From Saccharopolyspora phatthalungensis (GTDB taxonomy: Bacteria; Actinomycetota; Actinomycetes; Mycobacteriales; Pseudonocardiaceae), in NCBI RefSeq assembly GCF_014203395.1, contig NZ_JACHIW010000001.1, positions 3,145,501 through 3,209,500 on the forward strand: DNA of 64,000 nt. Direction: 5' to 3'. The position numbers and the translations under genes were made by a program. A model generated the notes under the pieces. The model saw nothing but the letters and a program-made list of their open reading frames with translations. It was not told the origin of the DNA and did not search any database. Within the stretch, counting starts at the first letter, position 1, and each line of letters opens with the position of its first letter. This document shows positions 1-64,000 of the stretch, in pieces.

Positions 1-456
<456 letters not shown>

Positions 457-797
457 GAACGCGATCGTGGGCGGCTCCTCCGGTGCTCGCCGGAGCGATT
501 GCTCGCCCGCTCAAGTCTCGGCCGCGCGCCACCCACGCGTCCGGCCGACGCGAATTGGCCCGGTGAGCCCCACAAGGGAGCGCCGGGCCTCGCGCTGTGC
601 CAGGTGCGCGGCTGGTTGCGTAGCTGACCCCGTGGCCGTACCGCCGGTCCCGGCTCCGGGGTGCCCGACCGCCCACGCCAACGTGCGGGTATGCGCACGC
701 GGCGTCCTGGCTTCGAGAGTCGGTAAGTTACGGCGGGCCTGGATTTCGCTTGGCCAGGGGACGTCGGTTGCCACGGGTGAGGGATACAGTACGCATC
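457..797. other. Intergenic, no gene seen
   Basis: The 341 bases between ilvC and the DUF397 gene hold no convincing coding frame. A weak stem CTCCGG/CCGGAG at 478-495 just after the ilvC stop could act in termination but has no T-run. Nothing else is recognised. Confidence 0.5.
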
Positions 798-1043
798 GTG
801 AGTGCAGACAACGAGATCGTCGACGACAAGGCGCACATCCGGCACCGGCTGGACTTCACCGACGCGGAGTGGATCACCAGCACGGATGACCCGGACGAGC
901 CGGGCGTGGAGATCGCCTTCCTTGACGGCTACATCGGCATGCGCAACGGTGCCGAGCCAGATGGTCCGGTTCTGGTCTTCACTCCCGAGGAGTGGGACGC
1001 ATTCGTGGCCGGCGCCAAGGACGGTGAGTTCGACGAGCCGTGA
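798..1043 (+). CDS. DUF397-like small protein
   Basis: This 81-residue acidic protein resembles the DUF397 family: its C-terminal half carries the pattern VLVFTPEEWDAFVAGAKDG followed by EFD. DUF397 proteins usually sit beside XRE/DUF5753 regulators, and some are proposed to act as their partners; the function is not established. No XRE gene lies beside this copy. The GTG at 798 is chosen because a TACAGT -10-like element (785-790) ends seven bases upstream, which suggests a leaderless transcript, and there is no clear Shine-Dalgarno. Similarity to the other DUF397 genes here (40437, 59838) is confined to the C-terminal motif. Confidence 0.75.
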   Translation: MSADNEIVDDKAHIRHRLDFTDAEWITSTDDPDEPGVEIAFLDGYIGMRNGAEPDGPVLVFTPEEWDAFVAGAKDGEFDEP

Positions 1044-1374
1044 TCGAACCCGCGGCGGTGCCCGGTTGCGAAGATCATGCGACCGGGCCCCGATTCGCCT
1101 TCGAGCCGGTGGAATGCCGGTGCCCGGCCGCCGCCGGGGAACCGCCGAACCGCGAGCGACTCGGGTGGCCAGCCGCCCCAGCCGACTCCCGATGTCGCTC
1201 CCGCGACCCGGCTGATCTGCGACAATGCGGAACAATCGGGTTTAATGGGCGAGTGGTTCCGGGCCGGTGATCCGGGCTACACCCTTGTGAACACTTTCTC
1301 AATCTCCCGTTAAACTGCGATCCCGTCCGGGCACATCGCCGTGCCGACCGTGATCTTCCAACTGGAGTTCGCCC
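1044..1374 (+). promoter_or_regulatory. serA upstream region with candidate promoter
   Basis: This stretch has no coding frame I believe. A candidate sigma-70-type promoter is TGAACA (1288-1293), 17-base spacer, TAAACT (1311-1316), which would start RNA near 1323 and give serA a leader of about 50 bases. The T-rich stretch around 1283-1311 stands out from its GC-rich surroundings. Confidence 0.45.
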
Positions 1375-2970
1375 GTGACCAACGCAAGCCGTCCTGTGGT
1401 CCTGATCGCCGAGAAGCTCGCACCGTCCGTGATCGAGGCCCTCGGGGGCGAGGTCGAGATCCGCAACGTGGACGGCACCGACCGGCCGGCGTTGCTCGAG
1501 GCCGTCGCCGACGCCGATGCGCTGCTGGTCCGTTCCGCCACCAAGGTCGACGCCGAGGTGCTCGCGGCGGCGAAGAAGCTCAAGGTCGTCGCCCGCGCCG
1601 GGGTGGGCCTGGACAACGTCGAGGTGCCCGCCGCCACCGAGCGTGGCGTGATGGTGGTCAACGCCCCCACCTCCAACATCGTTTCGGCCGCCGAGCACGC
1701 GATGGCGCTGCTGCTCGCGGTGGCGCGCAACGTCGCGCAGGCCGACGCGAGCCTCAAGGGCGGCGAGTGGAAGCGCAGCTCCTACACCGGCGTCGAGCTC
1801 AACGGCAAGACCGTCGGCGTGGTCGGCCTCGGCAAGATCGGCCAGCTGTTCGCGCAGCGCGTCGCCGCCTTCGGCACCAAGCTGATCGCCTACGACCCCT
1901 ACGTGTCGCCAGGCCGCGCGGCCCAGCTGGGCATCGAGCTGGTTTCCCTCGACGAGTTGCTGGCTCGCGCCGACGCGATCTCCATCCACCTGCCCAAGAC
2001 CGCCGAGACGCTTGGCCTCATCGGCGCCGAGGAGCTGAAGAAGGCCAAGTCCGGCCTGCTGGTGGTCAACGCCGCTCGCGGTGGTCTGATCGACGAGGAC
2101 GCGTTGGTCGACGCGCTGCGCAACGGCCAGATCGGCGGTGCGGGCATCGACGTGTTCAAGACCGAGCCGACCACCGACAGCCCGCTGTTCGAGCTTTCCA
2201 ACGTGGTCGTCACTCCGCACCTGGGGGCGTCCACAGTGGAGGCGCAGGACCGCGCGGGCACCGACGTGGCCCGCTCGGTGCGGCTGGCGCTGCGCGGCGA
2301 CTTCGTGCCGGACGCGGTCAACGTGCAGGGCGGGGCGGTCGGCGAAGAGGTCCGGCCGTACCTGTCGCTGACCCAGAAGCTGGGACAGCTGCTGGCGGCG
2401 CTGCTGGGCAGCACGCCGAGCTCGGTGACCATCGAAGCCCGCGGCGAGCTGGCCGCCGAGGATGTCTCGGTGCTGCAGCTGGCGGCGCTGCGCGGCGTGT
2501 TCGCCGGCGCGGTGGAGAGCCAGGTGACCTTCGTCAACGCGCCGCAGCTGGCCGAGGACCTGGGTGTGCAGGTGGAGGTCAAGACCACCTCGGAGAGCCC
2601 GAACCACCGCAGCGTGGTGTCGCTGCACGCGGGTCTGCCGGACGGCCGCACCGCCGTGGTCTCCGGCGCGCTGTCCGGGCCGAACCTGGTGGAGAAGCTG
2701 GTCGAGGTCAACGGTCGCCACTTCGACCTGCGGGCCGAGGGCAGCGTGCTGCTGCTGGAGTACCCGGACCGGCCCGGCGTGATGGGCAAGGTCGGCACGC
2801 TGCTCGGCGAGGTCGGCGTGAACATCGAGGCGGCCATGGTCAGCCAGACCACCGAGCGCTCGGACGCGATCATGCTGCTGCGGGTGGACCGGCCCGTCGA
2901 ACCGGGCGTGCTGGAGCCGATCGGAGCCGCCGTGGGTGCTCGCATCGTGCGTACCGTGAGCTTCGAGTAA
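1375..2970 (+). CDS. serA: D-3-phosphoglycerate dehydrogenase
   Basis: SerA oxidises 3-phosphoglycerate to 3-phosphohydroxypyruvate with NAD+, the first step of serine synthesis, in the cytosol. The 531-residue protein has the long actinobacterial form: catalytic and NAD-binding domains with GLGKIG at 151-156, catalytic Arg in NAARGG (about 235), Glu in KTEP (264) and His in TPHLGAST (282), an intervening domain (about 317-450) and a C-terminal ACT domain (about 457-530, YPDRPGVMGKVGTLLGEVGV). The ACT and intervening domains are where serine inhibits the mycobacterial enzyme. The start is GTG. A strong hairpin follows the stop, so the gene probably ends its own transcript before leuB. Confidence 0.97.
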   Translation: MTNASRPVVLIAEKLAPSVIEALGGEVEIRNVDGTDRPALLEAVADADALLVRSATKVDAEVLAAAKKLKVVARAGVGLDNVEVPAATERGVMVVNAPTSNIVSAAEHAMALLLAVARNVAQADASLKGGEWKRSSYTGVELNGKTVGVVGLGKIGQLFAQRVAAFGTKLIAYDPYVSPGRAAQLGIELVSLDELLARADAISIHLPKTAETLGLIGAEELKKAKSGLLVVNAARGGLIDEDALVDALRNGQIGGAGIDVFKTEPTTDSPLFELSNVVVTPHLGASTVEAQDRAGTDVARSVRLALRGDFVPDAVNVQGGAVGEEVRPYLSLTQKLGQLLAALLGSTPSSVTIEARGELAAEDVSVLQLAALRGVFAGAVESQVTFVNAPQLAEDLGVQVEVKTTSESPNHRSVVSLHAGLPDGRTAVVSGALSGPNLVEKLVEVNGRHFDLRAEGSVLLLEYPDRPGVMGKVGTLLGEVGVNIEAAMVSQTTERSDAIMLLRVDRPVEPGVLEPIGAAVGARIVRTVSFE

Positions 2971-2985
2971 CCCAGTCGGGTGAGA

Positions 2986-3013
2986 AAGGGGCCGTTCTGC
3001 GGCACGGCCCCTT
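2986..3013 (+). terminator. serA terminator hairpin
   Basis: AAGGGGCCGT (2986-2995) pairs perfectly with ACGGCCCCTT (3004-3013) across an eight-base loop, 16 bases after the serA stop. There is only a short T-run, as is common in actinobacteria. Confidence 0.75.
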
Positions 3014-3052
3014 CGCCGTGCCGGTGAGCTACCGGCTCTATCACCCGAAAGG

Positions 3053-3073
3053 ATGTCCCACGGTACGGGACAT
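3053..3073. promoter_or_regulatory. Candidate NdgR-type operator upstream of leuB
   Basis: ATGTCCC, seven bases, GGGACAT forms a perfect inverted repeat 109 bases before the leuB start. The same 7-7-7 layout with related arms occurs between ndgR and leuC (12789-12809). NdgR/LtbR regulators are known to control leuB and leuCD in actinobacteria. Assigning this site to NdgR is inference. Confidence 0.5.
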
Positions 3074-3181
3074 ATCATCCACTTGGTGGGCCCGGCGTGC
3101 CGCTGCCCACAGCCATGCCGGTAGCCTTCGGCTCAACAGTTCGAGCCCCGCGGGTCGGGGTGGTTCCCGGGAGGTGTGTAG

Positions 3182-4225
3182 ATGCGGCTCGCTGTGATCC
3201 CCGGCGACGGGATCGGGCCGGAGGTGGTGGCCGAGGCGCTCAAGGTCCTCGGTGAGGTCGTGCCGGATATCGAGATCACTCGATACGACCTGGGCGCCGC
3301 CCGTTGGCACGCGACCGGGGAGCTGCTGCCCGAGTCCGTTCTCGGGGAACTCCGCCAGCACGACGCGATCCTGCTCGGCGCGGTGGGCGATCCGTCCGTG
3401 CCCAGCGGGATCCTGGAGCGCGGCCTGCTCCTGCGGCTGCGTTTCGAGCTTGACCACCACGTGAACCTGCGGCCGGCCCGGCTGTACCCGGGTGTGAAGA
3501 GCCCGGTGGCCGATCCCGGTGAGATCGACATGGTCGTGGTGCGCGAGGGCACCGAGGGCCCGTACGCGGGTAACGGCGGCCTGCTGCGCAAGGACACCAC
3601 GCACGAGATCGCGACCGAGGTCAGCATCAACACCGCGTTCGGCGTGGAGCGGGTGGTGCGCGATGCGTTCGCCCGCGCCGCCTCGCGGCCACGCAAGCAC
3701 CTGACGCTGGTGCACAAGACCAACGTGCTCACCCACGCCGGTTCGTTGTGGTCGCGCGTGGTCGAAGAGGTCTCGCTGCAGTACCCGGACGTCACCGTGG
3801 CCTACCAGCATGTGGACGCGACCACGATCCACCTGGTCACCGACCCGGGCCGGTTCGATGTGATCGTCACCGACAACCTCTTCGGCGACATCATCACCGA
3901 CCTGGCCGGCGCGATCACCGGCGGCATCGGGCTGGCCGCCAGCGGCAACATCGACGCCACCCGGCGCAACCCGAGCATGTTCGAGCCGGTGCACGGCAGC
4001 GCGCCGGACATCGCCGGGCAGGGCGTGGCGGATCCGACCGCGGCGGTGCTGTCGGTCGCGATGCTGCTCGATCACGTCGGCCTGTCCGAGGCCGCCAAGC
4101 GAGTCGAGGCGTCGGTGGCGTTCGACCTGGCCACCCGCGACCACGCGGCGCCGGGCGCGACCTTCGCGATCGGCGACCGCCTCGCGGCCCTGGTCTCCTC
4201 CCGCGAGGTCGCTCCGCAGGCCTGA
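3182..4225 (+). CDS. leuB: 3-isopropylmalate dehydrogenase
   Basis: LeuB oxidatively decarboxylates 3-isopropylmalate to 2-oxoisocaproate with NAD+ in leucine synthesis; the same enzyme usually acts on 3-methylmalate in the citramalate route to isoleucine. The 347-residue protein starts with the family signature [10 protein letters not shown], carries [12 protein letters not shown] and HKTN in the middle, and [12 protein letters not shown], the metal-binding Asp motif, near residue 230, then [12 protein letters not shown]. The ATG has a GGGAGG Shine-Dalgarno. A candidate operator lies upstream and a strong terminator follows, so it is probably a single-gene unit next to cimA. Confidence 0.97.
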
Positions 4226-4237
4226 ACCAGGTAATCA

Positions 4238-4272
4238 CGAAAAGGGCGTCCCGGGGCGGGGCGCCCTTTTCG
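4238..4272 (+). terminator. leuB terminator
   Basis: An 11-bp perfect stem, CGAAAAGGGCG (4238-4248) with CGCCCTTTTCG (4262-4272), starts 12 bases after the leuB stop. The loop is 13 bases. Confidence 0.8.
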
Positions 4273-4398
4273 CCGCTCCGATGTGCAACCCGCGGGCGGC
4301 ACTTTCCCGAAGAAGGCGATCAAGCGCCGGGCCGAATCCGGACGGTAGGGCGCCTGCGCAGTCGGTACCCGCGCGTGTGGGAAGTCACGGTGCACTTG

Positions 4399-4426
4399 TT
4401 GCACACCGGGTGGGTTGTGGCAGCAT
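4399..4426 (+). promoter_or_regulatory. Candidate cimA leader promoter
   Basis: TTGCAC (4399-4404), 16-base spacer, CAGCAT (4421-4426). The first G of the leader-peptide GTG lies seven bases after the -10 element, so the leader peptide may be leaderless. Confidence 0.45.
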
Positions 4427-4432
4427 AGGGCC

Positions 4433-4477
4433 GTGGCTTTCCGCAGTCTGATCATTATTGGCAAGCGCGCCGGGTAA
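4433..4477 (+). CDS. cimA leader peptide with Leu-Ile-Ile-Ile
   Basis: A 14-codon frame from GTG to TAA reads (M)AFRSLIIIGKRAG. Residues 6-9 are Leu-Ile-Ile-Ile, written CTG ATC ATT ATT; ATT is an unfavoured Ile codon in DNA this GC-rich. The frame ends inside the 5' arm of an 11-bp hairpin and is followed by a second hairpin and six T's, the layout of a ribosome-mediated attenuator. The downstream gene is cimA, which feeds isoleucine synthesis, so starvation for isoleucine (perhaps leucine as well) would stall the ribosome on these codons. Translation of the peptide is inferred from this match of codons, structure and pathway. There is no Shine-Dalgarno; leaderless initiation is assumed. Confidence 0.7.
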   Translation: MAFRSLIIIGKRAG

Positions 4478-4529
4478 CGACTCCGCACCCCGGCGCGCTG
4501 ACCTCTCGCATCCGCGGGGGGTCTTTTTT
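4464..4529 (+). promoter_or_regulatory. Transcription attenuator of cimA
   Basis: Hairpin 1:2 is AGCGCGCCGGG (4464-4474) with its perfect complement at 4489-4499. The terminator is GACCTC (4500-4505) with GGGGTC (4518-4523, one G-U pair) followed by TTTTTT (4524-4529). A competing antiterminator can form between 4488-4497 (CCCC, bulged GG, CGCG) and 4513-4520 (CGCGGGGG), which removes the G-run needed by the terminator. A ribosome stalled on the Ile codons (4451-4459) would cover the 5' arm of 1:2 and free 4489-4499 for the antiterminator. The pairings were found by eye, without energies. Confidence 0.65.
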
Positions 4530-4587
4530 GTTGCCAGCACAGGGCGCCGCACCCGATCTCCATCTTCAACGCCGACGGGAGAAACAA

Positions 4588-6225
4588 GTGACCCGCACCA
4601 ACCCGGCCGGAACGCCTCTGGGCGACGATTTCCACGTCTACGACACGACCCTGCGGGACGGCGCGCAGCGCGAGGGCATTTCCTACTCGGTCACCGACAA
4701 ACTCGCGGTAGCGCGCCTGCTGGACTCGTTGGGAGTCGGTTTCATCGAGGGCGGTTGGCCGGGCGCGCTGCCCAAGGACACCGAGTTCTTCCACCGCGCG
4801 GCCGAAGGCGAACTCGACCTGCGGCACGCCGCGCTGGTGGCCTTCGGCTCCACCCGTCGCGCAGGGGCCAAAGTGGACGAAGATCAGCAGGTGCGGGCGC
4901 TGCTCGACTCGGGTGCCCCGGTGGTGACATTGGTGGCCAAATCGGACCGCCGGCACATCGAGCGAGCATTGCGCACCGATGTGGCCGAGAACTGCGCGAT
5001 GGTGGCGGACACCGTCCGCCACCTGGTCGGCGAGGGTCGCCGGGTGTTTCTCGATGCCGAGCATTTCTTCGACGGCTACGCCTTCGACCCCGACACTTCA
5101 CTGCGCGTGCTGGAAGCCGCCGCCAACGCGGGCGCCGATGTCGTCGTGTTGTGCGACACCAACGGCGGCCAATTGCCGCTGCAACTGGCCGAGACGGTCG
5201 GCGAAGTCCTTTCACGCACGGGGTTGCGCATCGGAATCCACTGCCAGGACGACACCGGCTGCGCCGTTGCCAACAGTGTCGCGGCCGTGCAAGCCGGCGC
5301 GACACACGTGCAATTCACCGCCAACGGCTACGGCGAACGCGCGGGCAACGCGGATCTGTTCGCCGTGATCGGCAATCTCGCGGCAAAACTGGAGATGCCG
5401 GTGTTGCCGGAGGGCAAGCTGCGCGAGCTGACCAGGGTTTCGCACGCGCTGGCCGAAATCGCCAACCTCGCGCCGGATACCCACCAGGCCTACGTTGGCC
5501 AGTCGACCTTCGCGCACAAGGCGGGTCTGCATGCGAGTGCGATCAAGGTGGACCCGGAGCTGTACAACCACATCGATCCGGCCGTGGTGGGCAACGGGAT
5601 GCGGGTCCTGGTCACCGAAATGGCCGGGCGCGCCAGCCTGGAGCTCAAGGGCGCCGAGCTCGGTCTCGATCTCACCGAGTCGCCGGCCGCCGTGACCGGG
5701 GCGGTGCGTCAGGTCAAGGAACTCGAAGCCCGCGGCTGGTCCTTCGAGGCTGCCGACGCCTCGCTGGAACTGTTGCTGCGCCGCGAAATGGCCGCCGCGG
5801 AGGGCACCGAACCGGTCGACGGGCCGTTCGAACTGGAGTCGTACCGGGTGGTGCTCGACCACCGCTCGGACGGCGAAGTGGTTTCCGAGGCGACCGTCAA
5901 GGTGCACGTGGCGGGGGAGCGTGTGATCGCCACCGCCGAGGGAAACGGGCCGGTCAACGCGCTCGATGCCGCGCTGCGCAAGGCGCTGGTGCCACACCTG
6001 CCGTGGCTGCAAGCCGTCGAGCTCGCCGACTACAAGGTGCGCATCCTCACCGACGCCCCGGGCACCGACGCGGTCACGCGCGTGCTCGTGGAATCCCGCG
6101 ACGGGGAGGAGGAATGGACCACTGTGGGCGTGCACGGCAACATCGTCGAGGCGAGCTGGCTGGCCCTGTGCGATGCATTGGCGTACAAGGCCCTGGACCG
6201 CAACGCGGTCGGCGCCCGGAGCTGA
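4588..6225 (+). CDS. cimA: Citramalate synthase
   Basis: The product belongs to the citramalate synthase branch of the isopropylmalate-synthase-like DRE-TIM metallolyases, which condense acetyl-CoA with pyruvate to give (R)-citramalate. LeuCD and LeuB then convert this to 2-oxobutyrate for isoleucine. The 545-residue protein has DTTLRDGAQREGIS at about 19-32, the metal-binding region FTANGYGERAGN at about 250, STFAHKAGLHASAI at about 315, and a C-terminal regulatory-type domain (about 400-540). GTG at 4588 follows GGGAGAAACAA and starts just before the conserved part; an ATG 60 bases upstream would only add a non-conserved extension. Expression is probably set by the attenuator upstream. Substrate choice is by family, not proven here. 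Confidence 0.85.
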   Translation: MTRTNPAGTPLGDDFHVYDTTLRDGAQREGISYSVTDKLAVARLLDSLGVGFIEGGWPGALPKDTEFFHRAAEGELDLRHAALVAFGSTRRAGAKVDEDQQVRALLDSGAPVVTLVAKSDRRHIERALRTDVAENCAMVADTVRHLVGEGRRVFLDAEHFFDGYAFDPDTSLRVLEAAANAGADVVVLCDTNGGQLPLQLAETVGEVLSRTGLRIGIHCQDDTGCAVANSVAAVQAGATHVQFTANGYGERAGNADLFAVIGNLAAKLEMPVLPEGKLRELTRVSHALAEIANLAPDTHQAYVGQSTFAHKAGLHASAIKVDPELYNHIDPAVVGNGMRVLVTEMAGRASLELKGAELGLDLTESPAAVTGAVRQVKELEARGWSFEAADASLELLLRREMAAAEGTEPVDGPFELESYRVVLDHRSDGEVVSEATVKVHVAGERVIATAEGNGPVNALDAALRKALVPHLPWLQAVELADYKVRILTDAPGTDAVTRVLVESRDGEEEWTTVGVHGNIVEASWLALCDALAYKALDRNAVGARS

Positions 6226-6313
6226 CCGCTGCGGTCCTGGCCCGCTCACCACCGGCGGTACCGGGCCCGAGTTAGGGTGGTGGCCGGTCCATTTCCGAAT
6301 CCGGAGGTTCGTC

Positions 6314-7096
6314 TTGCGCTTGGCACGTGTCGCCCACTCCGAGGGGGTCTCCTTCGTCGCACTGGAGCCGGATCCTGCTGCCCCGCAGGAGAAAGTGCTC
6401 GCGGTCGAGATCGACCAGCACCCGTTCGGCGACCCGACGTTCACCGGTCGCAAGTGGCCGATGGCCGATGTCCGGCTGCTCGCCCCGATCTTGCCCACCA
6501 AGGTGGTCTGCGTGGGCAAGAACTACGCCGACCACGCCCGCGAAATGGGCGGGGAACCGCCGGAGAACCCGGTGATCTTCATGAAGCCGTCCACCTCGGT
6601 GATCGGTCCCAACGCCGCGATCAAGCTGCCGCCGAACTCGGAACGGGTGGACTTCGAGGGCGAACTCGCCGCTGTCGTCGGGCAACCGTGCAAGGACGTG
6701 CCGGAGGCCCGCGGCACCGAGGTGCTGCTGGGCTACACGATCGCCAACGACGTCACCGCGCGCGACCAGCAAAAGGCCGACGGGCAGTGGACGCGGGCCA
6801 AGGGCTACGACACGTTCTGCCCACTGGGGCCGTGGATCGACACCGCGGCCGACCCGGCGGACCTCGGGATCCGCACCGAACTGGACGGCGAAATCAAGCA
6901 GAACTCGCGGACCTCACAGCTGCTGCACGACGTCGCCGCGCTCGTGTCGTGGATCTCGCGGGTGATGACGCTGCTGCCCGGTGACGTGATCCTCACCGGC
7001 ACCCCGGCGGGCGTGGGCCCGATGCAGCCCGGCCAGAAGGTGTCGGTCTCCATCGATGGCCTGGGAACCCTCACCAACCCGGTCCAGCAAGGCTGA
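6314..7096 (+). CDS. Fumarylacetoacetate hydrolase family protein
   Basis: This 260-residue protein of the FAH superfamily resembles the enzymes often called 2-hydroxyhepta-2,4-diene-1,7-dioate isomerase or 5-oxopent-3-ene-1,2,5-tricarboxylate decarboxylase. Its true substrate is unknown. Signatures are VVCVGKNYADHAREMG (about 65-80), the acidic metal ligands in VDFEGELAAVVG, YTIANDVTARDQQ, and LLPGDVILTGTPAGVGP near the end. TTG at 6314 is chosen because GGAGG lies six bases before it and conservation begins there. The pairing of such a gene with gltX recurs in actinobacteria (for example Rv2993c and gltS in M. tuberculosis). Confidence 0.85.
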   Translation: MRLARVAHSEGVSFVALEPDPAAPQEKVLAVEIDQHPFGDPTFTGRKWPMADVRLLAPILPTKVVCVGKNYADHAREMGGEPPENPVIFMKPSTSVIGPNAAIKLPPNSERVDFEGELAAVVGQPCKDVPEARGTEVLLGYTIANDVTARDQQKADGQWTRAKGYDTFCPLGPWIDTAADPADLGIRTELDGEIKQNSRTSQLLHDVAALVSWISRVMTLLPGDVILTGTPAGVGPMQPGQKVSVSIDGLGTLTNPVQQG

Positions 7097-7153
7097 GTCG
7101 TCGTGAAGTCTTTCGGGTTGCCAACGGTGCCCGGAAGACCCACGGCCCCCGGC

Positions 7154-8383
7154 TCAGCGGAGCGCGGCCTTGGGCGGGCGTTCGCGGAGGGCCCCGTAGG
7201 CGAGGAAGTATGCCGGGATCTTGCGCAGCGACGGCAAATTCGAAATCGCCCGCAGAACCAGCGGGAGGTGTGCGGTGTCGCCGAAGTCGATCTCCCCGTG
7301 CAGTGCCGGCGCGATCACGTTGTCGTGGATCACGCGTTGCAGACGCTGAATCAGTACCGTGGTCAGCCACCGTCGCCGCTGCACCGCCGCGACGTGCTTT
7401 CGCTGCAAGCGTCCATCGCGCAGCGGCTCAGCTAGGTGGCGGGCGGCCGCGACGGCGTCCTGCACGGCCAGGTTGATGCCGACGCCGCCGACCGGGGACA
7501 TCGCGTGCGCCGCGTCCCCGATGCACAGCAGGCCGGGAACGTGCCACTTGCGGAGCCGGTCCAGCCTTACATGCAGCAATTTGACGTCATCCCAGCCCTG
7601 CACCAGCTCCCGCCCGGCCAGCCACGGCAGGTAGCGCACCAGCGACTCGTTGAACTCCTCGATGGGGCGGTTGCGCCCGCTGGCGTCGGTCCCCTTGGCG
7701 ATGATCGACGCGACCTGGAAATAGTCGCCCCGGTCCAGCATGGCCATGAAAGTGCGTTCGCGGATCAGGCCGATCGCGCCTGTTGGGTCGCCGGCCCGCC
7801 GCGGCACCCGGAACCACCGCACGTCCATCGGCGTCGTGAAGTCCTGCAGCCTGAGCTCGGGCATCGTGCGCACGAAGGACGTCCGCCCGTCGCAGGCGAC
7901 CGTGATGGTGGCGCGCAGCTCACCGGTCTCGCCATCAGCGGTGCGGTAACGCACGCCGTTGACCCGGCCGCCTTCGCGGATCAGTTCGGTCGCTTCGGTG
8001 TTCATCCGCAGGGTGAAGGTCGGTTCCTGCTTACCCACGTCGGCCAGCATGTCCAGGAAGTCCCACTGCGGAACCATCGCGATGTAGTTGTACTTGACCG
8101 GGAGCGACTGGAAATCGCCGAAGGTGAACATCTCGCCCCCCGGGCCGAGCGGCAGCCGCACCCTGCTCAGGTGCCGCTGCGGCAGCTCGGCGAACTGCTC
8201 GGCCAGCCCCAGGTCGTCCAGCAGTTGCAAGGTGGTGGGGTGCACGGTGTCGCCGCGGAAGTCCCGCAGGAAGTCGCCGTGCTTTTCCAGCACGGTCACC
8301 TCGACGCCGGCCCTGGCCAGCAACAGCCCCAGCACCATCCCCGCCGGTCCGCCCCCGACGACACAGCAGGTGGTTCGCTCCAT
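7154..8383 (-). CDS. FAD-dependent monooxygenase (PHBH type)
   Basis: A 409-residue flavoprotein of the p-hydroxybenzoate hydroxylase group A fold, which hydroxylates aromatic or polyketide-like substrates with NAD(P)H and O2. It shows the dinucleotide fold VVGGGPAGMVLGLLLARAG near residues 8-26, the DG motif ACDGRTSFVR (about 163-172), and the second FAD motif CIGDAAHAMSPVGGVGINLA (about 285-305). The ATG has GGAGGGG upstream. It runs convergently to the FAH gene. A symmetric TTCAACA/TGTTGAA element lies 19 bases before the start. The substrate cannot be read from the sequence. Confidence 0.85.
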   Translation of the reverse strand: MERTTCCVVGGGPAGMVLGLLLARAGVEVTVLEKHGDFLRDFRGDTVHPTTLQLLDDLGLAEQFAELPQRHLSRVRLPLGPGGEMFTFGDFQSLPVKYNYIAMVPQWDFLDMLADVGKQEPTFTLRMNTEATELIREGGRVNGVRYRTADGETGELRATITVACDGRTSFVRTMPELRLQDFTTPMDVRWFRVPRRAGDPTGAIGLIRERTFMAMLDRGDYFQVASIIAKGTDASGRNRPIEEFNESLVRYLPWLAGRELVQGWDDVKLLHVRLDRLRKWHVPGLLCIGDAAHAMSPVGGVGINLAVQDAVAAARHLAEPLRDGRLQRKHVAAVQRRRWLTTVLIQRLQRVIHDNVIAPALHGEIDFGDTAHLPLVLRAISNLPSLRKIPAYFLAYGALRERPPKAALR

Positions 8384-8401
8384 TGCGATCCCCTCCAGAT
8401 T

Positions 8402-8417
8402 TTCAACATGTGTTGAA
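8402..8417. promoter_or_regulatory. Palindromic operator candidate upstream of the monooxygenase
   Basis: TTCAACA, two bases, TGTTGAA: perfect seven-base arms between the divergent monooxygenase and gltX starts, in an AT-richer patch. Size and symmetry suit a TetR- or MarR-type repressor, but no such regulator gene is adjacent. Confidence 0.45.
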
Positions 8418-8486
8418 TAAACTCAGAATGCCTCGCCCGGATGCGCCCGTCAACCTCCGATGGCCAATGGCTAGGCTGAATATGTT

Positions 8487-9983
8487 ATGAGCACGCCAGA
8501 AGCCGCAGCCACAGCCGACGCCAGGCCCATCCGAGCCCGGTTCTGCCCCTCGCCGACCGGCATCCCGCACGTCGGCCTCATCCGCACCGCCCTCTACAAC
8601 TGGGCGTTCGCCCGGCACAACAAGGGCACCCTGGTGTTCCGCATCGAGGACACCGACGCCAGCCGGGACACCGAAGAGTCCTACCAGGCGCTCCTCGACG
8701 CGCTGCGCTGGTTGGGCCTGGACTGGGACGAAGGCCCCGAAATCGGCGGCCCCTACGGACCCTACCGGCAGAGCGAACGGCGCGACAGCTACGCCGACAT
8801 CGCCCAGCGCCTGCTGGCCGCCGGCGAACTCTACGAGTCGTACTCCAGCCCGGAAGAAGTCGAGGCCCGCCACAGGGTTGCCGGACGCGACCCCAAACTG
8901 GGCTACGACAACCACGACCGCGACCTCACCGAAGACCAGCTCGCCGCCTTCCGCGCCGAAGGCCGCAAGCCCGTGCTACGACTGCGGATGCCCGACCGCG
9001 ACATCACCTTCACCGACCTGGTGCGCGGCGAAATCACCTTCCCGGCCGGCAGCGTCCCAGACCCCGTCCTGGTGCGCGGCAACGGCGAACCGCTCTACAC
9101 CCTGACCAACCCGGTCGACGACGCGCTAATGCGCATCAGCCACGTGCTGCGCGGCGAGGACCTGCTGTCCTCCACGCCCCGCCAGATCGCGCTCTACGAG
9201 GCACTGCAACGCATCGGAGTCACCGACTTCACCCCCGAATTCGGCCACCTGCCATTCGTCATGGGCGAAGGCAACAAAAAGCTCTCCAAACGCGACCCGC
9301 AGTCCAACCTGTTCCACCACCGCGACCGAGGTTTCCTGCCCGAAGGCCTGCTGAACTACCTCGCGCTGCTCGGCTGGTCCATCTCCGACGACCGCGACGT
9401 ATTCAGCCTCGACGAAATGGTCGACGCCTTCGACATCGGCCGAGTCAGCGCCAACCCGGCGCGCTTCGACCAGAAAAAGGCCGACGCGATCAACTCCGCG
9501 CACCTACGCGCCCTCGCACCCGACGACTTCGTCGACCGCGTCGTGCCCTACCTCATCGAAGGCGGCGTGCTGCCCACCGAACCGAGCGAACAACAACTCG
9601 CCATCGTGCGCGCCGCCGCGCCGCTAGTCCAGGAGCGGCTGATCGTGCTCTCCGACGCGGTCGGCATGATGGGCTTCCTGTTCGCCGGCGAAGACTTCGC
9701 GCCCGAACCCGCCTCCGCCGACAAAGCCCTCGGCGACGACGCCAAACCAGTACTGGAAGCCGCCATCAACGCCCTCGAAACGCTTCCCGAATGGACCACG
9801 GCGGGCATCGAACAGGCGCTGAAAGACTCCGTCGTCGAAGGGCTCGGCATCAAGCCCCGCAAAGCCTTCGCGCCCGTCCGGGTGGCCATCACCGGGCGCA
9901 CGGTGTCGCCGCCCCTATACGAGTCGATGGAACTCCTCGGACGCGACGTCTCCCTCGCGCGCCTGCGCAACGCCCTCGGCTGA
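8487..9983 (+). CDS. gltX: Glutamyl-tRNA synthetase
   Basis: GltX attaches glutamate to tRNA-Glu; in actinobacteria the non-discriminating form usually also charges tRNA-Gln for amidation by GatCAB. The 498-residue class I synthetase has the HIGH-type motif [19 protein letters not shown] (about 20-38) and the KMSKS-type motif KLSKRDP (about 266). The tRNA-Gln and tRNA-Glu genes lie 1.1 kb downstream. The ATG follows a TAGGCT element (8472-8477) by nine bases with no clear Shine-Dalgarno, so the mRNA may have a very short leader. The length is normal. Confidence 0.96.
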
Positions 9984-9989
9984 GCAACC

Positions 9990-10037
9990 GGTCGTGAGCG
10001 CGGAAGCGCGCAGGCGCCCGCATCCGCACTCACGACC
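9990..10037 (+). terminator. gltX terminator
   Basis: GGTCGTGAG (9990-9998) pairs with CTCACGACC (10029-10037), and the stem continues inward with GCGGA/TCCGC after one mismatch. It starts seven bases after the gltX stop. Confidence 0.65.
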
Positions 10038-10132
10038 CCCGCACGCCGCCAACCGGACTCAACCGAAACAGGCCAACAGGATCACCGTCTTGGCCGAGTC
10101 GGACGCAGCGGGTGAACGCCTAGCCTCTCGGA

Positions 10133-10909
10133 GTGACATCCGCGCCTGAAACATCAACCACCCACGAACTCGGACAGATCAAAGCCGTCTGCCTCGACGT
10201 CGACGACACCCTGCTCAACAGCGAACGAGCATCCCGCCACGGCCTACGCGAACTCGTCGGCAGCGACCGCGCCTGGCCGGTATGGCAGCGCACCACGGAC
10301 CGACACTACGCGCGGTTCGTCACCAACGAGATCGACTTCGACGCGATGTGCATCGAACGCACCCAAGCGTTCTTCGCGGCCTTCGGCGAAGAACTCGACC
10401 CCGCCGAAGCCGCCCGCCGCGAAACCCTGCGGATGGCCGCCATGCAACAAGCCTGGGGGCTATACGACGACGCCCTGCCATGCCTCGACTGGCTGCGCGC
10501 CAGCGGCCTCCAACTCGCCGTGATCACCAACGCGCCCAGCGCCTACCAACGCAAAAAAATCGGCGCAGTCGGCCTCGCCGACACCTTCGACACACTGATC
10601 ATCTCCGACGAAATCGGAGTCGCCAAACCCGACGAGCGCATCTTCCACACCGCCTGCGACGCACTGGGCCTAGACCCCGAAGAAGTCGTCCACGTCGGAG
10701 ACAAACTCGACACCGACGCGCTCGGCGCCACCCGAGCCGGCCTGCACGGCGTCTGGCTCAACCGCGACGAAGCCCGAGCGCCAGCGGCCCACGTGCCGAC
10801 CATCACAAGCCTCTACGAGCTCCCGGAGCTCCTCGTGACCGACCTGCCCGCCATCCCCGCCCGCGGCCAAGCCACCAGACACCGCGCCACCGAACTGGTC
10901 CGCCAATAA
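10133..10909 (+). CDS. HAD-family hydrolase
   Basis: A 258-residue haloacid-dehalogenase-like phosphatase with a helical cap of the YjjG/phosphoglycolate-phosphatase kind. Motif I is CLDVDDTLL (nucleophile Asp near residue 22), motif II VITNAPS (about 133), motif III Lys in GVAKPDERIF (about 163) and motif IV VVHVGDKLDTDALGA (about 182), so the catalytic set is complete. The substrate is unknown. The GTG start follows a TAGCCT element (10121-10126) by six bases and lacks a Shine-Dalgarno, which suggests a leaderless mRNA. The Arg-rich tail after about residue 235 is outside the HAD core. Confidence 0.85.
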   Translation: MTSAPETSTTHELGQIKAVCLDVDDTLLNSERASRHGLRELVGSDRAWPVWQRTTDRHYARFVTNEIDFDAMCIERTQAFFAAFGEELDPAEAARRETLRMAAMQQAWGLYDDALPCLDWLRASGLQLAVITNAPSAYQRKKIGAVGLADTFDTLIISDEIGVAKPDERIFHTACDALGLDPEEVVHVGDKLDTDALGATRAGLHGVWLNRDEARAPAAHVPTITSLYELPELLVTDLPAIPARGQATRHRATELVRQ

Positions 10910-11083
10910 CCCGCATCCGGGCCGCTGCAGCCGCCGCCACCTGCGACGATCCTCCCGCGGAGGGGGCGAATTTCGAGCCCCCGGCGGGATGGTCTAATAT
11001 TCTCATCAACGCGGCGGACAGCGGCCCGGAAGCCGAACTTCTCTCAGCGGAGATCGGAAAAGGAAGCTGCCCGTCCGACACCA

Positions 11084-11155
11084 TGGGGTATGGTGTAATT
11101 GGCAGCACGACTGATTCTGGTTCAGTTAGTCTAGGTTCGAGTCCTGGTACCCCAG
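11084..11155 (+). tRNA. tRNA-Gln (CTG)
   Basis: A cloverleaf can be drawn: acceptor TGGGGTA (11084-11090) with TACCCCA (11148-11154), anticodon stem ACTGA/TCAGT around the loop TTCTGGT with anticodon CTG, and a GGTTCGAGTCC T-arm. CCA is not needed beyond the discriminator G at 11155. Confidence 0.95.
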
Positions 11156-11188
11156 CGAGCAGATCACCACGTGATCACTCAACAACGC

Positions 11189-11261
11189 GGTCCCGTCGTC
11201 TAGCGGCCTAGGACGCCGCCCTCTCAAGGCGGTAGCGCGGGTTCAAATCCCGTCGGGACTA
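11189..11261 (+). tRNA. tRNA-Glu (CTC), copy 1
   Basis: Acceptor GGTCCCG pairs with CGGGACT (G-U at 1-72), anticodon stem CCGCC/GGCGG encloses CTCTCAA with anticodon CTC, and the T-arm is GCGGGTTCAAATCCCGT. It lies 33 bases after tRNA-Gln, so the two are probably co-transcribed. Confidence 0.95.
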
Positions 11262-11270
11262 CAAGAGTGG

Positions 11271-11304
11271 AGAGCCCTATCTGCTTTGCAGATGGGGCTC
11301 TTTC
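11271..11304 (+). terminator. Terminator after tRNA-Gln/Glu pair
   Basis: A 14-bp stem with one T-G pair (11271-11284 with 11288-11301), a three-base loop and a short T-run. Confidence 0.85.
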
Positions 11305-11390
11305 CGTTATTTCATTGGGGGGCCGAGCCCCCCAAACCCCCCACGGTGCGGGGGTCACCCTCCGTTGGCTCCTTGCGTGGGGATTCGTAC

Positions 11391-11466
11391 CCGGCCTGGG
11401 TTTCCGACCAGCATCGACCTTCCGTGGATCCCGGCCTGGGTTTCCGACCCACATCGACCTTCCGTG
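11391..11466. repeat. Tandem repeat, 2 copies, 40-base period
   Basis: Two 36-base copies (11391-11426 and 11431-11466) differ at two positions and are separated by GATC. Each begins CCGGCCTGGGTTTCCGACC. Confidence 0.85.
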
Positions 11467-11551
11467 TATTGCGTCCCTTTCGATCCGGGTTGGCTTGCGT
11501 CGTTGGGTCGACGTCGCAATTGCGACCTGTGCCACTCGCTTCCCCGCCCTA

Positions 11552-11599
11552 CGAGCGCATTGCCCTGCGAGCGCATTGCCCTGCGAGCACACTGCCCTG
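11552..11599. repeat. Tandem repeat, 3 copies of 16 bases
   Basis: CGAGCGCATTGCCCTG occurs twice exactly (11552-11567, 11568-11583), then once with two changes (11584-11599). Confidence 0.9.
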
Positions 11600-11711
11600 C
11601 GTGGAAAGTCCATTCGGCTGCCTTGGTTGTCGTTGGGGGCGTCGATCTTTGGTTAGGCGGGGGTGGGTGTTTGGGGGTTCCTGGGGTGTTGTAGAGTTCT
11701 TCGTGTTGCGC

Positions 11712-11784
11712 GGTCCCGTCGTCTAGCGGCCTAGGACGCCGCCCTCTCAAGGCGGTAGCGCGGGTTCAAATCCCGTCGGGACTA
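11712..11784 (+). tRNA. tRNA-Glu (CTC), copy 2
   Basis: Identical to copy 1 over all 73 bases, with anticodon CTC. The flanks differ, so this is a gene duplication limited to the tRNA. Confidence 0.95.
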
Positions 11785-11789
11785 CCAGC

Positions 11790-11829
11790 AGAAGCCCCAC
11801 TTACGAGTCTGTGAGTGGGGCTTCTTTTG
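11790..11829 (+). terminator. Terminator after tRNA-Glu copy 2
   Basis: A 12-bp perfect stem, AGAAGCCCCACT (11790-11801) with AGTGGGGCTTCT (11814-11825), then a T-run. Confidence 0.85.
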
Positions 11830-11843
11830 TGCTTGCTTGAGGT

Positions 11844-12027
11844 CGGCGCTGCGCGCCGTGCCCGGGCGAAGGAACTGCTGGGTGGTCGGCGCTGCGCGCC
11901 GTGTCTGGGTGGAGGAGCTGGTGGGTGGTCGGCGCTGCGCGCCGTGTCTGGGTGGTGTGGTGGTGGTTTGTCGGCGCTTCGCGCCGTGGTGGGTGGGGTT
12001 GTTGTGGTTTGTCGGCGCTTCGCGCCG
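11844..12027. repeat. Five REP-like hairpins at 41-43 base spacing
   Basis: Five copies of CGGCGC, three bases, GCGCCG start at 11844, 11887, 11930, 11972 and 12013. The loop is TGC in the first three and TTC in the last two. The G/T-rich spacers are also partly repeated. The array fills the gap between the tRNA-Glu terminator and the 3' end of ndgR. Confidence 0.85.
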
Positions 12028-12074
12028 TGTTGGGTGGGGTTGTTGTGGGTTGATTTTGGGGGTTGGGTTTGGGG

Positions 12075-12776
12075 TTAAAGGCGGTTTTGTAGGGCATCTG
12101 CTGCTGCTAGTAGGTCTGCTGCCCAGCGGGCTCCTGGGCGGCGGCCCATTCTGTCTATGGGGCCGGAGACCGATATCGCCGCTACTACGCTGCCCTGGGC
12201 GTCTCGGACCGGGGCAGAGACGCTGGCTACCCCTGTTTCCCTTTCGGCCACGCTTTGCGCCCAGCCCCTTCTGCGGACCTCCATCAGGGTTCTCTCGCCG
12301 AAAACCGCCTCGGCCAGGACCGCTCTTTGGGTTGCCGGGTCCGACCAGGCCGCCAGGACCTTGGCTCCTGAGCCCGCCGTCATCGGGAGGGCCGTCCCTA
12401 CCGGGACCGTGTCCCGCAGGCCGCTTGGCGGTTCCGCCGTCGCTATGCACAGGCGTTGCATTCCGTCTCTCCTGTAGAGCTGGACGCTTTCGCCCGTGAC
12501 GTCCCTCAGCTTGGGCAGGACCGTTGCCGCCGCTTCCAAGAGCGGATCCGTCGCTCCGCCGGCCAGTTCCGCCAGGGCCGCTCCCGGGCGCCAGCGTCCG
12601 TCCGAGCCCCTCCTCAGGAGGCGATGAACCTCCAGGCCCACCGCCAAGCGGTGCGCCGTAGCTCTCGGCAGCCCCGTTCGGCTGCACAGTTCGGCGAGGC
12701 CACATGGCTCGTTGGCGACGGCCTGGAGAACGGCCACCGCCTTGTCCAACACTCCGATGCCGCTATGCTGTCCCAC
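12075..12776 (-). CDS. ndgR: IclR-family regulator NdgR
   Basis: A 233-residue IclR-type regulator. The N-terminal winged helix-turn-helix ([14 protein letters not shown], then [20 protein letters not shown]) and the C-terminal effector domain ([52 protein letters not shown]) match the NdgR/LtbR proteins of Streptomyces and Corynebacterium, which govern leucine and related amino-acid genes. It is divergent from leuCD with 89 bases between, the usual arrangement. The GTG at 12776 matches the short N-terminus of homologues. An inverted repeat in the shared promoter is a likely binding site. Confidence 0.9.
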
Positions 12777-12788
12777 GTACCGATACTA

Positions 12789-12809
12789 ACTTCCCGTCAT
12801 CTGGGAAGT
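12789..12809. promoter_or_regulatory. Candidate NdgR operator between ndgR and leuC
   Basis: ACTTCCC, seven bases, GGGAAGT: perfect arms with the same 7-7-7 layout as the leuB site (3053-3073). Aligned, the arms give AYKTCCC-N7-GGGAMRT. Its position suits autoregulation and control of leuCD. Confidence 0.6.
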
Positions 12810-12865
12810 CCACTCTGTGGGAGAGGCCCGATCTTGGGTCTCGGCAGGCTCGACTGGGAGCAGCG

Positions 12866-14269
<1,404 letters not shown>

Positions 14270-14291
14270 AAACCCACCAGGAGCAGTGACG

Positions 14292-14894
14292 ATGGAACCG
14301 TTCAAGACGCACACCGGGGTCGGCGTCCCGCTGCGCCGGTCCAACGTGGACACCGACCAGATCATCCCGGCGGTCTACCTCAAGCGGGTCTCCCGGACCG
14401 GATTCGAGGACGCCCTGTTCGCCGCCTGGCGCGGGGACGAGAACTTCATCCTCAACCACGAGGCCTTCCGCAACGGCAGCGTGCTGGTCGCCGGGCCCGA
14501 CTTCGGCACCGGATCGTCGCGCGAGCACGCCGTGTGGGCGCTGAAGGACTACGGGTTCCGGGTGGTTATTTCAAGCCGTTTCGCGGACATCTTCCGTGGC
14601 AATTCGGGCAAGCAGGGGCTGCTGGCGGCCCAGTGCGAGCAGTCCGATGTGGAACTGCTGTGGAAGCTGCTGGAGAGCGAGCCCGGGACCGCCGTGACGG
14701 TCGATCTGGAGCAGCAGACCGTGCACGCGAAGGACCTCACGGTGCCCTTCCAGATCGACGACTACACCCGCTGGCGGCTGCTGGAAGGGCTCGACGACAT
14801 CGGTCTGACCCTCCGCCACGCCGAGACGATCGACACTTTTGAGCAAGTCCGGCCGAGCTTCAAACCGGCCACCCTGCCCGCTCGACAGGGCTGA
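14292..14894 (+). CDS. leuD: Isopropylmalate isomerase small subunit
   Basis: LeuD is the swivelling small subunit that completes the LeuCD active site. The 200-residue protein carries [18 protein letters not shown] (about 17-34), [19 protein letters not shown] (about 70-88, the GSSRE substrate loop) and [17 protein letters not shown] (about 97-113). The ATG at 14292 has GAGCAG upstream and follows the leuC stop by 22 bases, a two-gene operon. A 15-bp terminator follows. Confidence 0.97.
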
Positions 14895-14911
14895 TCGCGG
14901 TACCTTTCGGG

Positions 14912-14950
14912 GGCGAGTTTTTCCTTTTATGTAAGGAAAAACTCGCCTTT
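14912..14950 (+). terminator. leuCD terminator
   Basis: GGCGAGTTTTTCCTT (14912-14926) pairs perfectly with AAGGAAAAACTCGCC (14933-14947) across six bases; TTT follows. Confidence 0.9.
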
Positions 14951-15126
14951 CGGAGAACAACTGAACAGTTGCTCAAGGAGACATGCGGACCCCGTTGCCC
15001 GGACTCGAATGCCCACGCCCCAACAAAAAAAATGTGCGTGGCGAATGGCATTTGTTTGTCCGGGGCTTTACCGTTGACATTGAGTCGGCCCAACGGGGCC
15101 GTTGTTGTGTCCTGGGAGGGACTGAA

Positions 15127-15744
15127 GTGAACAAGGCCCAACTCATCGAGGCTCTGGCAGAACGCCTCGGAGACAAGAAGACCGCCAGCCAGGCTGTGGA
15201 AAGCGTTGTGGACATCATCGTTCGCAACGTCAACAAAGGCGAGAAGGTCAACATCACCGGCTTCGGGGTTTTCGAGAAGCGGGCCCGTGCCGCGCGCACC
15301 GCTCGCAACCCGCGCACCGGTGAGAGCGTGAAGGTCAAGAAGACCAACGTTCCCGCCTTCCGTGCTGGCACCCAGTTCAAGGAAGTCGTGGGCGGACAGC
15401 GGAAACTGCCGCGCGTTTCCGCGGCCAAGGCGGCCACCACCCGTGGTGCGACCACCAAGACCGCGGGCGCCACCAGGGCAGCTGCCGGTACTCGCGCCAA
15501 GGCCACCACCACGCGTGCGGCCGCGACGAAGACCGCCGGCCGCACCACGGCGAAGGCCGCCACCACCGCCGCCAAGGCCGCCCCGAAGCGGGCGACCACG
15601 GCCGCCAAGGCGGCCGCCGCCAAGGCGACCCCGGCGAAGGCCACCGCGAAGCGGGCGACCACGGCCGCGAAGACCACCGCGGCCAAGACCACCCGTCCTG
15701 CGACCAAGAAGGCGACGACTACGCGCAAGTCCACGAAGAAGTGA
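15127..15744 (+). CDS. hupB: HU-family nucleoid protein with basic C-terminal tail
   Basis: This is the actinobacterial long HU (HupB/MDP1/HLP type). Residues 1-90 form the DNA-bending HU domain ([58 protein letters not shown]). Residues about 100-205 are a low-complexity Lys/Ala/Thr tail with [12 protein letters not shown] repeats, disordered and DNA-binding in mycobacterial homologues and reminiscent of histone H1. The GTG has a GGGAGGG Shine-Dalgarno. The gene follows leuD in many actinobacteria. The tail DNA has internal repeats around 15590-15675, so its length may vary between strains. Confidence 0.95.
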
Positions 15745-15776
15745 CCGCTCGCTTCTGCGGCGAGCAGCAGTGGACC

Positions 15777-15825
15777 GAGCGGGCGGCGAGTTGACCCCGG
15801 CAAGGGGAACACGAGCCGCCCGCTC
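15777..15825 (+). terminator. hupB terminator
   Basis: GAGCGGGCGGC (15777-15787) pairs with GCCGCCCGCTC (15815-15825) over a 27-base loop, 32 bases after the hupB stop. Confidence 0.65.
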
Positions 15826-16116
15826 ACGGCGTTCCTCCGTCGCCCGGCCATCGCCCCGATATCAGGCGATGGCCGGATAACGACATGAGAAGGCCGTGGC
15901 CGCCGGATCTCCGGTGGACGCAGCAAAGTAACCCGTGGGCGATGCGCAACGCCCACACGGCGCGGTCAGCGCCGGACAGCGCCCGTTGAGCGCGGGCGCA
16001 GTCATTCGTTGCAGCCGGGGCGTCGGCGGATCATTTCGCCGGCATCGAATTCGCCGACGCATCCGTCTCTCTTCTCTCGCGCGCCCCCGGTACCTGCCGC
16101 TCGGCCGGGGTTCCGG
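15826..16116. other. Spacer between convergent hupB and mutT1
   Basis: No gene is recognised. Because the two neighbours converge here, no promoter is expected, and I see none. Confidence 0.5.
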
Positions 16117-17106
16117 TCAGGCGAGCGGGTCCGCGAGGTAATCGGCGGCGGCCAGCCGCACCGCCGGACCGCCGCCGTTGCCGGAATACCGGTCCCGGCT
16201 GAAGGTCAGCGTCCAGACGCTGCCTTTCCGGCTAGCCACCTCGCCGAGCGGCAACCCGGCGGAATCGGCCAGCCGCGTCACCAGATCCGGGATGACGCCG
16301 CCTTGGCTGCATACCAGCGCGGTGCCGGTACCGGCCGCCACTCGCCGCATCAGGTCGGCGGCCGCGTCCGGATCGCCCAGATAGCCCTCTTCGGAAAACA
16401 GCGGCTCGGTGGCAATCTCGATTCCGGTCTCGGCGGCGATCGGTGCCACCGTTTGTTCGCAGCGTAGCCGCGGAGCGGAATAGATCCGGGATGGCCCGAA
16501 CAATCGCAACAGCGAATGCAATGCGTCGCGCTGTCGTTGGCCCGCTTCGGTGAGTGGGCGCAGCGTGTCGTCCCCGAACCATTCGGACCGTTTGCCCGCT
16601 TTTGCATGGCGCACCAGCAACACGGTCGCCGACTCGGTGGGCAACTGCTCGAATGCGTCGAGCACGCCCACATCGTGCGGATAACTCAGCTGCCCGCGCG
16701 CCTGGTCGGTACGCAGCCAACGCAGTTCGTCCACTTCGTCGTTCGGGGCGAATGCCCCGTCGCCGGCACGGGCCGTGAAGTAGTCGACCACCTTCATCGT
16801 GCGGCCGCCGCCGGATTCCGGCACCGGATAGTTCACCTGAGTGAGGAATTGGGACAGCACGCAGGAAAAGCCGGTCTCCTCGGCGACCTCCCGGACGGCC
16901 GCGTGCGCGGGCAGCTCGCCGCCGTCGAGTTTGCCCTTCGGCAGCGACCAGTCGTCGTAGCGGGGCCGGTGCACAACGGCCAGTTCGGGCCCCTTTGCGC
17001 CCGCGCGCCACAGCACGGCGCCGGCCGCCCGGACCGGGCTGGCCGGCGCCGCGGTCTGCATTTCGTCGATTCCACCGGACACCGGCTCGTTCTCGGTCAC
17101 GCTCAT
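16117..17106 (-). CDS. mutT1: MutT1-type Nudix plus histidine-phosphatase protein
   Basis: A two-domain protein of about 330 residues. The N-terminal Nudix hydrolase (AAGAVLWRAG; box GKLDGGELPAHAAVREVAEETGF with the REVAEE core) is followed by a SixA-like histidine phosphatase (VLLVRHAKAGKR with catalytic RHA; CSQGG with the second His replaced by Gln). Mycobacterial MutT1 hydrolyses 8-oxo-dGTP and diadenosine polyphosphates. ATG at 17106 is preferred; an in-frame TTG at 17115 overlaps the ppk stop. It is coupled to ppk, as in mycobacteria. The exact phosphatase role here is uncertain. Confidence 0.88.
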   Translation of the reverse strand: MSVTENEPVSGGIDEMQTAAPASPVRAAGAVLWRAGAKGPELAVVHRPRYDDWSLPKGKLDGGELPAHAAVREVAEETGFSCVLSQFLTQVNYPVPESGGGRTMKVVDYFTARAGDGAFAPNDEVDELRWLRTDQARGQLSYPHDVGVLDAFEQLPTESATVLLVRHAKAGKRSEWFGDDTLRPLTEAGQRQRDALHSLLRLFGPSRIYSAPRLRCEQTVAPIAAETGIEIATEPLFSEEGYLGDPDAAADLMRRVAAGTGTALVCSQGGVIPDLVTRLADSAGLPLGEVASRKGSVWTLTFSRDRYSGNGGGPAVRLAAADYLADPLA

Positions 17107-17111
17107 CTTCC

Positions 17112-19391
17112 TCAAGACACCTTCGCGCCGTGCAGGCGCAGCATTTCCACCTGATGATCGCGAACTTGTTCCCCGCCGAGTGGCGAGGCCTCCCAGTCAC
17201 CCTTGGCGTTGAGCACCCAGCAGCGGGTGGCCGGGTGCAGCGCCGAGTCGAGGATCTCGTCGAGCTGCTGGGTGAGCTTGGCATCGGTGACCTGGACCTG
17301 GGTTTCGATCCGCCGGTCCAGGTTGCGGTGCATCATGTCGGCGCTGCCGATCCAGTGCTCGTCGATGCCGACGAAATGGAACACGCGGGAGTGCTCCAGG
17401 AAGCGGCCCAGGATCGAGCGCACCTCGATGTTCTCGCTGAGCCCCTCCACGCCGGCCTTCAGCGCGCAGATCCCGCGCACCACCACGCGCACCGGCACCC
17501 CGGCCAGCGAAGCCCGGTACAGCGAGTCGATGATCTGCTCGTCGACCAGCGAGTTCACCTTCATCCAGATGCCGCAGGGCAAACCCTGCCGGGCCCGCTC
17601 GATCTCGGCCTCCACGCGCTCCACGATGCCGTTTCGGATGCCCTGCGGCGACACCAGAATCCGGCGGTACTGACCGTGCCGGGCGTAGCCGGTGAGCACA
17701 TTGAACAGGTCCGTGAGGTCGGCCCCGATCTCCGGTGAGGCGGTCAGCAGGCCGAGATCCTCGTAGATCCGCGCGGTCTTCGGGTTGTAGTTGCCGGTGC
17801 CCAGGTGGCAGTAGCGGCGGATCGTCGAACCCTCCTGGCGCACCACGAGCGCGGTCTTGCAGTGCGTCTTCAACCCCACCAGGCCGTAGACGACGTGCAC
17901 CCCGGCGCGCTCCAGGGTGCGCGCCCACTGGATGTTGGCCTGCTCGTCGAACCGCGCCTTCAACTCCACCAGCGCCACCACCTGCTTGCCGGCCTCGGCG
18001 GCGTCGATGAGGGCGTTGACGATCGGAGAATCACCGGAAGTCCGGTACAGAGTCTGCTTGATGGCCAGCACATGCGGATCCGCCGCGGCCTGCTCGATGA
18101 ATCGTTGCACCGACGTGGAGAACGAGTCATAGGGATGGTGCAACAGCACGTCACCCTCGCGCAGCGTGGAGAAAATGCTCTTCGGCGTCTGTCCCTCGGC
18201 GAACGCGGCGTGCGTCGCGGGCACATACGGCGGTTCCTTGAGATCGGGGCGCTGCAACCGGTCCAGCTGGAACAGGCAGGACAGGTCCAGCAGTCCCTTG
18301 ACCTCCACCACGTCGTGCTGGTCGACCTCCAGCTCGCGCAGCAGGAGTTCGAGCATGTTCTCGCTCATCGTGTCGGTCACTTCCAGCCGCACCGGCGGCC
18401 CGAAGCGACGACGCGCGAGCTCCCGCTCCATGGCCTGCAGCAGGTCTTCGTCGCGGTCCTCCTCCACCTCGAGGTCGGCATTGCGGGTGACCCGGAAGAT
18501 GTGGTGCTCGGAGACCCGCATGCCCGGGAACAGCTTCTCCAGGTGCGCGGCGATGAGTTCTTCCAGCGGCAGGAAAGTGGCGTGCTCGTTCTCCCGGTCG
18601 GCTTCGATCCGGATCAGCCGAGGCACGTTGTCCGGAACCTTGACCCGCGCGAAGCGCCGCAGCCCGGCGTCCGGATCGGCGACGGTGACCGCGAGGTTCA
18701 GCGACAGCCCGGAGATGTAGGGGAACGGGTGCGCCGGGTCGACCGCCAGCGGGGTGAGCACCGGGAAGATGTGGTCCTCGAAATAGCGGGTCAGTTTGGC
18801 ATGATCGGCGGTCTCCAGCTCGGCCCAGTTCAGGATCCGGATACCGTGCGCCTCCAGCTCCGGCAGCAGCTCGTCGAGGAAAACCCGGCTCAGCTTCTCC
18901 ATCAGGTCCTGGTTGCGGGCAGAGATCCGGACCAGCTGCTCGTGCGGGGTGAGCCCATCGGCGCTGCGGACCGAAAGGCCGGTTTCCTCGCGGCGCTTCA
19001 GCCCGGCGACCCGGACCATGTAGAACTCGTCCAGGTTGGACGCGAAGATCGCGAGGAACTTGGCGCGTTCGAGCACCGGCTTCGACGGGTCCTCGGCCAT
19101 CGCCAGCACCCGCGCGTTGAAATCCAGCCAGGACAATTCGCGGTTGAGGTAGCGGTCCTCGGGCAGGTCGGTGGTGGCCGCCGCGCGGGTCACCGCGGGC
19201 GGGGCCGACGGCACCCGTGCGCCTTCGTTGTTGGCGGCGGTGTTCGCGTCGGTGTTGGTGGCTGCCGGCCTGTCGGCAGCGACCGGATCGCCGGCGCCGC
19301 GAGCCGGGAGCGGCGCGTGGCTCGTGGACCGTCCGCTGGGGGTTCGCTTGGCGGGCTGTTCTGGGGCCCGATCGCTGCTGTCGGTGCTCAC
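17112..19391 (-). CDS. ppk: Polyphosphate kinase 1
   Basis: PPK1 reversibly makes inorganic polyphosphate from ATP. After a poorly conserved Pro/Ala-rich N-terminus (about 75 residues) come the N-terminal domain ([37 protein letters not shown]), the head domain, and two C-terminal phospholipase-D-like domains with the HKD-type segments [12 protein letters not shown] (site of the autophosphorylated His in the family) and [15 protein letters not shown]. The GTG at 19391 is preferred because GACAAT ends six bases upstream (leaderless style); an in-frame ATG lies at 19409. It overlaps mutT1 by four bases if that gene starts at TTG 17115, so the pair is probably one operon. Confidence 0.95.
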
Positions 19392-19536
19392 GGCCCCATT
19401 GTCACCCATCGGACCGGTTCGGTTCGACCGCTGAGGTGGCCATGTGACGTTCGTGGACGCGAGTGAATCTTCCGGTAGCGCCTCTTGAATGCCGCATTGC
19501 GCAGACGCGTCCAGGGGAGTGCGGCGGGCGCGGCGC

Positions 19537-20178
19537 TCAAGAGGTCCGCGCGGCGGTGCGCGGGCCGAGACCGAGCGCGGCCGCGGCGGTCAGGTCGGCC
19601 TCGGTGTCCACGTCGCAGCGCAGCGAGTCCCACGCGCCGAGGAGGACTTTCGCGCCGGACTCGGCGTGCGCGTCGGCCGAACCCGGCCCGAACCGAGGGT
19701 CGAGCGGGCGACCGGGCTCGGCCAACAGCAGCGTGGTGCCGGTGCCGTGCCGGTCCGGACAGAACGAGCGGTCGTCGCCGGCGGCGTTGATCGCGGCGGC
19801 GAGATCGCCGGGTCGCAGGGCGGGCAGATCCGCCTGCAATGCCCCGACCCGCGACACGGCCGCCCTTCTTCGCAACTGGGTGTCGCCGTGCCGCAAAGCG
19901 GCGTTCAGCCCGGCGGCCGGCACGTCCGCGAGTACCTCGACGCCATCGGCCGTGAACGCTTCGGTGAGCGTCGGATCGGAAGTCACCACGACGATTCCGG
20001 CGACGCCGGGAGCCCGGCGCGCGGCGGACACTGTGTCCAATGCCACGGCCGTGACCAGGTCGGCGTGCGCGGCCGGCTGGCGCGCTCCGCGGTCGGCGGC
20101 GCCAAGCAGCCGCGACTTGGCCAGATGCAGCGGTTTGATCGGCACGATGAGGTGGAAGCCTGCGCTCACGACAGCCAT
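19537..20178 (-). CDS. cofC: 2-phospholactate/phosphoenolpyruvate guanylyltransferase
   Basis: A 213-residue CofC/FbiD-family nucleotidyltransferase that activates 2-phospho-L-lactate or phosphoenolpyruvate with GTP in coenzyme F420 synthesis. Recognisable parts are [13 protein letters not shown] at the N-terminus, VVTSDPTL, the [14 protein letters not shown] acidic metal-binding motif (about 113-126), [10 protein letters not shown] and [12 protein letters not shown]. It is divergent from plsC. F420 synthesis is a common actinobacterial trait, and no other F420 gene lies in the window. Confidence 0.88.
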
Positions 20179-20296
20179 CTTGCGTCGTGCGGCCGGAGCG
20201 CGTCACCGAGGCCCGGCATTCGGCCGTCCGGGATGTCCGGCCGCTGGGCCAGGCAGGTAACTTGACTGGCGCTTGCGACCAGTTGAAGGAGTTGCC

Positions 20297-21073
20297 GTGG
20301 CGGAACCGAAGAGCCTCCGGCGCCAGCGGAGGCAGACCAGCGAAAAGGCGCGGGGGATGGGCAGGTTCTGGCTCGGCCTGGCCCGCGGCGTCTTCTACCC
20401 GCTGACCGCCGTGTTGGCGCGCACCAAGGTGACCGGGCTGGAGCACATCCCGGCCGAGGGCCCCGCGCTGCTGGTGTTCAACCACGTTTCCCACCTGGAC
20501 CCGGTCTTCGACGCCGTGACCGTGCACCGCGCCGGCCGAGTGCCGCGGTTCCTGGCGAAGAACACGCTGTGGAACGTTCCGGTGCTTAAGAGCGTTCTCG
20601 TCGGTGTCGAGCAGATCCCGGTCTATCGCGGCACCGCCGACGCGCAGAAGAGCCTGCAGGACGCGCACGACGCCCTGCAGCGCGGCAAGACGATCGTGAT
20701 CTACCCGGACGGCACCATCACCAAGGATCCGGACGGCTGGCCGATGACCCCGAAGGTCGGGGTGGCCCGGTTGGCGCTGGCGCACGACATTCCGGTTATC
20801 CCGGCCGCCCGGTGGGGTACTCGGGAAATCTACGACCATTACCAGAAGCGCTTTCGGCCCGTCCCGCGCAAGTCCGTCACCCTCGCCTTCGGCGAGCCGC
20901 TGGACCTGACGGCCTACCGGGGTATGGAGCACGACACGAACGCGCTGCGGGAGGTCACGCACCTGGCGATGACGCGCGTGCGGGAACTTCTCGGTGAGAT
21001 CCGCGGCGAGCAGCCGCCCACCGACTTCTACAGCTCCGCCCGCAAGAGCCGGGGCAACGATGGCGCCGCCTGA
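20297..21073 (+). CDS. 1-acyl-sn-glycerol-3-phosphate acyltransferase family protein
   Basis: A 258-residue PlsC-like acyltransferase for phospholipid synthesis. The catalytic HX4D is in [12 protein letters not shown] (about 64-75), the substrate motif is [18 protein letters not shown] (about 136-153), and IPAARWGT follows. It has no clear transmembrane helix beyond a hydrophobic N-terminal patch ([17 protein letters not shown]). The GTG follows AAGGAG. It overlaps gpsA by 14 bases, so the two glycerolipid genes are translationally coupled. Acyl and acceptor specificity are unknown. Confidence 0.88.
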
Positions 21074-22067
21074 GCGGATCACGGTGCTCGGTGCCGGATC
21101 CTGGGGCACCACGTTCGCGAAGGTGCTTGCCGACGCGGGCAACGACGTGGTCCTGTGGGCCCGGCGGGCGGAGGTCGCCGCGGCGATCAACGAAACCCGC
21201 CGCAATAGCGCGTACCTACCGGACATCCGGCTTCCGTCGACGCTGCGCGCCACCGACGACGCGGCCGAGGCGGTACATGGTGCGGGCGCGGTCGTGCTAG
21301 CGGTGCCCAGCCAGACGCTGCGCGAAAACCTGGCCGGTTGGCAGCCCCTACTGCCGCCCGAGGCGACGCTGGTTAGCCTTGCCAAGGGCGTGGAGCTGAG
21401 CACGCTGAAGCGGATGAGCGAGGTGATCGGCGAGGTCGCCGACGTGCCGATGGCGCATGTCGCGGTGGTCTCCGGTCCCAACCTGGCCAAGGAGATCGCC
21501 GCCGAACAACCGACCGCGACCGTGGTGGCCTGCCCGGACCACGACCGCGCCGTCGCGCTCCAGCACGCCTGCTCGACGCCGTACTTCCGGCCCTACACCA
21601 ACACCGATCTGGTCGGTATCGAGATCGCCGGGGCATGTAAGAACGTGATCGCGCTGGCGTGCGGGATGGCCGCCGGGCTGGGGTTCGGGCACAACACGAT
21701 GTCGTCCCTGATCACCCGTGGCCTGGCCGAGACGACTCGGCTCGGCGTCGCGCTCGGCGCCGACCCGATGACGTTCGCCGGGCTCGCCGGGCTGGGCGAT
21801 CTGGTCGCCACGGCCATGTCCCCGTTGTCGCGCAACCGGACCTTCGGCGAGCGGCTGGGGCGCGGCGAGACTATGGCGCAGGCGCAGGAGGCGGCACACG
21901 GGCAGGTTTCCGAGGGCGTCAAGTCCTGCTCGTCGATCCGGCAGCTGGCGGCGCGCCACGGCGTCGAGATGCCGATCACCGATGTGGTGCACCGGGTCTG
22001 CCACGAAGGGCTCGCCCCCGCACCGGCGGCCGCCGAACTGCTGGGCCGCGAACGCAAACCGGAGTGA
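21060..22067 (+). CDS. gpsA: Glycerol-3-phosphate dehydrogenase [NAD(P)+]
   Basis: GpsA makes sn-glycerol-3-phosphate from dihydroxyacetone phosphate for phospholipids. The 335-residue protein has the Rossmann motif [19 protein letters not shown] (about 8-26), [29 protein letters not shown], the catalytic Lys region [20 protein letters not shown] (about 185-204) and [20 protein letters not shown]. The ATG lies inside the plsC 3' end. A long imperfect hairpin follows. Confidence 0.95.
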
Positions 22068-22070
22068 GCC

Positions 22071-22110
22071 GATTGCAAGCGAAATCGGCACGTTGATTTC
22101 CATTGCAATC
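22071..22110 (+). terminator. gpsA hairpin, member of a repeat family
   Basis: A 16-base arm (22071-22086) pairs with 22095-22110 with two mismatches across GGCACGTT. Sequence and loop resemble the hairpin after recG (40014-40055), which suggests a dispersed terminator-like repeat. Confidence 0.6.
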
Positions 22111-22155
22111 GCCCGCCCGTGGGGCTCGGGCCCCGGCAAGACACGGAGGAGAGTT

Positions 22156-23262
22156 GTGGCGACATCGGAATTCGGCGACGGCACGCGGTGCGTTCGCGGC
22201 GGACATCCGGAACCGGTCGGCGGGACGCCGCTGTTGCCCGGCCCGGTGTTCGCCGCGCCGTTCCACCTGGGCGAGGACTTCCAGGGGGGCGATTTCTACG
22301 GGCGCGCGGGCAATCCCACGTGGCGGGCGCTGGAGTCGGCCATCGGCGACCTCGACGGCGGTCATTGCATCCTGTTGCCCTCCGGCATGGCGGCGATCAG
22401 TTTGCTGCTGCGCGCGGTGCTGCGCAACGGCGACGCGTTGATCCTGCCCGGCGACGGTTATTACGCGACGCGCCAGTTCGTCCGGGACGAGCTGGCCGAG
22501 CTGGAGCTGAACATCCGGGAGATCGCCACGCCCGGTCCGTGGCACGACGAGGTCTTCGCCGGAGTTCGGCTGGTGTTGCTGGAAACCCCGTCCAATCCCG
22601 GCCTCGACGTGTGCGACATCGCCGGGCTCGCCGGACGCGCGCACGCGGCGGGCGCCTTGCTGGCGGTGGACAACACCACGGCGACGCCGCTCGGGCAGCG
22701 ACCGCTGGAGCTGGGCGCGGACATCGTGGTCTCCAGCGACACCAAGGCGTTGGCCGGGCACAGCGACGTGCTGCTGGGGCACGTGTCGGTTCGCGACGCG
22801 GAGCTGGCGCAGCGGTTGGTGCGGGCGCGGACGCTGTCCGGTTCGATTCCCGGTCCGTTCGAGACCTGGCTGGCGCACCGCAGCATGGGCACGCTCGACC
22901 TGCGCCTGGCGCGGCAGGCCGAGAACGCCGCCGCGCTAGTCGCATCCCTGCGCGATCATCCGGCGGTTTCCGGGCTGCGCTGGCCGGGCGATCCGGGCGA
23001 CCCTTCGCACGATCTCGCACGGCGGCAGATGCGCCGTTGGGGCGGGGTGTTCCGGTTCGAGCTGGCCGATGCGGCGGCGGTCGACGAGTTCGTGCGGCGC
23101 AGCCGCTTGGTCGTGGCGGCGACGAGCTTCGGCGGCCTGCACAGCACGGTCGACCGCCGGGCGCAGTGGGGCGACCCGGTCCCGGAGGGCTTCGTCCGCT
23201 TCTCCGCGGGCTGCGAAGATCCCGCAGACTTGGTCGCCGACGTCCACCAAGCCCTGGGCTGA
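22156..23262 (+). CDS. Cystathionine gamma-lyase/synthase family PLP enzyme
   Basis: A 368-residue Cys/Met-metabolism PLP enzyme. The PLP lysine is in VVSSDTKALAGHSDVLLGH (about 194-212), with LLPSGMAAISLLLRA (about 74-88), LVLLETPSNPGLDV and AVDNTTATPLGQRPLELGAD, the Asp that holds the pyridine ring. Homologues labelled cystathionine gamma-lyase act in reverse transsulfuration; synthase activity cannot be excluded. GTG at 22156 follows GGAGGAG. A cysteine dioxygenase lies next downstream, so the pair may make and then oxidise cysteine. Confidence 0.85.
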   Translation: MATSEFGDGTRCVRGGHPEPVGGTPLLPGPVFAAPFHLGEDFQGGDFYGRAGNPTWRALESAIGDLDGGHCILLPSGMAAISLLLRAVLRNGDALILPGDGYYATRQFVRDELAELELNIREIATPGPWHDEVFAGVRLVLLETPSNPGLDVCDIAGLAGRAHAAGALLAVDNTTATPLGQRPLELGADIVVSSDTKALAGHSDVLLGHVSVRDAELAQRLVRARTLSGSIPGPFETWLAHRSMGTLDLRLARQAENAAALVASLRDHPAVSGLRWPGDPGDPSHDLARRQMRRWGGVFRFELADAAAVDEFVRRSRLVVAATSFGGLHSTVDRRAQWGDPVPEGFVRFSAGCEDPADLVADVHQALG

Positions 23263-23562
23263 GGCGTAGCGGTTCGCTCGAAGCTGCGTGTTTCGGGTGC
23301 CGGGGAGCACGCCCGCCACTCCACAGTGTGAGATCTTGCGCGCTCCGGTTGACGCGGGTTCGGCGGGCTGGTTCAGTTTGCGTCGTGTTGCTGCGTGCTA
23401 TGACCGATCGACGGGGTCACATCGACCTGCGCCGTGTCGCCAGCGCGCTCTGTCTGTGTTCTTCGTGTTGATCGTTCTCCCGTAATTCCCGGGTATCCGG
23501 CGTGCTGTGCTCGCGTGCGCTGATGACCCGGAGCTCATCACGATCCCGAAGGACAAATCGTC
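23263..23562. other. Intergenic upstream of cysteine dioxygenase
   Basis: No gene is recognised in these 300 bases. TTGACG (23349-23354) followed after 17 bases by TTCAGT (23372-23377) is a weak promoter candidate for the downstream gene. Confidence 0.35.
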
Positions 23563-24030
23563 TTGTTCGCCGTTCCGCCGAATACCGTTGCCGCGCCTGC
23601 CGATCTCACCATCGCGCACCCGGTCCGCATCGCTCGCGAGCTCGCCGCCGACCGCGGCTCGTGGGCGCACCTGCTGCGCTACGACCCGGAGCAGCGCTGG
23701 GTTGGCCTGCTCACGCGAACCGAGAGCTACGAGGCATGGCTGCTGAGCTGGTTGCCCGGCCAGCACACCGACCTGCACGACCACGGCGGCGCCACCGGAG
23801 CCTTCACCGTGGTCTCCGGCGCCTTGACCGAGCGCGTCATCCAACGCGGCGCAACCGAGGTGCTGCACCCGCTGGTTGCGGGCCAGTCCCGGGTCTTCGG
23901 GCCGAACTACGTGCACCAGGTGCACAACAACGGCCCGGACCCGGCGGTGAGCATCCACGTCTACCGCCCCACGCGGGCCCGAATGACGCTCTACGCCCAC
24001 GACCCCATCACCGGCCTCCGCCGGATGTGA
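23563..24030 (+). CDS. Cysteine dioxygenase family protein
   Basis: A 155-residue cupin of the cysteine dioxygenase type I family, which oxidises L-cysteine to cysteine sulfinate with non-haem Fe(II). The iron-binding His pair is in TDLHDHGGATGAFTVVSG (about 69-86) and the third His is in VHQVHNNGPDPAVSIHVY (about 120). TTG at 23563 is chosen because AAGGA lies upstream and no ATG fits the conserved N-terminus. It converges on the PaiB-like gene with only 11 bases between. The cystathionine-lyase-like neighbour supports a role in cysteine turnover. Confidence 0.82.
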   Translation: MFAVPPNTVAAPADLTIAHPVRIARELAADRGSWAHLLRYDPEQRWVGLLTRTESYEAWLLSWLPGQHTDLHDHGGATGAFTVVSGALTERVIQRGATEVLHPLVAGQSRVFGPNYVHQVHNNGPDPAVSIHVYRPTRARMTLYAHDPITGLRRM

Positions 24031-24041
24031 CCGCCGCCCGG

Positions 24042-24680
24042 TCAGGGTTCGGTCCGCAGGCGCATGCGGCGGAGTTGTTGGGCAGCGGCGGCCCGGTCGC
24101 CGGGACGGTCCCTTGTGACCAGTCGTCGGGCGACGGAGTCCTGCAGCTGAACTGACCTGTTGTCGCTGTACTTGAACTTCGCGGTCACCGAGTCGACGTG
24201 CACGATCACTCCGCGGATTCCCTTCAGCATCCGGTGGAACGGGCCGTCATGGGCGGTCACCTCGGCCGTCCCGCCCGTGGGCTGGAAGTGCTCCAGCTGC
24301 CGTTGCAGCAAAGCCGCTTTGGCCGCCGGGTCGTCGACCAGCTCCGCCAAGCCCGATAGCTGCACGCTGGCGTAGTGGCTGGTCGGCACGCCCGAGCTGG
24401 GCGGGGTGTCACCCTCGACCCGCCACGGGCCGGGGATGTAGGCGTAGTCGTCCACAATCGACAACACGCAGTGCGGATCGTTCTCCAGCGCGCGCAGGAT
24501 CGGATTGGGGCGCGCGAGGTGAAAACGAACGCGATCGCCGTCGAACGCGAAATGCACCGGCTGCACGACGGGGCGCCGATCCGGGTAGACGGCCACCAGC
24601 TGGCCGAAGTCGTGCCCGTCGGCCAGCTGGTGCCGCCATTCCTGCTCGTCGATCGGCGAGTCCCAGGGGTGGACCAGCAT
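24042..24680 (-). CDS. FMN-binding PaiB-like protein
   Basis: A 212-residue member of the FMN-binding split-barrel family annotated as negative transcriptional regulators (Bacillus PaiB). Recognisable parts are the N-terminal LVAVYPDRRPVVQPVHFAFDGDRVRFHLARPNP region (given as one domain, about 28-60), SIVDDYAYIPGPW with SHYASVQLSGLAELVDD, and a C-terminal KFKYSDNRS. Whether it regulates transcription or acts as a flavin enzyme is unknown. It is the last gene of a three-gene operon (25531 down to 24042), with its ATG directly after the preceding stop. Confidence 0.8.
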   Translation of the reverse strand: MLVHPWDSPIDEQEWRHQLADGHDFGQLVAVYPDRRPVVQPVHFAFDGDRVRFHLARPNPILRALENDPHCVLSIVDDYAYIPGPWRVEGDTPPSSGVPTSHYASVQLSGLAELVDDPAAKAALLQRQLEHFQPTGGTAEVTAHDGPFHRMLKGIRGVIVHVDSVTAKFKYSDNRSVQLQDSVARRLVTRDRPGDRAAAAQQLRRMRLRTEP

Positions 24681-24872
24681 TCAGGCCTCCGGCGTGGGTT
24701 TTGCGAGGTGCCGGGCCGGGAACACAAACCCGGGGTAGCGGCGGTGCGCATCGGCGGCCGCACCGCCGCCGTCGAGCCACGCGAGGAAGCCGTCCAGCCA
24801 AGCCAGTTCCGGCCGCGGTTCTCGCCGCGTCGGGAAAGCGGGCCCGGAATCCGCCAATTCCACGACTGTCAT
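24681..24872 (-). CDS. Small hypothetical protein in flavoprotein operon
   Basis: A 63-residue protein starting MTVVELADSG, rich in Leu, Asp and Pro. I recognise no family. It is held between the PNPOx-like gene (ATGA-type overlap at 24869-24872) and the PaiB-like gene (stop directly before its ATG), so the tight coupling is the main evidence that it is real. Confidence 0.6.
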   Translation of the reverse strand: MTVVELADSGPAFPTRREPRPELAWLDGFLAWLDGGGAAADAHRRYPGFVFPARHLAKPTPEA

Positions 24873-25531
24873 GCCGGGTACGTCCGTTCGCCCACGTGCG
24901 GCGGAACTGCGAACCCCGCCGGAAGATCCGTCGACGGTTCCGGCGCGCCCCAGTGCATTCGTAGCGGGAGCACCCCGGCCCATGCCTTGCCCGCCTCGAT
25001 GTCCTCGGTGTCGTCGTTCGGCCCGCCGTCGCGGATCTTCACCGCCGCTTCGGCGAGGTCGACGGCGAGGACGGCGGTCGCGGCCAGTTCCCGCTTGTTC
25101 GGCTGCCGCGCGTGTTCCCACGAGCCGGGGGCGAGCTGGTCGGTGATCACCCGCAGCGCCTGCAGCTTCTCGTCGGCGTCCACGACTTCCCGGGCCTGAC
25201 CGTGGATCATCGCGGAGCGGTAGTTCACGGAGTGGTGGAACAGCGAACGCGCGTAGACGATCCCGTCGAGGTGGGTCACCGTGACGCAGACCTCGACCCC
25301 GCCGGCGGCCTCGCGTAGGCTCCGCGCGCCGGTCGAACCGTGCAGGTAGAGCGTGTCGCCGCGGCGGCCGTAACCGGTGGGCAGGACCCGGGGCGAGCCG
25401 TCGATCAGCAGCCCGAGGTGGCAGATCAGGCCAGCGTCCAAGCTGGCGTACAGGTCGCTGCGGTCGCTGCGGGCCCTGGCGCTGCTGCGGCGGATGGTGG
25501 TCCGGTCTGTGGTGGAGAGGTGTCGGGTCAC
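24869..25531 (-). CDS. Pyridoxamine-phosphate-oxidase-like flavoprotein
   Basis: A 220-residue split-barrel flavin- or F420-binding protein of the NimA/PNPOx-like group. Typical parts are TIRRSSARARSDRSDLYASL (about 12-31), GLICHLGLLIDGSPRVLPTG (about 34-53), DTLYLHGSTGARSLRE, and NYRSAMIHGQAREV (about 109-122). GTG at 25531 gives the usual N-terminus; a longer frame would run into the MocR promoter. It heads a three-gene operon facing a PLP-binding MocR regulator 60 bases away. It may handle a vitamin B6 vitamer or a flavin, but this is inferred from the neighbour. Confidence 0.75.
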   Translation of the reverse strand: MTRHLSTTDRTTIRRSSARARSDRSDLYASLDAGLICHLGLLIDGSPRVLPTGYGRRGDTLYLHGSTGARSLREAAGGVEVCVTVTHLDGIVYARSLFHHSVNYRSAMIHGQAREVVDADEKLQALRVITDQLAPGSWEHARQPNKRELAATAVLAVDLAEAAVKIRDGGPNDDTEDIEAGKAWAGVLPLRMHWGAPEPSTDLPAGFAVPPHVGERTYPA

Positions 25532-25551
25532 GTGCAACAGGATCTTCCCGC

Positions 25552-25573
25552 AAGTGGCATTATCGAAGTGCCA
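25552..25573. promoter_or_regulatory. Candidate MocR operator repeats
   Basis: AAGTGGCA (25552-25559) and AAGTGCCA (25566-25573) are near-identical direct repeats 14 bases apart in the 60-base divergent gap. A complementary AATGCCAC occurs at 25591-25598 over the MocR start. Direct or inverted AAGTGG-like repeats are typical of MocR/PdxR sites. Confidence 0.5.
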
Positions 25574-25591
25574 ATCAGGGAGAATTTTGAA

Positions 25592-27004
25592 ATGCCACAT
25601 GCCGTGCCCGCGGCGAGCTCACCGCTGCTGGAGCTCGCCATCGACCTGCACCGCGACGATCCGCGCCCGCTCGCCGTGCAGCTGGCCGATGCGCTGCGAC
25701 ACGCGGCGACGATCGGTCAACTCCGCGGCGGCGACCGCCTCCCGTCGACGCGTGCCCTCGCGCGTCACCTCGTGGTCAGCCGCACAGTGACCGCCGCTGC
25801 CTACGAGCAGCTGTACGCGGAGGGGTGGATCGCCGGCCGGCACGGCTCGGGCACCTACGTCACCACCAGCCCGCCCGGATCGCGCATCGAGCCCGCTACC
25901 GGTGCCAAGCGCGGCGAGCGGGAGCCGGACGAACCCGTGGTGGTGCTCACGCCGGGCGTGCCGTGGGCGGAGGGCGTCGATCGGGCGGCCTGGCGCCGGG
26001 CCTGGCGCGCGGCGGCCGACACGGAGCCGGACTCGAAACCACACCGTGCGGGAGTCGTCGAGTACCGCGAGGCCGTCGTCGAGCACCTGCTGCGCCACCG
26101 TGGTCTGGTCGTCGGCGGGCTGACGGTGGAAAACGTGCTGGCCACCGGCGGCACCACGTCGGCTGTCGTCGAGCTGGCCTCCGCGGTGCTGCGGCGCGGC
26201 GCGACTGTCGCGGTGGAGGAGCCCGGTTACCAGCGCGCGGTTGGGGCGCTGCGGTCGGCGGGTGTGCGCGTGGTGCCCGCACCCGTCGACCACGCGGGCA
26301 TCGTCGTCGACGCGATTCCGCGAGGCGTGCGGGCCGTGTACTGCTCGCCCGCGCACCAATATCCGATCGGCGGTCGGCTGCCCGCCGAGCGCCGGATCGA
26401 ACTGGTCGAGCGCGCCCGCGTCGAGGGCTGGTTGATCATCGAAGACGACTATGACGGTGAGCTCCGTTACGACGTGGCACCACTGCCGGTACTCGCGTCG
26501 ATGGCCCCCGACGTCGTCGTGCACCTCGGCACGACCAGCAAGATCCTCACGCCAACCCTGGGCGTGGGCTGGATGCTGGCCCCCGACAAGGTCGCCGCGG
26601 CAGTGTTGCAGCACCGGGACTGCACCGGAACCGGCCCGGCCCCCGCCGGTCAGCGCGTGCTGGTGGAGCTCGCGCGCCACGGCGACCTCGGGCGGCACCT
26701 GCGGCGGCTGCGGCGAGAACTCTCTCAGCGCCGGGCCCTGGTGGTGGACGGGCTCGCCGCCGAGGGCGTCGAGGTGTTCGGGGACCGGGCCGGGGCGCAC
26801 GTGGTGCTCCCGCTGCCGGACGCGGAAGCCGAGCAGCGGGTGGTCGCGGCGGCCGGGGAGCGGGGCCTGGTGCTCGACGGGCTGCGCCGGCATCACTGCG
26901 GTCCGCAGCAGTGGTTCGGGCTCGCGCTCGGGTACGCCGCGTGCTCGCGCAGCGAACTGGAGCGGGCACTGCCGATCTTGGCCCGGCTCTGCGGCGCCGG
27001 ATGA
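25592..27004 (+). CDS. MocR/PdxR-family transcriptional regulator
   Basis: A 470-residue chimera of a GntR-type winged helix (residues about 10-75: [40 protein letters not shown]) and an aminotransferase fold type I domain. The PLP lysine is in [19 protein letters not shown] (about 312-330), with [10 protein letters not shown] as the pyridine-ring Asp motif (about 284). Such proteins sense PLP or its amino-acid adducts; PdxR forms activate PLP synthesis. It is divergent from the flavoprotein operon and probably controls it and itself. Confidence 0.88.
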
Positions 27005-27144
27005 ACCACCTCGCGGACCTGGCACCCATCATGCCGGGGACCCCAGGTAGGGCAGCGGCACGGTTCCCGAACAGCGCCGTCGACCGCGCGACCAACCAAA
27101 CCTTTGTGAAACGGTCTCAGCGTATGCCAGGTATGGTCCGGCGC

Positions 27145-28236
27145 ATGACACAGCGCAAGACCCGGGTGGCCGTTGTTTTCGGCGGGCGCAGCACCGAGCA
27201 CGGCATTTCCTGCGTGTCCGCCGGTAGCGTGCTCTCGCACCTGGACCGGAACCGCTTCGAGATCCTGCCGGTCGGCATCACCCGCGAGGGCGCCTGGGTG
27301 CTGGGCACCGACGACCCGAAGCAGCTGGAGATCCGGGACCGCAAGGCGCCCGAGGTCGCGGCGAACACCGCTCTTGCGCTGCCCGGTGACCCCACCCGCC
27401 GCGAGCTGGTGCTGCTGGAGCCGGGCCGGGGCGGCGAGGTGCTGTCGTCGGTCGACGTCGTGTTCCCGGTGCTGCACGGGGCCTTCGGCGAGGACGGCAC
27501 CATCCAGGGGCTGCTCGAAATGGCCGACGTGCCCTACGTCGGGCCGGGCGTGTTGTCCAGCGCCGTGTCGATGGACAAGGAGTACACCAAGAAGCTGCTC
27601 GCCGCGGAGGGTCTGGCGGTGGGCCGCTACGAGGTGCTGCGCCGCGACCAGGCCACGCTGGACGATCGGCAGCGCGAGCGGCTCGGGCTGCCCGTGTTCG
27701 TCAAGCCGGCGCGGGCCGGGTCGTCACTGGGCATCACCAAGGTCACCGACTGGGCGGAGCTGGACGCGGCGATCGCCGAGGCACGCCGCACGGACCCGAA
27801 GGTGATCATCGAGAGCGCGGTGGTGGGCCGCGAAATCGAGTGCGGCGTGCTGGAGTTCCCGGACGGCCGGATCGCGGCCTCGCAGCCCGCCGAACTGCGG
27901 GTGGTCGGCGATTCCGACTGGTACGACTACGAATCCAAGTACCTCGATGACGTCACCGAGTTCGACATTCCGGCCAAGATCGGCGACGACGCGATCGAGG
28001 AGCTGCGCGACGCCGCGGTGCGGGCCTTCCGCGCCCTGGAGTGCCAGGGCCTGGCGCGGGTCGACTTCTTCCTCGCCGGAGACGGCCAGCTGATCGTCAA
28101 CGAGGTCAACACGATGCCGGGATTCACCGCGATCTCGCTGTACCCGCGGATGTGGGCGCACACCGGCATCGACTACCCGACGCTGCTGAGCACCCTCATC
28201 GACACGGCGATCACCCGAGGCACCGGACTGCGCTGA
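27145..28236 (+). CDS. ddl: D-alanine--D-alanine ligase
   Basis: Ddl joins two D-alanines with ATP for peptidoglycan. The 363-residue ATP-grasp protein has [21 protein letters not shown] (stated as the N-terminal motif, about 8-28), [20 protein letters not shown] (about 101-120), [16 protein letters not shown] (about 180), and the metal site [19 protein letters not shown] (about 315-333). ATG at 27145 is chosen since the conserved part begins at once and TATGGT (27132-27137) lies seven bases before it, a leaderless arrangement. No vancomycin-resistance genes are nearby, so this is probably the housekeeping ligase. Confidence 0.95.
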
Positions 28237-28294
28237 CGGGCGCCGCCGAAGGGAATTCCCGATTTGCCTGAAGTTGGGCATTTTCCCCGTGGTG

Positions 28295-28882
28295 TCAGGG
28301 GAAGACCGGTTGCTTGGGCATGGCGTCGCGGAGGATCGCGGAGAGGTCTTGGAGGGGACCGGTGCCGGTGCCCTCGGGGACGCTTAGCGCGACGTAGACC
28401 GGGCGGTCGACCGCCAGCCACGAGGTGTCGCCGCCCTGGTTGATCTCCAACCAGCTGACGCCGGAAACGTCCATCAGCTGCGCAGTCGGCGTCAGCTCCG
28501 CCGGCGCGCTGATTCCGCAGCGCATCGTCACCGGGTCGTGCTTCGCATCTCCCCACGCGACCGTCGCCGCCGGCGCGGGTTCCGCCAGCGCGCGGCGCGG
28601 AACGCGCTCATTGTCTACGGTCAGCTCGCGCGGCAGCGCCGCAAGTACCGTCGCGCACTCCGGTGTCGCCGCCTTTGGCGCGGGGATCGGGGGGAGCGCC
28701 AGCGGCCCGCTGCGCCGGGCCTCTTCGGCCGCTATCGCGGCCTGCCGCGCCTGGTGTTCGCCGTACCAGCCGTACGCGCCGATGCCGGCGACCGCCAGGG
28801 CGAGAAGTGCGCCGAGCGTGACCGCCACGATCAACACCGGCCGGGGCACTCCGGGCGCTGATTGGTGAACCACGTCGTCCAC
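28295..28882 (-). CDS. DUF3515 membrane-anchored protein
   Basis: A protein of about 195 residues with one N-terminal transmembrane helix (VLIVAVTLGALLALAVAGIG) and an extracytoplasmic domain resembling DUF3515: ECATVLAALPRELTVDNERVP, VAWGDAKHDPVTMRCGI, VDRPVYVALSVPEGTGTGPLQ. Two Cys could form a disulfide. Function is unknown, but its place between ddl and the Lrp-like gene is conserved in actinobacteria (Rv2980 region). GTG at 28882 is preferred because the helix follows closely; an in-frame TTG lies at 28957. Confidence 0.75.
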   Translation of the reverse strand: MDDVVHQSAPGVPRPVLIVAVTLGALLALAVAGIGAYGWYGEHQARQAAIAAEEARRSGPLALPPIPAPKAATPECATVLAALPRELTVDNERVPRRALAEPAPAATVAWGDAKHDPVTMRCGISAPAELTPTAQLMDVSGVSWLEINQGGDTSWLAVDRPVYVALSVPEGTGTGPLQDLSAILRDAMPKQPVFP

Positions 28883-28979
28883 TACAGCACGGCCTTCGCC
28901 GGGTATCGGCACCGGCCTGGCGGCGCCTGAGGTTCCGCGACCGGCACCGTCACGCAAAATGAGTTCAGCGACAAGTTCC

Positions 28980-29213
28980 TTACAGGTGCACCACGGGACA
29001 GGTCAGGGTCCGGGTGATGCCTTCCACGTTCTGGATCTTGGCGACGACCATCTTGCCGAGCTGGTCGACATTCTCGGCTTCGGCGCGCACGATCACGTCA
29101 TACGGACCGGTGACGTCCTCCGCGCTGATGATGCCCGGCGAACCGGCGATCTCGTTGGCCACGGCGGCGGCCTTGCCGACTTCGGTCTGGATGAGGATGT
29201 ATGCCTGAACCAC
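28980..29213 (-). CDS. Stand-alone Lrp/AsnC ligand-binding domain protein
   Basis: A 77-residue RAM-domain protein without the usual helix-turn-helix: AYILIQTEVGKAAAVANEIA, then GIISAEDVTGPYDVIVRAEA. Such stand-alone domains form oligomers and may bind amino acids or modulate full-length Lrp proteins. GTG at 29213 follows GGGG and matches the start of the fold; the upstream open frame is not conserved-looking. It is divergent from thiL. Confidence 0.85.
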   Translation of the reverse strand: MVQAYILIQTEVGKAAAVANEIAGSPGIISAEDVTGPYDVIVRAEAENVDQLGKMVVAKIQNVEGITRTLTCPVVHL

Positions 29214-29310
29214 GGCGTGCCCCTTCGTCGTGCCGATGTGCTCGGGGTAGGAAACTGGCAGAAAGCTACCCCATCGGACCGAGCGAATGCTCAAGGAAGG
29301 GAGGTCCCAG

Positions 29311-30276
29311 TTGGGTCCTGATTCGTCGCAGGACGCACCGACCGTTTCCCAGTTGGGTGAGTTCGGTCTCATCGATCGAGTTACGGCCGGGCAGCCTCAG
29401 TCGCCCGGCACGTTACTGGGGCCGGGCGATGACGCCGCGGTCCTGGCGGCCCCGGACGGCCGGGTGGTGGCTACCACCGACGTGCTGGTGGAGCAGGTGC
29501 ATTTCCGTTTCGACTGGTCGACACCGCACCAGGTGGGTCGCAAGGCGGTCGCGGTGAACCTGTCCGACATCGCCGCGATGGGGGCCGTGCCCACCGGCCT
29601 GCTGGTGGGGTTGGGCTGCTCGCCGGAGCTGCCGACGAAGGTGGTCGATGAGCTGGCCGGCGGCATGTGGGAAGAAGCACAGCAGGTCGGCATCGGCATC
29701 ATCGGCGGTGACATGGTGTCGGCGACCTCACTGACGATCTCGATCACAGCCCTGGGCGACCTGCAGGGCCGGGCGCCGGTAACGCGGTCCGGCGCGCGGC
29801 CCGGTGACGTGGTCGCGGTGGCAGGCCGGCTCGGCTGGTCGGCGGCCGGATTGGCCGTGCTGGGGCGGGGTTTCCGCTCCCCGGTCGCGGTCGTCGGCGC
29901 GCACCGCGTCCCGGAGCCGCCTTACGGGGCCGGGCCGCAGGCGGCCGTCGCCGGGGCGACGTCCATGGTGGACACCTCGGACGGATTGCTGGCCGATCTG
30001 GGGCACATCGCCGCGGCTTCCCAGGTGGCCATTGACATCCGCACCGAGCAGGTGGAAGTGCCGCAGCGGCTGACCGAGGTCGCCTCCGCGCTGGGCGCGG
30101 ACGCCCGGCACTGGGTGTTGACCGGGGGCGAGGACCAGGCGCTGGCCGCGACCTTCCCGCCGAGCCGCCCGCTGCCGGCGGAGTGGCGCGCGATCGGTGT
30201 GGTCGCCGAGGGCACCGGAGTCACAGTGGACGGAGCCTTGTACGAGGGCTCGTCGGGCTGGGAGCACTGGCGTTGA
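29311..30276 (+). CDS. thiL: Thiamine-monophosphate kinase
   Basis: ThiL phosphorylates thiamine monophosphate to thiamine pyrophosphate. The 321-residue PurM-fold kinase has GPGDDAAVLAAPDGRVVATT (about 38-57), DWSTPHQVGRKAVAVNLSDI and AAMGAVPTG, GGDMVSATSLTISITALG, MVDTSDGLLADLGHIAAAS and WVLTGGEDQALAATF. TTG at 29311 is chosen for the GGGAGG six to seven bases upstream; an in-frame ATG at 29287 has no such signal. The stop codon overlaps the terminator stem shared with the transporter gene. No TPP riboswitch was seen. Confidence 0.92.
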   Translation: MGPDSSQDAPTVSQLGEFGLIDRVTAGQPQSPGTLLGPGDDAAVLAAPDGRVVATTDVLVEQVHFRFDWSTPHQVGRKAVAVNLSDIAAMGAVPTGLLVGLGCSPELPTKVVDELAGGMWEEAQQVGIGIIGGDMVSATSLTISITALGDLQGRAPVTRSGARPGDVVAVAGRLGWSAAGLAVLGRGFRSPVAVVGAHRVPEPPYGAGPQAAVAGATSMVDTSDGLLADLGHIAAASQVAIDIRTEQVEVPQRLTEVASALGADARHWVLTGGEDQALAATFPPSRPLPAEWRAIGVVAEGTGVTVDGALYEGSSGWEHWR

Positions 30277-30322
30277 CGCGAAGAACCCCGATGCGCCGTT
30301 GGCACATCGGGGTTCTTCGCGT
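30276..30322. terminator. Bidirectional terminator between thiL and MHS transporter
   Basis: An 18-bp perfect stem (30276-30293 with 30305-30322), starting ACGCGAAGAACCCC, lies between two convergent genes. Loop 11 bases. Confidence 0.9.
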
Positions 30323-30331
30323 TCGACGTGG

Positions 30332-31669
30332 TTAGCTCGTCGCCGATGTTTTCGGCGCGGGTGCGTCGTCCATCAGCGGCTTGCGTGCCGTCTCCTTCAT
30401 CAGCAGGATCGGCCCCAGCGCCACCAGGGCCGCCGCCATCAGGTAGAAGGCCGGGAAGAGGGTGTTGCCGGTCGCCGTGACCACCGCGTCGTTGACCAGC
30501 GGAGCGGTCCCGCCGAACGCCGCCGTGGAGATGTTGTAGCCGACGCAGAAGGCCGCGTAGCGGACCTTGGTCGGGAACATCGCCGGTAGCGTCGCGGCCA
30601 GCGGTCCGATCAGCTGCACGTGCCCGATCGCCAGCAGTCCCAACCCCAGGATCGTGGTCAGCACGGTGCCCTGCGCGATCAGCATGAACGCCGGGATCGG
30701 CAGCACGAGGAAGCAGATCGCCGCGGACAGGAACAGCGGCTTGCGGCCGATCCGGTCCGACAGCGCACCTACCGGGGTGATGACCACCATCATGAACACC
30801 ACGGTGAGCAGCAGCGGGATCAGCACCGTGGACTCCTGACCTTCCGGCACGTGGAGCGTGTCCTTCAGGTACGTCTCCATGTAGGTCAGGATGGTGTAGT
30901 TGGCGATGTTGATCAGCACCACGATGCCCATCAGGATCAGCAGCTGCCGCCACCATTGGCTGATCAAGTCCTTCAGCGGCGACTTGGCCACCTGGTGGGT
31001 CGCCTCCAGGTTCTTGAACGCCGGGGTGTCTTCCAGCTTGCTGCGCAAATAGAGCCCGACGCCGCCGAGCGGACCGGCGATCAGGAACGGAATGCGCCAG
31101 CCCCAGCTTTCCATCGAGGCGCTGTCCAGATTCAGGATCAGGATCGTCGGCACCAGCGCGCCGAATCCGAATCCGACCAGGGTGCCGAATTCCAGCCAGC
31201 TCCCCCAGAAGCCGCGACGGCGGTCGGGGGCGAACTCGGCGATGTAGGTCGCCGCGCCGCCGTATTCGCCGCCCGTGGAGAAGCCCTGCAGCAACCGGCA
31301 CAGCAGCAACAGCATCGGCGCGATGATGCCGATCGCGCCGTAGGTGGGCAGCAGGCCGATGACGAAGGTCGAGCCCGACATCAGCAGGATCGTCACCGCC
31401 AGCACCTTCTGCCTGCCGATTCGGTCGCCCAGCGGCCCGAAGAACAGGCTGCCCAGCGGCCGGAACAGGAAGGAGATGGCGAACACGCCGAAGGCCGAGA
31501 CGGTCTCCCACGGCCCGGGGAAGAACTGGTGGCCCACATAGGCGGCCACATAGGCATATACGCCGAAGTCATACCACTCCGTGCAGTTGCCGATTGCCGC
31601 TGCGCCGACCGCGCGACGGAGCAGTGATCGCTGCTCGGCTGCCGTTTCGGCTGTTTCCTGCGAAGTCAT
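30332..31669 (-). CDS. MHS-family MFS transporter
   Basis: A 445-residue, 12-helix major facilitator of the metabolite:H+ symporter group (ProP, ShiA, KgtP-like). Signatures are [18 protein letters not shown] (about 27-44), [21 protein letters not shown] (first A-like loop), [21 protein letters not shown] (about 129), [15 protein letters not shown], and the second loop [13 protein letters not shown] (about 304). The substrate is probably a small organic acid or osmolyte but cannot be told. ATG at 31669 is preferred over a GTG five codons upstream because GGAGGTG lies before it. Confidence 0.88.
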
Positions 31670-32039
31670 GAGATTGCGGCCCACCTCCGGGTCAATCCAT
31701 CCACCGCCGCGGTCATTCGCAACTCCGCAGAACCTAGCTGAGCGGCCTGGGGGAGGCCACCAAAAGACCGGGATTGCGTTATCCCGATGTTATTCCCGTT
31801 ATGCAAAACGTCACCGATCGGTCCGTTCGCCCGTTGTCTCGCGGAGTCGCTGATTTGACAGCCGAATTAGCTCGATGACGGGCGAAAATGGCTCTTTCGA
31901 GTGAAGGTTGAATACCGGTGTGCGCTATATCGCTCGCCACATTCCTACTATCGAGTGTGACGTGCGACACATTGACGGTTGCGGCCGCATCGCGGGGGCT
32001 GTCGAGAGGTTGATCTCGGCGGCTCGCTAGGGTGCTCGC
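31670..32039. other. Divergent intergenic region, MHS transporter and ung
   Basis: 370 bases, AT-richer than the surroundings, with no convincing gene. It contains two near-repeats TTATCCCG and TTATTCCCG around 31780-31800, which might be an operator for the transporter, and TAGGGT (32028-32033) six bases before the ung ATG. Confidence 0.45.
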
Positions 32040-32714
32040 ATGGTCGCACGTCCACTGCACGAACTCGTGGGGCCCGGGTGGGCCCAAGCGCTGGAACCGG
32101 TCGCCGAGCAGATCAAGACGATGGGCGAGTTCCTACGCGCCGAGGTCGCCGCGGGGCGGAAGTACCTGCCCGCTCCCGAGCACGTGCTCCGGGCCTTCGA
32201 GCAGCCCTTCCACGACGTGCGCGTGCTGATCGTCGGCCAGGACCCGTATCCGACGCCCGGGCATCCGGTCGGCCTGAGCTTCTCCGTCGCGCCCGGCGTC
32301 GCGCCGCCGAAAAGCCTGGTCAACATCTTCCGCGAGTACACCCAGGACCTCGGCCACCCCATGCCCTCCAGCGGCGACCTCACCCCGTGGACCCAGCGCG
32401 GCGTGCTGCTGCTCAACAGGTCGCTGACTGTCCGGCCCGGCAATGCCGGCTCGCACCGCGGCAAGGGCTGGGAGGAAGTCACCGCGCAGGCCATCCGCGC
32501 GCTGGCCGCCCGCGAGGAGCCGCTGGTGGCGATCCTGTGGGGACGCGACGCCCGCGACCTGCGTCCGCTGATGCCCGGTGTGGAGTGCGTCGAATCGCCG
32601 CACCCCAGCCCGATGTCGGCCGACCGCGGGTTCTTCGGCTCCCGCCCGTTCAGCCGGGTCAACGAGATCCTCGCCCGCCGCGGTGCCGAACCGGTGGACT
32701 GGAAGCTGCCGTAG
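32040..32714 (+). CDS. ung: Uracil-DNA glycosylase
   Basis: Ung removes uracil from DNA in base excision repair. The 224-residue family 1 enzyme has the water-activating loop [20 protein letters not shown] (about 62-81; Asp and Tyr of GQDPYP), [17 protein letters not shown] (about 127) and the [18 protein letters not shown] intercalation loop (about 193-210). The ATG lies six bases after TAGGGT and has no Shine-Dalgarno, so the message may be leaderless. Its place between thiL and rpmB/DAK2 is conserved. Confidence 0.95.
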
Positions 32715-32821
32715 CCTGCGCCAGGGGTGTTTTGCCTGGTCGCCGCGTATGGATTTCGGTTCCGCCCGGCCGTACATTGACCCTTGCCGGGAGATGCGTT
32801 CGGGGCGGAAGAAGGCTCGCC

Positions 32822-33409
32822 ATGAGAGCCGACCGGAGCAGCAGCGACCTGCGGTGTCTGGTCCGCAGGATATTCCCGGGTGCGAACCCGCTGCGGCGAC
32901 GCACCGACTATTTCGAACCCTTTGCGCTGCTGATCGTCGCGCTGATCGCGGCCGTCACCGTGGTGGTGGCCCTCTTCATCGCGCAGGCAGAGTTGCGCGA
33001 CCGGCTGATCGAAGTGGAGCACGAGCAGGCCGCCAAACACCAGGTCGTGGCCACTATCGTGACGGAGGTCGGTGATCCCAACGCGGCCGGGCACCGGTCG
33101 GTCGCGGTGCGCTGGGGGCAACCGCCGGACGAGCGCTTCGCCGTCGTCCAGTTGCCGCCGCGCGCCCCGGTGACCGGCACGCTCCCGGTGTGGCTGGACC
33201 AGCAGGGCGGGCCGACGGCGCCTCCGCTCACCCGAGCCGACGCGGCCGAGGCCGCCGGACTAGCCGGGGCGGGCGTGCTGGTCGGCTCGGCGGCGATCAC
33301 CAGCGTGGCCCTGGTCGGAGCGCGCCTGCTGGTGACTCGCAGGCGGTTGGCGGCGTGGGCGGCCGAATGGGAGAAGATCGGCCCCCAATGGCGCAAGCAC
33401 GCTCCTTAA
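32822..33409 (+). CDS. Rv1733c-like membrane protein
   Basis: A 195-residue protein with two predicted transmembrane helices (about 36-60, FALLIVALIAAVTVVVALFI; about 145-168, AAGLAGAGVLVGSAAITSVA) flanking an extracytoplasmic part that ends in VWLDQQGGPTAPPL. This layout and the RRRTDYFEPF entry resemble the mycobacterial Rv1733c family, of unknown function. The ATG has GAAGAAGG upstream. It is not visibly linked to ung. Confidence 0.7.
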   Translation: MRADRSSSDLRCLVRRIFPGANPLRRRTDYFEPFALLIVALIAAVTVVVALFIAQAELRDRLIEVEHEQAAKHQVVATIVTEVGDPNAAGHRSVAVRWGQPPDERFAVVQLPPRAPVTGTLPVWLDQQGGPTAPPLTRADAAEAAGLAGAGVLVGSAAITSVALVGARLLVTRRRLAAWAAEWEKIGPQWRKHAP

Positions 33410-33480
33410 ACGGCGTGCGGCCGTTGCGAAGCACTCGACGCTCGATGCGGGCGAGTCTTGCCGTGGGTGCGAACGCAGAA

Positions 33481-33507
33481 AACCCCGAGGCGCTTGGCCT
33501 CGGGGTT
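33481..33507 (-). terminator. rpmB terminator
   Basis: AACCCCGAGGC (33481-33491) pairs with GCCTCGGGGTT (33497-33507). Read on the minus strand it is followed by TTTTCTG, as expected after rpmB. Confidence 0.85.
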
Positions 33508-33521
33508 CGCGCGCAGTCGCG

Positions 33522-33713
33522 TCAGCCGCGGGCGACCTTGCCGGCCTTCAGGCAGGAGGTGCACACGTTCATGCGCTTGCGCTGCGAAAGACCGATCTTG
33601 GCGTGCACGGTCTGAATGTTCGGGTTCCACCGGCGCCTGGTCTTCCGGTGGGAGTGCGAGACCGAGTTGCCGAAGCCTGGTCCCTTGCCACAGACGTCGC
33701 AGACGGCAGCCAC
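33522..33713 (-). CDS. rpmB: 50S ribosomal protein L28
   Basis: A 63-residue L28 with the zinc-binding form: [20 protein letters not shown] at the N-terminus and [13 protein letters not shown] at the C-terminus give two CxxC pairs. [16 protein letters not shown] is the core rRNA-binding stretch. GTG at 33713 gives the usual MAAVCD start and sits eight bases after AAGGGG; a GTG three codons upstream is possible. The gene is divergent from the DAK2 gene. Confidence 0.95.
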
Positions 33714-33756
33714 GTCAGACACCCCTTACTTTGCTTGACGGTTACAGCGATGAAAG

Positions 33757-33783
33757 TCACGCAAGCACGCCACACTTGCGTGA
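33757..33783. promoter_or_regulatory. Perfect 9-9-9 inverted repeat upstream of rpmB
   Basis: TCACGCAAG (33757-33765), nine bases, CTTGCGTGA (33775-33783), 44 bases before the rpmB start. It could be an operator or, read on the minus strand, a leader hairpin. It does not look like a Zur box. Confidence 0.4.
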
Positions 33784-33989
33784 AGGCTTGCTGTTCACCG
33801 CCGTGGACGGCGGCCAGATCCCGGAGAACCCGGTTGTCCTGGGTCATCGCCACCCTGGGACCGGATCAGTGTAGCCCACCGTCGGCGGCGGCTTCGGCGG
33901 TGGGGGCGAGTCCGATGCCTGCGTATGCGGCGCACGCAGCGACTAGTCTCGGACAATCCGACCGTCGGAGACTGCGTGGGAGGTCGCGG

Positions 33990-35543
33990 GTGTTGCGGAC
34001 GCTGACTGCGGCGGCTGCCCGCCGCTGGGCGGACCTGGCCCTGGCCGCGCTGGCCGCCGAACGCGACGCGATCGACCGGATCAACGTCTACCCGGTCGCC
34101 GACGGCGACACCGGCACCAACCTGCTGCAGACGATGCGGGCGGCGGTGGAAACGCTGGATGCGGCGGAGCCGGACACCCTCGGCGGCGTGCTCGCCGCGC
34201 TGTCCAAGGGCGCGCTCGGCGGCGCGTGCGGCAACTCCGGCATGCTGCTGTCGCAGGCCATGCGCGGCATCGCCGAGCAGTTGCGCGATGTCGCCGAAGC
34301 GGACGGCCGTGCATTCGGTGCCTCGTTGCTCCGAGCCGAGGAGATGGCCCGGCAGGCCGTCGCCGAGCCGGTCGAAGGCACGCTGCTCTCGGTGCTGCGC
34401 GCGGCGGCACGCGCGGCGGCGAATTCGGACGAGCTGGGCGTGGTAGTGCAGAACGCGACCCGCGCAGCTATCAGTGCACTGGCGGCGACGCCGGCACAGC
34501 TTTCGGTGCTCTCCGACGCTGGTGTCGTCGATGCCGGTGGGCGCGGCTTGGTGATCATGCTCGACGCGCTGCACGCCGTGGTCCGCGACGGCGAGCGGCT
34601 CGCGCCGAAGGCGCCGGTCCCGGGCGACCCGGGTGTGCTGGAGCACGAGTCACAGTACGAGTACGAGGTCATGTACTTGCTGGCCGACACCGATCAGGAT
34701 CGTGCGTTCGCCCTGCGCGATGCGCTGTGCGGGCTCGGCGACTGCGTGTCCGTGGTCGGTGACGGCGCCGCTTCCTGGGCGGTGCACGTGCACTGCGACG
34801 ACATCGGGGCGGCGATCGAATCGGGCATCGAGACCGGGCGGGTGCACAAGATCAAGGTCACCAGGTTCGCCGATCAGCAGGCCGCCTTCGCGCGGGACGT
34901 CGCCGTGCTCGCCTGCGTTCCAGGTGGCGCGTTGGGCGAGCTGTTCGCCGCCGAGGGGGCGGATGTGCTGGTCGTCGGCCCGGAGCTGACGGCCGACGAG
35001 CTGGGCGAGGCATTCCGCTCGACCGGAGCCGCGCACGTGTTGGTGCTGCCCAACGACTCCGCCACCGCCGCCGTGGTGGAACGGGCCGGGCTGCTCGGCG
35101 AAGGCCAGGAGGTGGTCGTGGTGCCGACGGCATCGCCGGTGCAGGGGCTGGCCGCGCTGGCGGTGCACGACCCGAGTCGGCGTCGCGCGGATGATCAGGT
35201 GGCGATGGCCGAGGCGGCAGCCGCCACCCGGCGAGGTGAACTGCGCATCGCCGACGCCGAGGCGCTGACCTGGGTGGGCCGTTGTCTGCCCGGCGATGTG
35301 CTCGGGTTGATCGACGGCGAGGTGGTGCTCATCGGCGACGATGTGCTGACCGCGGTCCGGGACCTCGCCGCCAGGATGCTCACCGCTGGCGGCGAATTGC
35401 TCACCGCGCTGGTCGGGGCGGATGCCCCGGATGGCCTCTCGGGCGCGCTCGCCGAATACCTCCGGCAGGCCCGGCCCGAGGTGGAACTGGCCTGCTATCC
35501 CGGCGGCGATCTCGACGCCCTGCTGCTCCTCGGCGTCGAGTAG
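33990..35543 (+). CDS. DAK2-domain protein (FakA/YloV type)
   Basis: A 517-residue protein of the FakA/YloV family: an N-terminal DhaL/DAK2 kinase domain (INVYPVADGDTGTNLLQTMR, LGGACGNSGMLLSQAMRG, SDAGVVDAGGRGLVIMLDAL) and the C-terminal regulatory half (ESQYEYEVMYLLADTD, LPNDSATAAVVERAG). Staphylococcal FakA phosphorylates fatty acids held by FakB; the actinobacterial orthologue beside recG is less well studied. GTG at 33990 follows GGGAGG. No fakB/degV gene is in the window, so the acyl-carrier partner must lie elsewhere. Confidence 0.85.
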   Translation: MLRTLTAAAARRWADLALAALAAERDAIDRINVYPVADGDTGTNLLQTMRAAVETLDAAEPDTLGGVLAALSKGALGGACGNSGMLLSQAMRGIAEQLRDVAEADGRAFGASLLRAEEMARQAVAEPVEGTLLSVLRAAARAAANSDELGVVVQNATRAAISALAATPAQLSVLSDAGVVDAGGRGLVIMLDALHAVVRDGERLAPKAPVPGDPGVLEHESQYEYEVMYLLADTDQDRAFALRDALCGLGDCVSVVGDGAASWAVHVHCDDIGAAIESGIETGRVHKIKVTRFADQQAAFARDVAVLACVPGGALGELFAAEGADVLVVGPELTADELGEAFRSTGAAHVLVLPNDSATAAVVERAGLLGEGQEVVVVPTASPVQGLAALAVHDPSRRRADDQVAMAEAAAATRRGELRIADAEALTWVGRCLPGDVLGLIDGEVVLIGDDVLTAVRDLAARMLTAGGELLTALVGADAPDGLSGALAEYLRQARPEVELACYPGGDLDALLLLGVE

Positions 35544-35661
35544 CGGCCACCGCCGCAAGTCGTTCTCGCGAGCACTCCGTGGTGCCTCGCGATCTTCACC
35601 CCGTCGCGCTGGGCGAACACTTGTCGAGCGGAACGCTTCTGCTGGGGACCAAGAATCGAAT

Positions 35662-35682
35662 GGTGCTAATGTCATTGGCACC
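35662..35682. promoter_or_regulatory. Operator candidate touching the YtrA-type start codon
   Basis: GGTGCTAAT, three bases, ATTGGCACC is an inverted repeat with one mismatch per nine-base arm, ending directly at the ATG of the GntR gene. Binding there would block transcription or initiation, so autoregulation is likely. Confidence 0.55.
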
Positions 35683-36033
35683 ATGTTGCTTTCGTTGGAT
35701 CTGCACGATCAGCGGCCGCTGCACGAGCAGGCCGCCGACTCCATCCGGCGCGCCATCGCCGACGGCGAGATCGAACCGGGTGACCGGCTGCCTCCCGCGC
35801 GGGATCTCGCCGTCGCGTTACGGATCAACGCCAACACCGTGCTGCGCGCACTGCGCGGGCTGCGGGAGGAGGGATTGCTGGAGTTCCGCCGGGGGCGCGG
35901 TGTCACCGTGCTGCGCCGTCCCGACCCGCGGGCCGCGCTGCAGCAGAAACTCGGCGAGCTGCTGACCGAGGCGGAGCGCCACGGTTACCGACCGGAAGAC
36001 GTCATCGAATGGATCAGGCAGGGGGCGAAATGA
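35683..36033 (+). CDS. GntR/YtrA-type transcriptional regulator
   Basis: A 116-residue regulator: winged helix about 10-75 (PLHEQAADSIRRAIADGEIE, GDRLPPARDLAVALRINANT, LREEGLLEFRRGRGVTVLRR) and a short C-terminal dimerisation helix pair, the compact YtrA layout. YtrA proteins usually repress adjacent transporter or membrane-protein operons. The two downstream DUF1648-like membrane genes are therefore the probable targets, and a palindrome sits directly before the ATG. Confidence 0.85.
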   Translation: MLLSLDLHDQRPLHEQAADSIRRAIADGEIEPGDRLPPARDLAVALRINANTVLRALRGLREEGLLEFRRGRGVTVLRRPDPRAALQQKLGELLTEAERHGYRPEDVIEWIRQGAK

Positions 36034-36098
36034 GCTACTTCTCCGCAACATCCGCCGACCGGTTACGGATGTCCCACCGGACGCGGGGGGCGAAATGA
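36030..36098 (+). CDS. Possible 22-codon microgene between regulator and DUF1648 gene
   Basis: ATG at 36030 overlaps the regulator stop as ATGA and the frame runs 22 codons to a TGA inside the next ATGA (36095). Both starts are preceded by the same GGGGGCGAAATGA context, so this looks like a small duplication that inserted a micro-frame and kept translational coupling. It may be a passive link, not a functional peptide. Confidence 0.35.
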   Translation: MSYFSATSADRLRMSHRTRGAK

Positions 36099-37048
36099 CC
36101 TACCGGGCCCGGTTCCTGGCCGTTTCGAGCCTGTGGGTGGTGGTCGTGACGGCGGCACTTTCCTTGGGCGCGCTGGCCTTCCGGGATCGGGTGCCCGATC
36201 CGCTCGCCTCGCACTGGGGCTTCTTCGGTGCGCCCGACGATTCGATGGCCGCCACGGGGTTCCTGATCTTCGTGCTGGCCGGCTGGCTGGTGGTCGCGGT
36301 GGGCGCGGTGGTGTTCGGCGCGCTCGGCTGGCGGCGGCGGCGCAGCCGGGCCACCACGGGCGCGATCCTCGGCGCCGCGGCGGTGTTCTTCGCCGGAATC
36401 GGGGCGCTGACGGTGTGGGCGAACCTCGACGTCGCCGAGTGGCAGCAGGCGCGGTCGCTGAACTGGCAGGTGCTCCCGAACCTCGCGGTCGCCGGATTCG
36501 CGGGCCGGCTCGGGTGGCTGGCGGGGAATCGCGGCCCGGACGAACCGGCCGGGCAGGAGGCCGAAACCGGCAACGAGCTGACCCTGAAACCGGGCGAACG
36601 CGCGGTGTGGTTGTCGTCGGTGTCGAGCCCGGTGCTCCGCGCGGTCGGCGGGCTCGTGGTGCTGGTCGCAGCGGTGAGTTTCGTCTTCCGGCCCTGGCAG
36701 TTCGCGCTGGTTCCGCTCCTGGCCGGCTTCGTGTGCCTGGCCATCTCCTCCGCACGGGTGCAGATCGACGAGCACGGCGCGCGGGTCGCGTTCGGCCCGC
36801 AGCGCTGGCCCGCTCGGCGGATCCGGCTGACGCAGATCGAGGGTGCACGGGTCGAGACCCGGCGAGCGCTGGAGGTCGGCGGCTGGGGTTACCGGGTTCG
36901 TCCCGGCAGCTCCGCGATCATGCTGCGCGGCGGCGAATGCCTGGTCCTGCGGCTGACTTCCGGCCGCGACTTCTTCATCAGCGTCGACCACCCCGAGCGT
37001 GGCGCCGAGCTGGTCAACGCGTTCATCACCGAACGCTCGGCGCTGTGA
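36095..37048 (+). CDS. DUF1648-like membrane protein with PH-like domain
   Basis: A 317-residue integral membrane protein. Residues about 8-30, 50-78, 84-104 and 185-222 are hydrophobic helices. RDRVPDPLASHWGFFGAPDD (about 30-49) is the DUF1648 signature between the first helices. The C-terminal 100 residues (QIDEHGARVAFGPQRWPARR, then FFISVDHPERGAELV) resemble the bacterial PH-like domains found in such proteins. It follows the YtrA-type regulator by coupled starts and is probably repressed by it. Function is unknown. Confidence 0.75.
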   Translation: MTYRARFLAVSSLWVVVVTAALSLGALAFRDRVPDPLASHWGFFGAPDDSMAATGFLIFVLAGWLVVAVGAVVFGALGWRRRRSRATTGAILGAAAVFFAGIGALTVWANLDVAEWQQARSLNWQVLPNLAVAGFAGRLGWLAGNRGPDEPAGQEAETGNELTLKPGERAVWLSSVSSPVLRAVGGLVVLVAAVSFVFRPWQFALVPLLAGFVCLAISSARVQIDEHGARVAFGPQRWPARRIRLTQIEGARVETRRALEVGGWGYRVRPGSSAIMLRGGECLVLRLTSGRDFFISVDHPERGAELVNAFITERSAL

Positions 37049-37224
37049 GTTCGTCTTTCCGCCGACGGCGCAGCCGCTCGTGCGAGCCGGGGCGTCGTGG
37101 CGGCGAGATGTCCGTGGTGGCGGCGAACCGGCTCTGACCGGTACCGACGGTGAGCCGGGCCGACCCGCACCCGTGGCGTGGCGCTACTGTCGTCACCGGT
37201 CGTCGATTGACCCGGGAGCGCCCA

Positions 37225-37686
37225 GTGAGTGTCCGAAGCCGATACCTGTGGTTCGTCGGTAGCTGGACCCTGCTCGTAGCGCTACTGATGATCGCGGTGC
37301 CGGTGCTGCTGCGCGCCCGCCTGCCGGAGCCCATCGCGGTCGAGTGGGCCTCTTCCGGCGCGCCGGAGAGCTCCAGTACGTTGCGCGACTTCCTTTTCGG
37401 CAAGCTCGTCTGGTGGCTGGCGGTGGCCGCGGTCTGGAGCGTGTTCGGGATTCGCGGAGTGCTGCGGCGGCGCGGGCTGGCCTGGGCCGGGGCGGCGTTG
37501 GGCGTGTTCGGCTCGCTGATGCTCGGCACCGTCGTGCTGACCGCGGTGGCCAACTTGGACGCCCCGGACTTCCGGCACGCCGCCGACCTCACCGGGCAGG
37601 GCTGGCTGTTGCTCGGCGGACCGCTTGCGGGTTGGCTGGGGTGGCGACTGGGCAGCAACAGCGCTCGGGTCGCCGCCACCGACTGA
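37225..37686 (+). CDS. Second DUF1648-like membrane protein
   Basis: A 153-residue protein with four hydrophobic segments (about 8-28, 55-75, 82-104, 122-140) and the same inter-helix signature as its neighbour (RLPEPIAVEWASSGAPESSS), without the PH-like part. GTG at 37225 follows GGGAG by six bases. It is probably a paralogue of the N-terminal half of the upstream gene. Function is unknown. Confidence 0.75.
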   Translation: MSVRSRYLWFVGSWTLLVALLMIAVPVLLRARLPEPIAVEWASSGAPESSSTLRDFLFGKLVWWLAVAAVWSVFGIRGVLRRRGLAWAGAALGVFGSLMLGTVVLTAVANLDAPDFRHAADLTGQGWLLLGGPLAGWLGWRLGSNSARVAATD

Positions 37687-37771
37687 TGGTCTCGTCGGTG
37701 CCGTCCGATAATTTGCGGTGTGCCCGCCCGGCTGGACGACCGGTGACGAAGCGCACGGCGGAGGACAACCA

Positions 37772-40006
37772 GTGACCACATTGGACGCGAAGCTCGACCG
37801 GGTGCTCGGTGCCAAGACCGGCAAGGCGCTCGAATCGGCGCTGGGGCTGGCCACGGTGGGGGATCTGCTGCGGCACTACCCACGGCGCTACGCCGAGCGC
37901 GGTGAGCTGACCGCCATCGCCGGTCTGGAGATCGGCGAGCACGCCACCGTGCTGGCCCAGGTGGAGCGGGTCGGCAAGCGCACCATGAAGTCCCGCCGCG
38001 GCACCATCGTGGAGGCCCGCATCACCGACGGTCACCGATCGCTGAGCTGCACGTTCTTCAACCAGGCGTGGCGGGAGCGTGAGCTGCTGCCGGGCCGGCG
38101 CGGGATGTTCGCCGGCAAGGTGACCGCCTACCGCAACCAGTTGCAGCTGGCGCATCCGGAGTACCAGCTGTTCGATTCGGACACGGACCTCGGTTCGGCG
38201 GCCGAGGAGTTCGCCGCCGCGCTGATCCCGGTCTACCCGGCCGCACAGGGCCTGCCGTCGTGGTCCATCGCGCGGTGCGTGGGGCAGGTGCTGGACGTCT
38301 GGGACGGCACCGACGACCCGCTGCCGGTGGAGCTGCGCGACCGGATGCGGCTGGCCGACCTCGAAGCGGCGCTGCGCAAGATCCACCGGCCGCAGAACTA
38401 CGCCGATGTGGGCGCCGCGCAGGGCCGGCTGAAGTGGGACGAGGCGTTGGCGGTGCAGCTGGCGCTGGCGCAGCTGCGCGGAGCGGCGAAGTCGCACCCG
38501 GCCCCGGTGTGCGAGCCCCGCGACGACGGGGTGCTGGCAGCGTTCGACCAGCGAATGCCGTTCGAGCTGACCAAGGGGCAGCAGGAGATCGGCGAGCGGA
38601 TCGCCTTGGACCTGACCACCGAGCACCCGATGAACCGCCTGGTTCAGGGCGAGGTCGGCAGCGGCAAGACCGTGGTGGCGCTGCGCGCGATGCTGCAGGT
38701 GGTGGACTCCGGTCGGCAGGCTGCGATGCTCGCCCCGACCGAGGTACTCGCGGCGCAGCACGCGCGCTCGCTGCGCGAGCTGCTTGGCGACCTTGCGATG
38801 GCCGGCGAACTCGGCGGCGCGGACGACGCCACCCGCGTGACGCTGCTAACCGGCTCGCTGAACGCGGCGCAACGCAAGAAGGCTCTGCTGGAGGCAGCTT
38901 CCGGTGAAGCCGGGATCGTCGTTGGCACGCATGCGCTGATCCAGGACCGGGTGTCGTTCGCCGATCTCGGTCTGGTGGTGGTCGACGAGCAGCACCGCTT
39001 CGGCGTCGAGCAGCGTGACGCGCTGCGGGCGCGCGGTGGGGACGACGTGTCGCCGCACGTGCTGGTCATGACCGCCACGCCGATCCCCCGCACGGTGGCG
39101 ATGACGGTCTACGGCGACCTGGAAACCTCGGCGCTGCGGGAACTTCCGCGCGGCCGCTCGCCGATCAGCACGAGTGTCGTTCCGGTGGCGGAGAAACCGG
39201 CTTGGCTGGACCGGGCTTGGCAGCGGATCCACGAGGAGGTCCGGGCCGGGCACCAAGTCTACGTGGTCTGTCCCCGGATCGGCGACGACGAGGAGAACTC
39301 GGGCAAGGGCAAGAAGAAGGCCGCGAAGTCCGCTGTGGACGACAGCGACGGGGGCGGCGAGGAGCCGCCGCCGGAGGACGGCGAGGAACGGCGACCGCCG
39401 CTGGCGGTGCTCGACGTCGCCGAACAGCTAGGCGCCGGGCCGTTGGCGGGCTTGCGGCTGGGCATCCTGCACGGTCGGCTGGCCGCCGACGACAAGGACG
39501 CGGTGATGCGCGCGTTCGCCGCCGGGGAACTCGACGTGCTGGTCGCCACCACCGTCGTCGAGGTCGGCGTCAACGTCCCGAACGCCACCGTCATGGTGAT
39601 CATGGACGCCGACCGGTTCGGGGTCAGCCAGCTGCACCAGCTGCGCGGTCGCGTCGGCCGGGGCAGTGCGCCGGGCCTGTGCCTGCTGGTCACCGATGCG
39701 ATGGGCGGCACCACCACGCGGGAGCGCCTGGACGCCGTCGCCTCCACCACGGACGGTTTCGAGCTCGCCCGCCTGGACCTGGAGCTGCGCCGCGAGGGCG
39801 ACATCCTCGGCGCGGCGCAGTCCGGCCGGAAGTCGGGCCTGAAGCTGCTGTCGTTGCTGCGCGACGAGGACGTGATCGCCCAGGCGCGGGAGGAGGCCGA
39901 CCGGATCGTCGGCGCCGATCCCCGGCTGCGCGGACACCCCGGCCTGGCCTGGATGGTCGCCGAGGTCGTCGATGCCGAGCGCGCGGAGTACCTGGAAAAG
40001 AGCTGA
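37772..40006 (+). CDS. recG: ATP-dependent DNA helicase RecG
   Basis: RecG remodels stalled forks and Holliday junctions. The 744-residue protein has the N-terminal wedge/OB domain (about 60-150), Walker A VQGEVGSGKTVVALRAML (about 288-305), the DEQH box VVVDEQHRFGVEQRDALR (about 400-417), motif III MTATPIPRT, and C-terminal helicase motifs TTVVEVGVNVPNATVMVIMD and QLHQLRGRVGRGS. Between about 500 and 550 lies a charged insert (NSGKGKKKAAKSAVDDSDGG) that typical RecG proteins lack or have shorter. GTG at 37772 has GGAGGACAACCA upstream. Its terminator is split by a mobile element. Confidence 0.95.
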   Translation: MTTLDAKLDRVLGAKTGKALESALGLATVGDLLRHYPRRYAERGELTAIAGLEIGEHATVLAQVERVGKRTMKSRRGTIVEARITDGHRSLSCTFFNQAWRERELLPGRRGMFAGKVTAYRNQLQLAHPEYQLFDSDTDLGSAAEEFAAALIPVYPAAQGLPSWSIARCVGQVLDVWDGTDDPLPVELRDRMRLADLEAALRKIHRPQNYADVGAAQGRLKWDEALAVQLALAQLRGAAKSHPAPVCEPRDDGVLAAFDQRMPFELTKGQQEIGERIALDLTTEHPMNRLVQGEVGSGKTVVALRAMLQVVDSGRQAAMLAPTEVLAAQHARSLRELLGDLAMAGELGGADDATRVTLLTGSLNAAQRKKALLEAASGEAGIVVGTHALIQDRVSFADLGLVVVDEQHRFGVEQRDALRARGGDDVSPHVLVMTATPIPRTVAMTVYGDLETSALRELPRGRSPISTSVVPVAEKPAWLDRAWQRIHEEVRAGHQVYVVCPRIGDDEENSGKGKKKAAKSAVDDSDGGGEEPPPEDGEERRPPLAVLDVAEQLGAGPLAGLRLGILHGRLAADDKDAVMRAFAAGELDVLVATTVVEVGVNVPNATVMVIMDADRFGVSQLHQLRGRVGRGSAPGLCLLVTDAMGGTTTRERLDAVASTTDGFELARLDLELRREGDILGAAQSGRKSGLKLLSLLRDEDVIAQAREEADRIVGADPRLRGHPGLAWMVAEVVDAERAEYLEKS

Positions 40007-40013
40007 CCCGATG

Positions 40014-40055
40014 GCGATTTCAAGGGAAAATCGGCGCGTTGCTTTCCCTTGAAAT
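40014..40055 (+). terminator. recG terminator hairpin, interrupted by insertion
   Basis: GCGATTTCAAGGGAAA (40014-40029) pairs with TTTCCCTTGAAAT (40043-40055). The last three bases of the partner arm (CGC) are now at 41671-41673, on the far side of the inserted element. Removing the element and one target copy restores a perfect 16-bp hairpin. Confidence 0.8.
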
Positions 40056-40120
40056 GGGCTATGAAGCAGTGGCCGATCACGCGGCCTCTGCCACCTGATG
40101 ACCATGATCAAAATGAACGC

Positions 40121-40435
40121 CGTGCCCTTCTTCAGGTCACCGGTCTCATCGACCACCAGCATCGCCTCGCTGGTTCCCAAACGCTGGACCGCGATCCGGC
40201 GGATGTCATCACGCACGGCATCGGCGTCCCACACCGCCCGCGACAGCAGATGCTGCATGCCATCCGGAGTGACATCACCGGCGTGCTCGGCAATGCTCCA
40301 GCAATTCTTCCGTGGCAGGTCCGACAACAACCCGAGCACGAACGCCCGCACCCGTCGACGCGGCTCCACCCGCGTGAACCGCCCCGCCACCCCCGCCATC
40401 AACGACTCGAACGACTCAAAAAATGGAGGTTGCAT
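40121..40435 (-). pseudogene. IS701-family transposase, N-terminal remnant
   Basis: 105 codons match the N-terminus of IS701-type DDE transposases: AGVAGRFTRVEPRRRVRAFV, ENCW-like WSIAEHAGDVTPDGMQHLLS, RAVWDADAVRDDIRRI and the first catalytic Asp in AMLVVDETGDLKKGT. Right after KKGT the family sequence stops and the frame runs out through the left inverted repeat into DNA antisense to recG. Intact relatives are about 400 residues. A deletion joining this point to the element end is the simplest cause. Confidence 0.85.
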
Positions 40436-40436
40436 T

Positions 40437-40610
40437 ATGAGTACCGACGGTTGGATGAAATCTAGCTACAGCCAAACAAACGGCGCGTGTGTCGAATTAA
40501 CCGTTACGCTTGACCGTATCCGCGATTCTAAGGACCCGAACGGACCAACGTTGGCCGTCGATGTGTTGACGTTCATCGATGGCGTGAAGCAGGGTCGTTT
40601 CGACCGCTGA
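40437..40610 (+). CDS. DUF397 domain protein in mobile element
   Basis: A complete 57-residue DUF397 protein: WMKSSYSQTNGACVEL, then RIRDSKDPNGPTLAVD and FIDGVKQGRFDR, which is the full family pattern. GGAGG (40425-40429) lies seven bases before the ATG. It starts two bases from the divergent transposase remnant. Codon use is less GC-rich than in the flanking genes, which supports transfer. DUF397 genes normally pair with XRE/DUF5753 regulators, but none is in this element. Confidence 0.85.
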   Translation: MSTDGWMKSSYSQTNGACVELTVTLDRIRDSKDPNGPTLAVDVLTFIDGVKQGRFDR

Positions 40611-40917
40611 GACAGTGGTGCCCCCGGTACGGCGTACCGGGGGCACCGTGGTGTCTGAGGTTCGAAATGTCTCGGCTTGGCTTTGCCGTCCCTCTGACGT
40701 GGGCGAGGGTATCAGGTTTTGCCGTTGTGTCTTCGATGGTTCCTTTCCAGGTGAGGTAGCGCTGTTCGGCCACGCTGAACATACAGTTGCGGCACTTCCA
40801 CTGGCCGTCAACTGGGCGTAGTACGTGGCCTGTGATGCGGTCGTGGTAGCCGTTTCCGTTGTTGAACGGGTAGCGTTTGAATTGGAGTCGCACGGTTCCG
40901 GGTGCAGGCTTTAGCAT
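40573..40917 (-). CDS. Small CxxC protein in mobile element
   Basis: A 114-residue basic protein starting MLKPAPGTVRLQFKRYPFNN, with a single zinc-type pair in GQWKCRNCMFSVAEQRYLTW (about 38-57) and a low-complexity C-terminus that overlaps the DUF397 gene by 38 bases. A GAAAGGA lies about eight bases before the ATG. I do not recognise the family. The N-terminal 65 residues look protein-like; the tail may be read-through sequence. Confidence 0.5.
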   Translation of the reverse strand: MLKPAPGTVRLQFKRYPFNNGNGYHDRITGHVLRPVDGQWKCRNCMFSVAEQRYLTWKGTIEDTTAKPDTLAHVRGTAKPSRDISNLRHHGAPGTPYRGHHCLSGRNDPASRHR

Positions 40918-41077
40918 GAAGGTTTCCTTTCAGTGCATCATCCGCAGCATGTTGAGTGCCATTGGGATTTGGTCGATTACGTGTGGTGGGAGTTCCAGGG
41001 TTTGTGTTGTGTTGAGGCGGTGGTTGGTGATCGTAGCGGCCTTCTGCTTCGTTGATTTCTGCGCTGTATATGGGCAT
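40808..41077 (-). CDS. Hypothetical protein in mobile element
   Basis: An 89-residue frame beginning MPIYSAEINEAEGRYDHQPP, with AGGAG eight bases before its ATG. Its first 55 residues lie in otherwise empty DNA, while the rest overlaps the start of the CxxC gene in another frame, so either the real product is shorter through a lost stop or the two genes overlap. No family is recognised. Confidence 0.35.
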   Translation of the reverse strand: MPIYSAEINEAEGRYDHQPPPQHNTNPGTPTTRNRPNPNGTQHAADDALKGNLHAKACTRNRATPIQTLPVQQRKRLPRPHHRPRTTPS

Positions 41078-41103
41078 GTCGGTGACTCCTGTCGATATGA
41101 TTT

Positions 41104-41133
41104 CGGCCCAAACGCTGCGGGGCGTTTGGGCCG
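41104..41133 (-). terminator. Hairpin inside the mobile element
   Basis: CGGCCCAAACGC (41104-41115) pairs perfectly with GCGTTTGGGCCG (41122-41133). It lies 13 bases after the stop of the minus-strand frame ending at 41146, so it may terminate that transcript; there is no T-run. Confidence 0.5.
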
Positions 41134-41145
41134 GTTCTGGACTGT

Positions 41146-41448
41146 TCAGGCTTTCGCGGTCGCCTGTTTGGTGCCCCGTTTGGGGTCGCCTTTGTCCAGG
41201 GTGCGGAACACAACCGTCGTGACGGCGTTGTTGGCGTCCCGTTCTTTGCCGTGGTCGAAGTGGTAACCCTCGCGGTTGGTTGTGAAGGGTTGGAAGCGGG
41301 CCGACTCCACCCGGCTTACCGGCACCAACCAGCGTGAAGGCTGGCTCAACGGCGTAGGTGTGGCGTAAGCCGCTGCCCCGGCTAGGGCTAGTAGCCGGGC
41401 CAGCGGCCCACCGCGACTCAGACTAGAGCAACAGCGATGCCCCCGCAC
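41146..41448 (-). CDS. Hypothetical basic protein in mobile element
   Basis: Up to 100 residues. The C-terminal two thirds looks like a real protein (WLVPVSRVESARFQPFTTNR, then GYHFDHGKERDANNAVTTVV and RTLDKGDPKRGTKQATAKA), but the N-terminal part has no good start and begins inside a 15-bp inverted repeat (41434-41448 with 41466-41480). It may be a gene whose 5' end was replaced by rearrangement. The tone recalls small replication or transfer genes of actinomycete integrative elements, without a firm match. Confidence 0.4.
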   Translation of the reverse strand: MRGHRCCSSLSRGGPLARLLALAGAAAYATPTPLSQPSRWLVPVSRVESARFQPFTTNREGYHFDHGKERDANNAVTTVVFRTLDKGDPKRGTKQATAKA

Positions 41449-41480
41449 TGGCTTCCCAACCCAAGGTGCGGGGGCATCGC
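41434..41480. repeat. 15-bp perfect inverted repeat in mobile element
   Basis: GCGATGCCCCCGCAC (41434-41448) with GTGCGGGGGCATCGC (41466-41480), loop 17 bases. It could be a terminator or a scar of an earlier insertion. Confidence 0.6.
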
Positions 41481-41670
41481 CACGTGATGCGCTCTGTCAT
41501 TCGCCGCGTTCGCATCGTGCGCCTTGCTCACCCTGGGCGCATCACGACGTTTGTTCGCTTCACCCGTTACGGTACGTAGCAACGCCTCAAGGTGTTTGTT
41601 TTGATCAAGACCATCAGTCGGCAGGTCCCGCGAGATCGGCCACTGCTTCATAGCCCATTTCCCTTGAAAT

Positions 41671-41943
41671 CGCTCGACCCCGGGTGACCGCCGGGCCGCT
41701 ACGGGACCCACGTTCTGGTGATCTTCGGTTGCCAACGGCCGACCCGCGGGCCAAAAACGAGATCAAAAATTGGAAATAGAGAAAATTTTGCTCTTTTTCT
41801 TTCGGTGGGTTCTTGTGTCAAATTGACATTTGAGCAGGTCATCGCCATGGCGAGGCGTCCATCACCTGGGAGGTTCTCCCGGTAGGAGGAATTTTCGCGG
41901 TAGTGTGCTCACACCGACCGACACCTGTCCAGGAGGAGCCGGC
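41671..41943 (+). promoter_or_regulatory. AT-rich region upstream of pyc
   Basis: Bases 41758-41830 are strikingly AT-rich, with runs such as GAAAATTTTG and CTTTTTCTTTC. They hold the symmetric element TGTCAA, A, TTGACA (41816-41828), 116 bases before the pyc ATG. This may be the pyc promoter and an operator, or the remains of a second insertion. Confidence 0.4.
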
Positions 41944-44900
41944 ATGTTCCGCAAAGTTCTCGTCGCCAACCGCGGCGAGATTGCGATCCGCGCGTTCCGC
42001 GCCGCGTACGAGCTAGGCGCGGGCACGGTCGCGGTGTTTCCGCACGAGGACCGCAACTCGTTGCACCGTCTGAAAGCCGACGAGTCGTACGAGATCGGCG
42101 AACCTGGTCATCCGGTCCGCGCCTACCTGTCCGTGGAAGAGATCATCAAGGCCGCGCGCCAGTCCGGCGCCGACGCGGTCTACCCCGGTTACGGGTTCCT
42201 CTCGGAGAATCCCGAACTGGCGCGGGCCTGCCAGGAGGCCGGGATCACCTTCGTCGGTCCCAGCCACGAAATCCTGCAGATGACCGGGAACAAGGCGACC
42301 GCGGTCGCCGCCGCCCGCGAGGCCGGGGTGCCGGTGCTGGACTCCTCGGCGCCGTCCGGCGACGTCGACGAGCTGCTGGCCGCCGCCGAGGACATGACGT
42401 TCCCGGTGTTCGTGAAGGCCGTCGCCGGCGGTGGCGGGCGCGGCATGCGCCGGGTGGACGCGCCGCCCGCACTGCGCGAGTCGCTGGAAGCCGCGATGCG
42501 CGAAGCCGAATCGGCCTTCGGCGACCCGACGGTCTTCTTGGAACAGGCGGTCGTCAAGCCGCGGCACATCGAGGTGCAGATCCTCGCCGATGCCGCCGGT
42601 AACGTGATTCACCTCTTCGAGCGGGACTGCTCGGTGCAGCGCCGCCACCAGAAGGTCATCGAAATCGCCCCGGCGCCCAACCTCGACCCGCAGCTGCGGG
42701 AGCGGATCTGCGCCGACGCCGTCGCCTTCGCCCGCAAGATCGGCTACGTCAACGCGGGCACCGTGGAGTTCCTGGTCGACGAGCAGGGCCGCCACGTGTT
42801 CATCGAGATGAACCCGCGCATCCAGGTCGAGCACACGGTGACCGAGGAGGTCACCGACGCCGACCTGGTCCAATCGCAGTTGCGTATCGCGGCCGGCGAG
42901 ACGCTTGAAGACCTCGGCCTGACGCAGGACACGATCCGGTTGCGCGGCGCGGCGCTGCAGTGCCGCATCACCACCGAGGACCCGGCCAACGGGTTCCGCC
43001 CGGACACCGGCATGATCAGCGCCTACCGGTCGCCGGGCGGCGCCGGCATCCGGCTGGACGGCGGCACCGCGTTCGCCGGCACCAGCGTCAGCGCGCACTT
43101 CGACTCGATGCTGGTGAAGCTGTCCTGCCGGGGTCGCGACTTCGCCACCGCCGTCGCGAGGGCCCGCCGGGCGGTCGCCGAATTCCGGATCCGCGGCGTG
43201 TCCACGAACATCCCGTTCCTACAGGCCGTGCTGGACGACGCGGACTTCGCCGCGGGCAGGGTCACCACCTCGTTCATCGACGAGCGGCCGCACCTGCTCA
43301 CCGCCCGGCACTCGGCCGACCGCGGCACCCGGCTGCTGAACTACCTCGCCGACGTAACGGTCAACCGGCCCAACGGCGAGCGCCCGACCACCCCGGAGCC
43401 GGCGAACAAGCTGCCGGAGCTGGACATCTCGGTCGAGCCCGCCGCCGGCTCGAAGCAGAAGCTCGTCGAGCTCGGCCCGGAGGGTTTCGCCCGCTGGCTG
43501 CGGGAATCCAAGGCGGTCGGGGTCACCGACACCACCTTCCGGGACGCCCACCAGTCGCTGCTGGCGACCCGAGTACGCACCCGGGACCTGCTCGCGGTCG
43601 CGCCGTACGTGGCGCGGATGACGCCGGAGCTGCTGTCCCTGGAGTGCTGGGGCGGCGCGACCTACGACGTGGCGCTGCGGTTTCTGGCCGAAGACCCGTG
43701 GGAGCGGCTGGCGAAGCTGCGCGCAGCGGTGCCCAACATCTGCTTGCAGATGCTGCTGCGTGGCCGCAACACCGTCGGCTACACGCCTTACCCGACCGAG
43801 GTGACCGAGCACTTCGTGCAGGAGGCCACCGACACCGGCATCGACATCTTCCGCATCTTCGACGCGCTCAACGACGTCGAGCAGATGCGCCCGGCCATCG
43901 AGGCCGTCCGGGCGACCGGGAAGTCGATCGCCGAGGTGGCGCTGTGCTACACGGCTGATCTGTCCAACCCGGACGAGAAGCTGTACACGCTGGACTACTA
44001 TCTGCGGCTGGCCGAGCAGATCGTCGATGCCGGTGCGCACGTGCTCGCCATCAAGGACATGGCCGGGCTGCTGCGCCCGCCGGCCGCGGCGAAGCTGGTG
44101 TCCGCGCTGCGTGCGGAATTCGACCTGCCGGTGCACCTGCACACCCACGACACGCCGGGTGGCCAGCTGGCCACCTACCTGGCGGCCATCCAGTCCGGCG
44201 TGGACGCGGTCGACGCCGCGACGGCGTCGTTGGCCGGCACCACCTCCCAACCCGCCCTGTCGTCGGTGGTGGCCGCCACCGACTACACCGAGCAGGCCAC
44301 CGGACTGGACCTGCAGGCGGTGTGCGACCTGGAGCCGTACTGGGAGTCGGTGCGCAAGGTCTACCAGCCGTTCGAGGCGGGTCTGGCTTCGCCGACGGGC
44401 CGGGTCTACAAGCACGAGATCCCCGGCGGCCAGCTGTCGAACCTGCGCACCCAGGCGGTCGCGCTCGGGCTGGGCGACAAGTTCGAGGAGATCGAGGCGA
44501 TGTACGCCGCGGCCGACCGGATCCTCGGTCGGCTGGTCAAGGTGACCCCGTCGTCGAAGGTGGTCGGCGACCTGGCACTGCACCTGGTGGGCGCGGGCGT
44601 GGACCCGGCCGACTTCGAGTCCGACCCGCGCAGGTTCGACATCCCGGACTCGGTGATCGGATTCCTGCAGGGCGAGCTCGGCGACCCGCCGGCGGGCTGG
44701 CCGGAGCCGTTCCGCACCCGCGCGCTGGAGGGGCGCACCGCCTCGCGCAAGCTCGCGGATCTGTCCGAGGAGGACCGCGAAGGGCTGGCGTCCGACCGCC
44801 GGGGCACCTTGAACCGGCTGATGTTCGCCAAGCCGACCAAGGAGTTCGCCGAGCACCGCGCGGCGTACGGCGACACTTCCCTGTTGCGCAGCAAGGACTT

Positions 44901-45321
44901 CTTCTACGGGCTGCGGCCGGGGGAGGAGTACTCGGTGGACCTGGAGCCGGGCGTGCGGCTGCTCCTCGGTCTGGAGGCGATCAGCGAGCCCGACGAGCGC
45001 GGTATCCGCACCGTGATGGCCGTGTTGAACGGGCAGTTGCGGCCGATCCAGGTCCGCGACCGCTCGGTGGCCACGAACCTGCCGGTCGCGGAGAAGGCCG
45101 ACCGGTCCAACCCCGGCCACGTGCCCGCGCCGTTCGCCGGTGTGGTGACGCTGTCGGTCGGCGAGGGCGACGTGGTGGAGGCGGGTCAGACCATCGCCAC
45201 CATCGAGGCGATGAAGATGGAGGCCGCGGTCACGGCCCCGCAGGGCGGTCGGGTCAAGCGCCTGGCCATCGGCGGGGTCCAGCAGGTCGAAGGCGGCGAC
45301 CTGATCATCGAACTCGGCTGA
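41944..45321 (+). CDS. pyc: Pyruvate carboxylase
   Basis: Pyc carboxylates pyruvate to oxaloacetate with biotin and ATP, refilling the TCA cycle. The 1125-residue chain has all domains in order: biotin carboxylase (1-450; KAVAGGGGRGMRRV, EMNPRIQVEHTVTEEVT), carboxyltransferase (about 530-830; DTTFRDAHQSLLATRVRTRD, IKDMAGLLRPPAA, HLHTHDTPGG), allosteric linker, and C-terminal biotinyl domain with IEAMKMEAAV, the biotin lysine near residue 1092. The ATG follows AGGAGGAGC by six bases. Upstream DNA was disturbed by the inserted element, so its promoter may differ from relatives. Confidence 0.97.
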   Translation: MFRKVLVANRGEIAIRAFRAAYELGAGTVAVFPHEDRNSLHRLKADESYEIGEPGHPVRAYLSVEEIIKAARQSGADAVYPGYGFLSENPELARACQEAGITFVGPSHEILQMTGNKATAVAAAREAGVPVLDSSAPSGDVDELLAAAEDMTFPVFVKAVAGGGGRGMRRVDAPPALRESLEAAMREAESAFGDPTVFLEQAVVKPRHIEVQILADAAGNVIHLFERDCSVQRRHQKVIEIAPAPNLDPQLRERICADAVAFARKIGYVNAGTVEFLVDEQGRHVFIEMNPRIQVEHTVTEEVTDADLVQSQLRIAAGETLEDLGLTQDTIRLRGAALQCRITTEDPANGFRPDTGMISAYRSPGGAGIRLDGGTAFAGTSVSAHFDSMLVKLSCRGRDFATAVARARRAVAEFRIRGVSTNIPFLQAVLDDADFAAGRVTTSFIDERPHLLTARHSADRGTRLLNYLADVTVNRPNGERPTTPEPANKLPELDISVEPAAGSKQKLVELGPEGFARWLRESKAVGVTDTTFRDAHQSLLATRVRTRDLLAVAPYVARMTPELLSLECWGGATYDVALRFLAEDPWERLAKLRAAVPNICLQMLLRGRNTVGYTPYPTEVTEHFVQEATDTGIDIFRIFDALNDVEQMRPAIEAVRATGKSIAEVALCYTADLSNPDEKLYTLDYYLRLAEQIVDAGAHVLAIKDMAGLLRPPAAAKLVSALRAEFDLPVHLHTHDTPGGQLATYLAAIQSGVDAVDAATASLAGTTSQPALSSVVAATDYTEQATGLDLQAVCDLEPYWESVRKVYQPFEAGLASPTGRVYKHEIPGGQLSNLRTQAVALGLGDKFEEIEAMYAAADRILGRLVKVTPSSKVVGDLALHLVGAGVDPADFESDPRRFDIPDSVIGFLQGELGDPPAGWPEPFRTRALEGRTASRKLADLSEEDREGLASDRRGTLNRLMFAKPTKEFAEHRAAYGDTSLLRSKDFFYGLRPGEEYSVDLEPGVRLLLGLEAISEPDERGIRTVMAVLNGQLRPIQVRDRSVATNLPVAEKADRSNPGHVPAPFAGVVTLSVGEGDVVEAGQTIATIEAMKMEAAVTAPQGGRVKRLAIGGVQQVEGGDLIIELG

Positions 45322-45337
45322 CAATCGCAACCGCGAC

Positions 45338-45365
45338 GCGGGCCGTCCTGCCGAGGGCGGCCCGC
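45338..45365 (+). terminator. pyc terminator
   Basis: GCGGGCCG (45338-45345) pairs with CGGCCCGC (45358-45365) plus two inner pairs, between pyc and the convergent PIN-domain gene. Confidence 0.6.
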
Positions 45366-45374
45366 ATTCGCGTC

Positions 45375-45695
45375 TCAAGGGCGGAACGGGTTCTCGATCA
45401 ACAGACCGCCGAAACGCCGGCCGTGCTGCATATCTTCGGAAAGCAACTTCGTCGCCCCTGCCCGCAGCGCTGCCTCGACGATGAGCGCATCCCACAACGC
45501 CAGGCTGTGGTCTTCTTCCAGTTTGCTCGCCGAGACGATCAGCAATGGGTCTGTTCGGATGGGGTCCCACTCGGCGTATTTCGCCACCACTTTGCGGGCG
45601 GCCTCACGGGGTAGCTGTGTCTTTCGGATGGCGACTGCGTAGAACTCCTGGAGCACCTGGGTGCTCAGCGTGCCGGACTCGGTCGGCGTATGCAC
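45375..45695 (-). pseudogene. VapC-like PIN-domain toxin, N-terminally truncated
   Basis: 106 residues match the C-terminal part of VapC/PIN ribonucleases: LSTQVLQEFYAVAIRKTQLP, then SLALWDALIVEAALRAGATKLLSEDMQHG with the conserved acidic residues WDALI and SEDMQ. Full VapC proteins are about 130-140 residues and begin with a catalytic Asp in a DTNVLVY-like strand, which is missing. No antitoxin gene is adjacent; the next gene upstream is unrelated and divergent. It is probably an inactive remnant of a vapBC pair. Confidence 0.75.
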
Positions 45696-45788
45696 ACGAT
45701 TGGGGTTTCTCGGGGCAACCGGCTGCGGGCGCCCGGCGTCTTCGGTGTGCTAGCGGGATTCTTCTTTCGTTCGAGCATCGGGGGTGTC

Positions 45789-46325
45789 ATGCAGCAGTCA
45801 TGGATGCGAGCGGTTTCGGCGGTCGTGCTCGCCGCGGGGTTGCTGGCGGGCGGTGGTGCGGCGTCGGGACAGGCCGCGCCGGGCGTGCGGGACGTTGACT
45901 GGCGCAACGCGGAGTTCACCGTGCCGCCCGTGGGGCCGTGCCCGGAGCAATCCGTGCGGTTCGCCGATGGTGCGGCCGAAGCAGGGGACTCCGTGTACCG
46001 GTTCACGCCGGAGCGGGAGATCGGCTACGCCGATGTCACCGGCGAAGGCGTTGAGGATGCGCTGATCCTGATGGACTGCGGGCCGCGGAACTCGGAATAC
46101 TCCCGGGCACTGATCGCCATGACGACTGGCCCGGACGGCGTCGCCGTGCGGCCCCTGGGCACTGTGGTCAGCCCGCCGGTGTGGACGCAGGTGCCGAACC
46201 GGTTCACCATCTCGCAAGGCGATATCGCGGTGGGCCTGGAAGATTTCGACACCGGCCAGAACTGGACCGAGCACTACCGCTGGGCACAGTCGGCCCGGGC
46301 GTTCGTTCGCGTCGACGGCCGGTGA
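45789..46325 (+). CDS. Secreted hypothetical protein
   Basis: A 178-residue protein with a Sec signal peptide (MRAVSAVVLAAGLLAGGGAA after MQQSW, cleavage probably near SGQAAPG) and a mature domain with two Cys (GPCPEQSVRFADG, LILMDCGPRNSEYSRALI), likely one disulfide. Motifs such as EIGYADVTGEGVEDALI recall secreted proteins with FG-GAP-like or lipoprotein-like folds, but I make no family call. The ATG at 45789 places the hydrophobic core properly. Confidence 0.65.
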   Translation: MQQSWMRAVSAVVLAAGLLAGGGAASGQAAPGVRDVDWRNAEFTVPPVGPCPEQSVRFADGAAEAGDSVYRFTPEREIGYADVTGEGVEDALILMDCGPRNSEYSRALIAMTTGPDGVAVRPLGTVVSPPVWTQVPNRFTISQGDIAVGLEDFDTGQNWTEHYRWAQSARAFVRVDGR

Positions 46326-46432
46326 CCACGCACCGCCGATTCGGCACCTAGCGGGAAAGTGACGGGCGGCCGATCGTCAATGGTGCGGAACCCGCCCACC
46401 GCGACAGGCGCTCGCAGCGAAGTCCGCAGCCG

Positions 46433-48529
46433 TTAGCGCGTCTTAGCCGCGGACGTTGTGAGAACCGTCAGGAGTTGGGTGGCCCGGCTGAGGGCGACGT
46501 AGAGGGCGCGGCGCCCGGTACTGGATTCGGTCGCCAGTCCGTCCGGGTCGACCACCGCCACCGCGTCGTACTCCATGCCCTTGGCCTCCAGGCTGCCGAC
46601 CACGCGCAGCCGATCGGAGCCCCCGGCACCTGCGCCGTCGGCGGCGTCTCCGGTGTCCACACTCGACAGCCATTCCCGGACTTCGTCGCGACGCGCCATC
46701 GTGGTGATCACACCCACCGTGCCCTCGGCTGCCGCCAAGAGCTCCGCCGCCGCCGACCGCGCCGCCTGCGGCAACTGGCGGTCGGACACCTCGCGCACCG
46801 TCGGGTCGATTCCGGTGCTGCGCACCGCGACCGGCAGGTCGTCGGCCGGAACCAGGTCGCGCACGGCCTCGGCGGCGAGGGCGAAGATCTCGGCCGAGTT
46901 TCGGTAGTTGGTGCGCAGCATGAACCGGCGGTGCGTGCGCTGCGCGCTCAGGGCCTCCTGCCGCGCTGCGGCAGCCTCCGCCGGGTCGGGCCACGACGAC
47001 TGCACCGGATCGCCCACGATCGTCCAGCTCGCGTGCCGCCCGCGGCGGCCCACCATGCGCCACTGCATCGGCGAGAGGTCCTGCGCCTCGTCGATCACGA
47101 CGTGGGCGTACTCGTCGTAATTGACCGCCCGGCGCACCTGCTCGGCTTCCGGATCGATCCGCCGCCGCTTCGGCGGTGCGCCGGCCAGCACTCGTAACTC
47201 GTCGATCAAGGCGATGTCGGCGACCGTCCACTCGGTCACCTCGGCCCACGACTTGGCCAGCAGGTCGATCTCCTCGGCCGACAGCAACCGGCGCGCGGCC
47301 TGCGCGAGCCGCGCCGGATCGGACAGCCAACGCAGCACCTGCATCGGGTACAGCGGAGGCCACCAGGTGACCAGGAACCGGTGGAACTCGATGCGCTCGC
47401 CGATCTCGCCGATCAGCCGCTCGCGGTCCGGCTGGAAGTTCGCGTCGGCGGCCTGTTTCGCCTTCTGCCACAGGGCCTCCAGTAACGCGTCGGCCGCGCG
47501 CATCCGGGACCGGTTGGGCTGCCCGCCCTTGCCGTGCAGCGAGCGGCGGATCCGCTTCAGGTCGTCGGCCTGCAGCTTCAGGACCGTGCCGCGGTAGAAC
47601 ATCCGCAACTGCTCCGGCGCGTCCGGCGGCGGCAAGCGCAACGCCCGCCGGAGCACCTTGACCATTCGCGACGAGCCCTTGATCTCGGCCGTTCGCGGAT
47701 CATCGATCCGGGCCGTGCCGATGCCGTCGAGCACCTCCCCGAGCGCCCGCAGCTCGACGTTGTGCTCGCCCATCGACGGCAGCACGCGGGAGATGTAGGA
47801 CATGAACACCGGCGACGGGCCGATCACCAGCACCCCGGGGCCGCCCAGCCGACGCTGGTCGCGGTAGAGCAGGTAGGCGGCGCGGTGCAGCGCCACCGCG
47901 GTCTTGCCCGTGCCCGGGCCGCCGGTGATCTCGGTGACCCCGCCTTCGGGCGCCCGGATCGCGTCGTCCTGCTCCTTCTGGATGGTGGCGACGATGTTGC
48001 GCATCGAGTCACCGCGCGAGCGGGTCAGCGCCGCCATCAGCGCGCCGTCGCCGATTACCCGCATGTCCGCCGGTGCCCGGTCGGGGTCCAGCAGGTCGTC
48101 GGAGAGATCGATGACCTGCTCGCGCGAGGAGCGGATCACCCGGCGGCGCACCACGTCCAGTGGATGTTCGGGGGTGGCCTGGTAGAACGCCGCCGCCAGC
48201 GGGGCCCGCCAGTCCACCAGCAGGTTGTCGAACTGCGCGTCGCGGATGCCCAGTCGGCCGATGTGCGCGGCATCGCCGTTGGCGAAGTCCAGGCGCCCGA
48301 ACACGAGCCCCTCGGACTCCGCGTTCAGCGCCTGCAGCGTCCGGTTCGCATGGTGGAGCATCACGTCCCGCTCGTTCAGCGCCTCCGGCGTGGCCTCCTG
48401 CCCATATTCGTAGCTCTTGTCGCGCATCGCCTCGGCTTCGGCACGCAGCTCGTCGAGTCGGGCGTAAACCCGGTCGACGTGCTGCTGCTCGACCGCGATC
48501 TCGGCCTGCTTGATGGACGCTTCGGACAC
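46433..48529 (-). CDS. helD: HelD-like RNA polymerase-associated helicase
   Basis: A 698-residue UvrD/Rep-like SF1 ATPase of the HelD family. HelD binds RNA polymerase and frees it from nucleic acids; some actinobacterial variants (HelR) rescue polymerase from rifampicin. Visible parts are an N-terminal coiled coil (about 5-70), DFANGDAAHIGRLGIRD, Walker A ITGGPGTGKTAVALHRAAYL (about 201-220), Walker B VVIDEAQDLSPMQWRM (about 480), TNYRNSAEIFALA, and motif VI region VALSRATQ. Class and drug link are inferred; no rifamycin-associated promoter element was identified upstream. Confidence 0.85.
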   Translation of the reverse strand: MSEASIKQAEIAVEQQHVDRVYARLDELRAEAEAMRDKSYEYGQEATPEALNERDVMLHHANRTLQALNAESEGLVFGRLDFANGDAAHIGRLGIRDAQFDNLLVDWRAPLAAAFYQATPEHPLDVVRRRVIRSSREQVIDLSDDLLDPDRAPADMRVIGDGALMAALTRSRGDSMRNIVATIQKEQDDAIRAPEGGVTEITGGPGTGKTAVALHRAAYLLYRDQRRLGGPGVLVIGPSPVFMSYISRVLPSMGEHNVELRALGEVLDGIGTARIDDPRTAEIKGSSRMVKVLRRALRLPPPDAPEQLRMFYRGTVLKLQADDLKRIRRSLHGKGGQPNRSRMRAADALLEALWQKAKQAADANFQPDRERLIGEIGERIEFHRFLVTWWPPLYPMQVLRWLSDPARLAQAARRLLSAEEIDLLAKSWAEVTEWTVADIALIDELRVLAGAPPKRRRIDPEAEQVRRAVNYDEYAHVVIDEAQDLSPMQWRMVGRRGRHASWTIVGDPVQSSWPDPAEAAAARQEALSAQRTHRRFMLRTNYRNSAEIFALAAEAVRDLVPADDLPVAVRSTGIDPTVREVSDRQLPQAARSAAAELLAAAEGTVGVITTMARRDEVREWLSSVDTGDAADGAGAGGSDRLRVVGSLEAKGMEYDAVAVVDPDGLATESSTGRRALYVALSRATQLLTVLTTSAAKTR

Positions 48530-48763
48530 CTGAGTCGTACTCCCCGTCTGGCGCTGTGGGCAGACCTGTCAGCGTACGACCCGCCGAAGCGCCGCGTTGC
48601 TGCTCCCAGGAGCTAAGAAGCCACTTTCCCAGGCGTAAGCTCCAGGGAGATGAGGCGTTCCGTGCTCGACGCCGCGGTCCGGGAAAGGGCCGGATTCGCC
48701 GATCGGCACGAGGTACCAGGCCCGCCACGTTCCGGCCGACAGCGCGTGCGCGACGATGGTGCG

Positions 48764-49318
48764 GTGACGCGGATCGTGGCCGGAAGCGTGGGTGGACGGC
48801 GCATCGAGGTGCCCCCGCGAGGCACCAGACCAACCTCGGAACGGGTGCGAGAAGCCCTGTTCAGCGCGCTGGAATCGGCCATCGAGCTGTCCGGCGCGCG
48901 AGTGCTCGACCTCTACGGCGGCTCCGGGGCGCTCGGGCTGGAGGCCTTGTCCCGTGGCGCGGGACATGCCACCTTCGTCGAGGCCGACCGGCGCGCGGCC
49001 CAGCTGCTGCGCCGCAACGCCGCATCGCTCGGGTTCCGCGGGGTACGGGTGGAACAGGCGAAGGCCGAGACCCTGATCGGCACCCCGACGGCGCAACCCT
49101 TCGATGTGGTGCTGGCAGACCCGCCGTACGACCTCGCGTCCGAACAGCTGCGACGGGTGCTGACCGGGTTGGTCCCCAACGGCTGGACCGCGCCGGGCAG
49201 CCTGGTGATCGTCGAACGCGCGGTGCGCAGCGGCGAACCGGACTGGCCGGCCCCGCTGCAGGCGTTGCGCACCAAGCGCTACGGCGACACGGCGGTCCAC
49301 TGGGCTGTCCACGCGTAA
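48764..49318 (+). CDS. rsmD: 16S rRNA (guanine966-N2)-methyltransferase
   Basis: RsmD methylates G966 of 16S rRNA. The 184-residue protein has TRIVAGSVGGRRIEVPPRG at the N-terminus, PTSERVREALFSALES, the SAM motif VLDLYGGSGALGLEALSRGA (about 45-64) and catalytic DPPY in VVLADPPYDLASEQLR (about 116). GTG at 48764 matches the usual start and follows GACGAT by six bases, a leaderless pattern. It pairs with coaD as in most bacteria. Its last 19 bases, including the stop, are tandemly triplicated. Confidence 0.95.
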   Translation: MTRIVAGSVGGRRIEVPPRGTRPTSERVREALFSALESAIELSGARVLDLYGGSGALGLEALSRGAGHATFVEADRRAAQLLRRNAASLGFRGVRVEQAKAETLIGTPTAQPFDVVLADPPYDLASEQLRRVLTGLVPNGWTAPGSLVIVERAVRSGEPDWPAPLQALRTKRYGDTAVHWAVHA

Positions 49319-49360
49319 CCGGGCTGTCCACGAGTAACCGCGCTGTCCACGAGTAACCGC
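49304..49360. repeat. Three tandem 19-base copies of the rsmD 3' end
   Basis: GCTGTCCACGCGTAACCGG (49304-49322) is followed by two copies with CGAG in place of CGCG (49323-49341, 49342-49360). Each copy contains a TAA. Confidence 0.9.
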
Positions 49361-49436
49361 GCTGACCAGGCCCGTCCCGGTGAGCCACGCCACGTCGTCC
49401 TGGGGGTGACCGTCGGCTGCTGCTAACGTCCAGCTC

Positions 49437-49919
49437 ATGAGGCGTGCCGTGTGTCCAGGCTCCTACGACCCCGTGACGAATGGTCATCTGGACATCATCG
49501 AGCGAGCGTCGAAGCTGTTCGACGAGGTCGTCGTCGCGGTGCTCATCAACAAGAACAAGAAGAGCCTGTTCAGCGTTGAGGAGCGGCTGGAAATGCTGCG
49601 CGAGGTCACCACGCAGTGGCCGAACGTCCGGATCGACGCCTGGCACGGCCTGCTCGTGGACTACTGCAAGGCGCACGGCATCGGCGCGATCGTCAAGGGC
49701 TTGCGCGCGGTCAGCGACTTCGACTACGAACTGCAGATGGCGCAGATGAACCAGCAGCTGTCCGGGGTGGAGACGATGTTCATGTCGACCAACCCGCTGT
49801 ACAGCTTCCTGGCCAGCTCGCTGGTCAAGGAGGTCGCCACCTACGGCGGCGACGTGTCGAACCTGCTGCCGCCGAAGATCGAACAGCGGCTCCGCGAGCG
49901 GTTGGCCGAGCAGAACTGA
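49437..49919 (+). CDS. coaD: Phosphopantetheine adenylyltransferase
   Basis: CoaD makes dephospho-CoA from 4'-phosphopantetheine and ATP. The 160-residue protein shows [19 protein letters not shown] (about 5-23, with the HxGH-like NGH), [19 protein letters not shown] (about 86-104) and the [16 protein letters not shown] region (about 126), a variant of ISSTxVR. TAACGT (49424-49429) ends seven bases before the ATG and no Shine-Dalgarno is seen, so a leaderless mRNA is likely. Confidence 0.96.
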
Positions 49920-50031
49920 GCCACCGGCTACGCCGTCCGGCCTAGCCGGTGCCACTCGATCGTGTCTGTGACATTTCGGGTTCACGCCAGCTTCAATGCG
50001 TGATCAAGCGGTCGACGTAGCGTGCACGGCT

Positions 50032-50457
50032 ATGAAGCGGATCACGTCGAAGTCAATGCAGATCCTGCTCGCCGGTCTGATCGCAGTCATGGGGCTGGTC
50101 GGCTTCCAGACCGGCGCCCCGTCCGCCGCACCGGTGGCCGTCGTCGCGCAAGCGCCGTGCGGGGACACCACGGGCTTTCAGAAGGTCGACCTTTCGGCTT
50201 TGCCGCCGGAGGCGACCGACACCGTGAATCTGATCAAGCGGGGCGGCCCCTACCCGTACCCACAGGACGGCACGGTCTTCCAGAACAGGGAAGGCATCCT
50301 GCCCGACTGCGCCGATGGTTACTACCACGAGTACACCGTGAAAACCCCCGGCAGCGACGACCGCGGTGCCCGCCGCTTCGTGGTCGGTGGCGGCGGCGAA
50401 TACTTCTACACCGACGACCATTACGCGAGCTTCCGCCTGACCAACGTCAACGCGTAG
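50032..50457 (+). CDS. Secreted guanyl-specific ribonuclease (RNase Sa/N1 family)
   Basis: A 141-residue protein with a Sec signal peptide (MQILLAGLIAVMGLVGFQTG, cleavage about residues 33-40) and a microbial N1/T1-type ribonuclease domain like Streptomyces RNase Sa. The catalytic set is complete: Glu in YYHEYTVKT, Arg in DRGARRFVV and His in TDDHYASFRLTN. GGPYPYPQDGTVFQNREGIL is the family signature. Such enzymes cleave RNA after G and are exported. A barstar-like inhibitor gene is not adjacent, though relatives often need one. It separates coaD from sepIVA, a junction that varies between genera. Confidence 0.88.
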   Translation: MKRITSKSMQILLAGLIAVMGLVGFQTGAPSAAPVAVVAQAPCGDTTGFQKVDLSALPPEATDTVNLIKRGGPYPYPQDGTVFQNREGILPDCADGYYHEYTVKTPGSDDRGARRFVVGGGGEYFYTDDHYASFRLTNVNA

Positions 50458-50680
50458 TCCGCGGCCCCGGGCGGACGCAGGAAGGCAATCGCCACTCGGG
50501 ACAGCCGCCATCCGGGAATGGACACGACTCCATTCGGGGCCTTGACACGCGGACGCCGGATTTCCCGCGCCGCGCTGCCCGGCGCGGGCAGACTGGTAGG
50601 CAGAACAACCCACGATCGGCGGCTGCGGGTGTTCTGACATGCTTGCCGCTGCGGGCGGCTACGACGGCAGGGAGATCAAG

Positions 50681-51436
50681 GTGTATCGGGTGTTCGAGGC
50701 GCTCGACGAGCTGGTCACGATCGTCGAGGAAGCACGTGGTGTACCCATGACGTCCGGGTGCGTGGTGCCCCGCGGCGATGTGCTGGAGCTGCTCGACGAC
50801 GTGCGGGACGCGATCCCGCAGGAGCTCGACGACGCCCAGGACGTGCTCGACCACCGCGATCAAATGGTGTCCACCGCCGAGGCCGCGGCCGACAAGTCGG
50901 TCACCGACGCCCGCAACGAGGCCGACCGCACGATCGCCACGGCGCGTGCCGAGGCCGAGCAGTTGCTCGCCGATGCCCGCGAGCAGGCCGACGAACTGCT
51001 GGCCGAGGCGCGGGCGCAGGCCGAGCAGACGGTGACCGCCGGCCGCCGCGAGTACGAGGACTACATCGGCCGCGCCCAGTCCGAGGCCGACCGCATGGTG
51101 CAGGCCGGCCGGGCCGCCTACGAGCAGTCGGTCCATGAGGGCAAGGCCGAGCAGGCCCGCCTGGTGGCCGATACCGAGGTGGTGCAGGCCGCGAACGGCG
51201 AGGCCAAGCGCATTGTTGACGAGGCCAACGACGACGCCGAGCGGCTGCGCACCGAGTGCGACGCCTACGTCGACTCGCGGCTTGCGGACTTCGAGGACCT
51301 GCTCGGCCGCACGCTGCGCACCGTCGGCAAGGGCCGTCAGCAACTGCGCAGCCCGATGGGCGCCCCGTTCGACTACGAGGAATGGCACGCTGGCGGACCT
51401 GGGGTTTCGCAAAACGGGGGCAATGGGGGCCGGTAG
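50681..51436 (+). CDS. sepIVA: Septum site protein SepIVA (DivIVA-like)
   Basis: A 251-residue coiled-coil protein matching mycobacterial SepIVA (Rv2927c), which works at the septum and in polar envelope growth. The start VYRVFEALDELVTIVEEARG, then PMTSGCVVPRGDVLELLDD, is nearly the same as in Mtb; residues about 60-215 are a long Ala/Glu/Arg coiled coil; ECDAYVDSRLADFEDLLGRT and LRTVGKGRQQLRSPMGAPFD close the conserved part. GTG at 50681 follows GGGAG. After PFDYEEWHAG the C-terminus changes to GPGVSQNGGNGGR, supplied by the inserted island. The displaced tail lies at 60165-60215. Confidence 0.92.
   Translation: MYRVFEALDELVTIVEEARGVPMTSGCVVPRGDVLELLDDVRDAIPQELDDAQDVLDHRDQMVSTAEAAADKSVTDARNEADRTIATARAEAEQLLADAREQADELLAEARAQAEQTVTAGRREYEDYIGRAQSEADRMVQAGRAAYEQSVHEGKAEQARLVADTEVVQAANGEAKRIVDEANDDAERLRTECDAYVDSRLADFEDLLGRTLRTVGKGRQQLRSPMGAPFDYEEWHAGGPGVSQNGGNGGR
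51365..51390. repeat. 26-bp direct repeat, left copy (att-like)
   Basis: CCGTTCGACTACGAGGAATG plus GCACGC is identical to 60165-60190 and is in the same reading frame as the sepIVA tail (PFDYEEWHA). The copies are exactly 8800 bases apart. Confidence 0.9.
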
Positions 51437-51498
51437 GGTCCTCTAGCCGGTTTCGGCAGGTCAGCCGCTTTTGGTCGTCCTCGCTCGGGGTCTTTGGG

Positions 51499-51690
51499 GT
51501 GGCCCGGTGGCCGCGTGCACCACTCGGCGACGCCGGAGCGACGATCGTCGTGCCGCTGGTGCTCGCCTTGGTCTACGCCGGACTACGCAAGCTCGAACCA
51601 CACCTGCCACCGTGGGCAACACGGGTACTGCTCGGTTCCAACACCCCACCCACCTACAGCCCGCCCGCCGACATCCCGGCAAGGAAATGA
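51499..51690 (+). CDS. Small possible membrane protein at island left end
   Basis: A 63-residue frame from GTG with one hydrophobic segment (ATIVVPLVLALVYAGLRKL, about 14-32) and a Pro-rich tail (LGSNTPPTYSPPADIPARK). A strong terminator follows directly, which supports a transcribed gene. No family is recognised, and it may be the 3' end of a longer gene cut at the island edge. Confidence 0.45.
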   Translation: MARWPRAPLGDAGATIVVPLVLALVYAGLRKLEPHLPPWATRVLLGSNTPPTYSPPADIPARK

Positions 51691-51692
51691 TC

Positions 51693-51730
51693 AGCGCCCC
51701 GCGCACCCCTCGTCGGGTGCGCGGGGCGCT
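51693..51730. terminator. Terminator at island left end
   Basis: A perfect 16-bp stem (51693-51708 with 51715-51730) with a six-base loop, between the small membrane gene and the convergent operon ending at 51779. Confidence 0.9.
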
Positions 51731-51778
51731 TTCGGCGTTTCCAGTCTCGTCGGCCGGCCTTGTTCGTGAGGGCCGGTG

Positions 51779-52381
51779 TTAGCCGTGGTTCGGTGGCTGG
51801 TTCTGGTTGGGTGGTCCTGGTGGCGGCATTGGAGGTTGGGGCGGCTGGTTGGGGTACATTTTCCGGCGCACGCTCTCAGGCGGTGGATTGTTCCTGATGA
51901 ACTCCGCATACTGCTGAGCTTTCACCGCGCGCCGATAGTTGGCGGCGTCCTGGAAGTAGTGGTTCGAGGCTGGAAGCCACGAGAACACCAGTCCTGCGAC
52001 GGCCAAGGCGGAAATCAAGGAGCCGAACGTCTTCTGCAGCAGAGTCCGTGAGGGATCGATCAGCTCGAAGGGAAACGTCGCGGCGAAAATGATCGACAAG
52101 ATCGTGAAGAATACGCGCCAGCCGTTGGCCCCTGACCGGAGTTTCCAGCACCCAAATCCGATGAGCGCGGCAAGCGCGAGGGCGAATACCAGGGCAATGG
52201 CATAGTCGGATGCTGTGCCACCGGGCGCACCGAAAATGCCTACGCACATCAGGACTGCTACCAGGCCCCACGCCCAGGTCACCACGTCCAGCACGGCGGG
52301 CCGCCGCGGCGCCGCAGCGGCTGGTGGGGGCACAGGAAAACCGTTTGGCTGACCGGAATGGGGGTATTCCTGGTTACTCAT
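51779..52381 (-). CDS. Four-helix membrane protein of T7SS-cargo operon
   Basis: A 200-residue protein. After a Pro-rich N-terminus come four hydrophobic segments (about 30-50, 58-76, 85-105, 120-138), then a cytoplasmic tail with RRAVKAQQYAEFIRNNPPPE and a Pro/Asn-rich end (PPQPPMPPPGPPNQNQPP). The ATG overlaps the preceding stop as ATGAGTAA, so it is translationally coupled. No known family; it is the last gene of the operon that begins with the EspC-like gene, so a membrane partner of that system is possible. Confidence 0.65.
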   Translation of the reverse strand: MSNQEYPHSGQPNGFPVPPPAAAAPRRPAVLDVVTWAWGLVAVLMCVGIFGAPGGTASDYAIALVFALALAALIGFGCWKLRSGANGWRVFFTILSIIFAATFPFELIDPSRTLLQKTFGSLISALAVAGLVFSWLPASNHYFQDAANYRRAVKAQQYAEFIRNNPPPESVRRKMYPNQPPQPPMPPPGPPNQNQPPNHG

Positions 52382-52649
52382 CGACGTCCTCCAGCCACGT
52401 GTGCTCGGACAGATCGTCGTCTGCCCACGACGGATTGGCGTCACGGCTTGTTTTCGTCGTTTCCTGCGGCTGCTCTGGCTGGTGTTTGCGCTCTGCGGCA
52501 CGCTGCAGGCTCTGCTCCAGCTGCTCCGAATCACGAACCGCCGCCTCACGAAAAGCTTGTTCCTCGTCGCGTAGCTCGGCGGCGAATCGTGCGGCTCGTT
52601 CATGCGCGGCATCTACGATGGCCGTCACACGGGATTCGTATGAGTCCAT
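52374..52649 (-). CDS. Small coiled-coil protein of T7SS-cargo operon
   Basis: A 91-residue acidic protein: residues 1-55 are a charged helix (SRVTAIVDAAHERAARFAAE, LRDEEQAFREAAVRDSEQLE) and the tail is DDLSEHTWLEDVDE. It fits the small YbaB- or chaperone-like helical genes often found between WXG-type cargo and membrane genes, but I cannot name a family. Coupled by overlap to the next gene. Confidence 0.6.
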   Translation of the reverse strand: MDSYESRVTAIVDAAHERAARFAAELRDEEQAFREAAVRDSEQLEQSLQRAAERKHQPEQPQETTKTSRDANPSWADDDLSEHTWLEDVDE

Positions 52650-52691
52650 ACTGCCTCACCCTTGTTCGCGTCAGTTTCGTCTGTCGTTCCG

Positions 52692-53705
52692 CTATGCCGA
52701 AAACAGTGGTGGCACATCCGCGAACGGGTTGCCGGGCACACACTCGGATGCGGCGATGAACTCGTCCCACAGGCTCCGCAGATCGTCCTGTGTTTTGGCG
52801 CACACAATCTCGTTGAACTTGTTCAGCTTCGACTCGAAGGCGGGCACGAACTCGTTGTCCAGCAGCTTCTTCGCTTTGTTGGCCGCCTCCAGCAAAAAAT
52901 CTGCACCTACCTCTACAACACTGCCGGCAACGGGGATTTTGCCAACGCTCGTCTTTATCTGCTCGCCCCAGTCGCCGACCACGGCACCGATGGTGTCGTA
53001 CAAGGTGACGCCGGACTGGTGGCGTGCCATCTTGATGTACTGCTCGATTGAGGGCGGGATTTGCCCGCCGCAGTCCATACTGAAAAGTTCAAGAGCCGAC
53101 TGGGTGCAGAGCCGAACGACGGTCTCCATAGCGGTCACGTGGTGTTCGACATTGTGCTGGAACTGGTTGACGCCTTCTTGGAAATTGTGGCCGGCTTCCA
53201 GGAATTTCGAGATGTGACCAGTCGCGGCTACGGCGGCATCGCCGCTCCAGGTTGCCACCAACCCGCGGAACTCCGTATCGACCTCGGCATAGGTGTCCTG
53301 CATCGCGCCGTATGCGCCTTGAAGTGTGCCGACGTCGTGCCGGAAGGCTCCGAAGTCGATGCCGTAGAGCTTCCGGTACTTGCCGTAGATGTCGCGTTCG
53401 AGATCGAGCCCGGTGCCTTTCCAATCGTTGTACAGCGGCAGGTACTCATCAAAGAAGCGCAGCCCGGGCAGTCCGATATTCAGCAGGTCATCGGATCGGC
53501 CCGCCCCGGCACTGGCCATCTGCGCCAGTTCACCTTTGGCTCCCTCGACTGCTTGTTTCGCCGCCCTGCCGTGTGGCGCGTAGTCACTGACGGAGCGCGC
53601 CGTTTTGGCGCCTACTTCCCACATCTCCCGCATGGTGGAGGCTGGGCTGAGGCGTCCCAGATAATCGATGCCCTTTTTGACTTCGTCCCACTCGCTCATG
53701 TTCAA
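52692..53705 (-). CDS. Long WXG-like protein, probable type VII secretion cargo
   Basis: A 337-residue helical protein. The middle has a WXG-type turn in FRGLVATWSGDAAVAATGHI (about 147-166) flanked by long helices (GAYGAMQDTYAEVDTEF before; EAGHNFQEGVNQFQHNVEHH after), and a hydrophobic stretch GKIPVAGSVVEVGADFLLEA lies near 262. It starts MNMSEWDEVKKGIDYLG without signal peptide. The ATG overlaps the EspC-like stop as ATGA. The layout fits a long effector or carrier exported with a WXG100/EspC partner. No enzymatic toxin domain is visible. Confidence 0.65.
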   Translation of the reverse strand: MNMSEWDEVKKGIDYLGRLSPASTMREMWEVGAKTARSVSDYAPHGRAAKQAVEGAKGELAQMASAGAGRSDDLLNIGLPGLRFFDEYLPLYNDWKGTGLDLERDIYGKYRKLYGIDFGAFRHDVGTLQGAYGAMQDTYAEVDTEFRGLVATWSGDAAVAATGHISKFLEAGHNFQEGVNQFQHNVEHHVTAMETVVRLCTQSALELFSMDCGGQIPPSIEQYIKMARHQSGVTLYDTIGAVVGDWGEQIKTSVGKIPVAGSVVEVGADFLLEAANKAKKLLDNEFVPAFESKLNKFNEIVCAKTQDDLRSLWDEFIAASECVPGNPFADVPPLFSA

Positions 53706-54013
53706 TCCCCAGCCTTGATGGAACCGACGTCTCGAGTGTTGTCTGCGTCGATCGAACCGTACGTGTCCGCAGAAGCCTGCAGGGCATTCGCGATGCCTGC
53801 GATGCGCAACGCATAGTCGCGAACGCTCTTGCTGATATCGCTCACGAGTGCGCGGTACTGCTCGCCCGCATAATGGAACGGTTCCCCTACATTTCCCCCA
53901 GAGACGGGGCTGCCGCCCACGTCATTGGCTTTGCCCTCAAGTGGTCCCGCAATTGCCTGGAATGATTTCCCAACCGCAGCGAGATCTTCGCGACTAACAC
54001 CAAATCCCGTCAC
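53702..54013 (-). CDS. EspC-like type VII secretion protein
   Basis: A 103-residue protein with the EspC (ESX-1 secretion-associated, DUF2580-like) pattern: FGVSREDLAAVGKSFQAIAG, a Gly-rich middle, HYAGEQYRALVSDISKSVRD and NALQASADTYGSIDADNTRD, whose Y-x-x-x-D end is typical of ESX export signals. No signal peptide. It starts with GTG and heads a four-gene coupled operon on the minus strand. EspC-like proteins usually pair with a larger WXG-like partner, here the next gene. Confidence 0.75.
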   Translation of the reverse strand: MTGFGVSREDLAAVGKSFQAIAGPLEGKANDVGGSPVSGGNVGEPFHYAGEQYRALVSDISKSVRDYALRIAGIANALQASADTYGSIDADNTRDVGSIKAGD

Positions 54014-54314
54014 TGCCTATCGTCCCCCTCTCAAAGTCGTTTGCTGTGCGGCAGGCTGGCCTGCCGACCCGGCGAACCACAGACAAGCCAGCGACGCGGT
54101 CACTCGCCCAAACTCTCCGTGTGAGCCGTCGCATAATTCAGCTGCCCTTCTCGCGCACTGGGAGACCGTAGCAGCCGGAATCCATTGACTAGACCATTCG
54201 AGTGAGGGTGCGTTCTCTTAGCCCGTTTCGGCATGCGGCATGCACGGTGCCGATATGCTGCCGTGCGGCCGATCGGCCCGACATATCCAATGTGGAGCCA
54301 TGCAGGGGTTCGGG
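54014..54314. other. Divergent promoter region in the island
   Basis: About 300 bases between the EspC-like operon and the EspG gene. No gene is seen. CATAAT near 54130 and TTGACT near 54186 are promoter-like scraps on the plus strand, without well-spaced partners. Confidence 0.35.
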
Positions 54315-55154
54315 GTGGAGTGCAGTTTCTGGGAGTTCGGCGCCATCGTGCGTCACGAGAAGGCCCGTCACGAAGCCGGGGCAGTCTCGGCGGCGGAGGC
54401 GCAACGCAAGTTCGACGTTCCGACGTTCGTGACTTCGCGCAGCAGTGGGCTTGACCTGCCGAATGATCCCAGGGCCACGTTGGAGGCCGCCGAAGACAGC
54501 GTTCGGGCCAAGGACTGGGTCGAGCGCAGTGGTCGGTTGAACGATCAGTGGTATGAGATCGTCTCCGCGCTGGTCTACGGCGAGTCCTTCGCCTACCTCT
54601 ACCTCGCCGAACCCGACAAGCCCGAGACGCGGGCGATGGTCGCGGTTAACCACCTGGCGTTCCGCTTCGTTTTGCGCGGCGACCGGGTGTGGATCGACGA
54701 AGTCGGCCCGAACGCCGCGGAACAGGTGTTGGTCGCGTGCCTGCCCGACGTGCAGCCCGCATCGGGCCGGGGGGTCAAGGTTCCGAGCAAGATCCTGGCC
54801 ACGGCCGCGATCGAAGCCGAGAACCACAAGGCCGACCAGAGCGACTGGATCGCCTACGAGCTCGGCCAGGCCAGCATCCGCACCGAGGACGCCCGCGCCG
54901 TTGGCAAGCTCACGAAGCTCGCGAACCGCGCGACCGGACAGTTCAATGTTGGAGTCCGTGACTCCAACGGCAGGAGCCACCTGGCGCAGTGGGCCATCAC
55001 AACACACCACAGCCCCTCGGGCCGCGTGGCGCAGATCCCTCAACCGCCGCGGGGCGAGAACACGCTAGTCACCCCCGCGAGCACCAAGGTTCTCGCTGAG
55101 GCACTGCGCGCCTACCGTGACGACCTACGGCTGCAAGTCAGGGACGGGCGATGA
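54315..55154 (+). CDS. EspG-family ESX secretion chaperone
   Basis: A 279-residue protein of the EspG family, cytosolic chaperones that bind PE-PPE pairs and deliver them to ESX type VII systems. Family features are FWEFGAIVRHEKARHEAGAV, VPTFVTSRSSGLDLP, ETRAMVAVNHLAFRFVLRGD, VLVACLPDVQPASGRGVKVP, the GQFNVGVRDSNGRSH motif (about 235) and the closing TPASTKVLAEALRAYRDD. GTG at 54315 has AGGGG six bases upstream; an ATG at 54300 is possible. PE-like and PPE-like genes lie just downstream, so this is a plausible chaperone-cargo set. Confidence 0.85.
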   Translation: MECSFWEFGAIVRHEKARHEAGAVSAAEAQRKFDVPTFVTSRSSGLDLPNDPRATLEAAEDSVRAKDWVERSGRLNDQWYEIVSALVYGESFAYLYLAEPDKPETRAMVAVNHLAFRFVLRGDRVWIDEVGPNAAEQVLVACLPDVQPASGRGVKVPSKILATAAIEAENHKADQSDWIAYELGQASIRTEDARAVGKLTKLANRATGQFNVGVRDSNGRSHLAQWAITTHHSPSGRVAQIPQPPRGENTLVTPASTKVLAEALRAYRDDLRLQVRDGR

Positions 55155-55161
55155 GTCAGCA

Positions 55162-55194
55162 CCCAAATCCGGGACGTCGTTGCGGCGATTTGGG
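55162..55194 (+). terminator. Possible terminator after EspG gene
   Basis: CCCAAATC (55162-55169) with GATTTGGG (55187-55194), a modest eight-base stem just after the EspG stop. Confidence 0.4.
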
Positions 55195-55281
55195 TAGTTC
55201 TACTCGACTTTCACTACGGCCGCTGCGACCGGTGCCAGGATCACGCGCGGGCGGAAGATCGGATTGGGGAGGAGCGCAGGC

Positions 55282-55605
55282 GTGACTGAGAGCGTTAACG
55301 GCCACACGACATTCCACGTCGATCTTGACCGTGCACCGGAGCTGCTAGCCGAGCTCGATGGGGTGCGAGCGAAATACGAGGCAGCACAAGACGTCGCGGC
55401 GGAGCTTGGTCGGATCACACCGCCATTCGCGGACGACGTGACGGTCACGGCATTCAAGCGGCTCAGCGAACGGGCGCAGGGCGGTGAAGGCAGCCTGTAC
55501 GACACCGCCGAGGGCATGATCAAGTGGATCGACGACTTCAAAGCGGCAGTGCAGAAGGCATTCGACGAGCACAAGCGCATCGACAACGACAATCGGATGG
55601 CATGA
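55282..55605 (+). CDS. PE-like type VII secretion protein
   Basis: A 107-residue helical-hairpin protein like the PE-family proteins of non-mycobacterial actinobacteria: FHVDLDRAPELLAELDGVRA, then ELGRITPPFADDVTVTAFKR and LSERAQGGEGSLYDTAEGMI. The PPxADDVT turn takes the place of the PE motif. GTG at 55282 follows GGAGGAG. Its stop overlaps the start of the lipoprotein gene (ATGA). In PE-PPE systems the PE protein pairs with a PPE protein and is held by EspG; both are adjacent here. Confidence 0.78.
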   Translation: MTESVNGHTTFHVDLDRAPELLAELDGVRAKYEAAQDVAAELGRITPPFADDVTVTAFKRLSERAQGGEGSLYDTAEGMIKWIDDFKAAVQKAFDEHKRIDNDNRMA

Positions 55606-56186
55606 CCGTGCACACCACACGCAGCACCCTGACCGCCGCAGTAAGCCTGCTCGTCCTTGGTCTGGCGGGCTGTTCCAGCACACAGGGCGGTGAACCGGAA
55701 CCGAATACCGGCCGACAGACGATTTCGGCTGCGAGCGACCCACTGCACATCGATCAGCCCAAGAACCTTGCAGGCCTCACTGCCCCGTGCCAGCTGCTCA
55801 CACCGCAGCAGTTGCAGGAACTCGGCGCGGGGGCATCTGAGCAAGACAAGTCCGAGTGGGGGCAGGCGGCCTGTAGGTGGCGCAATCAGCAGCTTGCGAT
55901 CAAGGTTTCGCCAGACACGGTTCAGGGCCAGGGCTTGGACTACACGGCAAAGATCTACGGCGACGGTTCGGGTAACCCCAACGCGCAGGTCAGCGGATAT
56001 CCGGCTGTGCACGGTGGCGTCAACGATCTGCGGTGCAATGTCTTCGTTGGTGTCTCAGACAAGCAGGTGCTGTCCGTTTCCTTCACCACAGGCAGCGAGG
56101 GCCGCAGTAACCCCGAGTATGCGGATCCTTGTGCGATGGCAGACAAGGTGGCTGGGCTGGTGTTGTCGAATCTTCCTCCAGCGTGA
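55602..56186 (+). CDS. DUF3558 lipoprotein
   Basis: A 194-residue lipoprotein: signal sequence with lipobox LVLGLAGCSS (lipidated Cys at about 24), then the DUF3558 domain (PCQLLTPQQLQELG, WGQAACRWRNQQLAIKVS, CNVFVGVSDKQVLSVSF, YADPCAMADKVAGLVLSNLP) with conserved Cys pairs. DUF3558 lipoproteins are common next to PE/PPE-like genes in Pseudonocardiaceae and may sit on the outer face of the membrane near the secretion path. Start overlaps the PE-like stop. Confidence 0.85.
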   Translation: MTVHTTRSTLTAAVSLLVLGLAGCSSTQGGEPEPNTGRQTISAASDPLHIDQPKNLAGLTAPCQLLTPQQLQELGAGASEQDKSEWGQAACRWRNQQLAIKVSPDTVQGQGLDYTAKIYGDGSGNPNAQVSGYPAVHGGVNDLRCNVFVGVSDKQVLSVSFTTGSEGRSNPEYADPCAMADKVAGLVLSNLPPA

Positions 56187-56204
56187 GAAAGGGATTGAGC
56201 GAAC

Positions 56205-57557
56205 ATGGGGGCGTTTGACTGGTTGTTCGGCAAGCGGGAGATCCCAGGGCAGGCGCAAGCCGAATTTGACCACCCAAAGATTTACGGCGAGGTCGAGTCC
56301 GGGCCGGGCGTCGCCGCTGCGTCGCAGGCCGCGGCAAGTTGGCGAGATCGGGTCAGCACTGCGTTCGCTGAGGCCGACTCAGACCTGGACAGGGTGCTGA
56401 AGAAGTTCGACGCGGTAATGCACGGCAGCGCGGGCGAGCAAGCCAAGGAGAGCGTTACACCGCTGTCGCTGGCAACGCGAGCATCGATTGAGATAGCCGC
56501 GCAGGTCAGTGGGGTGGTAGAGCAGCAGGCCCAGGGGTCGGCGGATTTCAAGAACGGGTTTCCGGCGCCGTACCAGGTGCCGCCGGACAACATCGGCTGG
56601 GGCGACTACGTAAACCCAGTCTCCTACAGCGTTAAGAGCGGTGTGCGGGCCGCCCATGAAGAGCACCACGATCAAGTTGACGCTCAGGCGCGGCAGCAGT
56701 ACGAGTCCTACACCCATAGCACCAACGACCGGGTCAACGGTGTTCAGCAGTTCGCACCGCCGCCATCGTTCACCGGTGATGTCACTCCAGCTTCGACCAC
56801 ACCGGTACAGAAGGTCGACCCCAGCACCGGATACACGGGCACGACCGACACGGGCTCAGGCCAGGCATCGACTTACCGTACTTCGTCAACCGACACGCCC
56901 TCGCCGTCTTCGGGCCAGCAGTCGGCAGTGAGTCCGACGCCGCAGGCTCCCGCCGAGTCCGGTTCGGCGTGGGCAACCCCGCCTGCGTCCGGCACGACCC
57001 CGCCCGTGCCTGGTGGCGGCGCTCCGACGCCGGGGCCAGGTGGGGGAGGTTTCGTCGGGGGCGCGGTGATCCCACCCGGCAGCACCGGAGGGCCGGGCGC
57101 TGGGACCAGCGGCCGAATTGGCGGAGGCGGAACAGGAACCGGCCGCGGTGCTGGCAGTCTTGGCAGAGGCCCAGGGGCTGGCGGCGGAGTCGGCCGCGTT
57201 CCAGGCGGTTCCTCCGGCGTCGGTGGCTCGACGCCGGGAGGCTCCAGCGGGGCAGGTGCTCGCGGCGGCACAAGCGGCGTCGCTGCGGGCGCTGGCGCCG
57301 CAGGGCGCGGCAAGCGTGGCCGCGTGCGTCCCGTATCCCCTTTCGGGCAAGCATGCGGCCAGCGCGCATTTCAGGCAATGCCCGGCCTGGGTACGATCCG
57401 AATCTGGCCGGTGCGGACCTGCTCAGCACACCACGAGCACACCGGACGATCGTCCCTTTCGGACACATCGGCGGGCGGGGAGAGAACGCCGCACACGGCG
57501 GTGAGCTTGCCGTCTTTGCGTGGTGGCGTCTCGGTGGGCAGGACGTGGTTGTGGTAA
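56205..57557 (+). CDS. PPE-like protein with Gly/Pro-rich tail, disturbed C-terminus
   Basis: A 450-residue frame. Residues 1-180 are helical (SQAAASWRDRVSTAFAEADS, LDRVLKKFDAVMHGSAGEQA, LATRASIEIAAQVSGVVEQQ) and carry no WxG triplet; residues 190-370 are Pro/Thr/Gly-rich linker. After about residue 370 (GAAGRGKRGRVRP) composition changes and the frame runs antisense over another small gene, so the real C-terminus is probably lost or frameshifted. Family PPE-like proteins usually end in a conserved or repeat domain. It follows the lipoprotein gene by 18 bases. Confidence 0.65.
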   Translation: MGAFDWLFGKREIPGQAQAEFDHPKIYGEVESGPGVAAASQAAASWRDRVSTAFAEADSDLDRVLKKFDAVMHGSAGEQAKESVTPLSLATRASIEIAAQVSGVVEQQAQGSADFKNGFPAPYQVPPDNIGWGDYVNPVSYSVKSGVRAAHEEHHDQVDAQARQQYESYTHSTNDRVNGVQQFAPPPSFTGDVTPASTTPVQKVDPSTGYTGTTDTGSGQASTYRTSSTDTPSPSSGQQSAVSPTPQAPAESGSAWATPPASGTTPPVPGGGAPTPGPGGGGFVGGAVIPPGSTGGPGAGTSGRIGGGGTGTGRGAGSLGRGPGAGGGVGRVPGGSSGVGGSTPGGSSGAGARGGTSGVAAGAGAAGRGKRGRVRPVSPFGQACGQRAFQAMPGLGTIRIWPVRTCSAHHEHTGRSSLSDTSAGGERTPHTAVSLPSLRGGVSVGRTWLW

Positions 57558-57716
57558 TGCGGCCCAGTAGCCCGTAGGAATGTCCTTTGTCGACTGATCG
57601 TCTGTCATGGCGCGGTCTTCCTTGTTCGGGGCGGAAAGAAGGTAATCGGCGAGATCCGCGAGTAGTCCGCCGAGGTTGAGTTGGTTGGCGTCGATCGCCG
57701 TCACTACCTGATCCAC
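57371..57716 (-). pseudogene. Small zinc-ribbon-like gene with a frameshift
   Basis: From GTG 57716 (GGAG six bases upstream) the frame reads VDQVVTAIDANQLNLGGLLA up to PTGYW. Just after TGYW, at a GGG run (plus-strand CCC 57563-57565), the protein-like sequence moves by one base: HYHNHVLPTETPPRKDGKLT, then VCGVLSPPADVSERDDRPVC and SWCAEQVRTGQIRI with a CSWC pair, ending at TGA 57371-57373. In the original frame the sequence becomes Arg-rich nonsense until 57423. One extra G would explain it. Sequencing error, decay or programmed shifting cannot be told apart. Confidence 0.5.
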
Positions 57717-57735
57717 CTTTCTCTCCTTGTGGTCT

Positions 57736-57778
57736 CGGCTGGTTCGGTGCGCCGAGGGGCAACGCACCGAACCAGCCG
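57736..57778 (-). terminator. Hairpin between small island genes
   Basis: A perfect 16-bp stem (57736-57751 with 57763-57778) starting CGGCTGGTTCGGTGCG, loop 11 bases. On the minus strand it follows the 57824 gene and comes just before the Shine-Dalgarno of the next. Confidence 0.8.
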
Positions 57779-57823
57779 CGCGACTCGGCGCCGAGGTTCG
57801 GGGGCAGCGGCGCCGAGCCGGGT

Positions 57824-58159
57824 CTACAAGCGCCGGACCCCGGCGAGAACACGGTGAAAGACCCTCAAGTCGCGGGAGAGCTCCCAGAGTTCGGCCGACA
57901 GCAGCTCGCGCGGCAGCGGCAGGATGCGGGGCTCTTGGACTGCGAGTGCGTCGGCGAGATCTCCGCGGATCGTGACGGTTTCGTGTAGCTGGTGACGGCC
58001 GCCGCCGCTGGTTTCGGCTTCGACCCGCTCGACCAAGTACGGCACTGTCAGCGCGCCTTCGCCGCCTCCGCCGTGCTGCGGCCGAGCCCAGTAGCGCCGG
58101 GCCACCAGAACCACCAGCACCGCGACAGCGGCAACCCCAAGAACGATGCCCCAGATCAC
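57824..58159 (-). CDS. Small single-helix membrane protein
   Basis: 111 residues: an N-terminal helix (IVLGVAAVAVLVVLVARRYW, about 5-24) followed by a soluble part with QLHETVTIRGDLADALAVQE and PRILPLPRELLSAELWELSR. The ATG overlaps the stop of the preceding small gene (ATGA at 58156-58159). The family is unknown. It is part of a coupled run of small minus-strand genes. Confidence 0.6.
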   Translation of the reverse strand: MIWGIVLGVAAVAVLVVLVARRYWARPQHGGGGEGALTVPYLVERVEAETSGGGRHQLHETVTIRGDLADALAVQEPRILPLPRELLSAELWELSRDLRVFHRVLAGVRRL

Positions 58160-58329
58160 CGATCTGTCCTTTCTGACTCGATGTGCACAAGGCCGGGTTC
58201 GGGCTTGCCGCGCAGCGCGGCGGACAACTGGTCAAGTTCGGCGGCTAGGGGCTCACGTTCGGCGACACTCCACAGGCCGCGCTCGATGTCGTCGACGGCG
58301 TAGCCGAGCATCACGATCGCCAGCTTCAT
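58156..58329 (-). CDS. 57-residue helical protein
   Basis: Starts MKLAIVMLGYAVDDIERGLW and ends GLVHIESERTDR. ATG at 58329 overlaps the zinc-ribbon gene stop (ATGA, 58326-58329), and its own stop overlaps the next start, so coupling on both sides fixes the start. The longer open frame upstream (to 58410) would overlap the zinc-ribbon gene. No known family. Confidence 0.6.
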   Translation of the reverse strand: MKLAIVMLGYAVDDIERGLWSVAEREPLAAELDQLSAALRGKPEPGLVHIESERTDR

Positions 58330-58559
58330 GCGCCGAGCGAGTTCGGCATGGTCGGTCGCCGCGAACCCACCATCGGCGCCCCTGCGAGCACATGCGCAGC
58401 TACGTCGCATTCAGGGCACGTCGGCCACAGCCACGCCAGCTCCCCAGATTCCGGGCGGATGCGCCGATTGCACAGGGCCGTGACCTCCGCGTCTTCTGGC
58501 CAGCCGCCGGCCGGGCGCTGATCGGGGGTGGCGTGCCGCTGATGCCAGCAGGAACCCAC
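58326..58559 (-). CDS. Small zinc-ribbon-like protein
   Basis: 77 residues from GTG: CWHQRHATPDQRPAGGWPED, then EVTALCNRRIRPESGELAWL and WPTCPECDVAAHVLAG, with a CPEC pair and a second Cys, like the short Cys-containing proteins found near XRE/DUF397 genes in Pseudonocardiaceae. A better start signal exists 23 bases upstream (ATG 58582, MYRPHPFSW, with GGTGGGG), but it is in another frame, so the gene may carry a frameshift near 58560. Upstream partner is the divergent XRE gene. Confidence 0.55.
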   Translation of the reverse strand: MGSCWHQRHATPDQRPAGGWPEDAEVTALCNRRIRPESGELAWLWPTCPECDVAAHVLAGAPMVGSRRPTMPNSLGA

Positions 58560-58811
58560 GAGAAGGGGTGCGGCCGGTACATCACCCCACCGCCTTCGAG
58601 GGTGCGGGACCGGTGGTCAACGCAGTGATCTCCACCGGTCCCGCGGTACCGCCGTGCGCCGAGTGAGTGCTGGCTCCTCGCGTCACGGCGGAGCTCAGTG
58701 GCCTGCGTGGGCGGTGCGAGAGGAGGAGCGGTCCGAAGAACTTCGCCCTGGCAGCGATCGCAACTGCCATCTGGGGCACCTCCGTTTCGTCGTGCCCCAC
58801 GGGGCTCGAAC

Positions 58812-58840
58812 TTGCACAGAAACAACTCGTGCTGTGTATA
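58812..58840 (+). promoter_or_regulatory. Promoter candidate for the XRE regulator
   Basis: TTGCAC (58812-58817), exactly 17 bases, TGTATA (58835-58840), in a locally AT-rich stretch before the XRE gene. Confidence 0.55.
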
Positions 58841-58868
58841 GCATCACTGGCTGTGCAGGTAACTATAT

Positions 58869-58885
58869 AAGTCGCACTGCGACTT
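58869..58885. promoter_or_regulatory. Operator candidate of the XRE regulator
   Basis: AAGTCGC, ACT, GCGACTT: perfect seven-base arms downstream of the promoter candidate and directly after TATATA. It is placed to let the XRE protein repress its own gene and perhaps the divergent small genes. Confidence 0.5.
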
Positions 58886-58972
58886 TCTATTCCGCCGAAA
58901 GCGTCACTCACATTGAAGGCCGCATCACTCGTGCAGACTGATCGAGAACTCCCGAGGCAGGTGGAGAGGACG

Positions 58973-59827
58973 GTGTCGTGGATGGCCGGTAGGCAGTCCC
59001 GGAGCCCGAAGGTGTTGCGTGTTCAGCTCGGTCGGGAGCTGCGGGCCCTGCGCGACGAGGTCGGGCTGTCTCGCGAGGAACTTGCCGACCGGTTCGGATG
59101 GCACGCCACGAAGGTCAGCCGCATCGAACAGGGGCAGGCGACGGTCGCGGCGGAGGAGGTGAACAACCTCCTCGACCTGTTCGAGGCGTCGGAGGAGACA
59201 GCGGAGCGGGTTCGCAAGCTCGGCCAGGAGGCGCGCAAGCGCGGCTCGTACGGCAAGGTCCCGGACTGGGCGCGCGGCTACATCGGGATGGAGTCCGATG
59301 CAGACCGGCTTCGGATCTACGACGCCGAGCTCGTCAACGGGTTGCTGCAGACCGAGAGGTACGCCAAGGCGGTGATCTCAACGTCCGTGGTCGTGGCGCC
59401 CGCGGAGATCGATCGAACGGTGCACAACCGGATCAAGCGACACGAACTCCTGACCCGCGAAAATGCGTCCGAAGTCCACGTCATTCTCGGCGAAGCGGCG
59501 TTGTATAGGCAGGTCGGTGGCCCGGACGTGCTCAAAGAGCAACTTCAGCATCTCAAGGAAGTTGCGGCACTCCCGAACGCAACTCTTCAAGTCCTCTCTT
59601 TCGCCGCTGGCGAGCACGCGGCGTTGGGAACGGGATTCACGCTCGTGGATCTCTTCGACGTCGGCGCGACGTACGTCTACCTCGAGGATCTGACGAGCTC
59701 CGATTTCTGGGACAAGCGGGCGCACACTGACGTCTACGAGCTGGTGTTCTCGCGGCTTGGGGTAGCCGCATTGAGTGAACGTGAGACACTTGCCGCGCTT
59801 GACGCAGCGATAGCTCGACTGTCATGA
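58973..59827 (+). CDS. XRE-family regulator with DUF5753 domain
   Basis: A 284-residue actinobacterial regulator. Residues about 15-75 are the Cro/C1-type helix-turn-helix (LGRELRALRDEVGLSREELA, DRFGWHATKVSRIEQGQATV); residues about 100-280 are the DUF5753 ligand or partner domain (YIGMESDADRLRIYDAELVN, GLLQTERYAKAVI, LPNATLQVLSFAAGEHAALG, VYLEDLTSSDFWDKRAH). GTG at 58973 has GGAG six bases upstream; ATG at 58982 is also possible. A DUF397 gene follows 10 bases later, the classic pair. Confidence 0.88.
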   Translation: MSWMAGRQSRSPKVLRVQLGRELRALRDEVGLSREELADRFGWHATKVSRIEQGQATVAAEEVNNLLDLFEASEETAERVRKLGQEARKRGSYGKVPDWARGYIGMESDADRLRIYDAELVNGLLQTERYAKAVISTSVVVAPAEIDRTVHNRIKRHELLTRENASEVHVILGEAALYRQVGGPDVLKEQLQHLKEVAALPNATLQVLSFAAGEHAALGTGFTLVDLFDVGATYVYLEDLTSSDFWDKRAHTDVYELVFSRLGVAALSERETLAALDAAIARLS

Positions 59828-59837
59828 GTGGTGAACG

Positions 59838-60044
59838 ATGAAAAACCCGGACCTGGCCCAGGTGCCCTGGCGCAAGAGCAGCCGCAGCAGCGGCGGCGCT
59901 AGCAACTGCGTCGAGGTGGGGCTTGCGACCGAGGTGGTTGGGGTTCGGGACACCAAGGACCGCGACGGCGGCACCCTGGTGTTCGACCGCTCCACGTGGG
60001 ACGCCTTCCTCCCCGGCCTCAAGGCTGGCCGCTTCGATTTCTGA
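59838..60044 (+). CDS. DUF397 domain protein
   Basis: A 68-residue DUF397 protein with the full pattern: WRKSSRSSGGASNCVEVGLA, VVGVRDTKDRDGGTLVFDRS, TWDAFLPGLKAGRFDF. It lies 10 bases after the XRE/DUF5753 gene, so the two are co-transcribed. In Streptomyces such pairs influence development and antibiotic production, and the pair may act in a toxin-antitoxin-like way; the role here is unknown. Confidence 0.9.
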   Translation: MKNPDLAQVPWRKSSRSSGGASNCVEVGLATEVVGVRDTKDRDGGTLVFDRSTWDAFLPGLKAGRFDF

Positions 60045-60060
60045 AGGATGGCCTAGCGCC

Positions 60061-60094
60061 GCGGGCCCCCGATCCAACTGGGCCGGGGGCCCGC
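60061..60094 (+). terminator. Terminator of the XRE/DUF397 pair
   Basis: GCGGGCCCCCG (60061-60071) pairs perfectly with CGGGGGCCCGC (60084-60094), loop 12 bases. Confidence 0.85.
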
Positions 60095-60164
60095 AGCTCT
60101 AGCCGGGTGCGTCCTACATCTGTCCCACGAGTCTCGTTCCGCCGCAGGTAGGCGCCTTGCTCGG

Positions 60165-60190
60165 CCGTTCGACTACGAGGAATGGCACGC
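60165..60190. repeat. 26-bp direct repeat, right copy (att-like)
   Basis: Identical to 51365-51390 and followed by the coherent end of sepIVA. It marks the right end of the island. Confidence 0.9.
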
Positions 60191-60215
60191 CGGCAACAAC
60201 ACTGGCGCGAACTGA
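60165..60215 (+). pseudogene. Displaced 3' end of sepIVA
   Basis: In the sepIVA frame this reads PFDYEEWHAGNNTGAN and then TGA. It has no start or promoter of its own and matches the C-terminus of sepIVA up to WHAG, then gives an ending different from the one sepIVA now uses. It is best explained as the original tail cut off by the island. Confidence 0.8.
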
Positions 60216-60378
60216 TCTTTCCCTGGTCCGCCGCGGTGGTTTCGCCGCGGAGGGCCTGGTGTCGCAGCCGTGCGGGTGTCACGTACCCTGGGAAAGCTGG
60301 CTGCGGATGATGCGCAGTTGTCTCATCCGCCGATGCCGCACCACCTGTCCGCTTCGAAATTGACCATCGAAACTTGTG

Positions 60379-60951
60379 ATGTCTCAGAACCACTCAGCGC
60401 ACACCGCGCATGTCGGCCCCTGGGTGATCGATACCCGGGAGATCGGCCACCGGGCCGGTTGCAGCCGCGCCTACACGCGTAGCGCTCCGGCGCCGACCGG
60501 ATTCGGACTGGACATGATCAAGGTGCCGGAAGGCGAGTCCGTGGAGCTCGATCTGCTGGCCGAGTCGGTGGTGGAGGGCGTGCTGGTATCGGGCACCGCC
60601 ACGGCCACGTTGGTCGGCGAGTGCGTCCGGTGCCTGGATCCGGTCTCCGACGAGGTCGAGGTGGACGTGCGGGAGCTGTTCGCCTACCCGGACAGCGCCA
60701 CGGACGCCAGCACCGATGACGACGAGGTGGAGCGGGTCGTGGACGACCTGATCGACCTCGAACCGGTGGTGCGGGACGCGATGCTGCTGTCGCTGCCCTC
60801 GGCACCGTTGTGCTCGCCGGACTGCCAGGGGCTGTGCTCCGGGTGCGGCGTGAAGTGGGCCGAACTCGCCCCCGATCACACGCATGAGACCATTGATCCT
60901 CGCTGGGCTGCGCTGCAAGAGCGGCTCGGCGGGACCGAGGAGGAGAAGTAG
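60379..60951 (+). CDS. DUF177/YceD-family protein
   Basis: A 190-residue DUF177 protein, the YceD family that in many bacteria sits directly before rpmF and is linked to ribosome or rRNA metabolism. Motifs are [56 protein letters not shown], and the C-terminal Cys cluster [20 protein letters not shown], probably a metal site. ATG at 60379 is chosen; a GTG lies one codon earlier. rpmF follows two bases after its stop, so the genes are coupled. Confidence 0.9.
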
Positions 60952-60953
60952 TC

Positions 60954-61136
60954 GTGGCCGTCCCGAAGCGCAAGATGTCCCGGGCCAACACCCGTCACCG
61001 CCGGTCGCAGTGGAAGACCTCGGCGCCGACGCTGGTGCAGTGCTCCAACCGCGCCTGCCGCGAGCCGAAGCTGCCGCACGTGGTTTGCCCGGCCTGTGGT
61101 CAGTACGACGGCCGCCAGGTCGTCCAGCCTGCCTGA
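60954..61136 (+). CDS. rpmF: 50S ribosomal protein L32
   Basis: A 60-residue L32: [20 protein letters not shown], then a zinc ribbon in which the first Cys pair is spaced by four residues (CSNRAC) and the second is CPAC, ending [15 protein letters not shown] start two bases after the DUF177 stop. The operon order DUF177-rpmF-rnc-mutM is the standard one. Confidence 0.96.
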
Positions 61137-61150
61137 ACGGCGGTCGCGTA

Positions 61151-61897
61151 GTGGGGGGAAAGCAGTCGCGGGCCCGGAAGGTTGATCGGGCTCCGCTGTT
61201 GGCAGCGCTCGGCGTCGAGCTTGACGCCGAGCTGCTCAACCTTGCTCTCACCCACCGCTCGTACGCCTACGAGAACGGCGGCTTGCCGCCGAACGAGCGG
61301 CTGGAGTTCCTGGGGGACGCGGTGCTCGGCCTGGTGATCACCGATCACCTGTACAACGAGCACCCGGACCTGCCCGAGGGACAGCTCGCGAAGTTGCGCG
61401 CCAGTGTGGTCAACATGCACGCGCTGGCCGGCGTCGCCCGCGGTCTCGGTGAGGGCGGCCTCGGTGAGTACCTGCTGCTAGGCAGGGGCGAGGAGCTCAC
61501 GGGGGGCCGCGACAAGGCAAGCATCCTCGCGGACGGCTTGGAGGCCGTGCTCGGCGCGGTGTACCTGGCCGAGGGCATCGATGTCGCCCGCGGCGTCGTT
61601 CACCGCCTGTTCGAGCCGCTGCTGGCCGAGGCGCCGCAGCGCGGTGCCGGGCTGGACTGGAAGACGAGCCTGCAGGAGCTGACCGCGTCGAGCGGGCTCG
61701 GCGTGCCCGAATACCGGGTCGAGGAGCAGGGCCCGGACCACCGCAAGGAGTTCAGCGCCTTCGTGGCGGTCGGCGGGCAGACCTACGGTCGCGGCGACGG
61801 CCGCACCAAGAAGGAAGCCGAGCAGAAGGCCGCCGAAGCGGCTTGGCGCCAGCTCTCCGAAAATCAGACCGCCGACTCGGAGGCACCTTCCGCCTGA
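61151..61897 (+). CDS. rnc: Ribonuclease III
   Basis: RNase III cuts double-stranded RNA, including rRNA precursors. The 248-residue protein has the catalytic signature [20 protein letters not shown] (about 46-65), a second acidic site in [20 protein letters not shown] (about 117-136), and a C-terminal dsRNA-binding domain (about 165-235; [34 protein letters not shown]). GTG at 61151 follows the rpmF stop by 14 bases. Confidence 0.96.
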
Positions 61898-61949
61898 GTT
61901 TGCGGGGGCCGCGCACCCCGGGCGGGTGCGGGTGGTCGAAGATGTTTTC

Positions 61950-62852
61950 GTGCCTGAGTTGCCTGAGGTCGAAGTCGTCCGGCGCGGGGTCGCCGAGCAC
62001 GCGGTCGGTCGAACGTTGTCCAGCGTCGAGGTTTTGCACCCGCGCGCGGTGCGTCGGCACGTGCCTGGCCCTGCTGACTTCGCCGGTCGGCTCGCTGGGC
62101 GCTGCTTGAGCGCGGCGCGGCGGCGCGGCAAGTACCTGTGGCTGGAGCTCGGCGATGAAGGCTCTTCTCGCGAAGCCACGCTGTTGTCCGGCGGCGAGGC
62201 GCTTGTGGTGCACCTGGGAATGAGCGGCCAGCTGCTCGTGCAGCCCGGCGACAACCCGGATGAGAAGCACCTGCGGGTACGGTTGCGGTTCGCCGATGGC
62301 GGGCCGGAGCTGCGGTTCGTCGACCAGCGCACCTTCGGTGGTCTGCACCTCGCCGACCTGGTCGAGGTGGACGGGATCGCGTTGCCGAAGCCGGTGGCGC
62401 ATATCGCGCCCGACCCGCTTGAGCAGGTGTTCGACCCGGCTGCGGTGGCGGCCCGGCTGCGTGCGCGGCGCACCGGAATCAAGCGTGCGTTGCTCGACCA
62501 GAGCCTGGTCTCCGGGGTCGGCAACATCTATGCCGACGAGGCTCTGTGGCGGGCGAAGCTGCACTGGGCTCGGCCCACGGCGAGCTTGACGCGCCCCAAG
62601 ATCCGCGAACTCTTCGATGCCGTCACCGCGGTCATGCAGGAGGCGTTACACGCCGGCGGGACCTCGTTCGACGCCTTGTACGTCAACGTGAACGGCGAGT
62701 CCGGCTACTTCGACCGCTCGCTGGCGGTGTACGGGCAGGCCGGGCGCCCGTGTCGGCGGTGCGGGGCGTCGGTGCGGCGCGATGCGTTCATGAACCGCTC
62801 GTCCTACACCTGCCCGGTGTGCCAACCCAAACCGCGCAACGCCCACCCGTGA
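61950..62852 (+). CDS. mutM: Formamidopyrimidine-DNA glycosylase
   Basis: MutM (Fpg) removes 8-oxoguanine and formamidopyrimidines. GTG at 61950 must be the start because the catalytic proline has to be residue 2: (M)[16 protein letters not shown]. Other marks are [16 protein letters not shown] [12 protein letters not shown] with the conserved Lys (about 60), [10 protein letters not shown], the helix-two-turn-helix [20 protein letters not shown], and a C-terminal zinc finger ([10 protein letters not shown], then TCPVCQ). The 300-residue length is normal. It closes the DUF177-rpmF-rnc-mutM cluster. Confidence 0.96.
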
Positions 62853-63297
62853 TGGGCGCATTCAACGGAAATCGCGCCATCAGGGACCGCCCATGCCAAC
62901 CACCACGGCGAGCGGTGCTGCGCGCGCGACGGTGAAGTAGGTGTGCCAGATCCCGGCGGCGAAGCTGAACACCGCGGCCGTGACCACAAGGTTCCCTCCC
63001 ACAGCAGGAAATCCGCGGGCTGGGCCTCGCGTCGCGGGCGGCGTCACACGTGGACGACCACGGCGCGGCGCCGAGTAGCGAACGATCAGACCGTGGACCG
63101 CGCGGCTGGGAAGATCCTGGGAATTCACCGGTAGAAACCTGATCCGGCCCGGAATCCGGCCCGCTGAACAGCGGAAACTCGGCCGCGCGGAGCGCGGCGG
63201 TCCGACTCCCAGGAATTTCCCAGCCGATGCCCACGGGCCTCGCACCTCCGCCCGGCTTCATGGAGACCGCAAGAGGCCGGATGTGAGGTGGTGGGAG
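62853..63297. other. Intergenic mutM to glycosyltransferase, one doubtful frame
   Basis: Bases 62880-63245 on the minus strand hold a 121-codon frame whose last third is hydrophobic (NLVVTAAVFSFAAGIWHTYF) while the first part is Arg/Pro-rich and unconvincing. It could be the end of a decayed membrane-protein gene. I see no other gene or clear promoter here. Confidence 0.35.
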
Positions 63298-64000
63298 ATG
63301 AGTGGTGTGCCGCAGCTCGGTGTCGCCGCGCAAGCGCATCGCGCGTCGCGCCGGACCGCGACGGTTGACGTGGTGATCCCGGTTTTCAACGAGGAACGTT
63401 CGCTGCCCGGATGCCTGGAGGTGCTGCGCAAGCATCTGTCCGAGAATTTCCCGTTTTCCTGGACCATCACGGTGGTGGACAACGCGAGCACGGACGGCAC
63501 ACTGGGCGTCGCGCGCGAGTTGGCCAGGTCGATGGACAACGTGCGGGTGCTGCATCTGGACCGCAAGGGGCGCGGGCTGGCGTTGCGCACCGCCTGGGGC
63601 TACAGCGACGCGGACGTCGTGGCGTACATGGACGTCGACCTGTCGACCGGGCTGGACGCGCTGCTTCCGCTGGTGGCGCCGCTGGTCAACGGGCATTCGG
63701 ACCTGGCCATCGGTTCCCGGCTGGCGACCGGCGCCCGCACGGTCCGCGGCGGGAAACGGGAGCTGATCTCCCGCTGCTACAACAAGATGATCCACTGGAC
63801 GCACGGTGCCCGGTTCACCGATGCGCAATGCGGGTTCAAGGCGGCGCGCGCCGACGTGGTCAAGCCACTGTTGAAGCGGGTGCAAGACGATTCCTGGTTC
63901 TTCGACACCGAGCTGTTGCTGCTGGCCGAGCACAACGGCCTTCGGGTGCACGAGGTCCCGGTGGACTGGATCGAGGACGTCGACACCCGGGTCAAATTAG
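63298..64000 (+). CDS. Family 2 glycosyltransferase, 5' part
   Basis: The first 234 codons of a GT2 enzyme of the dolichyl-phosphate-mannose synthase-like type. After a basic N-terminus comes VDVVIPVFNEERSLPGCLEV (about 24-43), WTITVVDNASTDGTLGVARE, DVVAYMDVDLSTGLDALLPL with the DxD-like metal motif (about 119), AIGSRLATGARTVRGGKREL and DAQCGFKAARADVVKPLL. Relatives transfer sugars to polyprenyl phosphate at the membrane. ATG at 63298 has GGTGGGAG upstream. The gene runs off the right edge. Confidence 0.88.
   Translation, partial: MSGVPQLGVAAQAHRASRRTATVDVVIPVFNEERSLPGCLEVLRKHLSENFPFSWTITVVDNASTDGTLGVARELARSMDNVRVLHLDRKGRGLALRTAWGYSDADVVAYMDVDLSTGLDALLPLVAPLVNGHSDLAIGSRLATGARTVRGGKRELISRCYNKMIHWTHGARFTDAQCGFKAARADVVKPLLKRVQDDSWFFDTELLLLAEHNGLRVHEVPVDWIEDVDTRVKL

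What the first reader, a model, noticed from the sequence alone, without database searches (positions are those of the whole stretch)
4433..4529. Isoleucine-responsive attenuator in front of citramalate synthase
A 14-codon leader frame (4433-4477) holds Leu-Ile-Ile-Ile, two of the Ile codons being the unfavoured ATT. It ends inside an 11-bp hairpin (4464-4474/4489-4499), which is followed by a second stem (4500-4505/4518-4523) and six T's. An alternative pairing 4488-4497 with 4513-4520 would destroy the terminator. The gene controlled, cimA, starts the threonine-independent isoleucine route. Codons, structures and pathway agree. Attenuation by leader peptides is known for ilv, leu and trp genes in actinobacteria; I do not know of a described case for cimA.
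Basis: partly seen in the sequence, partly recalled or inferred. Interest (0 to 1): 0.82.

Follow-up and report, generated by a model that had tools for sequence, protein, structure and literature searches.

The report
Isoleucine-sensing switch before cimA gene
Just ahead of an isoleucine-synthesis gene, this soil bacterium encodes a tiny peptide with a run of isoleucines whose translation very probably decides whether the gene is transcribed, and the same arrangement is found in front of this gene in many actinomycetes.

Summary
Window 4433-4529 has a 14-codon frame (V A F R S L I I I G K R A G stop) starting 6 nt after an extended -10 box, so probably leaderless. An 11-bp hairpin (P1) overlaps its end; a 10-bp intrinsic terminator with six T follows. 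All 140 sampled family genomes with cimA carry the element; a 141st region, before a second cimA copy, does not. The two codons nearest P1 are Ile in 133 of 133 distinct sequences; one is ATT in 123, against 10 ATT in 359 Ile codons of 30 cimA genes. P1 and terminator covary. A covariance model matches 170 of 296 genomes of the class; 115 of 116 placeable matches lie just upstream of cimA. It also scores the ilvB leader of the same genome: probably a paralogue of known actinobacterial ilvB attenuators.

How termination is relieved remains open. My eight searches of the held papers found no description of a cimA attenuator.

The parts
4240..4270 (+). Inverted repeat AAAAGGGCG/CGCCCTTTT after leuB (stop codon ends at 4225), probably the leuB terminator; suggests that cimA starts a new transcription unit
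   Evidence: read from sequence; its 13-nt loop is beyond the limit of the scan, which did not list it
4399..4404 (+). Candidate -35 TTGCAC, 16 nt before the -10 hexamer
   Evidence: read from sequence; not tested for conservation; the sigma-70 scan lists no promoter here
4418..4426 (+). Extended -10 box TGG-CAGCAT, 6 nt before the leader start codon
   Evidence: hexamer NAnnnT ends 6-8 nt before the start codon in 135 of 140 relatives, TGn before it in 132 (hexamers sought only 5-9 nt before the start)
4433..4477 (+). Leader ORF VAFRSLIIIGKRAG*, starting at the expected transcript start, probably leaderless
   Evidence: frame conserved in relatives
4451..4459 (+). Regulatory codons ATC ATT ATT (Ile-Ile-Ile)
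   Evidence: last two Ile in 133 of 133 distinct sequences, first Ile in 107 of 133
4464..4499 (+). Hairpin P1, arms 4464-4474 and 4489-4499; its 5' arm is the end of the leader ORF
   Evidence: covariation; fold
4500..4529 (+). Intrinsic terminator: stem 4500-4509/4514-4523, T tract 4524-4529; in the window it directly abuts the 11-bp P1 (one base from the 10 conserved P1 pairs)
4488..4520 (+).
4577..4581 (+). Shine-Dalgarno-like GGGAG of cimA
   Evidence: read from sequence
4588..6225 (+). cimA, citramalate synthase, 545 aa, the regulated gene
   Evidence: TIGR00977 601.3 bits, cut-off 450

Best explanation
This is a ribosome-mediated transcription attenuator that senses charged tRNA-Ile. 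RNA polymerase starts at or next to the GTG at 4433 and a ribosome begins the leaderless 14-codon ORF at once (inferred from the -10 box). With isoleucine plentiful the ribosome passes the Ile codons, terminates and leaves; P1 folds, the terminator stem folds next to it, and transcription stops before cimA (stems shown by covariation, behaviour inferred). When isoleucine is short the ribosome stalls on the last two Ile codons, which hold a fixed place next to the P1 5' arm in the relatives aligned, masks that arm, and the downstream RNA is remodelled so that polymerase reads into cimA (inferred; the antiterminating structure was not identified). Element and ilvB attenuator are paralogues: same leader, P1, terminator layout, with mixed Ile/Leu/Val codons before ilvB and Ile-rich codons before cimA.
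For: All 140 family genomes with a cimA gene, of 150 searched, have the element before it. Ile codons invariant at two positions in 133 of 133, ATT 123 of 133 at one of them against 10 of 359 in cimA genes. Extended -10 at nearly fixed distance. Where an earlier stop arises just after the Ile run (L037, L110, L117, L140), the old stop is lost in three of four. P1 and terminator covariation: 59 cells against 11.2, class-wide 107 against 21.2. Class search: 170 of 296 genomes, 115 of 116 placeable matches 0-500 nt upstream of cimA, 34 not placeable. All 20 f8 genomes listed without cimA also lack the element. The model scores the ilvB leader of the same genome, E 3.9e-6 (ilvB confirmed). Related ilvB leaders are described as attenuators with experimental support in C. 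glutamicum (PMC11857589) and M. tuberculosis (PMC13236596).
Against: No expression data. No antiterminator helix: terminator probability stays near 1 with the ribosome stalled, no third covarying helix. In S. coelicolor, changes in the ilvB leader codons did not affect regulation, as reported in PMC1262725. cimA is found without the leader in 16 of 20 regions taken from class genomes without a match. In several families the stop lies one or two codons after the Ile run, so stalled and terminating ribosomes differ little in position.
Confidence: 0.85

Rival explanations
1. The same attenuator, with exactly the reader's switch: the P1 3' arm (4488-4497) pairs with the terminator 3' arm (4513-4520) when the ribosome stalls.
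For: Drawable in the window. In partial transcripts with the P1 5' arm fully masked it is favoured in 62 of 140 relatives with 5 nt of the terminator 3' arm out; with a ribosome on the stop codon in 80 of 140. 83.7 percent of cells pair. The G-run with two G-U wobbles in the terminator could serve two partners.
Against: No covariation beyond shuffles (2 cells against 1.6); native pairs no better than swapped terminators (62 against 74-76 of 140); with 10 nt of the 3' arm out favoured in only 2 of 140 under full masking and 9 of 140 with the ribosome on the stop.
Confidence: 0.2
2. Attenuator without an antiterminator helix: P1, which lies one nucleotide from the terminator, promotes termination itself, and a ribosome masking P1 weakens termination directly.
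For: One-nucleotide spacing in 132 of 133 aligned sequences; the eight strongest pairs of the class-wide list, and six of the nine strongest of the family list, are P1 or terminator pairs; the terminator also persists in every state folded for five ilvB leaders.
Against: A 10-bp stem with six T should terminate alone; published models of ilvB leaders invoke an antiterminator (PMC10272879, PMC11857589, PMC13236596).
Confidence: 0.2
3. The RNA binds isoleucine or a protein directly; the short frame is incidental.
For: Strong structure with covariation.
Against: The last two Ile codons vary only at synonymous third positions; P1 loop variable in sequence and length; no Rfam match at gathering score here.
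Confidence: 0.04
4. The leader senses general translation speed or all branched-chain amino acids rather than isoleucine.
For: A Val or Leu codon often precedes the Ile run; one of the five ilvB leaders seen also ends in Ile-Ile (L202).
Against: Only Ile at the two positions next to P1 in 133 of 133 family sequences; four of the five ilvB leaders seen mix Leu, Val and Ile there.
Confidence: 0.08

Closest known systems
ilvB leader-peptide attenuators of actinobacteria (Seliverstov 2005, PMC1262725; S. lividans IlvL, PMC8079986; Corynebacterium ilvB-II motif, PMC10272879 and PMC11857589; M. tuberculosis ilvB1, PMC13236596)
   Same: Short ORF rich in branched-chain codons, hairpin at its end, adjacent terminator, leaderless in S. 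lividans and nearly so in C. glutamicum; the covariance model of the cimA element also scores the ilvB leader of this genome.
   Different: Other gene and entry step (citramalate synthase); Ile codons next to P1; in this genome it occurs about 7 kb beyond the ilvB copy in one gene cluster.
Classical trp/his/ilv attenuators of enterobacteria (recalled)
   Same: Control codons a few codons before the stop, hairpin over the ORF end, terminator.
   Different: No antiterminator helix detectable here; leaderless start.
Polycysteine leaderless ORFs before cys genes in mycobacteria (cited in passages of PMC13236596; otherwise recalled)
   Same: Leaderless short ORF with a run of the end-product codon.
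   Different: Described there as translation attenuation; here an intrinsic terminator is present.

Membership tests
Leader-peptide transcription attenuator | Translatable short ORF with codons of the pathway's end product | tested here: met
   Ile at two fixed positions in 133 of 133; frame test 106 of 131 against one third by chance; gene is CimA. Translation itself not shown
Leader-peptide transcription attenuator | Intrinsic terminator between leader ORF and gene | tested here: met
Leader-peptide transcription attenuator | Mutually exclusive antiterminator structure | tested here: inconclusive
   Not found by covariation or equilibrium folds; the same folds find none in five ilvB leaders either, so the method may be blind
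Leader-peptide transcription attenuator | Termination depends on charging of the cognate tRNA | not testable with these tools
   needs reporter assays
Actinobacterial ilvB attenuator | Common descent of leader, P1 and terminator | tested here: met
   Model R1 scores the own-genome ilvB leader at E 3.9e-6 when that region is searched directly; the whole-genome searches did not list it and a plain sequence profile did not find it. Four ilvB leaders of other genomes score E 1.9e-9 or better, but they were picked because they matched
Actinobacterial ilvB attenuator | Lies upstream of ilvB | tested here: not met
   Lies upstream of cimA; filed as a paralogue, not as an ilvB attenuator
Riboswitch or T-box in Rfam | Match at gathering score | tested here: not met

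The most novel reading that the evidence does not exclude
A class-wide leader-peptide attenuator that needs no antiterminator: the hairpin over the ORF end lies next to the terminator and is itself the switch, so a stalled ribosome prevents termination by removing that hairpin. If so, the actinobacterial ilvB and cimA leaders would be a distinct mechanistic type of attenuator, duplicated and re-aimed by changing codons only.
Probability: 0.18. Interest if true: 0.75.

Novelty: new member of a known kind. Interest (0 to 1): 0.55.

Why it matters
It would be a gene-control element of primary metabolism shared by species of Streptomyces, Micromonospora, Amycolatopsis, Nonomuraea, Kribbella, Cellulomonas and others (records named, element) for which my paper searches found no description. 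An Ile-only sensor before cimA is independent evidence that the actinobacterial citramalate synthase feeds isoleucine synthesis, in a genome that also has a threonine deaminase. The ilvB/cimA pair shows how one attenuator may be duplicated and re-specified by codons. And P1 and terminator conserved without a visible antiterminator make a testable puzzle about how actinobacterial attenuators switch.

Tried and rejected
P1-loop pairing with the terminator 3' arm (GACUCCGC with GCGGG-GG-GUC), like the published ilvB-II model: 66.4 percent of cells pair and no covariation beyond shuffles (12 cells against 10.7); the loop is poorly alignable, so this is a weak test. A third helix: in the ranked lists of column pairs (only pairs at least 85 percent paired shown) the top eight class-wide and six of the top nine family-wide belong to P1 or terminator; the others do not form a helix. 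Plain sequence profile against the own ilvB region: no hit. Phylum search: 14 genomes outside the class with weak matches (best E 2e-7), not followed up. Rfam weak matches (best 22.5 bits against a cut-off of 50) taken as noise. By my cross-reading of the tables, 166 of 236 class genomes with cimA have a model match, and 4 of 170 matching genomes lack cimA (G369, G387, G392, G409; the one looked at, G409, is ilvB). Of 20 cimA upstream regions from class genomes without a match, four have a recognisable leader by eye (L250, L251, L257, L258); I saw none in the other 16, ten of them from family f32, although one further f32 genome, G454, has a weak match (6.3e-8) that I did not examine. In one search the leader frame was chosen partly by Ile content, so its count (112 of 120 with Ile-Ile) is biased, and it includes some poor calls (such as L236, L238, L283, L320). 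In one search the frame was found from an Ile-like core, but no sequence was dropped; L084, L099 and L110 were corrected afterwards.

Full report
What is there. The window lies in a branched-chain cluster: ilvC ends at 456, serA is 1375-2970, leuB 3182-4225, cimA 4588-6225; ilvB, ilvN and ilvC lie just upstream in the genome (assigned). An inverted repeat at 4240-4270 probably ends the leuB transcript. Then follow an extended -10 box (TGG-CAGCAT, 4418-4426), six bases, and the frame GTG 4433 to TAA 4477, V A F R S L I I I G K R A G. P1 (4464-4474/4489-4499) uses the end of the frame as its 5' arm and the next base begins a 10-bp terminator (4500-4509/4514-4523) followed by six T. The RNA folds far better than its shuffles (z -5.24, 0 of 200). 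CimA is assigned by TIGR00977 at 601 bits, cut-off 450.

Conservation in the family. Of 150 family genomes searched, 140 have a cimA gene (one only in part, one split); the best matches of the other ten are weak, 3.4e-13 at best. I took 141 upstream regions (140 genomes, plus a second copy in one); a profile built from 30 of them finds the element in 140. The one miss, L139, is the second copy and has a cobalamin riboswitch instead (Rfam RF00174, E 1.7e-11). The species of the window was not identified. Leader peptides mostly have the form M/V-x(4)-(I)II-x-x-R-A/V-G-stop; 104 of 140 were called at 14 codons, most others at 13-17 (before three corrections). In the alignment of 133 distinct elements the codon at columns 34-36 is Ile in 133 (ATT 123, ATC 10), at 37-39 Ile in 133 (ATT 71, ATC 62), and at 31-33 Ile in 107. 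In 30 cimA genes Ile codons are ATC 347, ATT 10, ATA 2, so ATT is strongly preferred in the leader. A test that picks the start from the promoter motif, not from the frame, puts it in frame with the Ile codons in 106 of 131, 9 of 140 excluded. A -10-like hexamer ends 6-8 nt before the start codon in 135 of 140 and carries TGn in 132, which fits leaderless translation. Four sequences have an earlier stop right after the Ile run; in three of them the old stop is gone.

Structure. On alignment A1 the two helices show 9 pairs and 59 cells changed on both sides, against 11.2 +/- 2.6 cells in shuffles (0 of 500), and sliding the partner destroys it. On the class-wide alignment A3 (58 distinct rows, one of them a spurious partial match; fitted to the model, so leaning to it) the figure is 107 against 21.2. 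In A1 the spacer between the ten P1 pairs and the terminator is one nucleotide in 132 of 133.

Distribution. A covariance model (R1) matches 164 of 249 genomes of the order and 170 of 296 of the class, 79 of 115 genera; cimA at E 1e-60 or better is in 236 of those 296. Of 150 listed class matches, 116 lie in genomes whose cimA coordinates were listed, and 115 of these are 0-500 nt upstream of cimA on its strand; 34 could not be judged. The 28 loci examined (L173-L200) all lead into cimA at 61-68 percent identity. Of 40 further matches that I chose across families, 34 lead into cimA, 4 into ilvB, 2 into neither. Among 80 records found by CimA, 58 carry the element (59 rows, one a spurious minus-strand match), including Streptomyces, Micromonospora, Nonomuraea, Kribbella, Nakamurella, Cellulomonas and Demequina; 22 do not, two of which have no upstream sequence (L323, L330). 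Outside the class, 14 genomes give weak matches. All 20 f8 genomes listed without cimA also lack the element. Ten f32 regions with cimA show no leader.

Relation to ilvB. The ilvB leader of the same genome encodes MLRLHNILVLPWRVDA with a P1 and a terminator in the same layout, and R1 scores it at E 3.9e-6 when that region is searched; the whole-genome searches did not list it. In two genomes of family f2 both leaders are present; one ilvB leader reads VSKLVLIIERAG, very like cimA leaders. I therefore take the two as paralogues whose specificity differs by codons. The direction of duplication was not tested.

The switch. It can be drawn, and in partial transcripts with the P1 5' arm fully masked it is favoured in 62 of 140 with 5 nt of the terminator 3' arm out, but in only 2 of 140 with 10 nt out; swapping terminators between relatives gives 74-76 at the first point, so the native match is no better than a random one. 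The pairing does not covary, nor does the P1-loop pairing modelled on ilvB-II. With the ribosome stalled or on the stop codon, the terminator dominates in nearly all sequences, in the window itself and in five ilvB leaders. The leading covarying pairs are mainly those of P1 and terminator. Since related ilvB leaders are described as working attenuators (Corynebacterium: PMC10272879, parts 1-3 of 4 read, and PMC11857589, part 1 of 6 and passages read; M. tuberculosis: PMC13236596, passages read, where changing the four control codons to Ala gave low, dose-independent reporter activity), the failure may lie in equilibrium folding. But an attenuator in which P1 itself is the switch is not excluded.

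Literature. In eight searches of the held library I saw no title or abstract start that describes a cimA attenuator or an Ile leader before citramalate synthase; the lists were capped and most papers were not opened. The only paper holding attenuation, leader peptide and citramalate synthase together (PMC13158618, passages read) mentions them apart, in a methanogen study. Seliverstov 2005 (PMC1262725, whole text read) lists ilvB, leuA, trp, cys, leuS, trpS and ileS elements and says that no conserved structures were seen before genes of other amino acid pathways. The S. lividans reannotation (PMC8079986, passages read) lists eight leader peptides, none for cimA. PMC2965389 (passages) does not mention cimA. 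Subscription papers and supplements are not covered.

Verdict. A real, deeply conserved, isoleucine-directed leader-peptide attenuator, a new member of a known kind, with the antiterminating step unresolved and the response to isoleucine still to be measured.

Noticed in passing
L139:1-184 (strand -), G096:C268: A second cimA-like copy (74 percent identity) has a cobalamin riboswitch directly upstream (Rfam RF00174, E 1.7e-11) instead of the Ile leader.
   Followed up: partly
L224:2436-2527 and L226:2436-2526 (strand -): In two genomes of one genus the same kind of attenuator, with Ile-containing leaders (VMFALVIIM and MFTPRIII), stands before a small protein; the one of L224 (107 aa) has a weak ACT-domain match (ACT_4 E 0.0014, below cut-off).
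   Followed up: partly
L241-L247, L259, L260: Family f32 regions with cimA but no leader; several share another conserved stretch (GGCGGCGAACCCGTC or close to it) and a GC-rich inverted repeat without a T tract (by eye).
   Followed up: no
window 4500-4523: The terminator stem keeps two U-G wobble pairs in most relatives (99 and 95 of 133) although a perfect complement would be possible, as if the G-run served a second partner.
   Followed up: partly
L117, L140, L037, L110: Leaders with a stop one codon after the Ile run; the original stop has been lost in three of the four.
   Followed up: yes
G000:C1:1120864-1121994: The genome also has a threonine deaminase over the TIGR01127 cut-off, so two routes to 2-oxobutyrate probably coexist.
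   Followed up: no
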